Source of the DNA: Fragilaria crotonensis
Lineage: Eukaryota; Bacillariophyta; Fragilariophyceae; Fragilariales; Fragilariaceae
Assembly: GCA_022925895.1 (NCBI GenBank)
Contig: JAKSYS010000194.1
Location: 26,777-90,776 of the forward strand
Reading direction: 5' to 3'
DNA: 64,000 nt
The position numbers and the translations under genes were made by a program. Numbering within the stretch: the first letter of the stretch is position 1; every line of letters begins with the position of its first letter. The notes below the pieces were generated by a model that worked only from the letters and a program-made list of their open reading frames with translations, did no database searches and was not told the origin of the DNA. Of this stretch, positions 1 to 64,000 are shown piece by piece.

Positions 1-872
1 ATGGCTGCCGTTAGATGCAGGTTAATCACTGTGTCAACATGGCGATTCTTTTTTGTCGTCCCGGTATGCTATGTTTATGCTTGTACCTGGTACTTGTACC
101 TTAGACCGTAACCAACAGTATTGCTAATCGCAAGTGTGAGTATCGACCTTGTATGCATATGCTCAAGTCTCAAGTTCGTGTTTGCGATGACATTCGGAAT
201 GTGATACTAAAGTAGTTGTACTCCGTAAATGACACATTATATACAGGATATTCGGTTCACGATCTGGTGAACGGCATGACAGCGTTTCGAGATCTCAAGA
301 TGTCTGAATGTCTGAACTATCACGATTTGCTGGTAGTATTGGTGAGACTGCTGAAGTCACTGCGCTTATGTAATGTACTTACTGCAGCACGGAATGAAAT
401 ACAATACTATACTGCACATCTATATGTTAAAAGCATTGGACTGTACGTAGCGCCGGTACTCATCGAGGGTAGTTTCACTGTGTGAGTATCATAAGTACAA
501 TATGACGTACCAGTACCGCTACTGACCTCTGGAGACATCTGAATCTTCATTGGATTATGAACCAATCAGAAGCTTTCACGAGTGCTAGGTAAAAAACGAA
601 CAAGGAAGACAGTTCGTGTCTCCCGGTCGATTTATGATTTATACACTCAACCCATGGTCTCACAGAAAATCGTATCTGGTACTGAGAGGCAGTGTAGCAG
701 GTACGTGGAGCCGACCAGTCGTAAAATTAAAACCCCGTTGGGCTTATTTTGCATTCACGAGGACATCCTTCGACATATTGGCGCAGTCATAATTTTGCTC
801 TCGAGCCTTTGACTTCCCCCACTTTGCCTCGGGCATCCAAGTTGCTCATCCTCCAAATCCAAACGAGTCACC
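1..872. other. Intergenic, no gene recognised
   Basis: Short ORFs of 60-90 codons occur but none shows a recognisable domain or a convincing splice pattern. The last 100 bases before 873 are pyrimidine-rich and presumably carry the promoter and 5' UTR of the cyclophilin-like gene; this is inferred from position only. Confidence 0.4.
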
Positions 873-2204
873 ATGTCACGCCTTGGAGGAGGAACGTACA
901 AGCAGTCATACCTGATCTCAGGTGGCTCGACAGCGAGCCAAACTCAGGTAATTGAACAATCGAAGTCGCCACCGAGCTCAGGTCGGCACCCTTCTCTGTT
1001 TCTACCCAATGTAGTTCGATCCGAATCTCCACCGACTCCTCCGGCTCCGATGTTTCGAAGAGTCAATGGCGCAGAAACGGGAAGCGGTTCGCTGCTGCCG
1101 GATTTCTCCAGCCTAGCTGCGTCGAAAAGTCGGATCCGAACATTGTCGGACATGAACCGCAATACCGAATGTGACTCTCCTTCCGACGGAGGCCTTCGAC
1201 GACGAAGCACCTTTAACCTGGACGATGATTCGACTGACTCAGCAGAGCGAAGACACTCAATGTCCAGTGTTACCTATCCCTTCAGCGGTAGAGCTCACAC
1301 TGGCAGCCCTACTCCTAACATGCTTGGTATGGGATACTCCAAGGGCTTCACAATAAGCCTGGTATTTCAGCTCATCGTCATCATCGCCGTTGTCTACTTG
1401 GTTTACGACGCGCACTTTAAGGTACAAGAAGCTGCGGGTCGTCTTGAACACTACAAACACGAAGAAGCTGTTCTTATTCACCAAATGGATCGCATTGAAG
1501 ACCGTGCAACGCAGCTTCAGGATCAGCTCAAGAAACTTCGTGAAGAGCACAACAGCGGAGAAGGTTTAGAAGTGACCAAGGCGCAAACTGAAGACATCCA
1601 CAATGAAATACATCAGTGGAAACGAGAATACTTTGAAGTCAACAAAGAAGTTCATGCGCTTCAAGACTTCATGCAAGAGGATGCGCGAAAGGAACTTCAA
1701 CGGAGATACGGGAAAGATGCCGTTCACGTGAACCTTGATCTAGATCTTGGAAAGGAACCAGTTTCTCAAATATCCATTGAACTGTTTGAAGAAGCCCCTC
1801 ACGCGTCATGGGCCTTCGTGCAACAGATTGAAAATGGAGACTGGTCATCGGCATCGTTCATCTGGCACCCTGCCCATATGGTTCTGGCTAGTCCAACAAA
1901 GGCGTCGTCAGTGAAGCTCGAGTTCGTTGAAAAATCTTACCATCATCATGAAGCATGGACTATTGGTCTCACAAAGTCGCATAACGGTGGCTACAACCTC
2001 TATGTGAATCTTCAGGAGAACTCACACGTCCATGAAGGTGATGTTTGCCTTGGTAAGGTTATTGGAGGATTCGATACCCTACAGAAACTCATGCACCGCG
2101 AGACAGTGGCAAAGACGCCTGGTGGTGAAAAGGCCTATTTGGAGCCACCTGTGGCCATCACTCAGTTTTCAATAACGACTGGCCAGCGTCGTCGAAGACA
2201 CTGA
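873..2204 (+). CDS. Membrane-anchored cyclophilin-like protein
   Basis: A single-exon gene for 443 residues; the ATG sits in a good context (CACC before it). Residues 1-155 are Ser/Pro-rich and probably cytosolic. One hydrophobic segment lies at about 158-180 and has no cleavable signal in front of it, so a type II membrane orientation is likely. It is followed by a charged coiled coil (about 183-270) and a cyclophilin-type beta-barrel domain (about 285-438), recognisable by the VNLDLDLG start, the ISIELFEEAP strand and helix, and the GKVIGGFDTLQKL end. The usual active-site Arg of the FHRVI segment is missing (the matching stretch reads SFIWHPAHMV), so prolyl isomerase activity is doubtful. 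Related degenerate cyclophilins with a membrane anchor are known in algae and other stramenopiles. A lumenal (Golgi or ER) role is inferred, not shown. Confidence 0.85.
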   Translation: MSRLGGGTYKQSYLISGGSTASQTQVIEQSKSPPSSGRHPSLFLPNVVRSESPPTPPAPMFRRVNGAETGSGSLLPDFSSLAASKSRIRTLSDMNRNTECDSPSDGGLRRRSTFNLDDDSTDSAERRHSMSSVTYPFSGRAHTGSPTPNMLGMGYSKGFTISLVFQLIVIIAVVYLVYDAHFKVQEAAGRLEHYKHEEAVLIHQMDRIEDRATQLQDQLKKLREEHNSGEGLEVTKAQTEDIHNEIHQWKREYFEVNKEVHALQDFMQEDARKELQRRYGKDAVHVNLDLDLGKEPVSQISIELFEEAPHASWAFVQQIENGDWSSASFIWHPAHMVLASPTKASSVKLEFVEKSYHHHEAWTIGLTKSHNGGYNLYVNLQENSHVHEGDVCLGKVIGGFDTLQKLMHRETVAKTPGGEKAYLEPPVAITQFSITTGQRRRRH

Positions 2205-5200
2205 GTAGTGAATGACTTCCGTGCTTGTTGGTCACTGGAGTTATGCACCTCTCGACCGTCCTACCGGCCTTCGCTTTTATCTTCGCTTAAAATTGATACG
2301 CGACACCATGCCGACCGGACGTTTTGCGGTAACGTGTTCGTTTATTCTAGCTATAAGTTCGGCAGCCCCTCTACTAGACACCATCCTAGAAAAGATAGTT
2401 GTTATAGATCTGTTGATTTTCCCTAAGCCTTAACGTGTGAGGTGTTATGTAATGGCTTCCGTTATTGCATCTCTCTCGTCGATACCACACAATCTCGTCT
2501 GAAGAGCAAGGGCGCTGAACTCAAATGAATCCGCTATGTAGGCAACTCGAGCAAAACCCAGAATTCCTGTCTAGAGGTGACTAAACGACCCACTCGGCTA
2601 CCTGCAACCTATGCAAACGACCATCATAATGGATGCGGGAAGCGACGGCTCGAGATGTAGTTGAAGCATTGTCACATTCCACACATCTGTACGGTATATC
2701 GCATACAGTATGATCACCTTGAAGATTAGTCGTGGATTTAAACGCAAGGATCGGAGAATACTGGTACCAGGTACTGGTACTGAATTCCTACTGGGATTGT
2801 ATACCTGGACCCATGATTTGTAATGCATATAATGTTGCATGTTTCACAGGTATGATACAGCTCGCAGTTACTCCTCACACTGTTCGAGAGTACCGGTACT
2901 GTACGTATTCGAGGGAGGTACACGTATGAGACACGACATACATATGCTTCTCAGCTAGCGCAGTCCAATACTATTCGCACCAGGTTATGTCCTACTATGG
3001 TGGGCTCAATCTCAAGGGAATAAATCTTGACCATCCCGATGGTCATGCGTATGCTCGCCAATGTCCAAGTCCTGCGAAAATTCATTGTTCTCGTCGGTCC
3101 AAAGTCTCAAGGTGACCCAGAAAAGCGGTGAAACATTTATTACGCGACCGCAACTTTCAATCACGGATGATGATATATGTAAGTAAGCAATTCTAAATCT
3201 CCCTTCAAGTTTTCTTAGAATCAAACAGACGGGACCATAAATGGAATAAAGGCCTCTACTTGTTGTTTCCGATTGTGAAACAAGAAAATCACACTGTGTT
3301 CAAGTTCTTGTTACATCGTTACTGTTACAGCCCTACTATAATCGTACCTTCATAATTTAAAATGTTGCGATTTTTACTGTGACACTAATGCACAGTAACG
3401 GTAACTATGACCCGTTACGACCAGCATTAACCATTAAACCATTACTGGTCTAATCAGGGCTGTTTTTTATAGGCGGGCGCCTAAATCACCTAAATTAGCT
3501 TAATTTAGGTGCCTCGTCAAGGCTTATTCTAAGCTTTATTAAGTCGGGTATAGATGGTACGTAAATTTACGAGCGAAGGGAAGAATTGCTCTACAAGGTT
3601 AAGTAAAATAAGCTGGATGCATCCCTGTTGAAGTGTGTCGATAATCGATAAACAATCTTGAGGCATTGGAGCCACAATGGAAGCAGGCAATGAATACAAA
3701 CGTATCTTGATAAGGCACAACAACTGTACTAAATCCACAGAACCGATCGGATGGTCGGTCTGTCTGTCCATACACTTAATTTAGGCGTGGTCGTAATTCT
3801 TAACTTAGGTGATGAAGGAGGGAACCCGGCTTATCGCCAAAAACAAACAGCCCTGCTGGTAATTGATTTAAAAGAGGTTTAGGTTTCAACGTACTTGGAG
3901 TAGTACTGGAAGATGTTAAATCTACTACTACCGGTAGTAAAAATTGATGGTGCCACATGGTTGAATTGGAGATAAACTCCAATTTTGTCATTAACAAGAA
4001 GATGGCTTCAAAGAATTTTGTCATTTCACTGCTGTTGTTTTATTCAGCTCCATTTTCATGAAATCTGTGTTGCTCAGATTGACCGTATCAAGAAGAGAAA
4101 TAAGTTCTTGCAAGAAGAGTGGCCATGACAGGGACACATTGGGTTTTGCTAGTCCTCAAACGGTGATATCCCAATAAATACTAGCTTATTCATATGTTTT
4201 GATGGTACCACTGTCAACAACAAGCTTGCCCTGCAAGGATCTGGTATTCTCTGGTCTCACATCTCTCCTTGTTGGTAGTATTTGTGTGTAGGAGGTATGA
4301 GAAGAAATCTATGTTTTGGAGAGAACTACTGCGCCTTGCTGGAGGGCAACAAAGAATGATGTGTTTCCATACTTCTCTTGTGGTGCTTTTGGTTTGGTCA
4401 GCTCCAATTTAGTCAGTTCAGCATTGGTGAGGCTGACCATATCAATGAGCAGCTTTGGAGGGAACATCACAAGGAAAAAATCCAGAGACTGGCAACATAT
4501 CATTCATTGCTGCAGTGTTTGAATCAGAACTGCAGATGCAATTGTATTTGTCTGTAGGCAATATGGCACAATTCCATTTAGAGCTACTTCTTTCAAATCT
4601 TGTTGGCTGCGCTGATGTACTTGGGCTTGTGGTTCTGTTGACTCAATGGGTGCGGCAACTGGGGATCCACCACCACTCTCTGTCTCCTCTTCATTGGGAA
4701 TGTGGTGCATTGCAAACATTTCTCCTGCATTGATGAATTGCTTTCAAGTTGCTGCTCGTAAACAAGCAAGGAAAACAATGTTTCATTCTTTATTGCACCA
4801 CAGAGGCAGGAGAACCTCGTATGTTTTGTATTCTGTACCTAGCTAACCCGAATCATTTACACATCTGCTATCTTAACTTACAAGAATTATGGATATGTTG
4901 ATGTGAAGTGGATCATAGTGTTGGACATGCTCTTCATTTGAATACTTTTGTGATTGATCAAACGTTTGACAACAAAGAATACTGCATACAAGTCATAACA
5001 GATGCCATGTTTGTTGACCGCACTGCAAAGCCTCAATTCACAAAGAAAGGCTGGAGTGTTCCCACTTGTGCATCATTTCCCTGATCAATGTGAAAGTTTA
5101 AGTTGTCCAAGAGGCGGTGCGGTTAGCTATGAGCGACTCCATCATATGAATAGATTATGTATGGAGAATTTATGATTGCAAAGGTAATCCCAGCGCCAGT

Positions 5201-5892
5201 GCATATTGATTCAAAAGATCCTGAGTTTTGGTACAGTAGTAGATACGATGATGCAATATCAGTTACCACCCTACTTTGTGAGACACAATGCGCTTGACTG
5301 TACTTACCTTCATGATTTAAAGGTGGGATGTGGCCGCAACAACATGCTGAAGCTGTCATGAACTGCCTTCTGTATCAAGCATCCATCCTCGATGTAGACG
5401 GCAGACTTTCTTTGAATATTGCTCTCGTGAGTGTTAAGACTTGGCAGCATGTTTTGAAATGCCACGCAGTACGGCGGTACTCGCGACGAGGGTAACGGGG
5501 TTGCCCACCTTTCTCTTTGCAGCGATACCCGACCCGGCCGTCTGTTCGTTGTGGCGCTTCATGACGCCAAGGCTCATGTTGACTTGCTGCATCTCTCCAC
5601 TGTGTATGAAGTCTTGCGAGCTGCTCCAAATGTATTAGCATGATATGGGTCTATAAGCAAAACAAATTGTGTTTTAAGGTGCAGAAAATCGTTACTATGC
5701 TGCCTTTAGCGACGGAATAACATGTGCGGGGTTTAAAGGTAATGCGCTAGGTTCGTTCGATATGCTTCTCCACTTCGATGCGGCGACAGGTCGCCCGACC
5801 CCAGCAGTGAACCACCACGCAGCATGCGACTGAATAGTTCGTAGTCGATCATCATTTCCTTGTCTTCAACGTCAATAATCGATTTTCGAAAT
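2205..5892. other. Intergenic, repeat-rich, contains a hAT-type MITE
   Basis: No host gene could be supported across 3.7 kb. Several 60-90-codon ORFs on both strands between 3.8 and 5.6 kb look like remnants of coding DNA, for example an open stretch around 5520-5640 +, but no family was recognised. The short inverted-repeat element at 3455-3855 is listed separately. The 2750-2920 segment is rich in GTAC tetranucleotides. Confidence 0.4.
3455..3855. mobile_element. MITE-like element with hAT-type ends
   Basis: The 401-bp segment begins CAGGGCTGTTT and ends with the exact reverse complement of those 11 bases. More loosely matched, GGCG/CGCC-containing sequence continues inward on both sides. 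CAGGG termini are typical of hAT transposons. The flanks are ctggtctaat on the left and ctggtaat on the right, which could be an 8-bp target duplication with a 2-base difference. No transposase is encoded, so it would be a non-autonomous element. Confidence 0.55.
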
Positions 5893-6537
5893 CTAAGGCT
5901 TGATCTGGACTATTGCTTCCACCTCCACCGACATATCGAGCGGCAGTGTACTCGTTCCAATCGCACTCCGTGCATGATACCCAACGGGCTTTCCGAAGAC
6001 CTCCATTAAGACATCGGAGCATCCATCCACCACCAAATGTTGGCTTTTAAAGTCAACTGTTGAGTTCACAATTCCAAAAACCTGCGAAAACACCATGGTG
6101 GTGAGACGTCAACACGCATAGTCATGCATGCATTCATTATCCGTCGGACCACGCACCTTGACGATTTGCTCTACACGATCCAAGTCTCCAAGTTGTTGCT
6201 TCATCGTTGAAATCAAATTTAGACCAACCTGCCTTGCGGCCTTGTAGCCATGCTCAATACTCTCTCCGTCAGATTCTGGCCCGATTCTTCCCGTCATGAG
6301 AGTTCCATCCGACATTACAGGAAGGTGGCCCGAAATGTAGAGCATGTTATTGTTAGCATGACACACGATGTTGTAGTTGGCCTTGGGAGATGGCGCTGGA
6401 GGCAACTCGATACCAAGCTCTTCGAGACGCTTCTCAACGTGCACCAATCTCCTCGTACCGAGGGATCTGTGGATAGCGCGGGCAGCTGCCGACGTCCTAG
6501 TGGTAAGCATGATGAAATGATGAGTAATTTGAAACAA
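5893..6537 (-). CDS. RidA/YjgF-family protein (two exons)
   Basis: RidA (YjgF/YER057c/UK114) proteins hydrolyse reactive enamine/imine intermediates from pyridoxal-phosphate enzymes. Exon 1 is 6537-6157 and exon 2 is 6081-5893. The 75-bp intron (6082-6156) starts GTGCGT, ends CGCAG and is in phase 0, giving 189 residues. Family landmarks are the MLYISGHLPV strand, the GYKAARQVGLNLIST helix, the split EQIVKV-VFGIVNS strand and the ending ARSAIGTSTLPLDMSVEVEAIVQI, which contains the conserved Arg and the P-L-xx-xVE segment. The second Met (6510) would begin a stretch rich in Arg, Ala and Thr that resembles a mitochondrial presequence. It belongs to the longer subgroup of the family (about 150 residues after the leader) and is intact. 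Confidence 0.9.
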
Positions 6538-8015
6538 TCAACGTTCGATGAAAGAAAGAGTCGAATGAGAATATGACATACGTCTACCGTACGGAATCCT
6601 TGTACTGCCAGGACGAGTACAGTAGATTTGATTGCAGCTCTACCGGTACAGTAGTAGACCGGTACAATTAGATATCTCTGTACAGTACGAAGTGCGAAGG
6701 ATCCAGAGTATGTACAGTAACGCACAAGTATAACAACCAGTATACCGTATACCCGTATACCGTATACCGTACTCTGGAGTATACCTGATGCGACACCAGT
6801 GCCCCGAGGTGTGTTCCTCGGCGTTTTGGAAGCAACGCGGTTAACTTCCTTATCTCATCTACTCCCAGATAAACCCATAACCTTTTTTCTTAGGTGTCTC
6901 CTCGTCCTGAATGGTTTTCATTTTTCATCGTTTATCATTCGCCATCATTCACACAGTTCGAATTTTACAAATACACTGGGAAGCGAATGCATTGCTACTG
7001 TACAGAGTAATACAAGTACTAACCTACGGGAGTACTGTCTTGGTCGCTTCAGACTTCGGACTGTGTAGCATGTCATTGAAAAGTAGGAAGACTATCAAAG
7101 GTGTGGTCAGAATGCCACTTATTCATTGCAAGTGCTGCTGCTGTGGAAAATACCATTGCTTGTGAATTCAATTCTTGAGATTTTAGATAACCTTTGTGAG
7201 CAACACATAACATTATTCTACAAAGGATTAATTTGCAGGTGCTTGTCAAGGGCTTGAACTTTATCAGGAAATTTGGACAGGGTAATTTCAGTATCCGCTC
7301 TAAGTAGTAATGGTGCTATGTGATACCAGAAAGGGACCTTCCGCTTGATGGCACCAAACTACTTCACTGTCTCAAACCAACAAGACGATGTAAAGCTATT
7401 ATGTGCAACATGTGCTTGAGATATAGTATTTGAGGTGCAGCACATCATTTACAGACAATGACTGAAATGATATCTTGACAAGGGTTGACCTAAAGGCAAA
7501 GGATGACAGTCACATGAAAAATGCGAAGGAAAGCGATGCATTGTTAGCAAAACGTAATTCAAGTACTATCTCGGCCTGCATACCACTTCCAGATGCAGGC
7601 CGTTTATAAAGAGGATCACATCTCTGCTTTTACAAGTTGTGAACTAAGTTTAAGCATTGGAACAAAAGAAAACGTCACGTACTACTAGCCAGTAGCTAGT
7701 AGTGAATGTTTACCATGGTTATACATGTACTCGACGCTGAACCAGGGTAGCCGAGCCATTGCACGATACAGCCCGTCAAGCCAATCCCTAATAATCAACG
7801 CAGTCTCGAAATAGCGCGAAAAACTGGAAATTTCATAAATTGGTTCAGATTATTTACTTCTTGCACGATGCGCGAGGAAACAACAGAAAGCAGGTTGCGC
7901 TATACCTCAAAATTCGATACACGCAATGTTATTCCAATCATAGCAACACGACGTCGCCGGTGCCAGCTGGACTATGAGGCCGATTCAAGTCCATCTAGAC
8001 AGGAGGAAGCACCAT
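6538..8015. other. Intergenic, no gene recognised
   Basis: The segment 6590-6780 is rich in GTAC and includes a degenerate 7-bp repeat (ataccgt type) around 6738-6770. The rest carries short ORFs without recognisable domains. A small hairpin (GGCCTGCAT and its complement) lies near 7572-7600. It separates the 5' end of the RidA gene from the 3' end of the kinase gene. Confidence 0.35.
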
Positions 8016-9358
8016 TTAATACTCCCCGATACCAGGAACAGGACGGCTACTTCCGTCAGTATCGCCACCGGCAGGTCCAGAGGCTTCGAGTCTGTTCCAG
8101 TCCCAGTCAAGTGACGAATGGTTATTTGTGTACCCTTGGGAACGGAAGAGATCGCGGAACATTCCACGAAGGTAGGCAATGTTAGGCTTTGCCTCGAACT
8201 TGAGAGAGCGACAGTAGGCGAGGTATTCGGCAAACTGGGACGGGCAGCCTTGACATAGGGCGGGGATAGTGATGGACTGCTTCTTCTCCATAATAAGCTT
8301 GTACTTCTTCGTGGCAGACTTCGCCTTAAGACCCTGCCAAGGGAGACCTCCCTTCAGAAAGTACACAAGCACATAACCAATCGATTCGAGATCATCTCGT
8401 CTGGATTGCTCGACTCCCAAGTGATTGTTGATGGAGGCATAACGCGGGTACCCGTCAAAGATCTTCCTTCGCGCTGTGGAATGTGCTGAAGAGTACGAGG
8501 TGACGATAACGTTTTGACAGCCCGAAGTCGATACAGTAGATAAAGTTGCCATTTCCGCGACCTCCGTCAGTCACGAAGTTTGCAGGCTTGATATCACGAT
8601 GAATTAGATGGCGAGAATGCATCAACTCAACGCGCTCCAACATCTGGTCTGCAATCATGAGGACAGTCTTCAACGAAAACCTTCTTCCGCACTTGTTGAA
8701 CTGATCTTCAAGCGAAGGTCCGAGGAGATCCATGACCATGAGATTGTACGAATCTTGAGTTCCGAAATAATGAACCTTAGCGAATCCTGGGGCATTTTGA
8801 AGTTCACGGTAGACCTTATATTCGTGACGAAGCTGAGGGCAGCGGGCACCATGCTTTTCGAACTTGACAGCAACCTGCAAGGCATCAAGAGGAAGGGGCA
8901 GGCCGTTAGCAACGTCGAATAAAATTCGCCAAAGCCACAATAGGAAGCTAATTTCGTAGACTTTTAACCGTAAACAACGAGTCCTGCGGGAATGCTGATC
9001 ACTGACTTACCTTCTCACCATTGGCACCGACGCCAAGGTAAATGTCACCGAAGGATCCTCCACCAACTCGTTTGGTAATGCGGTATTTCTGCGAATATGT
9101 GAGAGAAGCGAGTGAGGAAGGCGAAAGTCAACGAGAAGCACGCTTTGACAAACTCGGAATCGACATCAGTCATCTAATGTCTACTGTCAGTGTGGTACAT
9201 TTTCTACACGGCATCTGCTCCTCAAGACTTCGGATGAATGCTCTCGTTCTTCTATTCGTTGCCCTCCTCTTCGCGACTAAAGCTTCATTGTTGCATGTCA
9301 ACACCTATTTCCTCGTCAAGCCAAAACCTTCGAAACGTACACTGATTGAGGACTGCAT
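8016..9358 (-). CDS. Casein kinase 1 family protein kinase (two indels)
   Basis: Ser/Thr kinase of the CK1 family. Exon 2 (9088-9011) encodes [19 protein letters not shown], containing the glycine loop. An intron with GTAAGT and TTGCAG (8875-9010) follows. Exon 3 (8874-8016) carries VAVKFEKH (catalytic Lys), [23 protein letters not shown] and the CK1 signature [39 protein letters not shown]. Exon 1 (9358-9341, six codons, donor GTACGT) is the least certain part. Between DFGLSKRYR and RYASIN the reading frame changes twice. The expected CK1 residues [15 protein letters not shown] are present in a third frame, so one base seems to be missing near 8496 and another near 8451, both in C runs. Exon 3 has 859 bases; adding two gives exactly 287 codons. 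This argues for sequence errors rather than a dead gene. About 318 residues in total, which is usual for CK1. Confidence 0.85.
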
Positions 9359-10058
9359 TGTCTAGGCTTTGTCCTCACAAGCCCTGGCGAATGAGATCGA
9401 AGGGGACCGCTGGTTTGGGGAAGGCCAGATTCCCAGCAGAGCTACGTAGCCACTGGTATCAAGAACAAATGACGGTTGCGAATCAAACCCACAAGTTCAG
9501 ATTTGGGGTATGAGGTATGAGGTATGAGGTATGAGGTATGATGTATGATGTATGATGAATATAGTATGATGCATGGTACCGGTATGGTATCCGTGATTTG
9601 TAGACTACCGCACAATGATAAAGGAGTGAGAGTGCATGATGGATCCGAGTTTTCATGCACCACAGTATCAGAATGACTCTCCCACCCTTTATGACGTTTC
9701 TAACTTAAAATTTGGCGATCGTAATCGTAAATACAGTATACGAGTACATAAATCTGAGAACCGAATAGTTAGAGAGAAAAAAAGCTCTGGCTCCATACTC
9801 CATACCTCCGTACTCCCAGTACTCCGTACTACAGTAGTTGTACTTCCTCATTCCCTTGAGGGAATCTCCATCACAGCTACGTGAGGATTCTGAGAGGAGC
9901 AGGCTGAGAGCATGCTGTATCCTACTTGCCCCTGCTTGTCTGCGACTGTTGACTAAAAAGTTATCGAATCAACGCGTGTTAGTCTAGTTGAGTTGGTTTG
10001 TAGTGTCTTGACAAGGAAAGACTCCAAACTTCCAACACCACTTTCAAATCAATCAAAC
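9359..10058. other. Intergenic with simple repeats
   Basis: Divergent upstream region shared by the kinase (minus) and the LRR gene (plus). It includes the ggtatga microsatellite and, at 9798-9835, a short run rich in 'ctccatac/ctccgtac'. No gene seen. Confidence 0.4.
9507..9557. repeat. 7-bp microsatellite (ggtatga / tgtatga)
   Basis: About seven head-to-tail copies of a 7-bp unit, with the first four ggtatga and the later ones tgtatga. Confidence 0.9.
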
Positions 10059-11327
10059 ATGTCTCGTCGGGAGATCGCGCCTCTACGTATTCTTTGTCTG
10101 CGAGCAGTCGGCCACAAGGCTTGTAGCGCGGAACAAACCTTCAAGCCACGCAAGGGCGACAAGTTGAGTGCTGCCTCTCGCTTGTTGCGATCCTTTCACC
10201 ACAATGGTAAGCCCTTGAGAGATTGACGTGAGGGCTCTATCATTTTGTCTTGGCTAACTTAACTTCATGACCGTGAAGAAAACATTTCGCGAGAGCCATG
10301 CTTCGGTGGTTCTGCATCTAATCGTCGCGCGGATGCAAACGAAATTGACATCAACCATCCCTTCATAGCCACTCGAGATACGTTTTCTGAGTATGGGAAT
10401 CCAGCCCTCGATTGCTTGCAAAGCTATGTTGACTCTCTAGTTGAACTCGGAAGATTGGATGATTCTAGACTAGGCTTGAACTTCTGGACCGAATGGAAAC
10501 GAAACATCGGCTCGCCGTTGAAGAAACGAAAGCGAGCGGAAACACCCGAGCTCACTGCGATCTCGCTTCATAACGGCTCAATCTGCGATGACACAGTAGA
10601 CGCCATGGTCAAGAGCGGTGTTGGCGAATACGTTGGTGTTCTGGATCTGACGGGGATGCATACCCTGACGGACGACTTGGTGGAAAAATTGCTAGCGAGT
10701 ATGCCGAATTTGCAACGCCTGTCCATCAAGAACTGCCGACGTTTGACCGGCAAGTCCTTGTTGTCCATTGCCGAGCACGCCTCCAAGCTGACGTGTTTAG
10801 ATGTTGGAGGGTCTTACAACATGACTACTTCTGAATTACTCGAAATCTTGCCCTCGCTGCCACACCTTGATGAACTCTATGCTGGAGGTTTAGGTTGGAC
10901 TGACGCATCCTTGCTTCAATTGGCAAATGAGCGCTCCTGGAAGGGACTGGGCTTTGGATTTTCAGCCCTTCTGACACCAGCAGGACTGCGCGAGGCTATG
11001 ACACAACAGGCATACCTCGAGCGTCTATCGATTCCTTTTTGCGAGCAAGCTCTAGACACGTCCCTGCTTGGATTTCTTGGAAGAACCCTTCCTGGCGTCA
11101 ATTCCTTGGATATTCGAGGAAACATCAATGTGACTTCCCTAACCTCTTGGTTCGATGGACGAGCGGCTATTGGAGCGCTTGCGCAGGAACTTTTTGTGCT
11201 GGCCAGATATAGCAACCTGACCAAAGCTTCGCTGGAGGAAACCAAGCGCATTCACCCACTCCATGCAGTTGATCTTACATGTGTCTTAGATGGGAAAGGA
11301 GTGGGAGAAGGCATCGTTAGAACGTAG
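10059..11327 (+). CDS. LRR protein, AMN1 / F-box-LRR type (two exons)
   Basis: Exon 1 is 10059-10206 and exon 2 is 10279-11327; the 72-bp intron has GTAAGC and GTGAAG borders and is in phase 1, giving 398 residues. The N-terminus (MSRREIAPLRILCLRAVGHK) is basic. No clear F-box was seen. From about residue 150 the protein consists of leucine-rich repeats of the cysteine-containing type: VLDLTGMHTLTDDLVEKLL, LQRLSIKNCRRLTGKSLLSIA, LTCLDVGGSYNMTTSELLEIL and LDELYAGGLGWTDASLLQLA. Such repeats form protein-binding solenoids in AMN1 and in SCF substrate adaptors. The partner is unknown. A KKRKR cluster near residue 126 could be a nuclear localisation signal. Confidence 0.8.
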
Positions 11328-11708
11328 TGCGACTGGTAGGCCCTTTCAAAGAATCAAACAAGAACGCCCGTTATTTCATCGTCGTCGTGTAGCAGATTGA
11401 TAACTGCTCCTCGCAGGCGGTGCACTGACTGGTCTTGAAGAACGTCATGACCGCGAGTTATGAATCGCGATGTTAACATTGCCAGGCATCGTTTTGTAAG
11501 TGGAGGACTATATGAAACGTCGATTTGCGTCCTTTCGAGCTTCTATTCCGAACTTCGCAAATACTTGTCTCCAGGAAGCCATACGAGTCAGCACACTCAG
11601 GACTTGCTAAATCACGCAGACTATTCGTTCGTATTGACAGGGCACGCTCGTCATTGTTCTTAGGAGTAGCCAGTGACTCCGACGAATAAATTGCAGTGGC
11701 ACTTTCGA
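11328..11708. other. Short convergent intergenic region
   Basis: About 380 bases between the 3' ends of the LRR gene and the PDZ-tailed membrane protein gene. No feature is recognised beyond presumed 3' UTRs. Confidence 0.4.
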
Positions 11709-14005
11709 TTATTTTGCTTTTGCACTCCGTCCTAGTTTTTGAGGGCAGGAGATATTCTCTACAGCTCGGCGAGCTACTACCAAACGAATAATCCCTGTCT
11801 TCTTACATCGACAGTAATGTAGCAGCTCACAGAGAGTTCGCGAATCCATCTTGGAGGTGTCAGTATTATCAACTTTGACGATATGGTCTCCTACGAAGAC
11901 TCGCCCGAGCAAAGGCGAATGTTCCCAAACATGATAAATCCATGATCCTTGTTGTTTTCTTCCAGATTGAATTGTGAGCCCAAGGTGGCCTCAGAGGAAG
12001 CGTAACACAAATCGCAGCTCGGAATGGTACAAGATTGAGGACTGCGCATGAGCTGAATTCTTCTCTCCATGTTGTCCTCGAGACCTACGAATGCGCAATG
12101 GCTTGGCAATGTTTTTGGATAGTGGTGTATCACGAGACCTGTGTCGAGCTGACGCATTGAAACGCTGTGCCGACTTTCCTGAATCAAGAGATAAGGAACG
12201 AGGCTCTTCTCTTGGCAGTTGTGTTGGACCTGCTTGCAGGAATGCTGGCGTTTTCCATGCCAGCTCTCGCGAAGTCGACCAATGTGCCAGACTTGGCGAG
12301 GAATGGGTGGTGCAGTTGGTTTGGTGTGGGGCAGCATTGGAAAGCAATTCGAGAGTGGGCATTGATGATACTGGTTTTGTAACGACGGATTGCACAAAAT
12401 CGAGGTCGCCTCCACTTGCGGATCGCTTTATTTTTGCAGCTGCGCCACACTCGGCTTCAGATGTCCTCGAGGTTGGAGTGGTCGCCACTGACACTTCTTC
12501 ATCTGGAGAGGGAAAGATATGGACAAGCAGGCGACCTTCTTCCTTCGTTGTCTTTCCTTTTCCTGTTGCAGGCATTCCCACTTCGTTCAGAACTATCGAC
12601 GAAGAACGCATTGCATCCTTATTGACCTCCTCTATCCCTCGATAACCGTGACAGGAACTCCTCTGGCCGTTTTGTGGCTCACAGAATCACGACATTCACT
12701 TTCGTCGGGCTCTTGCTGATAATCTATTGTTTCGATGCTGTTATCGTCACGGAATCCCTGGAATGACTGAGGGAACCGATCGTGTTGTTGCTTGCATGAA
12801 AACGGATGCCACGAAGCGGAGTGCCCGACGAGTGGTCAGAATGACATAAGGAGTCGATGGTGCAGCTTGCAAATGAGAATCGAGAATTCGTGGACGTATC
12901 CAACTCTCGACTGAATGAAGATACGTGGGTCTGCAATTGATTATGAATCAGGAAGCCTATGGAAATGACCACAACCACAACCACAACACCAGCCGTGACA
13001 GCGACCAACACCGTAATTGTAGTGGCATTGATGCTATTCGATTTGGTTTCGTCGTTACCGTTCATTGCAGTGGAGCGAGGAATCTCAGCCACGGTGGAGG
13101 ATATTTGAGCATGCTCGAAGAAGGCGCTTGATTTCTGTATTTCATGCGTAAATTCATCGCTGTCTACAGCCGCTGTCAACCATTGAATAAGTTTTCCCTG
13201 CTCAACACCGACTGAGAACCCCACTAGCGAGAGAACTACTCTTAGCTGAACCTGCAACGTGCCCTGTAGACCTCGAAGTCGCTGATGCGACAAGCGCTCC
13301 TGAAATTTCAAGGTAATTGACTCAATTACAAAGGTGATATCATCGACGTAGTTTGAAGCGATGTATTTTGTCAAATATTCGAGGCCAATTTCTTCCAACG
13401 GAGTCTGAGTCATGACATCCAACATTCCGGAGACGTTGGAAAGAATCAAACTCAAATCTATCATCTGCAACGAAAAGGATCCACAGGGAATCTTGCATGA
13501 CACTGGACAGCTTTCAATGAGCTCAGCCAGTGCTGTCATGTTTTGATTCAGCACATATCTCCAGAGAGTACAATCAGTTCCTCTGAAGTATCTACACGAT
13601 ATTCCATTGATGGGACTGCGATAGTCATCACGATCGTGACATGATTGGGTGGGTATTGACGATGGAAATGATGTCGGTTGACGTGAAGGTAAATTCGAAG
13701 GTTCTGACGAGGGTATCGTGGATGGGAGACGACGGCGCTCGCATCGCCGTTACGGTTGGATTTTCACTTTGTGAAGGCAATCTTAACAACGCGGGCGTCG
13801 TCGACGGAAAGGTTGAACTGAGAGTAACCCAGGACGGCGAGGCTCCTTGAGAGAAGTGCGAGTGGGAGCTTGAGATTCCAATTCCATTGCAGGTTTTGTC
13901 GTCTCGCTTCGAGGTGATGAAATGTCTGTTGGGGTTGCGGGACTGACGGGAGCAATAGCCATAATGAGAATTAGCAGTAGGAGTTTTCGACATCGCTGAT
14001 GTCAT
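11709..14005 (-). CDS. Type I membrane protein with PDZ-like tail (several indels)
   Basis: Read across frames, the product is: signal peptide (MTSAMSK followed by LLLLILIMAIA), Pro/Ser-rich stalk (13.98-13.65 kb), Cys-containing ectodomain (ISCRYFRGTDCTLWRYVL, then ESCPVSCKIPCGSF, to about 13.1 kb), one transmembrane helix (TITVLVAVTAGVVVVVVVIS near 12.98 kb), an acidic and Ser-rich cytoplasmic region and a C-terminal PDZ-like domain (PLLGRVFVGDHIVKVDNTD, 11.9-11.7 kb). The PDZ end matches the same region of the intact gene at 59037-61898 (HLFPGDLIIAVDNVDTRTF), so the two are paralogues. The frame is broken several times by single bases: an extra A in an A run near 13983, missing C or G near 13850, 13722 and 11970, and more near 12.65-12.75 kb. 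Either the gene is dead or, as in neighbouring genes, the assembly carries indel errors. Function unknown; a surface receptor or scaffold role is a guess. Confidence 0.65.
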
Positions 14006-14786
14006 TTGATGCTTGGGCAAGAACTCAGGCAACCTGCGAGCAAGCGATCGCCAAATCGGTGATCTTTCGTGCGGAAGACTGCGCCAACAATCGTCGGAAC
14101 CTCCGATGGTCGGCAAACTTTGCTTATGCTGTGAAGCTTTAGATTCTCGTTACAAGATGATCGATTCAACCCAGCGCGCACAGAAATCAAAGTAACTCTC
14201 CGTATTACAATTCGACTTCTGCTCTTGGCAATGGTTAATGGAATTCAATGCGGTGCATGTAATCTGGCAACCTTTTCAACGAAGATCAGATGAAGGAAAA
14301 TGTGAACAAACGTGTGGGAAACCCGGTTCTGAATGTATTTGTCTCTCGTACAGCATTTCCAATACAACTATGATACGGTAGAATGAAAAGCAAACCAATT
14401 TGAACGTTGTAGTGTTACCCGGTCCCGGGTCCCAGTACAAATCTTGTGTTCAGAGTACTGTACTGGAGTATGTAGTATGTACTGTACTGTAGCCGGTGTC
14501 GTAGTCTGAATTCTGAAAAGCTGGGTTTATTTCTGCGCGAACTTTGATTCCGGCTCTGTCGTTCTGTCAGGAGTCAGGACAAGCAAACAGAGATCTCGCT
14601 CTCCACTCCTCCAGTGCTTCTTCGGTATCAGTACTGGTACTGCGTAGAACGTAGTACTTGTACTGGACTCCAGACTCAAAAACCCGGAGACCTTGAACCC
14701 ATGATGTCCTCGTGATCTTCTCATTTTTCTAGAGAGACCTATCAACGCTCAACAAGATCCATCACCTACACATTAGGATATAGGTC
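14006..14786. other. Divergent intergenic region
   Basis: Upstream region of the membrane protein gene (minus) and of the hydrolase gene (plus). The stretch 14440-14680 is GTAC-rich (agtactg/tgtactg). No gene was recognised. Confidence 0.35.
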
Positions 14787-16010
14787 ATGGCGTTGACCAG
14801 ATCCACCACAGTACCCCGCGATGGCAAAATCAATCTGCACATGTGTCTATGTCGATCATTCTGTACAGTGATCGTGATCACGCTGTATTTGGAGGTGGTC
14901 GCTTTTCAGACGCCGCTTGCGGTCTCAAGAAAATCTGGTTCTGTAAGACTTCACTTGTGGGATGCGTTTGACGATGCAAGTGTAACGCTCGATCGAGTGC
15001 GAGACGCTCGCTTTTGCTCGCCCCTGTTGGAGGAAGGATATCCTCCGGTTGTTGATGAGTGCGAGACAGGTGCCGTGGAGCAGAAACCACTCCTAATTTT
15101 CCTTCCTGGTTTCGACGGAACATATATGACGCTTTTCTTACAACTTCCAGAATTGAGCGATGCGTTTGATGTACGATGCCTAACCATCAGCATGAAGGAT
15201 CGTTCTACATATCAAGAACTCAAGCAGCTCGTATTAGAGTACATCAGCAAGGAAATTCAGCACAGTGCGGCGTGGCAGCCACCAGAGGAGCCCGTGAACA
15301 AATTCTTCCCTTACATTACCTTTAACAAACCGAAACCCATGCCACGGCCAATCTACCTTGTCGGGGAGTCCTTTGGAGGGATTCTTGCGGCCGATGTAGC
15401 TCTGACATTGTTGGAAGACGAACAACTTAGCGACAGTATGAAAGGTATGACGCTGATCAATGCCGCAACCTGCTACGACAGGTCCAAACTTGCCTCAATG
15501 GGGCCTTCAGTGACCAAGCTTCCACCACTCCTGTATCCATTTGGCCTCATCAGCCTATTACTACTATTCACGGACGAGTACTCTGTTCCATCATTGCTAC
15601 TGATGCTCCAGGCCAAAGCATTACCCAGTGTCATCGATTCCGAGCAGAGAGAGGCTTACATGGGCCGCATTGCCTTTCCATCCCACAAAAGCTGCAATAT
15701 GTCACAGAACACCTTACAGTGGCGACTAACTGAATGGTTTCGAAACCGGCTGCGCCACCATGGAGTCTCGCTTGGAGCGTTTTCGAAAGCAGCGAGCGTT
15801 TCGTGCCCTCATTGTCGCCGGCGAAAAAGATTTGTGCTTGCCCTCGATTGGAGAAGCGGAACGACTCGTCAGTCTTTACCAACCTCACGTATTTGTTGTG
15901 AGGGTGCTGGTCATGCATCCACTTGTGGAAGTCGAGTTGATCTGGCAGCCGTCCACGAAAGCGATTTGAGAGATAAAGGGCCGGACGGTTATGAAGCCCA
16001 CGGCAGCTGA
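14787..16010 (+). CDS. Alpha/beta hydrolase, phytyl ester synthase-like (three indels)
   Basis: The N-terminus has a hydrophobic leader (SFCTVIVITLYLEVVAFQTP) ending in an AFQTP motif. The diatom plastid ER-targeting motif is ASAFAP-like, so a plastid location is plausible. The hydrolase core shows LLIFLPGFDGTYMTLFLQ (oxyanion strand), PIYLVGESFGGILAADVAL (nucleophile Ser in GESFGG), then ALIVAGEKDLCLPS (acid Asp) and EGAGHASTCGSRVDL (catalytic His). This order matches the esterase half of chloroplast phytyl ester synthases (PES1/2), which move phytol and fatty acids into esters. The acyltransferase half of those proteins was not seen. The acid Asp lies in a different frame. Three single missing bases explain this, near 15686 (CCC run), 15728 and 15900; together they bring the reading frame back, which is why both ends are open in one frame. 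Corrected length is about 408 residues. The true C-terminus is uncertain; an alternative open frame continues to about 16154. Confidence 0.75.
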   Translation: MALTRSTTVPRDGKINLHMCLCRSFCTVIVITLYLEVVAFQTPLAVSRKSGSVRLHLWDAFDDASVTLDRVRDARFCSPLLEEGYPPVVDECETGAVEQKPLLIFLPGFDGTYMTLFLQLPELSDAFDVRCLTISMKDRSTYQELKQLVLEYISKEIQHSAAWQPPEEPVNKFFPYITFNKPKPMPRPIYLVGESFGGILAADVALTLLEDEQLSDSMKGMTLINAATCYDRSKLASMGPSVTKLPPLLYPFGLISLLLLFTDEYSVPSLLLMLQAKALPSVIDSEQREAYMGRIAFPSHKSCNMSQNTLQWRLTEWFRNRLRHHGVSLGAFSKAASVSCPHCRRRKRFVLALDWRSGTTRQSLPTSRICCEGAGHASTCGSRVDLAAVHESDLRDKGPDGYEAHGS

Positions 16011-16536
16011 GGGCAAGGGTCCCAATCTCGGAATGGAGCCTCGCCATGATGCACCTAACAGTGGCATTGGGCTCTCGCCACTCAAATACTGGAACAGCAA
16101 CAACTACCGCAGGATGAAACCAACCCGGGCGAATATAACCGCAGAAGCTATGTAAATAGAGTAGACGATAACTTAAACGAGAGGACTACGTAGCGTGTAC
16201 ATAAACCATAAACCCTCCCACCCGATTTGGAGTCAACAGATTTTTGCAGTAGGGTAGTGCCAGTAGAGTATAACCTACAAGCTATGTATTGTACGACGTA
16301 TGTACAAGCAGAAGGAACTAAGCATGGTACGCTTTTACAGTACTGGTACTACGTGCTTGTACTCAGAGAAGATGCGCTACGTATGCTGTGTACGGAGTAC
16401 TGAGTACACTATGGCCTATGGCACTCGTTGCACGAGCAGTACCCCGTACTCGGTACTAGTACTGTACTCGGAGTATCACAGAATCACAGTATCGCCACAT
16501 CCTCACACAGATAGCGCACGAAAGCATCACATCCCG
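16011..16536. other. Intergenic, GTAC-rich, copia insertion flank
   Basis: No gene beyond a possible extension of the hydrolase ORF to about 16154. The stretch 16250-16500 is dense in GTAC/AGTACT motifs. It ends in the 6 bases ATCCCG, which are repeated on the far side of the retrotransposon. Confidence 0.5.
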
Positions 16537-17094
16537 TGTTAAACAATTCAACAATACCGTAGACTCTTAATCCAGTAGTTCTCCTAGACACTACTAAATA
16601 CCGTTTTTCGAATATTGTGAGATCTAGAATTACATTTTCTAGATCGATTCCAATCTTGTTCCTGGACTCCAAAAGCTCCCAAGATTGAACACACATCCCA
16701 TCCAACAAAACAACACAAACACAAGATTGCTTTCTTAAGTCCGAGTTGGAACAAGACCAACTCCAAGACCGAAAGCAAACCAAGTTCATCAACCCAGTCT
16801 CCAAATCCCAAGAGACATATGCCTAATAAGGCTTTCATACAGTTCCAGCCTTCAAGGCATATCTCCTTATGTCAGGTCTTGGTCTTGTACTTCTTTGAAC
16901 CTTTGCCCACAATCGTCCAACCAAGATCCTCCTCTTGATAGACATTGCTGGACGTCGATCCGCACGAACAATTAGTTTTACTACAGTCGTACTTTGGTAC
17001 AGTCGTACTGTCGAGCTCGATATCGTTGTCGCGTCGTACGGTCGTACCGTCGATTCCACCAACAGTACCAACGGTAGCACAGTATGATCTGACA
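16537..17094 (-). repeat. 3' LTR of the copia element
   Basis: 558-bp LTR with TG...CA ends, at the left side of the element. Immediately inside it (17095-17105) the element strand has a short purine tract (GGAGGA) that could serve as polypurine tract. Confidence 0.93.
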
Positions 17095-17099
17095 TCCTC

Positions 17100-20000
17100 C
17101 GTGTTCGTCGGTTCGTGAAGTCGTAAACATTCCGTCACAGACAAGTGCCGCGTGTTTCTTGAACAATACCAACGGCAGATTCTTCGTCATGCAGTCGCTC
17201 GGGTTTTCTCACTCGAATGTGTTCCACGGACAATTCCTTCGCTTGAACCATGTCATTGACGAATCTTGCTCGAATGTCCACGTGTTTCGTCCTGGGTGTG
17301 ATGGCAGTGTTCTTCGCCATAAAGATCGCCCGGTATTATCCTCGCGTAGAATGCTCGGCATGATTGGACCTTTCCTTCGCCGTCGGATCCGTCAGGTCCG
17401 CCTCCCATAATCTCCGTGAGTAGAGACACAATGAATTTTACCTCAGTCGCCACGTTGCTCATAGCCACAAACTCTGCTTCCGTTGAGGACAGAGTGACAC
17501 CAGTCTGTTTCTTAGACATCCAAGACACAAGACATCCTCCAACCGTGACCAAGTAACCAGAGATACTCTTCCGATCGTTTCTGTCACCGGCATAGTCCGA
17601 ATCGACATAGGCAACCACTCTTAAATCATCGGGAGTCCTCATCTTGATTCCTTGAAGTGACGCAGTCTTAAGATATCCCACCAAATGACTCAGAGCGTTC
17701 CAATGTTCTTCGCTTGGGGCAGTAAGGTGTGAGGTCAGTTCTCTGCACGCATTAGCTATAGTAGGTTCCGTCTTGCCACATGCAAATAGAATTCGTCCGA
17801 CAAATGACCGAAACATTTCCATATTGATGATTTCGTCTTCGGGCGTAGAGCGCAGGTGGTGTCACAGATGCACTGGGAGTCGACCGTTCCTTGACGTCAC
17901 TTCCGATGTACTCTTCGTAGTCTCGAACAATGGCCTCAAGATAATCCGTCATACCGGACAGAATATAGTCGCCATTTTTGTCCGTTCCGAACTCATAATT
18001 GACACCAAGATGTCGCTTTAGCCTGCCTAAGTCCGAGATAGTGACAGAGCCAGCGACCCCTTCTTGATTGTCTTAACGGCTGACGGAGTGCCCGTTACGA
18101 TGCAGTCGTCGCAGTAAACCACCACGAGAGCTTGAAGTTCGCCATCTGTAAACAGCATAAACAAGCACGGATCAGTTTTACACTGTATTAACCGAGTCCG
18201 ATCAATATCTTAGCAAAGTTTCCATCCAAAGTCTCGGACTCTGAACCAATCCGTACTGTGCGCCCGTAGCTTTATAATGAAATCACGAAGGTCCTTTCCT
18301 TTACTTAGAAGTATTCCAACAGCCCTTCAGGTAGCTCGATAAAAATGTCTTGATCCATAAGAGCATTTAAGAAAGCAGCTTCAACATCGATCATGTCCGT
18401 TACCCAATAATCTTTCTTACGTCCGTTTGCCAATGTGATGCATAATACAAGTCTGATGGTAGGATTCGACGCAAGTGGCGAGTAAGAGTCATTGAAATCT
18501 ACGCCAGGTACCTGCTCGAGCCCAGTATGACTGATCGTGACTTCTTAGTCCCGTCCGTCTTCTCTTAAATATCCAGCGAGTTCGCAGTGTCTTACGGCCT
18601 TCGGTAGCATGCTTCGACGTAGGAATTCCCAGGCGTTACGCTTCAGGAAATTCTCGAGTTCCGAATGCATCGACTTTATCCATAGAGGGTCGTTTTGTTT
18701 AATTAACTCCTTGTAGTTCTTGGTACTCCCAACTGTGGATCCGATTGCAACGTCGCACTTAGTATCGTCTCGCATAGAACAGACATCGCAGCAACGTCCA
18801 TGTCCGGCATAGCTGCTCTCGCCGTCTTCGATCTCGTATGCGCTGGCGAGAATGAGGCAGCCAAATTCCTCCGTGCAGGAACATCGACGATAGCTGGCGC
18901 GTTTGGTATGACATCCTCCGCGACCGGTCCAGGCGTAGCGGCAGGAATGTCCAGAAGATCATCAACATCACGAACTTCGGCATCTTCAACATAAGGAACA
19001 ATCGCAGAAGCAGGCACAATGACCGAACTGTCCTCGAGAATCTTCAACTGTTCAAACAGAGGTAGGTCATCCGTAGCACTGATTCGTCCATGCCACTCCA
19101 TCCACTGATGCACGTCACGAGACAAAATGGTCTGCTTAGTCGCAGGGTTATAAAACTTATAAGTGTCGCCAGAATGGTCATCCGAATATCCGACAAAGAT
19201 GCACTTAAATGATTTCGGATCCAACTTAGCCTTGAGCTTTGACCGATTCGTGATGTACGCGACACGTCCGAAAGGTTGCAAATAGTCCAGAATACGGTTC
19301 TTCTTACCCTCCGCACCATACCACAAAGTATACGGGTCATCGGACGCTCCCTTCTTAGGGAGGGAATTGCCCAGCTTGGTAACCGTGTTAATTGCCTCCG
19401 GCCACAACAACGCCTGGGTCTCCAAAGAAAGTTTCGCGCAGTACATAGTAGCGAAAGCACGATTACGACATGTCACGAAGCTCCGTTCCACAACACCGTT
19501 CATCTGGGGAGTGTTAGGAGCAGTCATTTCAAGTATGACATCATATTCCACACAAAGCTCCTGTACATAAGACTCATTTTCTCCAGCATTGTCGCAGCGC
19601 AAGAATTTGCAGGGCTTTCCAGCGGCTTTATTAGCCTTAAGTAATTTCGCCAACGGAATCTGAATTCCACTCTTCTTAGGAAGAAAACAGTCCCAACTGA
19701 ATTTCGAAAAGTCGTCCACGATCCGAAGCCAGTACTTATTTTGATTCAGCGAGTCGGCGTATGGTCCCGAAATGTCCAAAAGAGTCTTTCTCGTTTCCTT
19801 CGTCAACGTAGACTTTGGAACTGCTTTGGCTCGTGCCTTAGCAAGTGCACACGATCCACATGGTTGAACCGAACCCGTCAAAATCCAATCGTGTTGCGCC
19901 GCCATAGCCTTCACAGTCCGAGTGTCAGGATGACCGAGCAGTCCGTGAGCAACATTGATATCAAGAGTCACAGGACTTGCAGTTAAACTATTTACTGTAA

Positions 20001-21708
20001 GGTGTTCCTCCGGCACCGTTGTCCTCGTACCTCAAAGTAACACAATTTGTCCGAGGCATTCATTTTGAATCGTACCGGTTCAGTAGACATTGAGCATCCC
20101 AGACAAATTCGTCACGCGAGACCGAAGTGAGACTCCAATTCTTTCGATGAGCTGGCGAAAACTGACAATATGTTTCGTAAACTCAGGCGCATAGTACACA
20201 TCTGTGAAGTAAACCAACTTGCCGTCATTGTCCAACAGTGTCACCGTACCTTGTCCAAATGTCTCAATCATGTCACCGTTTCCGATTTCGATCTTGCGGT
20301 TTGATGGACGCATATCAGTCATATGACTGTTGTCGTAAGTAACGCCCGAAGTGGCACCCGAATCCAGTAACCATTCCTCGATACCATTCGTACAGGAAGC
20401 ATCCGCAGTTCCGACAAAATCCCTTGTCACGGAGTAGCCGGCATAATGATCGATAGGGTGGTTAATGACCGTAATGGTCGTAGCTCCGACAAATTTCGTA
20501 CCAGAGTCCTCCGCGACAATGGTAGGAATTTCAAAATGGGGGGATCGTGCCGTCGGACCTGACTCCAATGACTCCACATATTTCTCCAAAATCAAAAAAC
20601 TCAGAATCGTCCCAATCGTTGGTCCTGTCGCCGTTCCTCGCCTCCTGACCGCCATTGTCGTCGCCGATCTCCGTAACGAAGCGAGCGACGCCCACAAACA
20701 TAGCCATATCAGCTGTAGCTTCTTCACCCTTGACTTTATCCTTCTTGGGTTTAGGACACTTGTTAGAATAGTGCCCTTTTTCGCCGCAATTGTAGCACGT
20801 GACGTGAGACTTGTCAGCGGTGCCTTTGCCCTTTCCGGATGCGCCATTCCCTTCGGTTGCCTTCGAGGTGCAATCGGCCGCTTTGTGGCCAATCTTGCCA
20901 CAATTCCTGCAGGTTCCTTTGAACTTCTTGAATGGATGTTTGTTCGCATTCGCCAACAAAGCAGACTCCGAAGTGGACTTGCCCTTCACCTTCACCAAAG
21001 ACTTATACTGGAGAACAATCTCCTTTCTGAGCTTGGTAAGCGAAGTCTCTGCAAGTTCGCCGCGAAACTTCACCACCACCGGATCGTATCCCGAAGACAT
21101 CGCGTTCATGATGTGGGCTTTCATTTGTAGTTCGTCCTTCTCATACTTCGTGTTGATCCTGCCAATGCGCATGTTTAGATGATCCAAGTCGTTAAACCAC
21201 AACTCGGGTCACGCTTGACTTCCACCAACTTGCATGCGCTGAAAGCCTCCGCGAGATCTGGATAGTTCTCTTCCGCGTCCGTAGAGCAATACTTCTCCTG
21301 CAAGATCGTCCAAGCCATGAAAGGATCGCCGGCGCTGCGCTCAATCAAAGCGTAGGCTTTATCCGAGCAGCTAGCAACAAGGTAAGTCCAAGCGGCCGCA
21401 CGTGCGCTGTACTTCCTGTTCTCCGCAGTCGTAGGCGTACGAGTCGTCGAAGCAGCACGAAGAGGTGCTCCGGTCGCATCCACGTCACCGCCAGTCAACA
21501 GCGCGCCCAGCACGACGACTTCGCCGTTCTCGAACTCTTCAGCAGTCAACCCAGTGGCCGTAGGTGCCTTGGTGAGAGCGAGGAGGAAGCCCTTCGAACC
21601 GGCGAGAGCGATCGTCTTCCCTTCCCAGGACCTGAACTTCGTCTCATCGCCGTCGAAGGCGAATGCCCTGATCGTAGACCCGAACGTAGCTTCCTTCTGC
21701 TCTTCCAT
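17100..21708 (-). CDS. Copia Gag-Pol polyprotein (frame broken by indels)
   Basis: Order on the minus strand. Gag (from ATG 21708), with two CCHC zinc knuckles (CRNCGKIGHKAADC and CYNCGEKGHYSNKC near 20.9-20.75 kb). Aspartic protease with WLLDSGATSGVTYD (near 20.37 kb). Integrase with HGLLGHPDTRTVKAM, CGSCALAKA, the RIVDDFSKFSW catalytic strand and NTPQMNGVVERSF (19.95-19.45 kb). RT with DVEAAFLNALMDQDIFIELP (near 18.4 kb) and a YCDD box in place of the usual YVDD (near 18.1 kb). RNase H with YVDSDYAGDRNDRKSISGY (17.6 kb). The frame changes several times. The Gag shift near 21210 is explained by one missing G. With nearly identical LTRs, most breaks are probably sequence errors rather than decay. 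The end of the ORF near the 3' LTR is approximate. Confidence 0.85.
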
Positions 21709-21738
21709 CGTTACAATCTAACTGATCGTTTTAAAACG

Positions 21739-22296
21739 TGTTAAACAATTCAACAATACCGTAGACTCTTAATCCAGTAGTTCTCCTAGACACTACTAAA
21801 TACCGTTTTCGAATATTGTGAGATCTAGAATTACATTTTCTAGATCGATTCCAATCTTGTTCCTGGACTCCAAAAGCTCCCAAGATTGAACACACATCCC
21901 ATCCAACAAAACAACACAAACACAAGATTGCTTTCCTTAAGTCCGAGTTGGAACAAGACCAACTCCAAGACCGAAAGCAAACCAAGTTCATCAACCCAGT
22001 CTCCAAATCCCAAGAGACATATGCCTAATAAGGCTTTCATACAGTTCCAGCCTTCAAGGCATATCTCCTTATGTCAGGTCTTGGTCTTGTACTTCTTTGA
22101 ACCTTTGCCCACAATCGTCCAACCAAGATCCTCCTCTTGATAGACATTGCTGGACGTCGATCCGCACGAACAATTAGTTTTACTACAGTCGTACTTTGGT
22201 ACAGTCGTACTGTCGAGCTCGATATCGTTGTCGCGTCGTACGGTCGTACCGTCGATTCCACCAACAGTACCAACGGTAGCACAGTATGATCTGACA
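21739..22296 (-). repeat. 5' LTR of the copia element
   Basis: 558-bp LTR matching 16537-17094 except for two homopolymer-length differences. In element orientation the untranslated leader between LTR and Gag ATG is only about 30 bases. No match to a standard initiator-Met tRNA primer site was obvious there. Confidence 0.93.
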
Positions 22297-22349
22297 ATCC
22301 CGTGCATCCCTTCGCTCAAAATTCGTTCCCATTGGATCCACTTTTACCT

Positions 22350-23415
22350 ATGGTGATATTCCAACGAACCGGTGCATCCCTTCGCCATCGCCGTACATAT
22401 CAATTTCTTGCGGCATTCACGCTCCTCCCGCATCCTCCTTGCACTGCAGCCGCTGCCTACCACTTCTCAAGCATGACCTTTGTTACGGAACGCAGTGGTG
22501 GAACCATTTCGGTGTCACCAAGGAATGAAGCCGACCAAAGTGGTTTGGTTGTGATTTGTCACGGTCTTGGCGACACAGCCGAAGGCTTTTCCGATGTCGC
22601 AGAGGTAAGTGATGTGGGCGATTTCGGGCACACGACATTGAGTTATGGTACTACTATTATCGCACTACTAATTACTGAGCATTCATTTCATTCAACAGAA
22701 ATTTGCTGAAGAAATGCCTCATTTGAAGTTCATCTTGCCGACAGCACCGACCCAAGCCGTCACGATGAATATGGGCATGTCGATGCCATCTTGGTACGAT
22801 ATTACTGGTCTCGACGAACGCTCTAATGAAAATTGCAAGGGGATCGAACAGTCCAGGGATCGCATTCTAGACATTTTGCGTCAAGAGCATGAAACGACAC
22901 AGTTGCCGTACAGTCGCATGGTGCTGGCTGGATTCTCGCAGGGTGGTGCTCTGTCGCTCTGGACGGGACTGCAGTTGCCGGAGAAACCAGCGGGAATACT
23001 CATGATGAGCGCGTACCTGCCCGCGGCAAGCAAATTCCAAATCGCACCGGGGTTGCACGATACGCCCATTCTGCACCTGCACGGAACTGCCGATCCGCTC
23101 GTCACATTGGCAGTGGCGCAGAAATCCAAGATGCTCATGACTGGTGTGAAGGGTGCGACTAATTATAAGTTGAAAACGTATCCTGGACTTCAGCATTCCA
23201 TTAATATGCAAGAGTTGGCGGATGCCAAGGCATTTTTGGTGCAAGTGTTGCCTGCCGATGATACTTGCAGAATTACGCTCAAGGATCCTAGTGAAATGTC
23301 TGTCAAGGAACTCAAGGCGGCCATTCGTAAGGCTGGATTGGGTCACAAGGCAGTCGGACTGATGGAGAAACACGAATTTGTGAAGCTGGTAAAGGAGCAT
23401 CGTCAATCCAAGTAG
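22350..23415 (+). CDS. Acyl-protein thioesterase (APT1/LYPLA-like) with SAP-like tail
   Basis: Serine hydrolase that removes acyl groups such as palmitate from proteins or lysophospholipids. Exon 1 is 22350-22604 and exon 2 is 22699-23415; the 94-bp intron has GTAAGT and CAACAG borders and is in phase 0. Landmarks are LVVICHGLGDTAEGF, the MPSWYDI loop, the nucleophile Ser in LAGFSQGGALSLWTG, the acid Asp in LHLHGTADPLV and the His in GLQHSINMQE. After the hydrolase there is a tail, EMSVKELKAAIRKAGLG...EKHEFVKLV, resembling the SAP/ARMET-type helix-extended-loop-helix motif, which is unusual for APTs. The start is uncertain: Met at 22473 begins the conserved part. The earlier Met at 22350 adds an Arg/Ala-rich leader that might target an organelle, and an ATG at 22302 overlaps the copia target duplication. 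Confidence 0.88.
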
Positions 23416-23730
23416 TGCATACGCGCGGTGCACAGCGTGTAGTTCATAGGTGTGGCGTGTGAAATGACATGCAAGTCTCCGCATTAATCCGTGCAAGCAG
23501 TCGCTGCCATCGCGTGATAGCACATGATGTAAGATAGATGATAGATTGAGCAAGCATACTTCAGCTGACGTTTCACTACAGGGTGTCCTGCATTGAGGAT
23601 GAACTCCTTTCAATCCCTCCTCGCAAGGGTTGAACGAGCGAGATTCCATCATTAAGCACAAAAACACGCAACTAAACATTTCATAGATGCATGTTCATGG
23701 GTCAACTGCTATATATTTTCTCCCTAAGTA
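23416..23730. other. Convergent intergenic region
   Basis: Presumed 3' UTRs of the thioesterase and eL29 genes. Nothing else recognised. Confidence 0.4.
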
Positions 23731-24167
23731 TTAGTCGTTGTGCACACGCTTGGAACCATTGTACTTCTTGGCAAATTTCTGATTTCTCAAGAACTTTGGG
23801 TCCATGCCTTGAGTGTTGACGTACTTGGTCTTCTTGGCCTTCTTGATTCCATTACGGTGAGCCTTGTTGGTATTGTTGTGGGCACATGTATTCTTTTGCT
23901 GTGAATTGAAAAAGAAAAACGCAATTGTAGAATAGGTGAGTGAAAAGGATTGGACGGCTTCGGTGATTATCAACAACACAGGAGTGCGATTATCCCACGT
24001 TGAGTTCCCGACAGTCACCAATCAGTATGGGTCCATTTGTTCGCCATTTCGGCCATTTACTCTCTTCCTCTTTGCCAGCAAACGCTCCATTTCCGACTCA
24101 TTTCAACACTCCAACTATAGCTGCAGATCACACCGACGAACGCTTGGATGCCACTGACCTTCACCAT
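23731..24167 (-). CDS. RPL29: Ribosomal protein eL29 (two exons)
   Basis: Small basic protein of the large cytosolic ribosomal subunit. Exon 1 (24167-24159) holds only Met-Val-Lys. The intron (23899-24158, 260 bp) starts GTCAGT and ends TTCACAG after a T-rich tract, in phase 0. Exon 2 (23898-23731) encodes QKNTCAHNNTNKAHRNGIKK and then GMDPKFLRNQKFAKKYN. These match the eL29 signature (KNHTxHNQxxKAHRNGIKKP, then GMDPKFLRNQR). Total 58 residues, normal for the family. An intron directly after the first codons is common in eukaryotic ribosomal protein genes. The first exon is too short for an ORF search and is placed by splice consensus and homology. Confidence 0.93.
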
Positions 24168-24877
24168 GGTAGCAGACTTCGATTCAACAAAAGTTGATTA
24201 CTGATCAGCTTCAGCACACCAACGTCAACGATGGGCAGCGAAAACGATGAGGCGGCCAGGCGTTGGAGTAAGTGGTAACTCTGCTCCAAAACCCGCCTAT
24301 ATCCGTGGCAACCATTTTTTCAAGTACATCATGTACTGGACTCCTTGTCCTCCAATGACAGGACGGGTTTTAGGGTTTAGGATAGGGGCACAAGCATGTC
24401 CGTACGACAGTACTTGTACCCGGTAGGCGACTCACCGATAACTCCAACAGGGCACCAGAAACTCCACACCCCGCACCGCAGAGTTACTGTCGCCGGTTAA
24501 CTGTATACTGTATACTGTATACTGTATACTGTATACTGTATTCAATGCTAAAATGGAATGAATTTGCACAATGCATCTTCTACCGCAGTACGATATACTA
24601 CAGGTCCACAGCTACCGGCATATAGCAACAACGCGACCTCTGTCTTGGGTCACCCGGATTTCGTCTCCTCTCAACACGAACAGAAAACTCGACCCACCCA
24701 AGGTCATTTGCTGTAAACGGTCTTTTTCTCGTAGTTCATTCGCATAAGCTGCAAGTGTTCATCAGCACCCCTGATTGTTTGATCAATCGTTGCACAATTT
24801 CATTTTTGTACATTGTACAAGTCTGTCTTCATTGACGTGTTGTGTGTCGACGTCCCTGAAAGGAAACGTCTCGGAAA
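24168..24877. other. Divergent intergenic region with microsatellite
   Basis: Shared upstream region of eL29 (minus) and the apyrase gene (plus). It includes a telomere-like run (ttttagggtttagg) at about 24368-24381 and the ctgtata microsatellite. No gene seen. Confidence 0.4.
24501..24541. repeat. 7-bp microsatellite (ctgtata)
   Basis: About six tandem copies of a 7-bp unit. Confidence 0.92.
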
Positions 24878-26426
24878 TTGGGCGACATTAGCCCCAAATC
24901 CCCCCTTACCAAAGTTCATTTCAGACGATCTCCCGGCTCGGGTGGATCTCCTGTCATCCCACCGGTAGCAGCGGGTCAACGTCAAGGCGTAACACAACAC
25001 AGCAGCAGTATTGACAGTATTGACGACGGAAACAACTTTGACGTTGAATTTGGAAACGTTAGAATGATGATGATGAATCGCTCCGAATCACTAGCTTATC
25101 CCAAAACAGGAACAATGGCCAAGATCAATTTCTTACTTCGTCAGAACTCAAGAGCAGTTGTTGCAACATTGGCATTTGTGGCCTTTGTCCTTATTCTGAC
25201 TTTGGATGCAGTGCAGAGGAGTTCGACGGGTGCAGGCGTGACCTCCTCTCTTCGGAACATGTAAGTTATGATTCGTCATGACACTATGATGCTATTGTTT
25301 CTCTGTCGCGCGCATTGTCCTTTCATTCGCATATTTTTGGATCTAACTTTGCGCTGCATAAAAAGTAGTGGTGCCAGGAACTACGATCGTTTCGGAGGTG
25401 CAGTTCGCAAAGGATACTTTCATCCTGACAAGGCTGTCATTGATGATCACACGTTCCGCTTCGCTGCGGTCACAGACCTCGATCAATTCTCTCGAGTAAC
25501 TGAATCGAAGAAACCTCTCTTCAAATCCCATCTCCTTCCTGGCATTCTAAAGTATGAACCTTCGGCAAATACGTACTCGATCGAGTTCGAACCTCCCGTA
25601 TTCTTACCTCCTTTCATAACGAGGCTGGCCGCGGCATGGAACTCTCAGAGCTCACTCTGTACGACAATCGTCTGCTTTCATTTGATGACAGAACGGGAAC
25701 GGTGTACGAGATACTGAACAAGAAGGCTGGCACGGAATCCTTTGTCGTTCCTCGTTTCGTCGTTACCGAAGGATCTGGCGATACCGATAAGGGCATGAAG
25801 TGGGAGTGGGCCACCATCAAGAACGGCGAGCTCTACTTGGGTTCCATGGGGAAGGAATATACCAATCCTGATGGATCCATCGCCAACACAAACAATCTAT
25901 GGATCTCCATCTTATCTCCTCGCGGCGAACTCCGTCGAGTGGATTGGTCTGAAAAGTACAACATTGTTCGAAAAGCCTCGGTGCCGGCGCTCCCGGATAT
26001 TGCATCCACGAAGCCATTCTTTGGTCGTCGCACATGAACAAGTGGCTCTTTTTGCCGCGACGAATATCCGCGGAAGCCTACGATGAGAATACCGACGAAC
26101 GCAAGGGGTCCAACAAATTAGTGCTGATCGATGACAAGTTCACAACCCCTGAAGTAGTGGAAATCAAAATAAAGGATTTCGACCCACTTCATGGATTTTC
26201 GACCGTCGCTTTCGTTCCAGGATCGAAGGACCGACATGCTTTGGCGATTCGTTCCGTGGAGGAGGATTGTGTTGGGGCAGAAGACACATGCAAGCAGCGG
26301 TCGTATTTCATTGTGATCGACGTCTTGACAGGAGATGTGCTCATGGATGAAGTCAAGAGTCCGGACGATGGATTGAAGTTTGAAGGTGTTGAGTTTGTTG
26401 ATATTTACACTCCTGAAAAAACTTAA
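24878..26426 (+). CDS. Membrane-anchored calcium-activated nucleotidase (apyrase, CANT1 family; indels)
   Basis: Family enzymes hydrolyse UDP/GDP, usually in the Golgi or ER lumen, supporting glycosylation. The N-terminal region is cytosolic, then comes one membrane anchor (VVATLAFVAFVLILTL, near 25.18 kb), then an intron (25261-25365, GTAAGT to AAAAAG), then the catalytic beta-propeller. Landmarks are HNEAGRGMELSELTLYDNRL, SFDDRTGTVYEI, KGMKWEWATIKNGELYLGSMGKEYT, PGYCIHEAILWSSHMNKWLF, LPRRISAEAYDENTDERKG, HGFSTVAFVPG and GLKFEGVEF, all in CANT1 order. The frame breaks twice, near 25595 and 25998, each explained by one base missing from a CCC run. With two bases added, the length from the ATG at 25064 is exactly 420 codons. 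No ATG opens the frame at 24878: the codon is TTG. Removing one T there would create an ATG, so the true start may be there or at 25064. Confidence 0.85.
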
Positions 26427-28454
26427 ATTCTCCTCGCTGGAGTTCAGTCGATGTAGCCTTCTTGATATAATCTCTCTGTTTCGATTTTGAATGTTATATG
26501 AGCGTATCATTCCAACATAGTTGTCCCGCGGCGAATCCTAAAGTCTATACCACAATGGGTGCTACTGCATCAAATACTGATTCCATCGACACCAACCTTT
26601 GCGCCCGGCGTCGGCAAGACTGTAATAATGGATGTACCTCGGTACTTCCATTCCGGATTTCTCAGGACTATTGAAATGGCATGCATGAACATCTTTGCCT
26701 TGCTCCCAGGCACCGACGCTGAAAAGATTGAGTTCATGCCATGACGCCATGACACACGGGATACACACCATGCCACCTTCTGTATTGATCCGAAGACAAC
26801 TAACTGGCACTTCTTGCCGGTAGTCATAGTTCTTACTCTGTATACCTTAAATCTCCCAGCATATTTATCACTTGTCTATTTCGACCGGTAGTAGGCGAGA
26901 GCATTTCATGTTGGAGACCCCGACCGGCAAAAAAATTGCATTGTGACGTACATTTGGAGAGGCCGAGAGTCAAACCTAAGTGCATCTTGAATTTGAGGTG
27001 AAATCTCATTCGGAATAACATATAACATATAAACAATCCGTAATGAGAAGCAGAAACGATAACACAGAAGCCCTTGAAAAAAGCTGAAGTTACAGTCAAA
27101 CAGTAGTGGCATTGGTAGCCAAAGGTTTGAGACCAAAGATTGGAGTTCATGTTTCTCCTCAACACAGCAAAGGGGAAAATGAATGAATTGAGAGATATTG
27201 AACATGGTGCTACCAAAAGAACGATAGGATGAGCAGCAGTAGCCAACAAAGTTATGACCAGAAGAACAATGCATTTCCTACTCTGTAAACGACAAAGACG
27301 AGAGAAGTAATAACATCATATTGCTCTTGATTGAAAATTAGTAGAAAAATTCTCCTTGATTGGCAGTGAACCAGTGCAACTTTAGACGAAGTCTTGGTAG
27401 GAGCCAAATACATGGAGACAGCCAATGGAGGTTCATAATCCTCTGCAACACAGTAAAGAGTCGGAAAGATAAACAACCGATGAGTGGCATGCTTGAATAG
27501 TAGGAAATACTGGGATGGGTAGTTAATAAGACGTTTATGAGGATGTTGAATTGGTAACAAAACAATACGAGGTGCAGCAGCCAGTCGCCGACAAAATAAC
27601 GAACAGAGGACTAAGATGAAGAAGCAACATAATATTGCTCTTGACACGAAATAAATGTGCTTTAGCAATTCTCCTTGAAAGAGACTGAAAGATCTAGATG
27701 TTTCAAAAGAGAGGCTCAAGCCACTGCATAATCTCTCCCAATCCACCATGGTGGATTGCTGAAAACTCCTTGTGTTGATGACACTTCAAATCCCAGCTAC
27801 AAAAATGAACTTTTCCATACTACAGTAGGAGGTTTTGGGTCAATCCCAAGCTCCACTGTAATCATCCTGGTGGAACCAAGAACTCATCGTAGTATTGTTT
27901 GTCTCAACTTCAAAAGCAACTCATGGCATGTCCAAGCAAACAAACCAACGTTGTTCCCAGTTTTGCAGTTGCCAAGTGTGCATAACCAAACATTTTGATT
28001 CCTCTTTGATTTCTTTGATAGTGGGAAAGGTCTGTGATAGCTTTGGTGATCAAACCTAACAAAAGTCTTTTATCCAAGTTTCATATCAAGTTTCGCATCA
28101 CTTCCCCCACTAGTTTGGGACGATTCAAATTTCTTTATCAATAAAATCCAAAAGAATCTTCTTTGCATACTGCAGTCAAAGGATTGTGATCTTGATTTTC
28201 AATTTCTGTTTGGCATTATGGCAATCTTGTGTGTCTGAATCACAAAGGTGCATATTACATTGACGGTTGCAATCCATGCTTTCAAACTGATGAGTAGAAT
28301 TCTTACCAACTATTACGGAAACATCATAGACATATTCAATCATGCCAATGCATTGCAATCAAGATGATTACCAATGCGAATTCACAAGCTCTGTAGCATG
28401 CTTGGGAACGAGTACCGTGTCATCCTGTCATTGCATCCCAACACACATCTTGGT

Positions 28455-28602
28455 CGCAAAGTCACAAACAGACATGCACACCTGTCTGACGTGGCTAGAA
28501 TCACCTCTCTGATTAATGATGGATCTCTCGCAAAGTAACGAACAGACATGCACACCTGTCTGATGTGGCGACAATGACCTCTCTGATTAATGATGGATCT
28601 CT
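28455..28602. repeat. 74-bp tandem duplication
   Basis: Two head-to-tail copies (28455-28528 and 28529-28602), each containing acagacatgcacacctgtct and ending gatggatctct, with only a few substitutions between them. Confidence 0.9.
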
Positions 28603-28899
28603 CCAAGTATACGCTCAGACCTCAGACCCTGTTGTCTGCCCGCAACAACACAGAAGGTGAGTGTTGGGACTGCCCCTTTGGCATTTCTGATGGTCTTGGA
28701 ATAGACCAAGATATCTTTGACTCCCAGTTGACTGAAGCAAGTCTATGACATCCATCCCTCTCCTGTCTTTGGATTTTGCCTCATCATGTGCTATGCAAAC
28801 CAGCATGGTTCTTCAGAAGCAAGTGGGAAACAAGGTTAAAATGCTGTTTGCTCAGGTACCTAGTGAGGAGATCTTGTAACAATGTTCTAATCAGAGTTT

Positions 28900-29210
28900 C
28901 ACTGTTTGCATATGCAAGATCCTTCACTGGTGTTGATGTGCTGGATGCGAGATGTCCTGATGCAACTGACTTTGGAAGAGAGGACAGCAACTAGTGACAC
29001 ACCATGCACAAACCAGCAGCAACACCGCGTCATTTTTAATTGGAGCAAATGTGGATCACTGTTTGCAAATGCAAGAGCCTTCACTGGTGTTGATCTGCTG
29101 GATGCGGGATGTCCTGATGCTAGTACTGTGCTGACTGTGGAAGAGACGGCAACAAGTGGCACAAACAAGAAGCAACGCTGTGTCATTTTTAATTGGAGCA
29201 AATATGGGAT
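28900..29210. repeat. 157-bp tandem duplication
   Basis: Copies begin cactgtttgca at 28900 and 29057; both contain ccttcactggtgttgat and gtcatttttaattggagc. The plus strand of the second copy can be read as FANARAFTGVDLLDAGCPDA, and the first copy gives the similar FAYARSFTGVDVLDARCPDA. The ancestral unit may therefore have been coding. Confidence 0.85.
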
Positions 29211-30498
29211 ACAGTATGTCCATTGGATGATGCAAGAAGCCTGCAATAAATGTATTCTATTACCTTCTATTATCAAGGAAATAATACAATTTCAAAGTAT
29301 GTTTTCCAGTTGACTGCCATGACATCTGAGCAAAAGAGACAAAATAATTGAATGTTTTCTTCATTCCTCGGAGATGAGATCGTCAGCAATAATGCTCAAA
29401 TGTTAGCAGGTTTGGCAATAGGTACCGATATTACTTCGGAAAACTGAAGGATGCCAATTTTTGTTATGGAAAAACTGAAAATTGACTATTCACGTCTCAT
29501 AAATCTGAAATATTACGTTTTTCGTGCATGCATAGGTCCTATTTTCAACTATTGGAATGAAATGGAATTTTAGTGGAATGCCAGTGGAAACAGCGACAGG
29601 AATTTCTGGAGATTCCTTAACTTGGCTTTACTGCTGTACTGGAGTACTGGACAGCAGCTGAAGATACCACCAGCACAGGTACAACGTGCAACTTCATGGA
29701 CATGTAATGTTGTGATTGTCTGCCGTATAAAAACAACCCTCAGGTCATTGGCCTATAAGTAAAGATCAAACATAAAACAGGTTTGACAAATACGGATGAT
29801 TTGTTCATAACAACAACATGATGGATAGCAACCCTCTTGATGTCAGAGGAAGCCATTGGCTTCCACGTGACCTTCGGCAAAGCCAAACACAACATAAATG
29901 TTTTTGCCAGTCTTGGTAGACTAGCTCGACAAGTAAGCATCTGGTACCATTGCATTTGAGGCGAGTTGATGTTTTTAAAGCATGCAAAGACATTGGCATT
30001 GAAGCCAATGTCTCCTTCACATATCCCGCTACTAAGAAATTCAAACTGAAGTCTTCTATTGAAAAGTGGCAAGAAAATATGTGATAAACAGTATAACGTC
30101 ACCTAAACTTCGTCACATAAAGTACCATACTTGAGCGAGTATGCCGTTGGCCTCTACTCGAGTATCGAGTACACTCTACACAACTTCACATCTGGTAGGG
30201 GCACAGTACGTACTTCGAGTTCCGGAGGTACCGGTACATGTACTCGATCATATCAGAATCCACAGAATCTGAGTATATGACAACTGTAGCATCTCCGTCG
30301 TCATGTGTGTGAAGGCGTGTGCTGTATGAACATATACGTTATACGACTAGTACGTTCTACGTTCATTTAATTTACAGGACCCGGAACTGATTCGCTGGTG
30401 CCCCTCTTTTCACTCGCCATTTGCCACACGCATAACCAGTTTTTGCGTTTGTGCGCATTGCACAAGAGCATTGCTCTCCATGAGGTTCCTGATGCTCA

Positions 30499-31298
30499 GG
30501 GTATGTCCATACAAGACAACTTCGATCCAAGTTTCCAAGCTTCCAAGTACACATAACCAATTAATTGTGGGTTCGATTTTTGTCTTCCCGAAGTGGTGTC
30601 CATAGTCCATACGGCGACATGAAAAAACTTCGATCGAAGTTTCCAACTCCCAAGTTCCCATCTCTAAATAGCCATGGGAGTAGGGCGCGTACGCAGTACT
30701 CTCAGTACTCACTCAGTATACGACGACATGAGACATGAGATAGTGCCGTGATCAAGTCATCCAGATACCTGATGAGCTGATGAGTGTCTTTTTCACTTCG
30801 ACAATTGAATTTCATTATCCGTCAGTAATGATGACACATCAATGCGAATGTGGGGTCAGATGTTGCAGTTAGACATCATGGATTGCAAAGAGGAATAGGA
30901 GACAAGGATCGTCCGCCGGATGGACAATTCTAGAGCAACACACGGCACTATAGTGGTCCATGTACTTCCGAAGGGCATAAGGATACGGTGCTCTTGATCT
31001 GGAGAAAGGCAGTCTACGAAGGTGGATGCAGTGAATTGGATATAAAAGAGCAAAGAATGGTGTTCTTAGTACATATTGTTCCAAAACTAGTGGTTGAAAC
31101 TAAACGTGTCGAACAGGTTATGAAACTTGGATTTCTGAACTTGGACAAAAATCTTTCGTCAACTTCGATCGAGATCGTGACGAAAGGTGAGTCCCACTAA
31201 CTCAGAAATCGAAGTTGAGTCACGAGTTGATTAGTTTGACCTTTGACCACTTGGAAACTTCGAAACTTCGATCGAAGTTGTCTTGTATGGACATACCC
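30499..31298. mobile_element. MITE with about 49-bp TIRs and 3-bp TCA target duplication
   Basis: The left end begins GGGTATGTCCATACAAGACA, and the right end is its reverse complement. The match continues inward for about 49 bases with three or four mismatches. It is flanked on both sides by TCA (30496-30498 and 31299-31301). No transposase is encoded in the 800 bp. A G-R-G-Y-ATGTC terminus with a 3-bp duplication is typical of PIF/Harbinger-type MITEs. The ends resemble those of the element at 37338-38035. Confidence 0.8.
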
Positions 31299-32111
31299 TC
31301 AAGTTTCAAGTTGCGACACGACAGAGTACCGAGTACTGTACAAGTAGCCGAGTAGTGAAACGTGACCAGTACCTGTACTGAAAGTACTGCGACAGCACAT
31401 TGCACGTGGTACCAGGTACCCAGTATATTCTGTTCTCTAATTCTGACGGAGCGATCGTTTGCGCCCCAAAGCTGACACTTTGCAGACGGAAATGCATCAA
31501 CTTCCGACATTCGTGTCACAGCCTTCCATCAAATACACTGATCTTGCCTGACTTCATCGTCTGATGCCGAAATTCCTTTTGCGGTGATGGCAAGTACGCA
31601 CATCTGTCCAAATTCGACTCTGTTGCGAGAACTTCCCTGCTCCAAGAAAGCTATACGTGCATGTGTTGAAGATGCGGAGAGTAGAGGGTTGTAGGGTAAC
31701 ACGTTAAATCGCTGTTCAATTTGGGATCAGCATGCAATCTCCTCTTGGAAACGATGTACAACTACAATCATTCGTTAAGTATGTATAACTGCTTCCGTTT
31801 ATTACATTTAGCTCCCTCCATACCGGTTTAGTAGTTATATGATGACAGACAACAAACATTTCTTATCGGAGTGTGGCGACGACTTTCGCGGGATTGATTC
31901 CACTTTCACAGCGCGATGTGTGGTAGCGTTTTATAGGACCAGTAGTTGGAAGAACACAGCGCACTGAAGCTACCATGAGTTTGTTTCGACTCTAGACCAG
32001 GTTCCGTAGAAAGAGGTAAAACAAAAATGACAATACTAAAGTAAAACGTTACAATGGGTACTTGTATCATACGGCTCGTTCACAGCGAGCAAGCCTCAAA
32101 ATGTGGATCGG
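31299..32111. other. Intergenic, no gene recognised
   Basis: The 31320-31430 part is GTAC-rich (for example ggtaccaggtaccc). The rest is presumed 3' flank of the ORF at 32112-32753. Nothing else recognised. Confidence 0.35.
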
Positions 32112-32753
32112 TTAAAGAAGAAGTGGCAGAGCAAGGGCGCTGTTGCAGCGGAAAAAATGAGTGGTTTGATCTGGAGATGCAGGCCGCATTCGAGGAGGAC
32201 TGAGCCCGAAGGAAGAAGAACGAGGTTTCGGGGTTGACGCTACAGTTGTCTCGACGTTGAAACTTCTTTCCTCGTCTGCAGCCCTCACGACATCTGGGAA
32301 GGCAAAGGAGGAAGCAGTTTCGGAACCAAAATAGTCACGGTCGGGGCGTAATCGCTTTCGGACTAGGACAAAGTCTTTTTCACTCAACCGCTTTTGACTG
32401 CGTCGAGGGATCTCGTCCATTTGAGGTAACATATCTGTCGAGTTGAAAGCCGTGCTCCATGTGTCGTCTCTACGAATGCTGCGAGGCAGAAGGAAAGGTT
32501 TTGGGGAATAAGTAACCAAATCGCTCACTTGCAACTCAGAAGGCGACAGCAGAAAGAAAGCGTGACTTTCAGCAAATGAAGTCTCAAGGGCAAGGGTGGG
32601 AGTTGCGTCATTTGATGCACATGAGAGCGATGACCGCGGTGACGGCTTCAGACGTACGACTTCGCATTGGTGGCGCTGAGGAGTTGAAGAGGTTGTTCCA
32701 ACCAATTCAGTGGCTTCAACAGAGAGTTGATGCGTTTGCGATTCGCTTGACAT
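32112..32753 (-). CDS. Hypothetical Ser/Pro/Arg-rich protein, 213 residues
   Basis: An uninterrupted ORF starting MSSESQTHQLSVEATEL. The composition is coding-like (Ser, Pro and Arg rich, with several RRS/KRL basic patches: RRSQKRLSEKDFVLVRKRLR). There is no signal peptide, membrane segment or recognised domain. The basic patch around residues 115-140 could be a nuclear localisation signal. It stands alone among transposon remnants. It could be a lineage-specific gene; the family is unknown and the prediction rests on length and composition only. Confidence 0.55.
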   Translation of the reverse strand: MSSESQTHQLSVEATELVGTTSSTPQRHQCEVVRLKPSPRSSLSCASNDATPTLALETSFAESHAFFLLSPSELQVSDLVTYSPKPFLLPRSIRRDDTWSTAFNSTDMLPQMDEIPRRSQKRLSEKDFVLVRKRLRPDRDYFGSETASSFAFPDVVRAADEERSFNVETTVASTPKPRSSSFGLSPPRMRPASPDQTTHFFRCNSALALPLLL

Positions 32754-35129
32754 GGTTGTTCGACGAGGATTTTATGATCCAGTGATGTCAAATGCCTGAT
32801 TATTTGACAGTGGTGTCAAGCACTCTGAGACGCCTCGGAGCAACACATGGCTTGCGCAAGCCGGAACAGTTTTATTAGGGTGACGTAATCGGAAGACAAC
32901 CGGGAGTGACTTCTCCATGGTCTGTAGATCATACTGTACGCTGTACTCGGAGTATGCTAGTAGTACATACTGTATACTCCGAGCCTACCGTACGCACATG
33001 AACCTCCTATGCATTACGCAATCTGTGGATTGGCGTACGAGTTGTACCAGTTACTTGTAGTCTACTCCGAGTATGTCCGAGAACTTGCTCTGTTTCGTTT
33101 TCTACTCCGAAGTGTGAAAAGTTTACAGTGCCATGTACTAAAAAACTTACGAGTAGACTCCGTATGATACACTGCGAGTACAATACTGTATGAGTGTATG
33201 CATACTGCACACAAATTACAGAGCCCAAACACAACTCGGAACGCGGAGTAGGTACAATTGTACTATGCACGTCCAGTTATGTGTTATGAATACTTGCATG
33301 TTGTTAATGCGCCTATACCAGGTACCAGGTACAAGTACCATGGTACCAATACTCGCAGTACCAGGTACTCTGATGAATTGCTACAGTACTCGAGTTCTCA
33401 GTACACCGCATTGGCTTTTCGAGTGCACCCGCTATAGGCATTACAGTAGAAGTATTGTATCATACCAAGAACAATAATCCGTGTGCTTGTATCATAAGAT
33501 CCAAGTTCATTGTGGGAAGATATCGGAGTCGCACGAAAAACGTTCTACAATTCAATTCCTGTTGTGGGATTGACTACGGTACAAGTGCAAAAGTAGCTCA
33601 ACTCCTTAGAAAGACGTCCATTGTGTTCTATGTCACTATGTCATATGTTCTATCCCTTGTGCCGCGTGCAGTATGTCATACTTCGAGTATTGTATTCCCC
33701 TACTGCTGCATCATAGCACGGGAGATGGTCTCTAGACTACTCCGAGTACAAGTATGACCAGGTACTGTGGGTTGGGAAGCACGAGGAACGAGAGTTCTTT
33801 GCCCTTCTTCGTTCACACGACTAGCCTTCTATGCATACCTCCTATCTCCTTCTATCCCAAAGAAAAATATGTTCTACGTACTGAAGTACAAGTACAGTAC
33901 GACGGAACAAGCGGCGCAGTCATGCTCGGAGTCAATGTGACATTAGTACTTAATGTACCACGTAGTATGTGCTGTGTGTATTCGTCGTACACTCCTACTA
34001 CTTGAAGTGGCGCACACATACAGGTGGTACTTGAAGTATGCATATGCATTTATTGCTTGTATCATATTCGTACCATTTCGACGGAATACTACGAGGGAGC
34101 TAAAATTGTGAATACCGAAAACAATCAGCTCCATACATACGTGGCGGAACGGTAGCGTTTTCTTGTGAACCATCGTTAGCAATACGGATTGGGCTCGTAT
34201 GCATGTACTTGAATTGGCAGTACAAGGTACCTGGTACTGTACCAGGTGGACAGCACATCCGAAAAGAACATGTGGTAGGGCCCCCCCTTCCTATGATTAC
34301 ATGGCCGCAATTTTAGCCTCAGAAATTTCGTTAACGTTAGTCAGGACTTGATCAGATGAGGCCCATCCTTTCTTGCAGTGACAAACTTGGTTCTCTAAGT
34401 TGAGCCCCCAGCAGCTCCCAGTGTTGTCTTTCAAATGTCTGACCTTGCAGGAGAATGTTGCCTTGAAAAAGAATTTGATCTACAAAACATGACCTTTTGC
34501 CTCAAACAGATTGGTCTGCAAAAACTTGGGCCCAAGTTTGAGGAACTAATTCATCATTAAAGCCGGTGATCCAATGTGTAATTATAAAAGAAGTAGTAAT
34601 CAATTGAGAACAACCACTTAAGAAGAAAAATGTTTCAACCTTTGTGTATGAGTCTATCTCAGCAGTCTAAGTCTAGGTTTACCACAGCCAGCAGGCAAAG
34701 TCCAATATCATGTTCAATGTTTTGTTGACTTTTGAGTTTTCTCAATATTTATCAGGTCCTCAAGCTCTTGTTGAACTTAACTGTTTCTATGCAACCCTTC
34801 ACTGATTCTGATGATGGCTCATTCAACTTGAGCCATGTTTCAGTATTGTTGCAAGTACATGTTGATCTGGCCCTTGATAAAAGTACTGGAACATTGTTAA
34901 GCTTCTAATTAGTTCAAATTTATTTATTTATTTATTTATAGTTGCTAGTCATGTATTCCAAAGTGATCAGCTCTGTGTCAACCTCACTCCTGTTGATGTA
35001 GTAGTATGCATGTTGATAGAGGATCCCCTCATCAATTGACCCATGTCAAGGGGCATCGGTTCCTGTCGCCCATTGTCATTGTTGCATCCGATAAATGCAT
35101 GAATGACATGATAAATTCCTTACAGCATC

Positions 35130-35251
35130 TTATTGCTCCCATTACATCATTTCTTCTTTCAAAGTGAGATTGAGATCACGCAAGCACTTACTATTGCTCC
35201 CATTACCTCATTTCTTCTTTCTAAGTGAGACTGAGATCACGCAAGCACCTT
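35130..35251. repeat. 61-bp tandem duplication
   Basis: Two adjacent copies (35130-35190 and 35191-35251) sharing attgctcccattac, catttcttcttt and gagatcacgcaagcac. Confidence 0.88.
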
Positions 35252-35334
35252 CGCCGCCCGCGATTGCGCCACTCAACATGCATTGGTGATATACTGTGCT
35301 TGTAGTGCAACTCTGAACGCGGAACTCCTCATAT

Positions 35335-35480
35335 TAATTCCTTAGGCCAATCCTAACTGTAAACAAAAACAAAAACTAAACCGGACAACATATTCGTTTT
35401 TGTTATTGTTTTGCTTGTCTGATCTGTGGTTCCTGTCCCCAACAGTTGTCAACAAAAACAATACCAGTTATCACATACAG
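35335..35480. repeat. Dispersed A/T-rich repeat, copy 1
   Basis: Contains tcctaactgtaaacaaaaac and tgtccccaacagttgtc. An inverted, diverged copy of the same two landmarks is at 50490-50570. Confidence 0.5.
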
Positions 35481-36004
35481 CAATGAGGAATGATTTACGT
35501 TGCGCAAGCATGTCTCGGAGACCTTTTTTCTCTATAAGAACACGAGCAATGACCATTCAATTATATATGGTCTAAATTAGGGATGGGCAAAAACCGCTTT
35601 TCAAGTCCGAGTGGTTTTTGCTCGAGCAAAAGCCACAGAAAACCCACCGTCCATTTGTGCAAAAACCACTTTTTGGGGAAAAAGTGGTTTTTGCTTTTTG
35701 CATTCCGCCGAAGCTACATGACTGTAGTACGAGGGACAGCAAATGCACTAGTGTATTCCTTTGTTTTTCCTCATTAGCTAGCTAGTATTTAACATTAATT
35801 GAGAAATGAAATAGGTGTTAACAGTAGAGCATAAAATGGCAAGCATTTACAATTATATCTCTACTATCCGCTCCTTTTGATTCACAGTCGCTGTTGCTCC
35901 TCAATCATGTCACTGTTGTGTTCTTCATAGTAGGGATCAAACCATGTATTCTGCTGCCCCCTCCCTCTTGTTTTATAATTGCAGGTTATTTGTTCAAGTA
36001 TGTA

Positions 36005-38441
36005 TTAGCTTCTCAACCACTGATCTACCCAAATGGTTCCTTGCTTTTGTATGAATATACCTAATGTTGAGAAGTTTTGCTCTGATGCTGCAGATGATGC
36101 TACCATACTACTGAAGACTTGCTTTGACATAGTTTGCAGAGACGGGTAGCTACTATCACAGTGAGACAGCCAGAACTTCGAAGGACCTATTCTTTTGGAC
36201 TGCAGCAAGGTCCAGGCAATTGAACCAGAACGTTGCATGTGGAGTACGGAGATCCAAAAGTTTGTTGTATAGTCTTCAAATATAGATTGTTGTTTCTCCA
36301 GTGTTGGCAAGGCATTGGACACTGAGCAAGGCTGTTGCAGGATCAACTCTTCACTACTCAATTGTTTGTTGATGGTCATGCCCATGCCAAGGTACCGAGG
36401 GTTGAGCAGGTACGCAATCCCATGTGCATCACTATACTTGAATGTCATCCATATGTTGACCAAATCAAGGAGTTAGACTTGTTCTTCATCAGTTATTGAC
36501 TTCATGGCAGATGAAGAGGCCGGGAACTTCAACATGAATATACAATACACCTCTGATATTGGCGCTTGGTCAGACTGATAGTAAACAATTGCTGCATCAA
36601 TGGGGCTCAAGATCTCAATTGTCTTTTCTAGCATCGATACAAACCCTGGCTTGGTAATGATATCAACAAGTGATTGCTTCTCTGCTGTCTTCTGTGTTGC
36701 GGTTCCTGTACAAAGTCTCAGCTGGCAACAAGGTGATACAACACTTCTTCAGCGTCATGGAGAGACCGGGCCATACCAATGAGTGATCCCCACTGAGTTG
36801 GAGCAACCTGAACCAATGTTTCTTTTCGGCCGTCTTTACTGCTCTCCTAAGCAAGGCTTTAGGACCATGGTGGTTGTTAAAAAACTTAATAACCTTCTTG
36901 CAATCAGACACAAAGTTGAGTAATGGTTCAAACGGATAGCCCTCAGGATATTCAGGCACAGCACGACGATTCAGTTTTGTTTTGGTAGCAGAAAACACAT
37001 CCTTGATAAGCAAATGCAATCCGTGTGCAATACAACCTTGGAAGAAAAGGCACGGGTGTTGACCTTTCTAGATCCTCAAGCTTTCTTGTTTGCAGAAGTG
37101 TTGTCCAGCACCACACCCATAATCTTTCCTCCAGTTGAATTGACAACGCTGGTGATATCAGCAGCAAAGAACTCAGATGTGTGTGAACGCTCCTCACTCT
37201 GCACGGACTCAAGAAACAAAGTCACCTCACCTGACACAAGCATGTAGTTTATGACCGACTCATTCCTTATGTTGGACCATGCATTGCTAGTTATACATGC
37301 ATATTGGTCTCCTTCAACCACTTCTCCAGCCACCTTAGAGCATGTCTTATCGTGGGGGTACATCCCTGATTTTTCGATTTTTTTTCCAAAAAGCATTTCT
37401 TATGAGGGGGGGTACATCGAATTGGGGGGGGTCAGATGATGTACCTTTTTGATGACCTAGGGTCACATTTTCAAAATCTGACCCCCCCTCATGTACCCGG
37501 GGTCAGTACTGTATCATTGCTCCAGTGGGAATATACAGTGACCTTTTGTGGCTTTTCACTGCATGTTTAATACCACAAAACGTACAAATACCTGATCCTT
37601 GTGTTTTCGTCGAACGTTGGAGCAGTTGTGTACTCGGATTATGGGATATCTCAACAATTGCCCTGCAATCGAAACGCATCCTGCACACCTGCACTGTGAT
37701 GACACCTCAAAAGGATGCACGCCCTCCCAGCATAGATATACAACTATCACTCCCCCACTATTAAGTACAAGTAGGAGTCTCACAATCAGCATTGTGCGAA
37801 TGCCAACAATGTTGGATACAATTATCAACTTGCAGTGTATCAAATTGTGTGCACGTGTGCCCAGTGCCCACTCACGCCGTTCTCGCTCCGGTAATAATCG
37901 GAAAACTGCGCGGTGGTTCAGTACACAGTACTACAGTACACGATAAAGATTGCCAATTTTTCAATTTTTTGAAGGGTACATCGATGTACCCAGGGTACAC
38001 AAGAGGGCGGTGTACCCCAACGATAAGACATGCTCTTAGCCGCCATCATTTCGTGTGCATTATTCAGCAACCTTCCACTTAATTCCTTCCTTGCAGCAAG
38101 GTGTTGGCCAGGATCTTCAGACAAATAATCCCAGCACTCATTCCGTTCTCGCCCTCCGCCTACTAACTGGTGTCCAATGGCAACCCCAGCAGTGACTGGG
38201 ACGCTTGTCCTTCTTTGTCTGCTGTCAATATTGATGACGATAACATCATCATTGTCAGTATCACCACCAGCACCTCGTCCATCATTGTCATGATCATCAC
38301 CAACATCCGCAACATATTCCACAATAACCGCCGATAACAAGAATGAATGACACTACTCATCTCCAGTAGCAGCAATATCTTCGTCATCACTGCTGAGCTG
38401 CTCAATCTCATCCACACCATCAAGCGCCATCAATGCATTCA
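36005..38441 (-). pseudogene. hAT transposase gene (DUF659-type), split and decayed
   Basis: Minus-strand fragments in order. An acidic N-terminus (DGVDEIEQLSSDDEDIA, with an in-frame stop soon after). RERNECWDYLSEDP, which may be a BED-finger remnant. After the inserted element, DQYACITSNAWSNIRNESVINY, FLESVQSEERSHTSEFFAADI and GVVLDNTSANKKA (RNase H-like catalytic core). Then HLLIKDVFSATKTKLNRRAV. Last, the hAT dimerisation C-terminus, SSAASEQNFSTLGIFIQKQG. Frame changes and a stop show that it is not active. The 698-bp TIR element at 37338-38035 sits between MMAA and KVAGEVVEG. Removing it with one TTA rejoins the frame, so the hAT gene was still readable there when it was hit. Confidence 0.85.
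37338..38035. mobile_element. PIF/Harbinger-type MITE inserted in the hAT gene
   Basis: The 698-bp insert begins GAGCATGTCTTATCGT and ends with the reverse complement. The TIR is about 24 bp with one or two mismatches, and it is flanked by TTA on both sides (37335-37337 and 38036-38038). TTA duplication is the PIF/Harbinger hallmark. Internally there is a further inverted pair with G8/C7 runs (about 37424-37440 and 37475-37487) around gatgtacc words. No transposase ORF present. Confidence 0.85.
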
Positions 38442-41354
38442 TAGCTATGCAACACCAGCAACTCACAATTCAAAAAGGCAACACCAACCTATTATTAAAC
38501 AACGGTGGTGATACTTTGAATGTTCAAGAACTCAAAAAGAATGTGGCAAAAAGTAGTGAGCACTCTCCGAGAAAATTAGCGATTTGCAGTCAGAAGAAGC
38601 AAGCTATACAATGAATCATCATCTCCAACTTCCAACAAAATAAGAGTGCATTTGTTAGTTGGAAGAATCATAGAACTACCATATTTCTCGGATATCTGTA
38701 TCCCTTGCATTTCTGTACTCTCTGGTAAAAATTCATGTACATTTGTGTTTAGCTTTGTCCACATGCTTTTTCTTCTAAAGCTGCGTACACAGTCGTATTC
38801 AGCTTGGCAAGAGGATCATTTCCATACTGGACATGTCTGAGGTAACTCATCATCCCAGTGGTGTTCAAGTCGAAATAGTCGGCATCGAAGAATGCAATCG
38901 AGAGCGCTCTTGCGAAAAACATACATGTTGTGGCAAAGCAATAGCCCTTGTTGAGACTTTTTACATCTTCGCAAAGTGCAAATATTGAATGGTACGTTAC
39001 AACATGCAATAGAAGCCGCGCGAACTCTGCTTAGAAATCCCACAAAATGCTCTTTCCCTTAGATCAACAGCGCAAATAAATCGCAGTTGCTGCATATTGG
39101 GTGACGGATGGAATAGATCATTGTCAAGTGGGGTTCTTGCCACGACATTGTGTTTGTCATGCCAGTGTTTATGATGGTCATCTCGTTCAGGTTGTTGCCA
39201 TATTGGCACAGTCAAAATACTTATGAAAGAAAGAAGTTGCGTTACAACCGGGGTGCATGTTATGCAAGCATCATAGACACAAACGTTTCCAAAGTTGTGT
39301 CCGCATGGAATGAACGAACACGCACTGCATCAATGCATGATCTTGCGTCATCAATCCTAGCCGGTGGTGGTTCCGGAAATGATGCAGAGGACGATGACAA
39401 GATCCGTTGACAATGATCAGCAGGTTGTTGAAGGAGAACAAGAAGATGAGTAGTAAACATTAGTGCATCAAGAACAACATTAACCGCACACTTAGTTATC
39501 AAAGCAATTACAGTGCTTACTAACATTCACTGCCACGTAGAAATTAAGAAAGCAATTACACAGCATGCTGCTTTGCCGTGGTGTCGTCATTGTGTTGCAG
39601 CTGCATGAGTACTCTGAATGACGCCAGCTATTGTTTTTGATGGTCGCTGAGTTGGTGATCCATGATGAAAGATGCAATCTTGACGGTGGAGCACCCTCGT
39701 TGATCATCCATTCCTCCCACAACTGTTGCGCCCTTGCTTTGAGAGGCTTGAAAATGAAATGTGACTTTTGCAATTTCATGTGAAAGACGTTTTGGGGTTC
39801 ACCATCCGAAATCCCCTTTAAGTCAGAAGGAGTTTACTTACGTCGTTGAAATCTACCTGTTAGTCAGTACACCATTAACACTCAATTGATTTGAATCTAA
39901 GTAAAGGATATTTACTCCACGCCAACGGATTGCAAATTTAGCAAAAGTTCAAAACATGAGCTACACCATAAGGAAACGAGGCTTACTTAAGCAATACTAA
40001 CAGCCTGAATTAGTTGCAATCTAAAAATCAGAATACGTATAAGCAAAAGGTATTAAAACTGAGGGCAACACTTAGGTAATGAATCCTAACTACATAGTAG
40101 TAAGCTACATGCATGAATGTAAATAGAAAATAAGAAGTAGTGTGCACACAAAATAATTTACAGGAGTACTACTTGGGTTAGGATTACTTGGCTGAGTTTT
40201 GGTACAAAGTGATTGGAAACAATGAAAAAGGAGTCAATCCCTGTGAACAGCCAAGGGCAACACCAGAATGTCAATTAATCGAATGTGTAGAGGACGGATG
40301 CTACTAATAAAACGATTGACGACGGTGGCTGGAGACAAATTGACGACAATAAGTTCGATCGATTGATTGATCAAACGAAAACGAAAACAATCGATCGATT
40401 TTGATCTAAAAAATGACGGTCGATCAATTGATCATACAAAAATGACAATCAATCCAAAGCTATGACAAAGAAAATGAAAACTGAAATGATAATGATTATC
40501 GATTGAAAATTGTTTGACGGCAACGGCGAAAACAACTCACAACAGCAATAATGACAAAACCAAATTGACGATCATCTATTGCACAATTGCAACAAAAGCG
40601 ATGAAGATGTAGACAAGGTTAAACAACTCTAAATCAAATGGGCATGATGCAAAGTTTTTTAGTAGTGTACTACATTCCGTAGGATAGAATGAGAACAAGC
40701 CACACAGGCTACAGGCTGCTGCTGTGTGCCGGCGCATGGTAAGTCACGGTGCCTCATTTGTTCTACAAACCGACAGCACACCCCATATCTCGCACAGAGT
40801 ACAAAAAGTAAATCGGGTTCGCCTCTAACATCGACGATGTTATTGAAAATGTAATTGTTTTTTACTTTTGAAATTGCAAAGCTTGGAAACAAATGTACAT
40901 TGCTTCCGGGTTTGAGTTCCGGTTTTATACTTTTGAAAGTACAAAACTACAATAAAGCACAAATTTGCCCTACGCGAAGTAATCAGTTTGTTGGGAGTTT
41001 AATTTGTAGCTAGTTTTTAAGGGTTTAATAGTTATGCCTTATTAAAAGTTATGAGACTAGTTTTAAAACAAGAGAGCAGTCCCATCCTTGATGGGATTGG
41101 ACTGTTCTCTTTCAATCATCTAGGAGGCTCAGTGAGTCTCCAAGAGATGTCAAACAGTTCTCATTCTACTGTTGTACGGTTGTACTGTTGTACAGGATCA
41201 GTGTTCTATTGGTGCACTGTACTATGGTATTACTAGCCTACCGGTATATCCAAATACTATACATGGCCATTGTATTGTAGTATTGGATACTAGTAATTAA
41301 GTATACTGTATCGCTCTACGCTAAGGGCATGTGCGGTGTACTGCACTCGCTTCC
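38442..41354. other. Decayed, AT-rich region
   Basis: Possible remnants of a minus-strand coding sequence at 39215-38749 (readable in pieces as QLRFICAVDLRERAF, and FARALSIAFFDADYFDLNTT), with frame changes; the family was not recognised. At 40355-40440 there is a cluster of GATC/ATCGAT palindromes (tcgatcgattgattgatc and similar). A 15-bp palindrome tacttttgaaagtac occurs at about 40927, with a partial copy near 42913. No host gene supported. Confidence 0.35.
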
Positions 41355-42905
41355 CTAATTGGGCGGTACGCGTTCTTTATATGGAGTCAGTCGACGTATG
41401 TTGACGCGTTCATTGACAATACCACGTTGAATGTGTACTGTACCATTAGCATAGGTTTCAGTAATCCGATAAGGTCCCGTACGTGGGGCGGACAATTTAG
41501 AGATCAGTCCTGGTTTTTCCAATAGGACTTTTTTGCCAACACGGTACTCGTGTTCAATGCGTTTTGCATTTTCCTTTTTGTTATTGGCGTTAATAATGTC
41601 TTGCTTACGTTGTCGTATTCTAGCCCAATCCGTCTTTAATTGGATGGGCAACAACATGTCGCGTCCAAATACTAACTGTCCGGGTGTAGCATCTAACGTA
41701 GTATGTACTGTACTACGTATTGCCCACGCAGCTGCACTTAGGAATGGCCCCCAAGGGTCATTTGTATCGAGTTCTTTGTGCTCGAGTTCGAATGTCCGAA
41801 GTGCATTGCCAAGTACTTGATGTACTCGTTCTACAATACCGTTTGATTGCGGAATGTAGCTAGATGACAGTTTTTCTTTCATACCATAATTCTCGCACAT
41901 TTGTTTGAATTGTGCTTTGAATTCCGGAACCGTTATCATACCCTATATATTGGGGTCGTGGATATCTCGTCAACCACGTATTATTAAACGCTTCCATAAC
42001 AGTATGTGCGTTCTTATCTGGTATTGCTATGACTTTGAACCATCCTGTTACGGGATCAATCATAGTCAATGCACAAAGTGTATGCGTAGACGTTGGAGTA
42101 CGTACAACGTATGGTCCGATCAAGTCTACGTTTACACGAGACCAAGGAAGTTCTTCAGCTTCCTTAGGAGGTAAGTGTCGATACTTCTTCCTTTGTTTCT
42201 TAAATAATTGACACGTACGACATGTCTTACAAAATGTCTCAACGTGACTACGTAATTTCGGCCACGTACATGTTTGACGTATCGTTGCTTCAGTGCGTGA
42301 TTTGCCTGGGTGTGCTAGATACTCATGATACCAAGCCACTACGCGTTTGTTGAAGTTGAATAGGTATATATATTTTCCTTGGTACGTAATGACCTCAACT
42401 CCTTCAATCGTTTTGGTATTGAAGTTCTGACTTTTTGATTTCGTACTTCTTCGTTTAAGCTCATTATCTAACCGTTGGTATTTAGCGATTAGCATAGGAC
42501 TTAACGGAAAGTCAGTTTCTTTAACGTCTGTCTTCGTCATGAAGATGTAAGCCATTGTATCATTCGTAGGCTCTGTTGTTAACTTCTCATTGAAGTTCGC
42601 ATCTAATCGTGACAAGGCGTCAGCAATGACGTTCTTTTCTCCCTTGATATGCAGGAATGTAGGTCCAAACTCCTCAATTAGGAGTCTCCATCGTATAATA
42701 CGATCAGTGGACATTTTCTGATATAGGAGATTCTTGTGATCTGTATGTACTATCAGTTTTTGACCCAATAGTATATTTTTGAATTCCTTAAGTGTTTCTA
42801 CTATTGATAACAGTTCTTGCTCGCCAGTCGTGTAACGTTTTTGAGTGCTGTTGAGTTTTCTGCTGTAGAAAGCTAACGGACGGTCATTTTGCATTATGAC
42901 TGCAA
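41355..42905 (-). pseudogene. Ty3/gypsy pol fragment (RNase H and integrase)
   Basis: Minus strand, 3' part of a Ty3/gypsy polyprotein. RNase H: AVIMQNDRPLAFYSRKLN, LIVHTDHKNLLY and GEKNVIADALSRL. Integrase zinc finger: HEYLAHPGKSRTEATIRQ...CKTCRTCQLFK. Integrase core: VNVDLIGPYVV, IGYDNGS and QSNGIVERVHQVLG. C-terminal GKKVLLEKPG...GPYRI...RRLTPYKE. The reading frame shifts once at the DNGS/EFK junction near 41930, where one extra base fits. Upstream at about 42905 homology stops abruptly in the middle of RNase H: RT, protease and Gag are absent. No LTR pair was identified. It is therefore a truncated copy. Confidence 0.9.
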
Positions 42906-42959
42906 CCCGAAACGTACTTTTGAAAGTTCATTGTACTTTTGTGTGTACTCAATAGTCAT

Positions 42960-44516
42960 TTGAGTATTGTGATTTGTCATCAACCATAAGTGATGTCAAC
43001 TGTGCTGCCCTGGAACTCTGTGTTTGCAAGGACCTTCCTGTCACACCCACTCATAGATGCCCAGCATGTCATGTGTGTGCATGCTGCTGCATTCTGTGGT
43101 GAAACTTGTGAGGAGGCAAGTATTCAGTATCAAACTACCTGCTTCAAGTGCTTTGCTCGGTACAGTTCCACCTTCAAAGACCCTGAAGACTTCGATGCCT
43201 GAAGATTCAAAATCCAGAAGAAGAACTAGCATTCGAGGAAGATGATAACATGCATCTATTGCAGTCATCCAGTAATCAGCAGAATTCTTCCCAAGACATC
43301 ACAAAACTTGGTTTGTATTAAGTTGCCTTGAAGGATTCAGCCTTGACAAAGGCTGACAAGACCAAGAAGCGGCGTGATTTATTCAAAAGTTGACCCTTTC
43401 GCAATGTGTTGTTGAACTTGATGGGGAAACTAGCGTGTTGGTCTCAATCGCTGGAATTCCACACTCAAAGTTGCTACTTAACGATCTCATACTTTTTTAT
43501 GCAACTCACAAGATATCAGGATACCGACAAAAAAGAATGACGTGTCACTTCTAATTGCTGCTCGTGTGGCATCTGACGATATCTATGCTTCGATTGGCCG
43601 CCTGGGAATGGCAAGGAATGATGACTCAGCTGTTAGAATACTTCTTTGCATGCAACAGCAAAGAAGAAGTCTTATCGGAGTAAGCTTGTCAGACCAAAAG
43701 CCGTCACAAAAACAGGTTCATATTTCCGTGCCATCTCATTGTGGTTTTCACCCCAGAACCGACACTTGGTTCTTGCAACAGGTAAAAAGATGAATCAGAT
43801 GGAATTAGATGTGGGGGGTATCAACACAAGCCAATATGGGAAAATCTTGCTGAACAGTTTAACAAGAACACGCGTGTGCCGGATGGATGTGATGCAGAAG
43901 AAAATGCCTACTTAGATGTCATTCAATCACCGCACGTTCTATATGATGGTGAAAGTCCAGAAGATTTTGACCAGCTTGATGGACAGGATGTTGCACACCA
44001 GTTCAATCGCTGGATAACACATCAGTACTATGTTGTCCACAAGGCGGTCTCAGGTGACCATGCATTGTTTGAGGACCGAGTTGGAGGTTATCTTTTGTAT
44101 TTTCACAATATGATAACAGCAACCGGAGCCGAGAACCTGGAGTCCCTCATGAAGGCAGGCACAGTTGAGTAATGTCGTTTTCTCGGAATCTTTTATTGAT
44201 GGTGCGACTGGCATCGCGACACCAACTCCCACGAAGAAACGCAAGTCCAAGGGACCCCCATCAAGTACCAAAGAGAAAACTGACGAGGCAATTATTTGCT
44301 ACATCTTGATGGACAGGGATGAATCAAAAAGGACAACATTGCCTGGTACTACAACAACTTCTAGTAGTAGAGATGAGTATATTCAAGTGAAGTAGAGAAT
44401 TGCGCTCCGTGCTGATGAAGTTGCGATGGCACGCAAGGTTTCCGATGCGGTAGATATGAATTTACAGAAATGGAAAGACACTTTGAAACATCTTCAAGAA
44501 ATGGAGAACGACTGAA
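42960..44516 (+). pseudogene. Zn-finger / Myb-SANT-like ORF of a Harbinger-like element, decayed
   Basis: Plus-strand fragments in several frames. A Cys/His-rich segment of zinc-finger type (LCVCKDLP, HRCPACHVCVHAAAFCGE and TTCFKCFARYSS, about 43.0-43.17 kb). Later a stretch with the look of a Myb/SANT-like helix (PIWENLAEQFN...) leading to AYLDVIQSPHVLYDGESP, DQLDGQDVAHQFNRW and a Lys/Thr-rich tail (TPTPTKKRKSKGPPSSTKEK, 44.2-44.3 kb). PIF/Harbinger transposons carry a second ORF with a Myb/SANT-like domain, and this one faces the transposase at 44968-45850. The zinc-finger part may belong to a different element. Several frame changes; not functional as it stands. Confidence 0.5.
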
Positions 44517-44967
44517 TCCCAGCCAATCTTCCAATCTTCATTGCCACGAAGGCAACAGCCGACATGCATGAGTCCTTGTTCAATGCATCTTTGGCAATAG
44601 CAACAAAGGCACAGACAAGAAGTACAAACTTGGATACTCCCAATGCAGCAACGCATGATGTACCGATTACTGTGAGAGGCTTCGCAATTGGCACTTCAAC
44701 ACAAGATGAAGAAATTGATGAGCCATCTTCAAGTTGTGACGATAGCTGTGGCAGCAGCACTAAGTGAAGTTGATTTATAGCGCTTTGTTTGATGTCACTA
44801 CATTAGGTGGTTCACCTCACACTCTTCAAAGCTGACACGGTCATTGCAAAGCCGGTTGTAAGAAGGCCGGCAATATCCATTTTGTTCAATGTATGACACA
44901 ATCCTGTCACGAAGAAGAGCCACCTGTTTGGCTTTTAAACTTATACAAACTTGGACGATAAATTTCA

Positions 44968-45850
44968 CTAAGGTCTCCCACAACATCTGCCGCTGTGATT
45001 TCTTCTTTTCATTGTCAGTCGATTGACTATGATGAAATTGTGCAGTCTTGCACAAGTTGTCAAAATCTTGCTTGATGTTGCAAGACTCGTTTCAGGTGGT
45101 TTTCTGATGACCCTCCATTTGACAGAGTACTGCCCAAAGGCTTGCTCTACTTGTATCCTCAATTGACTGAGGAAGTAGTTGTAACAACTGTGCTGTGGAG
45201 AATTTCATTGGGAACCAGAGAATGGTATCAATGTGTGTTCGGAAATTATGTATGCATCATCAGCAACAACAAAAAATCCATGTGGCAATGAGTCAATTCA
45301 ATGTTGCAATCCAGTCAATGCAAGGGCACTGGCATCAGGATAGCTCCCGGGTGCAGCCACCGCAAAGTAGTAAAGAAATCTCCAACATGGTTTGACATAG
45401 CCTGAACATTCAGGCTATCGTGCTATAGTGGCCTGAATAGAGAGGCCAATACATTCTCTGTCTCGGCATCGGTGGGAGGTTTGATGAAGGAGCCGTCAAT
45501 GCTCCTACACAACCTCTGAAGACAGGCCGTGATGCACTGCCTCAAATTGTGCCGCAAGCAATTTCAATGCAACTATGTTGGTACTGTCTGGGAGTCTTAT
45601 CTCAAGGTCTGGGCAAGTCATAACTGCATCCATGAATTTTCCTCGAAGATAAAGTGCAATCTGCTGACACCATATACCTTTTGATATCCTGCCACTGTCC
45701 ACCTGCAAGCCATCGGAGGGACATTGCAACGACCAACTCTGGCAGAATACAACCAGCAGCACTGTCTTTCGAACACGACCGAAGGGCTTGCTTTTCATTT
45801 TCTACCAGCTTTACTCGGAGAGGTCAACCAGCTTGTTGAATGTTGATTCT
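44968..45850 (-). pseudogene. PIF/Harbinger DDE transposase (DDE_Tnp_4), decayed
   Basis: Minus-strand pieces in family order. TFNKLVDLSE and ILPELVVAMSLRWLAGGQWQDI (the conserved RWLAGG helix). LCRSIDGSFIK (first Asp of DDE). YFAVAAPGSYPDASALAL and GFFVVADDAY (second Asp), then LIPFSGSQ. NYFLSQLRIQVEQAFGQYSVKWRVI (the catalytic Glu in VEQAFG). Ending ILTTCARLHNFIIVNR. These are the hallmarks of the Harbinger nuclease. They fall in different frames and internal stops are present, so the gene is inactive as read. Confidence 0.8.
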
Positions 45851-46187
45851 GACATTCGGAATGTTACATTGAACTCATTTTGGTGCAATAGTTCTGCAAC
45901 ATAATCAGCCCAGATCAATCAAGGAGAACTCCATTTTTGGATCGGAATTTTGGCGGTACCGAATCAAGAAGTTTGAATAAAAATTGACGCTTGACCTTCT
46001 TCTCCTCCCTTTCAACTTTATGATCATCCAATCTGTGTTCAATATTGAATCATCAGAGATGTTGCAAGAAGAATCAGATGATGTTGATGACATGGCTTGA
46101 TGTTGAGTATGCTGCTTGGACAACTTGTTGATCAAAACTCAGGTCGGGAGGGTGTGTGTGCGCTGCAATTTTTCTTAGACAAGCAAC

Positions 46188-46545
46188 CTCTAAACAATCA
46201 AACCTTGTTGGCTAACTAAAGAGGTAGAAATCAGTTGATTGGTGGACACGGTCTGTGTAAATTATTTGATTGAATGATCATTTCTCTAAACAAACAAGCC
46301 TTGTCAATTAAGCAAAGAGGTAGAAACTATTTGATTGGCGGACAGGGTCTGTGTAAATTATTTGATTGGATGATTACATCTCTAAATAATCAATCCTTGT
46401 CAATTAAACACAGAGGTTGAAATCATTTGATTGGTGGACACGGTCTGTGTAAATTATTTAATTGGATGATCAGGTCTCTAAACAATCAAACCTTGTTGGT
46501 TATACAAAGAGGTAGAAATCATTTGATTGGGTGATCAGCAGGTCT
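46188..46545. repeat. 96-bp tandem satellite, about 3.6 copies
   Basis: Units start with ctctaaa at 46188, 46284, 46380 and 46476, exactly 96 bases apart. Each full unit carries caatccttgt-like, aaagaggtagaaa, ggacacggtctgtgtaaat and atttgattgg words. The fourth unit is shortened and ends in gtctctagac. Confidence 0.93.
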
Positions 46546-46793
46546 CTAGACAACCATCCTCTGGATGGTATTGCCACATGGACAACGGACTACGGATGAT
46601 CGATCCGAAAGTACAAATACATCATGTATGGCAGGTTTCATGCTCAACCCTCCTAGCGTACAGCCCGGTATATTTTGTACGCTCCATACAAAATCCTAGA
46701 GTAGAATTTGAATTCCGCCAAATAATTCTGCAATCTTTTCACAAAATCGTATCCATAATTATTCATCTTCGATCTTCGCATTTCTCAACTCAG

Positions 46794-47004
46794 ATTGGAC
46801 GAAGCCACTATCAAAGTCAAGGGCGCACCTGTGGCCTTTGAAGGCTTCTCACCCTCTCAATATCGGGCGGAGTATGGTAGGATGAGCTCCTGTTTTGTTT
46901 TGTGTGATGAAATTCCAGCAACCGAGATGCACTGTCGGCGTTGGGAGCTGAGTTCGAATCTTCGAGTTCAGCTGCTGCTCGCTTCTGCACCTGATAAAGG
47001 TGGT
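46794..47004 (+). other. Candidate orphan exon
   Basis: An open stretch of coding-like composition (VKGAPVAFEGFSPSQY, ending LLLASAPDKGG) preceded by a good acceptor (ttctcaactcag) and followed by a good donor (GTAAGT at 47005). No family was recognised and no matching neighbouring exons were found. It could be a fragment of a host gene left beside the transposon. Confidence 0.2.
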
Positions 47005-47089
47005 GGTAAGTACATATCTATACACGAGCACGTGCAGCTAACTACTCAATCCTTTCTTGGTCACCACATTCACAGGACAGGTGCAGTCT

Positions 47090-49971
47090 TTACCAGCTGT
47101 TTGAAATTGTCGCGTCCTCGTTTCGAGACAGTGGCATGCGTCGGTAATATGCTTTCAAATGTGCCCAGCTGTATTCAACACCTTCGCCGGCAAGCTCAGC
47201 ATGGAACTTTGGTGTGAGAAGGACCGTCACTCCAAGTTGTGTTCCGAGAAACTGAAGAGCGGTTTCCTCTTCCTTGAAATCTCTGCAATTGCTTAATAGG
47301 CTCCGAAGTGAATACTGTAAGTCAATCTTGCCGGTAATTGCATCCCTTTGTCCATCCAAAGTGTATCTTTCTAATGCTGCTCTTTCTATCAATCCCCGCT
47401 CCCCAAGAACATGTAGAAGGCCTTTGGGTTTCCCCTCCCATCCAGGTGAAATAATTTCGTTCCGATCACATAGTCGTTCAATCTGATTGCTTCGTGCAAA
47501 ATCTTGAAGTTCTTTTTTGGTATAACCACGCTGCTGTTGAAGCATTACTCCTCTTTCTTTCAACACCTAAGGAAGCTGCTTCTTGGATCTCTCGACAAGT
47601 TTGGTCTTTCCTGTTGGACGGTTGTGTCGTTGTAAGGCTTGTTGATTAGGAGTGAGGTACCAAGGGCCTGAGTCGTCGGCCAGGAGTATCATCGATTGAG
47701 TGTCAGTCACACGCAGCTCAGGTAAGTGCGGACCGAGAAATCCTTCCTCTGCCAGTATTGTTGACTCTCTCATCATTGGTTGCGCTCCTCCATAGGATTT
47801 TGACATATGCTGTGCGCTGAGGGCGTTGTCGCGTTGTCTGGCATGTCCTCGCTTGGCTGTGATCAAACAAAAATACCAGCTCGTATTCGGGGTAGAGGAC
47901 TTGTAAGCAATCGACAACGTCTTCCAATTGAAGACTCATAAAAAACGAATTCCAATAGCCTTCGTTGTTTGCACCGATGAACAGGTATTTGACAAACGGT
48001 GATTCTGTGAAGGGCAGCTTGTTGATTGAACCGAGTACTTCCATCTCAGCGTGGGTATCAGTGTAAGTTGCTCCGTTTGTTCGTCGCTCCAAATTGATCC
48101 TCGCTAACTCATCCTCCGTCAACAGCCTTCCAAATCCGAACTCTCGCGAGACGAACGCGGACAACATGTAACCGTCACCTTCGGACTTAGGAAGCAGCGG
48201 ACGCTGACCCTTAGGTCCTACCCAAGTCTTCGCTCCCAGAAGGTATTGAGCGAAGACACTTTCGTCCTGGCCGACGATCATCATCGGTCTTGTCTTTGAC
48301 GACACTCGAATGCTGGTTGAGGGTTGGAAAGTTGTTGTCGTCCTCATCTCCTTATTTTGTATTCGATTCCAGTAATCAATATGAAATTCAAGTACTTCTT
48401 TGTTTCGGATGATGTCAAAGTAACTGTGTCCAAAGCCGATGTCCAAGCCTTTTATAGTTGTAGCTTCAGACATAGGACATTGTATCCAACGCTTACAATA
48501 TGGCTCCAATTTAGTGAGATAGGTCTCGCAGAATGTCTGTCAATTTGCAACGACATCCTCGCGTTCGCGCCCGTCAACATATAAGCTCTTGCGTCGAGCG
48601 TCGTACTTAAACTCAAGTAAACGCATCCAACGCCATGCAGTTGAAAAGCTCATTGACTTGAGTCGGTGAGCTTTTAGAAATGATTTGTTTATCCTTTCCT
48701 GGTTCTCAGGAGAAACACCAGTTCTATGCTCATTCGCAGTTTCTGATGCCGCCTCTGCCGCTTCATGTTGTTCTTCTTGACTACTTTTACTACTATCGTC
48801 GTCCTTCTTCCATTGTAAAGCCAATCTTGGAATAATGGTAGAAACAATGAGGTCAAGCACACCTTCTATTGTTAGAGTTCTTGCTAGATTTTTCACACCG
48901 AATGCAACGATTTGATCCTTTGCATCGGGAAACATTTCAAGCAGTCGTGGTAGTGGTCACTTCCCGCACTGAACATAAGCATTTGGGTGCGGGAAGCATT
49001 CCGGCTTACGGTAAATAATGTTCCATTCAGCAATGGTCCTGTAGAATGTGGCCTGGTGCATTCCAAGACCATTCAATTGCAAACATGCTTCCCTGCAGCA
49101 GTCTTGCCAAGTCCATTGGTTCATGTGTCGGAGTGCGAGTTGATAGGTCATACACAGACACGTAGCCCTTTGCCGAATCTCAAAGATTCTTTTGGCCTTT
49201 GTGCAGAAATTGTCGGGATCTCCACCCTTCACGACACAACGCGAGCTATCTTCACTCTCATAAACGGCCTGCAGCTCAGAGATTCGACGCTTTACGGCCT
49301 CCTGCTGTGGACTCTCGCTTGCAATCGTATCAGTACTGTTGCTTGTTGCTGCCGCCACAAATACTATCAATCGACAAGTCCCTTGGCGGTGTGAATAATT
49401 GGTATGCCTCAGGACTTGCAGGCCAGTATGAGCATAAACCAGAAGCACTGTCCAATCGTTGCCGCTTGTTGTTGGATTGGTGGTCATCTTCATTCGCATC
49501 GGTCTCAACACTGACACTTGTTGCAAGTACTGTTGTATAATCAACAGTATGAGGTCTTGCTCTTGTCAACGGAATGACAAGTGCATTTGCCGCAAATTTG
49601 AGCACACTTTCTTTCCAAACTTGGTTGAGGGGACAAGGGTAGGTTGCCTGTTTTGTATCTTGTGTGAAATAGTAGTAGTGATGGTGTTGGTAGTTGATAC
49701 GGAACACACCGCTCTGATTTGACCCATCAAACCTGGACATGACAGATCCAAATGCGGAAGCCATTGACATTGCTGTGTTAAATTTGCGAACATCAATCGG
49801 TATGCAAGCATCAATGTGGCCTGATTTCTGAAGTGCTTCCACCCACGTTGATGCAGGGAGCCAACAGTTTGACAATCGAGGACCGTATACAGTATCATCG
49901 CGAATCAACATAACAGCCTTGACCAAAATGGCCTGAATTCTTTTGTCAGCCATCCGTGCAATTAACCTCAC
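47090..49971 (-). pseudogene. IS630/Tc1-like DDE transposase ORF, decayed
   Basis: On the minus strand an N-terminal region (MADKRIQAILVKAVMLI, WLPASTWVEAL) is followed by a helix-turn-helix segment (MSFSTAWRWMRLLEFKYDAR) and the YVDGREREDVV motif seen in a fungal and protist group of DDE endonucleases. The catalytic core follows: MMIVGQDESVFAQYLLG and TWVGPKGQRPLLPKSEGDGY (first Asp), ELVFLFDHSQ (second Asp) and GVEYSWAHLKAYYRR (catalytic Glu, equivalent to the Tc1 NPIExxWxxLK motif). The frame contains two in-frame TGA codons (48957-48959 and 48540-48542), an in-frame TAG near 47567 and frame changes near 49.4 and 47.85 kb. It is therefore inactive. Element ends were not found. Assignment to the Tc1/mariner-IS630 superfamily is by motif. 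Confidence 0.75.
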
Positions 49972-50284
49972 TCTGTCAGTTCAATTCTTAGGGGTATTTA
50001 GAAGGCTGACATTGGGGTCAGGTTAATTGCAAGGAGTGAAGGTGTTGTGTGAAACAACATGCAATCTCATTGTGGAACGCTTGCTTCCAACACGAGAAGA
50101 TACGCTTTAGGTTCTTACGTCATATCTACAATTCTATTGGCTACACGTTCGTTTTGTACTGCGTTATGCGCCAGGTTTCTTGGGAACGAAACCTGCCATA
50201 CAAAGTTACGGATAGGAACGAAATACTTTTTGACCAGTGTACTTTAGCAGCAAAAGTACAAAAAGTACAAAAAGTACAAAAAAT

Positions 50285-50612
50285 TCCGGATAGGATGGAC
50301 CCTTAACGGAACAAAATTGGGCGAATGGGTGGTAGTGGTTGGGTTTTGCATGGAATCAGGCATCCAAAACGGTTTTGTTAATGTTTTGTTTTTGTGAAAT
50401 CCTGACAAAACTGCGTTAGCTACAGTTTTGTCGGAGGTATGTTTTATTGTTAAAACAGAATTCGCTTTTGTCGGAAGTTTTGTCAACGGTTGGGGACATG
50501 TTTTTGTGAAAACAAAAACAAAAGTGCAGTTTAGTTTTAGTTTTTGTTGACGGTTAGGAACTGACGTCATCCTTGACGTCGTTCCTTGCATTCGCCTACT
50601 AATCGAAACCAC
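50285..50612. repeat. MITE-like A/T-rich repeat, related to 35335-35480
   Basis: Many gttttgt/aacaaaa words. The left edge (ggat...ccttaacggaacaaaa) and the right edge (tttttgttgacggttagg...atcc) are roughly inverted. On the minus strand it shares tcctaaccgtcaacaaaaac and tgtccccaaccgttgac with the repeat at 35335-35480. Confidence 0.45.
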
Positions 50613-50820
50613 AATTAGTAACGGTACTGTAGCACCATGTTTGCATCCTTCAGTACACTACTCCAGTACTCATCACCAGGAAGGTCCGGCCAAAACAAGT
50701 TCTAGCCGTTAAGCTCCGTTACCGGAGTAATTCCACGTACGCTGGCTTCCAATAACGTGTGTTGCGATATTTGTAGCTGGAACGGTTGATCCAAACGAGC
50801 CGGCAAGGTATTCTCATGCT

Positions 50821-51120
50821 AAGTGAAATTCCACTTACGGTCAGTGGAATTCCACTTACCGTAAGTGAAATTCCACTTAGGGTAAGTGAAATTCCACTTA
50901 CCGTAAGTGGAATTCCACTGACCGTAAGTGAAATTTCACTTACATAAATGTCTTCATACGGATCTGCGTAGACGACACGTGTCTCTTTCGGATTGTGAGT
51001 AAGTGAAATTCCACTTACCGTAAGTGGAATTTCACTTACGGTAAGTGGAATTCCACTTACGGTAAGTGGAATTTCACTTACCGTAAGTGGAATTTCACTT
51101 ATGGTAAGTGGAATTGCACT
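50821..51120. repeat. Double array of 21-bp palindromic repeats (6 + 6)
   Basis: Six 21-bp units begin at 50822, 50843, 50864, 50885, 50906 and 50927. After a unique spacer of about 56 bases (50945-51000), six more begin at 51001, 51022, 51043, 51064, 51085 and 51106. The unit reads about gtaagtggaattccacttac, and this is almost perfectly self-complementary, with GAATTC at the centre; variants have gaaatt or tttcac. Because 21 is a multiple of three, the minus strand stays open through everything (138 codons) as seven-residue repeats such as SEIPLTV and SGIPLTV. Whether it is transcribed is unknown. Confidence 0.95.
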
Positions 51121-51866
51121 GATGATGATCCACATGATAAACGCGCCGGCCTTGCTTTTTTCAGTTGAAAACGACTCAGCGTGGGAACGATACTCTTACT
51201 ATGATGTGTCACGTGTTCTCGGATTTTCCACGATTCCGACAGTCCGGCCGGACCTTCCAGGCATATGCATACAATGTACAATCCCACGTCTTGATCTTGC
51301 GACACGCGTTGTAATCGTGAGTTTCCATCGGACTGGTCTTGCTAATTGGCCCATTTGCGTCTTGTGTCCTGCCGTGCAGTCTATCGCTGAATCCAATTGG
51401 TCGTGGGTGTCCCGCTCCGATATCATAAGCTCTACTCTCTAGAGAGGATTCCTTATGTATGTCCATGTTTGAAGACTTATATCTCATATCCAGCATATAT
51501 ATTGATAAGTATTTCGACCAAAAAATTAATCGTGACGCGTGTGCATCTTCCCCGATAAGTGCAACCATGTCGTTCTCGAGAATTAGACTCTACGGCGATA
51601 AAGGTTGTACAGGTATACCACCAGCTCACTGTCCTTTCGTGTGCCAATGTTCCAATTGATGAGTAGGTAGGAGTGCCTACGTCACTCATCCAATCCAGAA
51701 TGTCACAAGTCACAAGCACATTGAGTCTTGGTCTTGCTTCACCATCGTAGTAAACACGAAATCTAACTGATTGGGTGATGGATGATGAGGTCATAAAATT
51801 TTAAAATACTAAGCTCTTAAAGTTGAGATAGACTAGAGACTCTTTTGCTGGTCATCGAAAACCATC

Positions 51867-54800
51867 ATGACGAAAGAAGGCGGGAAAGCTGCCGATCATC
51901 CAAGCATTAACGGATCCACCGAATTGATTGAAAATGCTGTCTCGAAGTTCCCCGTCAACGCTCGAGAACTAGGAGAACTCTCCACCGAGAGAACCCGCCT
52001 ATATCTCGCCGATGTTCTTGAGAAAGCCATGACGAGGACTGTGACGGCAGGTTCCGATGTTGAAGCGCCATCCTCGCAGGCCAAGGTTAAGTCTGATGTG
52101 TTGGCTGTGGTCAACCGCATTCGCGAGCTTGAGGCCAATGGTCGTCCAGCTGAGCACTCTCCAGAGGAGGCAGAAGCCGACAAGAAGGCAGAGATCGCTG
52201 CGAGTTACCTTGCTACGGTGTTGCTTGGTTCTAGTCCTGAAAAAGGCATTTCTCCATCTGAGGTTGAGTATCGTCGAGAAGTCTTTGGCGCGAATAAGAT
52301 TGCTGACAGAAAGCTGGACAGTTTTCTCAAACTATGCTGGGAAGCCCTCCAAGATTTTATTCTCTACATGCTCATTTTTCTCGGAGTCATCAGCATTGTG
52401 GTTGAAACCACAATTGGGTTGGAGCCAGACGAACAATGCGGGACTTGCTGGATCGAGGGAGCAGCCATCCTCGTGTCTGTTTGCATCGTTGTCCTGGTAA
52501 CTGCGGGAATCGACTACGCCAAGCAGTTCGCCTTCATTCGTCTGACAGAAAGTTTGAATGAGACGAACACCAAGTCCGTGATTCGCGACGGCATCCAGGT
52601 GTCCGTGACTGACAACGAAATTGTAGTGGGCGACATTCTTTCTGTTAACAGCCACAATCTGGCCTCGATTCCAGCTGACTGTGTCCTGCTCGGCCCAAAT
52701 GTTGACCTGAAAATGGACGAAAGCTCCTTGACAGGCGAGTCGAAGCAAATCGCCAAGAAGCCCGGTGACATCGTTCTGTCGGGAACGTCTGCCACGCAAG
52801 GCAGCGCCAAGATGGTTGTCATCGCTGTTGGTATCAACTCGGTTTCTGGCAAGATCAAGGCCCGTGTCTATGAGTCAGATAAGCACGACGACGAGCTGGG
52901 TGGGGAGGACGACAACTCACCGCTTTTCGTGAAGCTTGATTTGATTGCCAAGCAGATCGGTCTCGTGGGAACATTTTGTGCGTCCTTGGCATTCATTGCC
53001 AGCTGCGTTATCGGCTTGGGCATCAAAAAGGAGCCTGCGCAAAACGTGATTACGTATTTGATTGTTGCCATCACTGTGTTGGCTGTGTCCGTACCTGAGG
53101 GTCTTCCACTTGCAGTAACACTTGCTCTTGCGTACTCTTCTAACAAGATGATGCGCGAACAGAATTTGGTGAAGCATCTCGATGCGTGCGAGACAATGGG
53201 ATGTGCGACGACAATTTGTACGGACAAGACAGGTGCGTGGAAAGTGTCTGTAGTTGTTTGTCCAGTTCCGATGTTGCTGTGACACTCTTGTCTAACCGAT
53301 TGCTTTCTAGGTACGCTGACATCCAACAAGATGACTGCCAGAGCCATTTACATGGGATTAAAGGATTACGTCGTTAAGGATCCATCGATGAAGCTTGGTG
53401 ACTACATTAAGTCCTTCGAGGGTGGAGCAAGCGGTGCCGTGCTGGGCGTGCTCGCGAAGGTTATCGCAATTGACTCCATGGACGAAACTGTTCTCTATGT
53501 GAGTGGAGAAGGCGTAGTCGAGGGATCGAGTGGAAACCCGACGGAGGTTGCGCTCCTCGTCTTGGCTCACGATTTGGGTTTCGACTACGCTGCCATTCGC
53601 AATACGACCCGAGGCCGTTCAGACCAAGGTTCTCTCGCGGAATATCTTGGCGAAGGAAAGCAGTACGGATTTTCTTCGGCTCGAAAAATGATGAGCTGGG
53701 CTGTACCATTGGAGGGCGGTGGCTACCGTATCTATACGAAGGGAGCCCAGGAGGTGATCGTAAGCCGGTGCACGAAAATCCTCTCTCATGAAGGGGCAGT
53801 GGTTGCGCTCTCCGATGACCAGAGAGAAAGTATCGGAATGACTGGACTGTCGTACACGCGACGTGGTATGCGTTGTCTGGGTTTGGCCTATCGTGATCTT
53901 CCTGCTGGCTTCGACCTGGAGCGGGTCAGTGCCACTGTCAAGAACTCTGACGGGGCAAGTGCGTATGAGTCGGAGACGGAGATGACCTGCGTCGCCCTTG
54001 TAGGAATTGAAGATCCTCTCCGTCCGGAAGTTCCTGGTGCGATTGAGAAGTGCTATCAGGCCGGAATCGATGTACGCCTCGTTACGGGTGACAATCCTGA
54101 GACTGCAGCCAGTATCGCATACCAGGCTGGCATCCTTCGTGACGAGCACTTCATGCACAAAAACGACGATAGAGTTTCTACAAACTTGAAGCAACACGTG
54201 TTGATGGAGGGCCGAGAATTCAGGTCTGCCGTGTACAGAGTCAATGGTGAAGGCGAGAAGGAGTTCGATCAAGCAGCATTCGACAAGATTTGGCCCCGAC
54301 TTCGCGTTCTCGCCCGGAGCTCTCCGGACGACAAGCTTACGCTAGCGCATGGTCTGAACCAATCGAACTTGTTCGCGGACAAGCAGGCAGTGAAGAGTTT
54401 CCTCCATGAGGATAACATCAAGATTTTTCCGGATCGGCAGGTTGTCGCCATGACTGGAGATGGGACAAATGATGCTCCAGCGTTGAAGAGGGCTGACATT
54501 GGGTTCGCCATGGGAATCACAGGAACGCAGATTGCTAAAGACGCGGCGGATATCATTTTGTTGGACGACAACTTCGCTTCGATTGTAACTGCCGCGAGAT
54601 GGGGGCGCAACATTTATGCGTCCATTCAGAAGTTTCTTCAGTTTCAGCTGACTGTGAACATCAGTGCTGTTGTGACGGCGCTGGTTGGAGCATTTGCGTA
54701 CCAATCGAGCCCTTTGGCCGCGATCCAGCTCTTGTGGGTCAACTTACTGATGGACTCGCTTGCCAGTCTGGCTCTAGCTTCCGAGCCTCCAATTGATGCA

Positions 54801-55453
54801 CTTCTAGAGAAGCCTCCTGTGAACCGTACTGATGCAATGATCACCAAGAGGATGTTTGCGAACATGTTTGGGCAAGCAGGGTTCCAGGTCACTGTTGTGA
54901 TGACACTTTTGTTCGCCGGTCCAACTTTGCTGGACCTGAAACCAGGATGGGAATTTACTGGCAAGGAGAACTCGGTTCACTACACGATTATCTTCAATAC
55001 GTTCGTGTGGATGCAGCTCTTCAACGAGATCAATAGCCGAAACTTGAAAGGAGAAGGTGAGTACTAAATGGTGAATTTGGTTGAGAAGTGCATACTAGTC
55101 AACATACTGTGTCTGACTTACTGCCTTATGTTTGCTCTGCAGTCAACGTATTCCGAGGTATTCACAGAAATCCCCTGTTCTGCTCGATCTTGATCATCAC
55201 CTCTATCCTGCAGGTTCTCATTGTTCAATTTGGGTCGATTGCATTCCATGTTGCCGAGGGTGGACTCAGCTGGCGATATTGGGGTTTGACTGTTGGTCTT
55301 GGTCTGCTCTCCTTTCCAGTGCAGCAGATCATTAATGTTCTCTACAAGTTGGGTAAGCGCTACAAGGGTTACCGGAACAGGCGTCGATTGCGTAAAGGAG
55401 CATCGCTGTCTAAGCGATCTACCAACAACGAACACGTTCATCACGACCAGTGA
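51867..55453 (+). CDS. Plasma-membrane-type Ca2+-ATPase (P-type IIB)
   Basis: Pumps Ca2+ out of the cytosol using ATP. Three exons: 51867-53232, 53311-55056 and 55143-55453; introns of 78 and 86 bp (GTGCGT..TTCTAG, GTGAGT..CTGCAG), both in phase 1, giving 1140 residues. Landmarks are the actuator loop DESSLTGESKQ, PEGLPLAVTLALAYS in M4 (the Ca2+-site segment), the phosphorylated Asp453 in ICTDKTGT (the first intron splits its Gly codon), KGAQEVIV in the ATP site, DVRLVTGDNPETA, VAMTGDGTNDAPALKRADIGFAMG and the M6 stretch LLWVNLLMDSLASLALASEPP. The NEINSRNLKGEVNVFRG sequence after M8 is typical of PMCA rather than SERCA. About ten membrane segments are expected. The C-terminal tail is short and basic (YKGYRNRRRLRKGASLSKRS). 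It could bind calmodulin or acidic lipid, but no full autoinhibitory domain is evident. The gene is intact. Confidence 0.95.
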
Positions 55454-56981
55454 GTGATGCGCAATGCGCAATGCGCATGCTATTGCGAATCTGTTGAGCA
55501 GTCTCTAGGAATGACATGAGTCAAGTAAATGCATTTTTATCATCAGCACGTAGTTGCTCGTGCAAGGCTTATGGTCTTCATCATTTTGTGCCCCTTTAGA
55601 CGAAGAGCTTTCATTCGAATGCGCAGGGTGGCCTTCCCCATGTTGCATCTAGACAAAACCAATCTTGCATTCAATCACATCAGGTATTGCGAAATCAGCT
55701 GTCCTTTCGGATGGCATTTTTGTCGAACAGTTGTTACTTTGCTTCTACCTCTTCACTACCCGACTCGGAGAATTTTCTGTTGAAACAAAAGAAACAGGAG
55801 TCACTGCTGTTGGTAGTAGTTCTAGATTTGGACATTCACTGTGAGAGGTGAAGTCGCTGTGACTACCAATAACGTTGAGTTGTCCTAACCGTTGATATCA
55901 CCTTCTCAAATGATGGAGATCGCAACAACCACCCCAACTATCAGCTACCTCACGAACACTGCTGTCGGCGAGTGAGAGTGGACATCGTTGACAACGAGAC
56001 CCTCCGTCCTTGACTTCCAGGCTTGACTGTATCGTATCTGTCTCGTATCAGGCACGAATTCCGCTGACGTTGCTAACGTCCTCTTAATGCAGGTTATCGG
56101 CGGGGCAGTTAATGCGACCTTCAGCGAGCAACTCCTATGTACAACAATCCCGCAACGTGAAGGGCAACACGGGTCTTGTTAAACTAAACACTATCTGCTA
56201 ATCTGGAATCCATTATTCGTTGTATGGAGCGATTTCCGTCTAATGTCAAATAGCTGTTACTACCTAGTACACCGAGCACTACGCTACCGGTAGGCTGTAG
56301 GCTGTACTATAGGTGCCCTGAGGTCAGGCCTCCTGCCTCCTGTTGTCTTGTACTCGAGTATTCGATACTGCGATACTCCGTCGTCGCCGAGTACGAGGGG
56401 TTTTACCTGGTAACATTTGAAATTCAAACTCAAACCCGCAACTGTCGTTCCGTATTTATGGGATACAGTGCAGTTGAAGGAACCATTTACATCAACGTTC
56501 TCTCCTTGGAAAAGGTAAAATCCAAATCTTCGTCATAGGAGTACACATCAATAAAACGATAATCCCAAATGTTTTGTTTCGACCTTAAATATGCATAGTA
56601 TGCCTTATTAGGTATTGACTGTTACTGGTACACATTTTTCTACTGGAATGAAGTACAGTCTACTAAACATAGTACTACCATGTCATAGAACGCCAGTTCA
56701 ATGGAGAAGAGGAAGTATTTAGTGCGTGCTGCAAACCGTTGACATGGATATGTACTACTCCAATCAAAGATTTTCTGTTTTCAAGAGTATAAGGACTATT
56801 GACGACATTTCTCGAATATTTTAGGCATCTGCCAACCGCCAACGGATCTCTACATAGCTAGACCAGACCAATTCCTACATCATGCATCATGCATCATGCA
56901 TCATGCACTTCGCCACTTCACAATATCGGTTTCTTCTCTCTACTACTAGTAGAGTAAAGAACAAAACGACGAAAACCAACC
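55454..56981. other. Intergenic, no gene recognised
   Basis: Presumed 3' UTR of the Ca2+-ATPase, then 1.4 kb without supported coding sequence. The part 56260-56400 is GTAC- and CGAGTA-rich. A 7-bp microsatellite lies at 56878-56908, 70 bases upstream of the next gene. Confidence 0.4.
56878..56908. repeat. 7-bp microsatellite (catcatg)
   Basis: Four tandem copies of catcatg in the proximal promoter or 5' UTR of the gene at 56982. Confidence 0.92.
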
Positions 56982-58248
56982 ATGAAGATGCTTGCCGTCT
57001 CATCGATCATTGTTGCGTCCCTACTTTCTTCAGTTAAAGCTAGCGTTGGCACTGAAGAAGTCGCATTTGGAGCTCTGCGCCTCGAATTACATTCGAAGTC
57101 CTCATCTGAAGCAAACGTTCTGCTTTCTGATCTTGTAAACCGAACATCTACCTTTCTCGACAAGGAGTTGCGAACTTACTTTTCGGACAGCATCTCTGGT
57201 GAATACTACAGCCACACAGTTCTTGGAGTAGTCGATTTCAAAATTGAGCAAACTGGTGACTTGCTGTACTCTTCGATCATCGGTTTTGAAGGGTCGTCCT
57301 TCTTTACAACCGTTCCACTGCCAGGTGCCGGGTTCATAAATAATCTCTTCAAAGATGCTTTTCAGGGGAGACTCACGCCTAGATTTTGTCAGGGATCTAC
57401 AATCATCTGATATCCCATTCCTCACAGATGTTTCCTACCTGGTTGTTGAGCTAAATAACCAAGTTATTGCAAGCGAAGATATGACGCCTACCAATACCAG
57501 CACTGATTCATCAGGAAACAGTGCGTTATCAGCTGAAAGTATGGCGCTCATTGTCGCAGGATCATCAGCGGCTGCACTCGCCTTGTGTTTGGCGGCTATT
57601 ACCTTTTTCTATTGTAAAAGGACCAAGAAGGGCTCAAAACTTCGCGTCAAGACAATTCAGTCCAACCAAGGCACCGCCGAAGATCCCGAGTCTCCCGTTC
57701 ATTCTCCCTCACCGGTCCATTCTATATGTTCGCAAGAGTCAAGCAAATTCACCTACAATCCCCGTTCGATCTATACTTCTACTAGTTCAATTTCCGCACT
57801 CACAATGGAAACAAAGACAATCGCGTCGCACTTCTCCTCCCTCAACGTGGACATTGACAATGGAATCGACATGGGCGCCTGGACGCGACAAAACACTATC
57901 AGTCCAATGACTCCAGCACCGTTCGGCCATGATATCTCCGCTATCGAGCCGAATGGAAAAGATTTGAGTCTGGTTATGGAGGGCACCGATGAGGACTACA
58001 CCCCGGCATCTCAGAAATCGGCGTCCTTGACGAAATCCGCTCTACGGGACCTTGACGAGAAGATCATGAACGTGGCTTGGAATAGCAGGAATGGCTTCAA
58101 TGATTCGTATCCATCAGAAGAGGAGGGATACGAAGTGAGTGATCACAGTGACGTGATCAACGATCTCAATAACTTGTCCCTGCAAATTGACAAGCATCGT
58201 GGCAGTACCGCGAGTGCAAAGCCTCTCTACGGAAGAAGTGATGATTAG
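56982..58248 (+). CDS. Type I membrane protein, diatom-type (one indel)
   Basis: Signal peptide (MKMLAVSSIIVASLLSSVKA), an ectodomain of about 160 residues of mixed alpha/beta character with NxS/T sites (VNRTSTF; TNTSTDSSGN before the membrane), one transmembrane helix (MALIVAGSSAAALALCLAAI) with a basic stop-transfer KRTKKGSK, and a Ser/Thr-rich cytoplasmic tail ending KPLYGRSDD. The frame changes once near 57365. The G run there (CAGGGGAGAC) has one base too many, and removing it gives 422 codons exactly. The layout resembles the next gene downstream and the gene at 11709-14005, but there is no PDZ-like domain. Same strand and close to 59037-61898, so probably a diverged tandem relative. 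Function unknown; a cell-surface or cell-wall-linked role is a guess from topology. Confidence 0.7.
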
Positions 58249-59036
58249 TTGATCCCGCCCACATTGTGCATAGTTCCTACAGTCGTTCGGGCATCTTTAT
58301 CCTTGTTTCTGTGCAATGTCTGGTGCTTGCCTCTGGAGGCTTCCTTAGAGCAACTAAGCCCTCCTGTGAATTATTAATGTTGCCTGATGCCTATTGCACA
58401 CTGTCGACATGGTCGACGGGTCCGTTCGTGGACTCGGAATTACTCATTCTCCAGTAGTACTATGGTACCAGGACGTAATGCCAAGCACCTATTTGATGAT
58501 TTTCCTGGTACCAGCACCATGTTATCCACTACTAACGAAAACGTATGACTCGATCACATGCGTACAGTGTAGACGAACATGGTCCTCACGTCCTCACAGT
58601 ACATCTCCAATCTCCAACCAGAATCATGAAACGCGCCTTGGCCTAGAGTACCAGGTATGAATACCGGTACTGTAGGAAATGAGGGTTATGTTCATTCAAG
58701 ATACGTAAGCAAACACGGATTTAACGGATGAACTGAGAAGGCGTTAAAGATCAAACGAAAGATACCTACAAATTAGTGTATGTGCAGCGGTAAATCAATC
58801 CCAAAAACGTTAACAATGATAAACGACGTTGTACATGCTATAAATCTGCGTCTACAGAAACTCTGAGTAATAAAATACTACAGCGATGTAGGTCACAGAA
58901 GTTTACGAGTATTTCATCCGTTTTCTTACGCGCAATAATGATCGTTATTTTGATACCATCTCGACACATATCAACGAAAGAACAGGGTATTTTCTTCACC
59001 AGATTGATTCACAAATAACCCCGGATACAATCGCCA
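58249..59036. other. Intergenic, no gene recognised
   Basis: About 790 bases between the two tandem membrane protein genes. A ggtaccagg/cctggtacc pair lies at 58463-58512. Otherwise presumed 3' UTR and promoter. Confidence 0.4.
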
Positions 59037-61898
59037 ATGAATACAATCGCAATGAGGGCGGCCTTAAGCGCCGTATTGGCCCTGGGTCTTGTCGTACCTT
59101 GCCAATCATTCTGCGTTGGCAACATTGAGTTCGATATTCCAGGGGTTGATATCACCTACTCCGAGGACGGGCAAGAAATGGTATTACCCTACTTCATCCT
59201 GCAAATTTTTGAGACTGACGGCGATATTTCTCATTTGGAGACGTATGCAAACATCGAGCTTGCAATGAACAATTTTATGTTGCCCGAGCTGAACGCGATC
59301 TACGGTCCGCAACGAACGGTTGGCCGAGTCAATTCAACTGTCTTCTTCGACGATCAAGTGTACTTGAACGATAATTTGAGGCACTTGCTGCCTGAGAACA
59401 AACGTCGCGAGCCATCTTTAAGAGAAAAATTAGAATGGGAACAGAATCATGGATCCCTTGAGACGCTGCGGGAGGAAAAGATGTTCCTCCGCGGAAAGAG
59501 AAATCTTCAAACCGTTGTGGGATCGCAAATGCTCATGAGGCTCAACGTGACATTTGAGCGATCGCCTTCTCCGGCAGTTGAAGAAGTTTCGAAGGAGGCC
59601 AAGAAAATCATGCAGAACTTGGAAAATTTGGTAACGAACTTGACGGCCACCATGGACGAAGAACTGCAAGGTGTCTACATGGCGATTAGGCTTGAAATCG
59701 ATTCACCTGAGCCTTCCGTGGCACCCAACAGCCCTGCGGAGAAACCCGTGGCTCCTGCTCCAAGTACAACTACGATGCTTCCCTCAGATGGCAGTTCTAG
59801 TGGGAACGGTTCACCTCCAACGAAAGCCCCAGTAGCACCTGTCATCCCTCCAATCCCTAATCCAACAAGTGTCCCGATTGCTCCAACAAAAAATCCTTCA
59901 ACAACTACTATTGCACCAACCCAACAAAGCTCTCCGACGTTTCCACCATTTGCTCCATTTATTATTGTGATTCCGACAGGTGCACCGTCACCATCTACGC
60001 AAGCGCCAGTCACCATCGCAACTAAACGTCCCACAACAGGTGGGTCAAATGGCAATGTCTCACCACCGTCTCAATCTCCCGCTATCACTACCAGCTCTCC
60101 AATCGTGTCTCCAACAAGGAAGCCGATTGCACGTACAAGGGTTCCAGTGATCCGGACGCCCACTTCCCTGGCTGAAAGTACAAGCCCCATAGCATCGTCT
60201 TCTCCCGCCCCGGTGGCACCCATTGACGACGTCATCCCGACTAACGTAGGTGCTCCGAGCTATTCACCAAGTGACGGCGTTGTAGCTCCGAGTGTCGGTC
60301 CACCTTCTCCAAAGGATACCCCAGGCATTGATAACCCCATTGAAAGCGCTCCATCTGGAAACCAGAAGGAAGATGGTGGAAACGGAATGATCATCGGTGC
60401 AGTCGTCGGAACTGCCGCAGCTGCTTTCGTCGTCATTGCGGCCTTGTTATTAGTTCGTCGTCGCCGAAATGATGAAGAAGGTGGAGAGGAGATAATCGAT
60501 GTAAGAGACGAAGAACGAAGTAACGAAAATGCCTACCTCGCTTTCTTGAGGTCGCGCCGTCACAAGGACGACACCAATAAGGAAATTAAAGGAGATGCAG
60601 TCCCGTTGACTCCACGATCTGGCGCTCGTGCTTTGTCTCCCTCGGGTCGCTCGATCAACGACGATTCAATCTTTTCAGGTCTAACAGACATTTTGGCAGA
60701 CACTGGATCTCCACGTATTCAACCTGTGAAGTCAATGTCGAGCGCCACAACCGTCCGAGCCAACAATGTCGCAACCTTCCCTTTCTTCGGAAAGTCGCCT
60801 ATGAGCACGGCGAACGGCTCAACACTCTTTGCATTTTCTGAGGGTGATGAAGATTCAGAAAGCGAAACGAACGACAACTCAAATCAGCCTACAGAAGACT
60901 TAGCATTGTCGTCGAAAACTCCTCTGCGCAGCAATAAAGCGAATCAAGGCTCCACCGAGCTTAATGGCACCAACGCTGCAATGGCCCTTGGAGGCGCCGC
61001 CACAATTGCATCAGCGGCAGCAGTGACAGCAGTGACAGTCAGTAAAAGTCGCGATTCTGATCCCAGAGATAGCAATAAAGAGTCTTCAATGGCACATGGG
61101 AATATGACACCTTCCAACAAGAGCATTGACAGCACGGAAGGAGCCTTTCCAACTGGACGCAATCGCCAGCATGCTGGAAAAGGAACAGTTGATGGCACGT
61201 CGGAGTACCAAGAGGCAATGCATCCACTCGATTGGTCATTCAAATCCGACGCCCAAGAGGATGAATCAAGTTTCTCGAGCACGGAAGATAAATTTGCTGA
61301 GCGATTCATCTTCTCCCCAAGTGGTGAGAAGACACCGTTGTTTTCGCCGCGCTCAGAGCGTTCCAAACTATCGAGTTTGTCTGGAAATACAACGCCTGGA
61401 TCAAAGGCTTCTATTGAAACTGACTTTTCAGCAAGCCGGCAGCTTATTAACGATTTGGTGTGGCTCGAGAGGAAAATCGCCGATGTCAGGACATCTGCGT
61501 ACGCCATGTCTATGGCTCCCATGTCGCCTATGTCGCCAGGTGGCCTAGACCACGCGGACTCCCTGTCCTACACATCTAAAGATGCGCCTGTCTCACCATC
61601 ATCCCATGGAGAGACGACGACCATTGACTCCAACGGAATCATGCAAAGTATTGTATGTCGTGATTGCTACGCTCCGCCTGGAAAGCTGCAGATCGTTATA
61701 CAATCCACCAAGGATGGACCTGCTGTCCACTCGGTTAAAGCTGGAAGCAGTTTGGAGGGGCATCTCTTCCCTGGTGATTTGATTATTGCTGTTGACAATG
61801 TAGACACAAGAACATTTAAAGCCGAAGACGTAATGAAGATGATGGCCTCCAAAAGTGGGTTCGAACGAAAGATAACTGTTCTGCACTACGAAAGCTGA
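59037..61898 (+). CDS. Type I membrane protein with Pro/Ser stalk and C-terminal PDZ-like domain
   Basis: An intact single-exon gene for 953 residues. Signal peptide at 1-25 (AVLALGLVVPCQSFC). The ectodomain, to about residue 220, contains several glycosylation sequons (VNSTV, LNVTF and TNLTATM). It is followed by a long low-complexity stalk (about 225-440) of PSxxP, APV and TTTIAPT type. One transmembrane helix lies at about 450-473 (IIGAVVGTAAAAFVVIAALL), followed by RRRR. The cytoplasmic region is long, acidic and Ser-rich, and the last 87 residues form a PDZ-like fold (APPGKLQIVIQSTKDGPAVH, then GHLFPGDLIIAVDNVDTRTF). The carboxylate-binding loop is APPGKL rather than GLGF. Stalked membrane proteins with such endings are widespread in diatoms but largely uncharacterised. 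A scaffold or adhesion receptor role is inferred from architecture. Paralogue of 11709-14005. Confidence 0.88.
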   Translation: MNTIAMRAALSAVLALGLVVPCQSFCVGNIEFDIPGVDITYSEDGQEMVLPYFILQIFETDGDISHLETYANIELAMNNFMLPELNAIYGPQRTVGRVNSTVFFDDQVYLNDNLRHLLPENKRREPSLREKLEWEQNHGSLETLREEKMFLRGKRNLQTVVGSQMLMRLNVTFERSPSPAVEEVSKEAKKIMQNLENLVTNLTATMDEELQGVYMAIRLEIDSPEPSVAPNSPAEKPVAPAPSTTTMLPSDGSSSGNGSPPTKAPVAPVIPPIPNPTSVPIAPTKNPSTTTIAPTQQSSPTFPPFAPFIIVIPTGAPSPSTQAPVTIATKRPTTGGSNGNVSPPSQSPAITTSSPIVSPTRKPIARTRVPVIRTPTSLAESTSPIASSSPAPVAPIDDVIPTNVGAPSYSPSDGVVAPSVGPPSPKDTPGIDNPIESAPSGNQKEDGGNGMIIGAVVGTAAAAFVVIAALLLVRRRRNDEEGGEEIIDVRDEERSNENAYLAFLRSRRHKDDTNKEIKGDAVPLTPRSGARALSPSGRSINDDSIFSGLTDILADTGSPRIQPVKSMSSATTVRANNVATFPFFGKSPMSTANGSTLFAFSEGDEDSESETNDNSNQPTEDLALSSKTPLRSNKANQGSTELNGTNAAMALGGAATIASAAAVTAVTVSKSRDSDPRDSNKESSMAHGNMTPSNKSIDSTEGAFPTGRNRQHAGKGTVDGTSEYQEAMHPLDWSFKSDAQEDESSFSSTEDKFAERFIFSPSGEKTPLFSPRSERSKLSSLSGNTTPGSKASIETDFSASRQLINDLVWLERKIADVRTSAYAMSMAPMSPMSPGGLDHADSLSYTSKDAPVSPSSHGETTTIDSNGIMQSIVCRDCYAPPGKLQIVIQSTKDGPAVHSVKAGSSLEGHLFPGDLIIAVDNVDTRTFKAEDVMKMMASKSGFERKITVLHYES

Positions 61899-62278
61899 AA
61901 GTTGGAAAGTAATGATGCGTCAAGACCTGGAGTTGCTTCTGAGTATTGTGGATTCTGAGACCGGCATGAACGGTACAATATGGCTTCCAAGCATGTCATA
62001 CGTGATAAGTCATTATACAATCTTTGTTAACATCGACCTTGCGGTTCGTTCGTGATGTTGTCTGTCTTTTGGAGTGCGCAAACTAAGTCGTGGCGAACGA
62101 GTGGCGAATCATTGTTACGTAACATAATCGAAACAAATATAAAGATGCTGTATTAGTACATCAGTAACATACGTGAAGGTGACCACTTTTAGGTCCTTCT
62201 CTCCCTATCATAGGATTTGTCACATGCGATGTTTCATCATAAAAACTCCCTATTTCGATGCCCGTAGTCTGTCGTCAC
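61899..62278. other. Convergent intergenic region
   Basis: 380 bases between the convergent 3' ends of the PDZ-tailed protein and mannose-6-phosphate isomerase genes. Nothing but presumed 3' UTRs. Confidence 0.4.
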
Positions 62279-63766
62279 CTACAGATCGAGGGAATCGAAG
62301 ACGCACGGAGGCAGATTGACATTCACGGTCATGTTGTGCAGGCCCATGTACGGCAGAGGAGAGGAGGGAACAGAAACACCACGACTCCCTGCACGGCTGG
62401 TGAACATTTCGCGGTTCACAGCTGTCGGACGGTCGAGGTTGAGGTTTTTGTGCGCCACGGCGACCTTGAGCGGACCCCGGCGGAAGTCAGCTACCTTGAA
62501 GTGCAACGCTGGCGCATTGGCAGGCCAAAAGAATGATTGTCCAGGGTGCAATTGTGCACCATCCATTTGACCGTTCCCTTCGAGCACAATCATAACTGCG
62601 GGTACACCGGCGTTGTTCATGACCAAATCTTCGCCTGGTCCAACAGTAAGGATCAACACCTCGAACTCAGGCGTGGGCGGCGAGTATCTTAGAATGCGGG
62701 GGTCGTGAATGCTAGGAGCACCTGCATCAATGCTGGGACCACCCATACTATAGGTAAGCATATCCACCAAATTGTCCACGTCTTTGAACTTTGGCGTCAA
62801 GCCTGCTCGTACGACATTGTCTGAACATGCCATGCACTCGATGATTTCGCCTGCAACGTACGCGTGAGGTTCGTTCGCAGCCATGTAGAACGATTCACCC
62901 GGAGCCATGAGGAGGTAGTTCAAGAATAGCGGCGCCATCGCACCTGCATCGCCAGGAAACTGTTGGGCCAATCGAAGGATGGCACGAGCCAACTTGCGTT
63001 CCCAAGCCGGTTCGTCGTGCGGATGCGGATGTAGTTGAGACTGTTCGGCTTGGATTCGAATCAACAAAAGCTTGAGATTTCGCTCCGACACATCACTAGG
63101 ACAGGACATGAAACTCGAAAAGAGTTGCTGCAACGCTCTTTGTTGCGATTCCTCTCCGGAGGACAAAAACACAGCCAGCTTGGCTTCCTCACTGATGCAC
63201 GCTGCGAATTCTGGATGCTTCTTCAGGAGAACTGCGATCTCCTCCAGACGACGAAAGCCGCACATTGCTTCAAAGGGAGTCAAGGCAATGGCCATTTCTG
63301 GTTTATGGTTGGCGTCTCCGTACGCTTGTGGATTCTCTTTGTGCAAACGCTGGGCTCCTTCTTTATCAGGATGGGCTTGGATTGACAGTGCTTTACCGGC
63401 CGATAAGACTTTGAAGAGGAATGGAAGCTCCTCTCCAACCGCCTCTTGCAAACTCTTTCCATTTTCGAGCCTGGATGGCCCACTTGGGTGCGTTCCAATC
63501 CACAATTCCGCGTAAGGGGTGTCGGAATCAACTTCTGTCAACGTTTTAGACTGCAACGCATAGCGAGCAACTCGAGAATCCATTCCGCGAATGCCCCATG
63601 CATAATCCATCACAGTAGGGATTAGGGGGATGACAGAGGGAATAGGAGCCTCATCACTGACATCGCCTCCCTTGGTGGGAACTTGAACACCATCGCCTTC
63701 GTACCCAACGTCCTGACCTTCCATTGCTCCGATGCTGATGATGTGTTTTAAAGTCTTCACGTTCAA
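62279..63766 (-). CDS. MPI: Mannose-6-phosphate isomerase (type I, zinc-dependent)
   Basis: Interconverts fructose-6-phosphate and mannose-6-phosphate, feeding GDP-mannose for glycans and, in diatoms, wall polysaccharides. An intact single-exon gene for 495 residues. The conserved part starts near residue 45 (IPLIPTVMDYAWGIRGMDS). Zinc ligands are visible as Gln130 and His132 (LSIQAHPD), Glu157 (NHKPEMAIAL) and His301 (AANEPHAYVAGEIIECMACS). The catalytic Arg320 follows in NVVRAGLTPK. The C-terminal cupin half ends with MIVLEGNGQMDGAQLHPGQS. The first 44 residues have no match to the family core. They could be a short extension; the Met at residue 15 is another possible start. No targeting signal is clear, so the protein is probably cytosolic. 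Confidence 0.95.
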   Translation of the reverse strand: MNVKTLKHIISIGAMEGQDVGYEGDGVQVPTKGGDVSDEAPIPSVIPLIPTVMDYAWGIRGMDSRVARYALQSKTLTEVDSDTPYAELWIGTHPSGPSRLENGKSLQEAVGEELPFLFKVLSAGKALSIQAHPDKEGAQRLHKENPQAYGDANHKPEMAIALTPFEAMCGFRRLEEIAVLLKKHPEFAACISEEAKLAVFLSSGEESQQRALQQLFSSFMSCPSDVSERNLKLLLIRIQAEQSQLHPHPHDEPAWERKLARAILRLAQQFPGDAGAMAPLFLNYLLMAPGESFYMAANEPHAYVAGEIIECMACSDNVVRAGLTPKFKDVDNLVDMLTYSMGGPSIDAGAPSIHDPRILRYSPPTPEFEVLILTVGPGEDLVMNNAGVPAVMIVLEGNGQMDGAQLHPGQSFFWPANAPALHFKVADFRRGPLKVAVAHKNLNLDRPTAVNREMFTSRAGSRGVSVPSSPLPYMGLHNMTVNVNLPPCVFDSLDL

Positions 63767-63796
63767 AATGACTCCTTATCGAAGTGAAAGGTTCAT

Positions 63797-63969
63797 TAGA
63801 TCCTGCCATAACGGCAGTCTACGGTCTACGGTGTCTGAAATCCGGAAGCCGGAAGGCATGTGCCAGTCAGGGCTTCCCAGTATGCATAGATCCTGCCATA
63901 ACGGCAGTCTACGGTGTCTGAAATCCGGAAGCCGGAAGGCATGTGCCAGTCAGGGCTTCCCAGTATGCA
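63797..63969. repeat. 90-bp tandem duplication upstream of MPI
   Basis: Two near-identical copies beginning tagatcctgccataacggca, at 63797 and 63887. The first copy has an additional 7-bp internal duplication (ctacggt), so the copies are 90 and 83 bases. It lies 30-200 bases upstream of the MPI start codon. Confidence 0.95.
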
Positions 63970-64000
63970 TACATGGGGTTGTTAGTGCAATATCGTACTC

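Follow-up and report, generated by a model that had tools for sequence, protein, structure and literature searches.

Twelve palindromic units of 21 bp, set in two arrays of six around a short core, lie upstream of a Ca2+-ATPase gene in a stretch of 64,000 nucleotides from the diatom Fragilaria crotonensis (contig JAKSYS010000194.1, positions 26,777 to 90,776; hereafter the window). Such a layout raises two questions: what kind of element carries the array, and what the array does there. An earlier note, made from the letters alone, had offered three possibilities: a protein-binding array (an origin, a boundary or the end of a transposon), a hotspot of recombination, and a satellite of recent origin. 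Its description of the layout is borne out, the AAGTGRAATTYCACTT units following one another at a period of exactly 21 bp in both halves (Table 1). At up to three mismatches the window contains 15 matches to the unit against 1.5 expected, and 12 of these form the array. The two half-arrays are an inverted repeat of one another, 95% complementary over 103 nt, and the folding of single strands that had been anticipated is indeed predicted, at -122.5 kcal/mol for DNA as compared with -30.4 kcal/mol in shuffles (z -25).

The core, by contrast, is not the unique 56-bp sequence that it was taken for. The gap between the half-arrays measures 59 bp, and a 71-bp core query returns 23 matches in the same genome. 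A genome search for the 21-bp unit at up to one mismatch gives 409 matches against none for the reversed pattern, while the long array pattern has no match in the prokaryote and virus collections. By the earlier note, the idea of a special site would fail if the arrangement of six plus six were not conserved or if the unit were a common satellite; the outcome is split, as the unit is dispersed genome-wide but the layout is kept, with 6+6 units in most complete copies of one subfamily (A) and 7+7 in most copies of another (B).

Array and core form the interior of a non-autonomous DNA transposon (MITE), 578 bp long, that occupies positions 50680-51257 of the window. Beyond the arrays, copies on different contigs keep their similarity over about 144 bp to the left and about 138 bp to the right, where it ends. 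The element ends in a 12-bp inverted repeat, GAAGGTCCGGCC...GGCCGGACCTTC. The genome contains 493 occurrences of the 12-mer GGAAGGTCCGGC but only 11 of its reversed version, used as a control, and among those listed there are many inward-facing pairs roughly 450-630 bp apart. Comparison of 36 elements showed that one and the same base flanks the left and right ends in 33 of them, and that this position has C on its left in all 36 and G on its right in 35. The target is thus CWG with a 3-bp duplication, which is equivalent to a single duplicated W between a fixed C and G. The element is identified as a MITE by its length of 578 bp, its paired terminal inverted repeats (TIRs), the CWG duplication, a subfamily of over 20 copies whose flanks are unrelated, and an empty site for one copy. 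With its target duplications the feature reaches from 50677 to 51260, far beyond the interval first singled out, 50821-51120. A transposon had been rightly suspected, although the array lies inside a complete MITE and is not an end of one.

Table 1. Positions of the MITE and its parts in the window.
Feature	Position	Strand	Basis
Left copy of the CAG (CWG) target duplication	50677-50679	.	C ahead of the end in all 36 elements; middle base shared by both sides in 33
Whole MITE, 578 bp	50680-51257	+	Copy homology stops at the ends; TIRs; target duplication
Left terminal inverted repeat, GAAGGTCCGGCC	50680-50691	+	Copy comparison; genome counts of the 12-mer GGAAGGTCCGGC
138-codon ORF across the array	50719-51135	-	Judged a by-product
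Box GAGCCGGCAAGGT adjoining the left half-array	50797-50809	+	116-120 bp from one end in 5/5 families examined
Left half-array, six 21-bp palindromic units	50821-50941	+	Six units at 21-bp spacing
Core, 59 bp, conserved between copies	50942-51000	+	Genome core query; about 10% mean divergence in subfamily A
Right half-array, six 21-bp units, mirror of the left half	51001-51121	+	Six units at 21-bp spacing; 95% complementary to the left half over 103 nt
Box CATGATAAACGCGCCGGCC adjoining the right half-array	51133-51151	+	Detected in A, B and C but in neither D nor E
Right terminal inverted repeat	51246-51257	-	Copy comparison
Right copy of the CAG target duplication	51258-51260	.	Target comparison of 36 elements

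Insertion of these elements can be followed at several loci. The flanks of one copy (L048), joined by a single CWG, match an empty site at C818:41189-41368 in 180 of 180 bases; the empty-site counterpart of another (L044), on C295, is 97% identical, and sequences similar to the flanks of three more (L032, L038 and L043) span their junctions elsewhere. For the window copy (L031) no empty site was found in the genome, its flanks matching only themselves. At one locus (L061/L062) a subfamily B element is nested within a MITE of a further family, D. Two copies, L033 and L034, are identical in arms and core, and the window copy differs from L039 by about 0.3% over the same parts, with unrelated flanks in both cases. 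Since copies that have diverged so little lie in unrelated DNA, movement has been recent, and a source of transposase must therefore have been active recently. Some contig pairs (L049/L050, L061/L062 and L052/L053) look like two haplotypes of one locus, the flanks of L049 and L050 being 97% identical over 1.3 kb, so that copy counts include allelic duplicates. The copies come from one genome and were sampled non-randomly, by array, arm or list order, allelic pairs included.

These observations also bear on several other views of the locus. As the first genome matches gave one array per contig, a centromere, an origin or some other site present once per chromosome was considered, and was rejected because the copies have inserted into unrelated DNA, with TIRs at their ends and target duplications around them. 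The proposed recombination hotspot finds no support in a set of copies with unrelated flanks, target duplications and, in one case, an exact empty site. Nor is the array a young satellite: truncated copies aside, every array examined sits within a single element that is bounded by TIRs and measures about 350-630 bp.

At least five MITE (sub)families have in common the TIR, the CWG target, the box GAGCYGGCAAGGT and an adjoining array. The box lies 116-120 bp from one TIR in all five and the array starts shortly after it, yet the arrays themselves are of different types, with 21-bp inverted pairs in three families (A, B and C) and direct repeats in the other two (D and E). A and B are the subfamilies with AAGTGRAATTYCACTT-type palindromes. 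Family C (L069) carries inverted pairs of the form GTCAGYAA...TTRCTGAC, also at 21 bp and in two half-arrays around a core, and its unit has 182 matches in the genome against none for the reversed control. Direct GTAAGCAAA repeats at irregular spacings of 13, 17 and 21 bp make up the array of family D (L070-L074), and direct TGCTGAC repeats, spaced mainly by 10 and 19-20 bp, that of family E (L050 and L054), of which about 40 copies were scored from 126 candidates. A fixed helical phase of 10.5 bp for all arrays would suit the 21-bp families, but it fails in D. The half-arrays are mirror images of one another in A (AAATTC units on the left, GAATTT on the right) and in C, such that each faces its own transposon end alike; in B this is unclear.

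Beneath these differences a common half-site, GTMAG, or GTMAGYRAA in extended form, is clear in A, C, D and E and eroded in B; its exact form is hypothetical, since the consensus was drawn after the families had been viewed. GTMAG occurs 16-24 times per representative of A, C, D and E, compared with about 1.3-2.1 times in shuffles, and GTMAGYRAA occurs 4-14 times per element of 0.5-0.6 kb in these families, whereas the rest of the window, 63.4 kb, contains it 5 times. Subfamily B has retained AAGTGRAA and mostly lost the outer GT; its representative L058 contains two copies of GTMAGYRAA, and its GTMAG count of 5 is inside the shuffle range. Within the units of A and B, there is hardly any variation at the AAGTG and AA/TT positions, whereas the bases at positions 8 and 13, which face each other, are complementary in only 41% of the units of A and 51% of those of B. 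Independent positions with the same base counts would give about 49% and 60%. It thus appears to be recognition, and not base-pairing, that is kept. Furthermore, the half-sites of D and E run in a single orientation, as direct and not inverted repeats, and hairpins are therefore not common to the families.

The array had also been said to keep a 138-codon ORF of heptapeptide repeats open, and such an ORF is present on the minus strand. A heptapeptide repeat follows from a 21-bp period, as 21 is three times seven, and the bare unit is stop-free in some frames on each strand, so that a long ORF can arise without selection. A coding function was considered and rejected. Only 2 of the 16 copies of subfamily A contain an ORF that reaches 130 aa, frames in this subfamily being broken; most copies of B do have an ORF of more than 100 aa, but its length varies and the frame switches between heptapeptides inside the array. 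On this sequence evidence, the ORF is judged a probable by-product of the repeat. The gene next to the array is as previously described, a P-type ATPase ORF that starts at position 51867, about 610 bp beyond the MITE. The position of the MITE near this gene is one insertion among many, and an effect on expression of the Ca2+-ATPase is no more than possible.

What, then, might the array do? The best-supported function among those originally listed is protein binding, though its origin and boundary variants gain no support. The array would consist of sequence-specific sites, with a half-site close to GTMAGYRAA, for the transposase or for a DNA-binding partner of it. We put the probability that the array, lodged in the interior of a MITE, is a docking cluster for a transposition protein at roughly 0.6. 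Neither orientation nor hairpin pairing is preserved, but position and half-site are, and docking is the best reading: the families hold the TIR, the position of the box and that of the array, even as the repeat units change. The transposase sites within the tandem repeats of Galileo (PMC3688188) point the same way. The sites here could be read by the transposase itself or, as happens in PIF/Harbinger-like elements, by a separate DNA-binding partner of the Myb/SANT type. A fixed box with numerous weak sites next to it might load several protein molecules, and clustered sites might help to join the two transposon ends. In this way, the array may let a MITE without genes compete for transposase that is produced elsewhere. 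Points against docking are the start of the arrays 140 bp inside from the element ends, the near loss of the outer GT in B, the irregular spacing in D and the existence of copies whose arrays are shortened, to which comes the failure of the searches described below to find an autonomous partner. If the docking reading is right, several MITE families of one genome, in which the position of the array is kept whilst unit, orientation and spacing have changed, offer a natural experiment on the requirements of such arrays. A more tentative and rather doubtful extension is that the array is an exchangeable recognition module, the families keeping TIR, target and box but swapping or re-evolving the array together with a matching binding protein. 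Each family would then have recognition machinery of its own, and the lineage would be a PHIS-like one that targets CWG and lives outside animals.

The main functional rival is that the sites bind an anti-silencing protein of the VANC kind. In Arabidopsis, the VANDAL motifs bound by VANC build up as non-coding tandem repeats that differ between relatives (PMC5735166), a pattern that the family-specific arrays here resemble; nevertheless, gene-less elements gain less from staying open than autonomous ones do, and this explanation seems unlikely. Equally improbable is a neutral internal satellite that arose by slippage and inverted duplication in an old element and has been carried along by transposition. 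Arrays of 21 bp can slip, unit number varies (6+6, 6+7 and 7+7, together with many shortened copies, such as L066 at 354 bp), and the copies of a family would inherit one array by descent. Against neutrality speak the different arrays that in different families sit equally far from box and end with a common half-site, and also half-site bases that hardly vary next to a facing R/Y pair that does so without constraint.

That the array acts through hairpins, whether as foldback DNA or as double-stranded RNA that feeds small RNAs or marks an excision site, is very improbable. It would make sense of the very stable predicted fold and of the complementarity of the half-arrays, but it is at odds with the direct repeats of D and E and with a central R/Y pair that is unpaired in about half of the units of A and B, pairing being no more frequent than independence would give. 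Taken with an array position that is held while the unit changes, these same features favour protein recognition over DNA structure.

Among the first 100 TIR places listed, genome searches found no autonomous element with this TIR. Matches to PF13359 (Harbinger) and to two unclassified families of transposases were checked against these places, and no pair enclosed a transposase except at L054, where 7.2 kb with transposase ORFs lie between the same TIRs. This candidate parent was ruled out by comparison with the MITE at L050:1729-2245. Positions 536-7208 of L054 (C37:19690-26362) are a separate transposon of 6,673 bp, with the TIR CATCAGAAGGTGGGTTTT and a TC duplication of 2 bp, and sit inside an ordinary MITE of family E (517 bp), for which L050 supplies the empty site. 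As the transposase of L054 belongs to this other, nested transposon, it is uninformative on the MITE.

Other transposon sequences were encountered in the window and around the copies. An unclassified transposase relic at window positions 46623-50097 (minus strand) has 75% DNA identity to L054 and no informative Pfam match; its relative in L054 has no NCBIfam match, the family is present at 91 or more loci in the genome, and the protein of a copy on C363 is 100% identical to the L054 piece, within an open frame of 1077 aa. A relic of a PF13359 (Harbinger) transposase lies at 45037-45366 (minus strand). Transposase-like fragments with the motif IINIDETHHNMAITGDRGG adjoin a truncated MITE copy in L051 (1485-2317, minus strand) and belong to a family with 64 genome matches, open frames of up to 863 aa and no Pfam match. 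The window also contains tandem repeats at 46188-46530 (96 bp x 3.6), 28454-28603 (74 bp x 2) and 35131-35248 (61 bp x 1.9), and its positions 21241-21331 are 79% identical to the L054 flank (bases 7-97), probably as another dispersed repeat.

Each of the known systems to which the MITE can be compared resembles it in part. With the VANDAL elements it has in common a short motif clustered in non-coding parts of the transposon, but VANDALs belong to another transposon class, their motifs run one way and their binding protein is known. Tourist-type MITEs of the PIF/Harbinger group (PMC12595863) are likewise short, gene-less and present in many copies, with short TIRs and a 3-bp duplication. Their target is TWA, however, and the passages on them in that source describe no comparable array. 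Foldback elements and Galileo also have tandem repeats in inverted halves around a middle (PMC3688188). The repeats of Galileo contain sites for the THAP domain of its transposase, and its authors propose that binding owes its specificity to the presence of several sites (PMC3688188); as binding sites, the tandem repeats of Foldback and Phantom are described as untested (PMC3688188). In Foldback and Galileo the repeats form part of long TIRs, whereas here they start about 140 bp inside and the target duplication is CWG. With a TIR of only 12 bp, the MITE falls outside Foldback.

In its insertion the MITE resembles NuwaI, a PIF/Harbinger-like group of the PHIS superfamily, for which a 5'-CWG-3' target duplication and TIRs of 12-61 bp, usually starting with GGG, are given in the part of PMC4482050 that deals with it. 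The MITE agrees with NuwaI in its CWG duplication and short TIR, and PF13359 transposases are abundant in this genome, with at least 150 matches, although none lies between the first 100 TIR places listed. Unlike NuwaI, its TIR starts with GAA (or GGA, if one base is counted as duplicated), and the NuwaI section of that paper does not mention internal arrays. The MITE thus appears to insert as NuwaI does, and is not assigned to it. NuwaI, the known CWG-targeting group, is reported there only from animals (PMC4482050); here, a set of CWG-targeting MITEs is found in a diatom.
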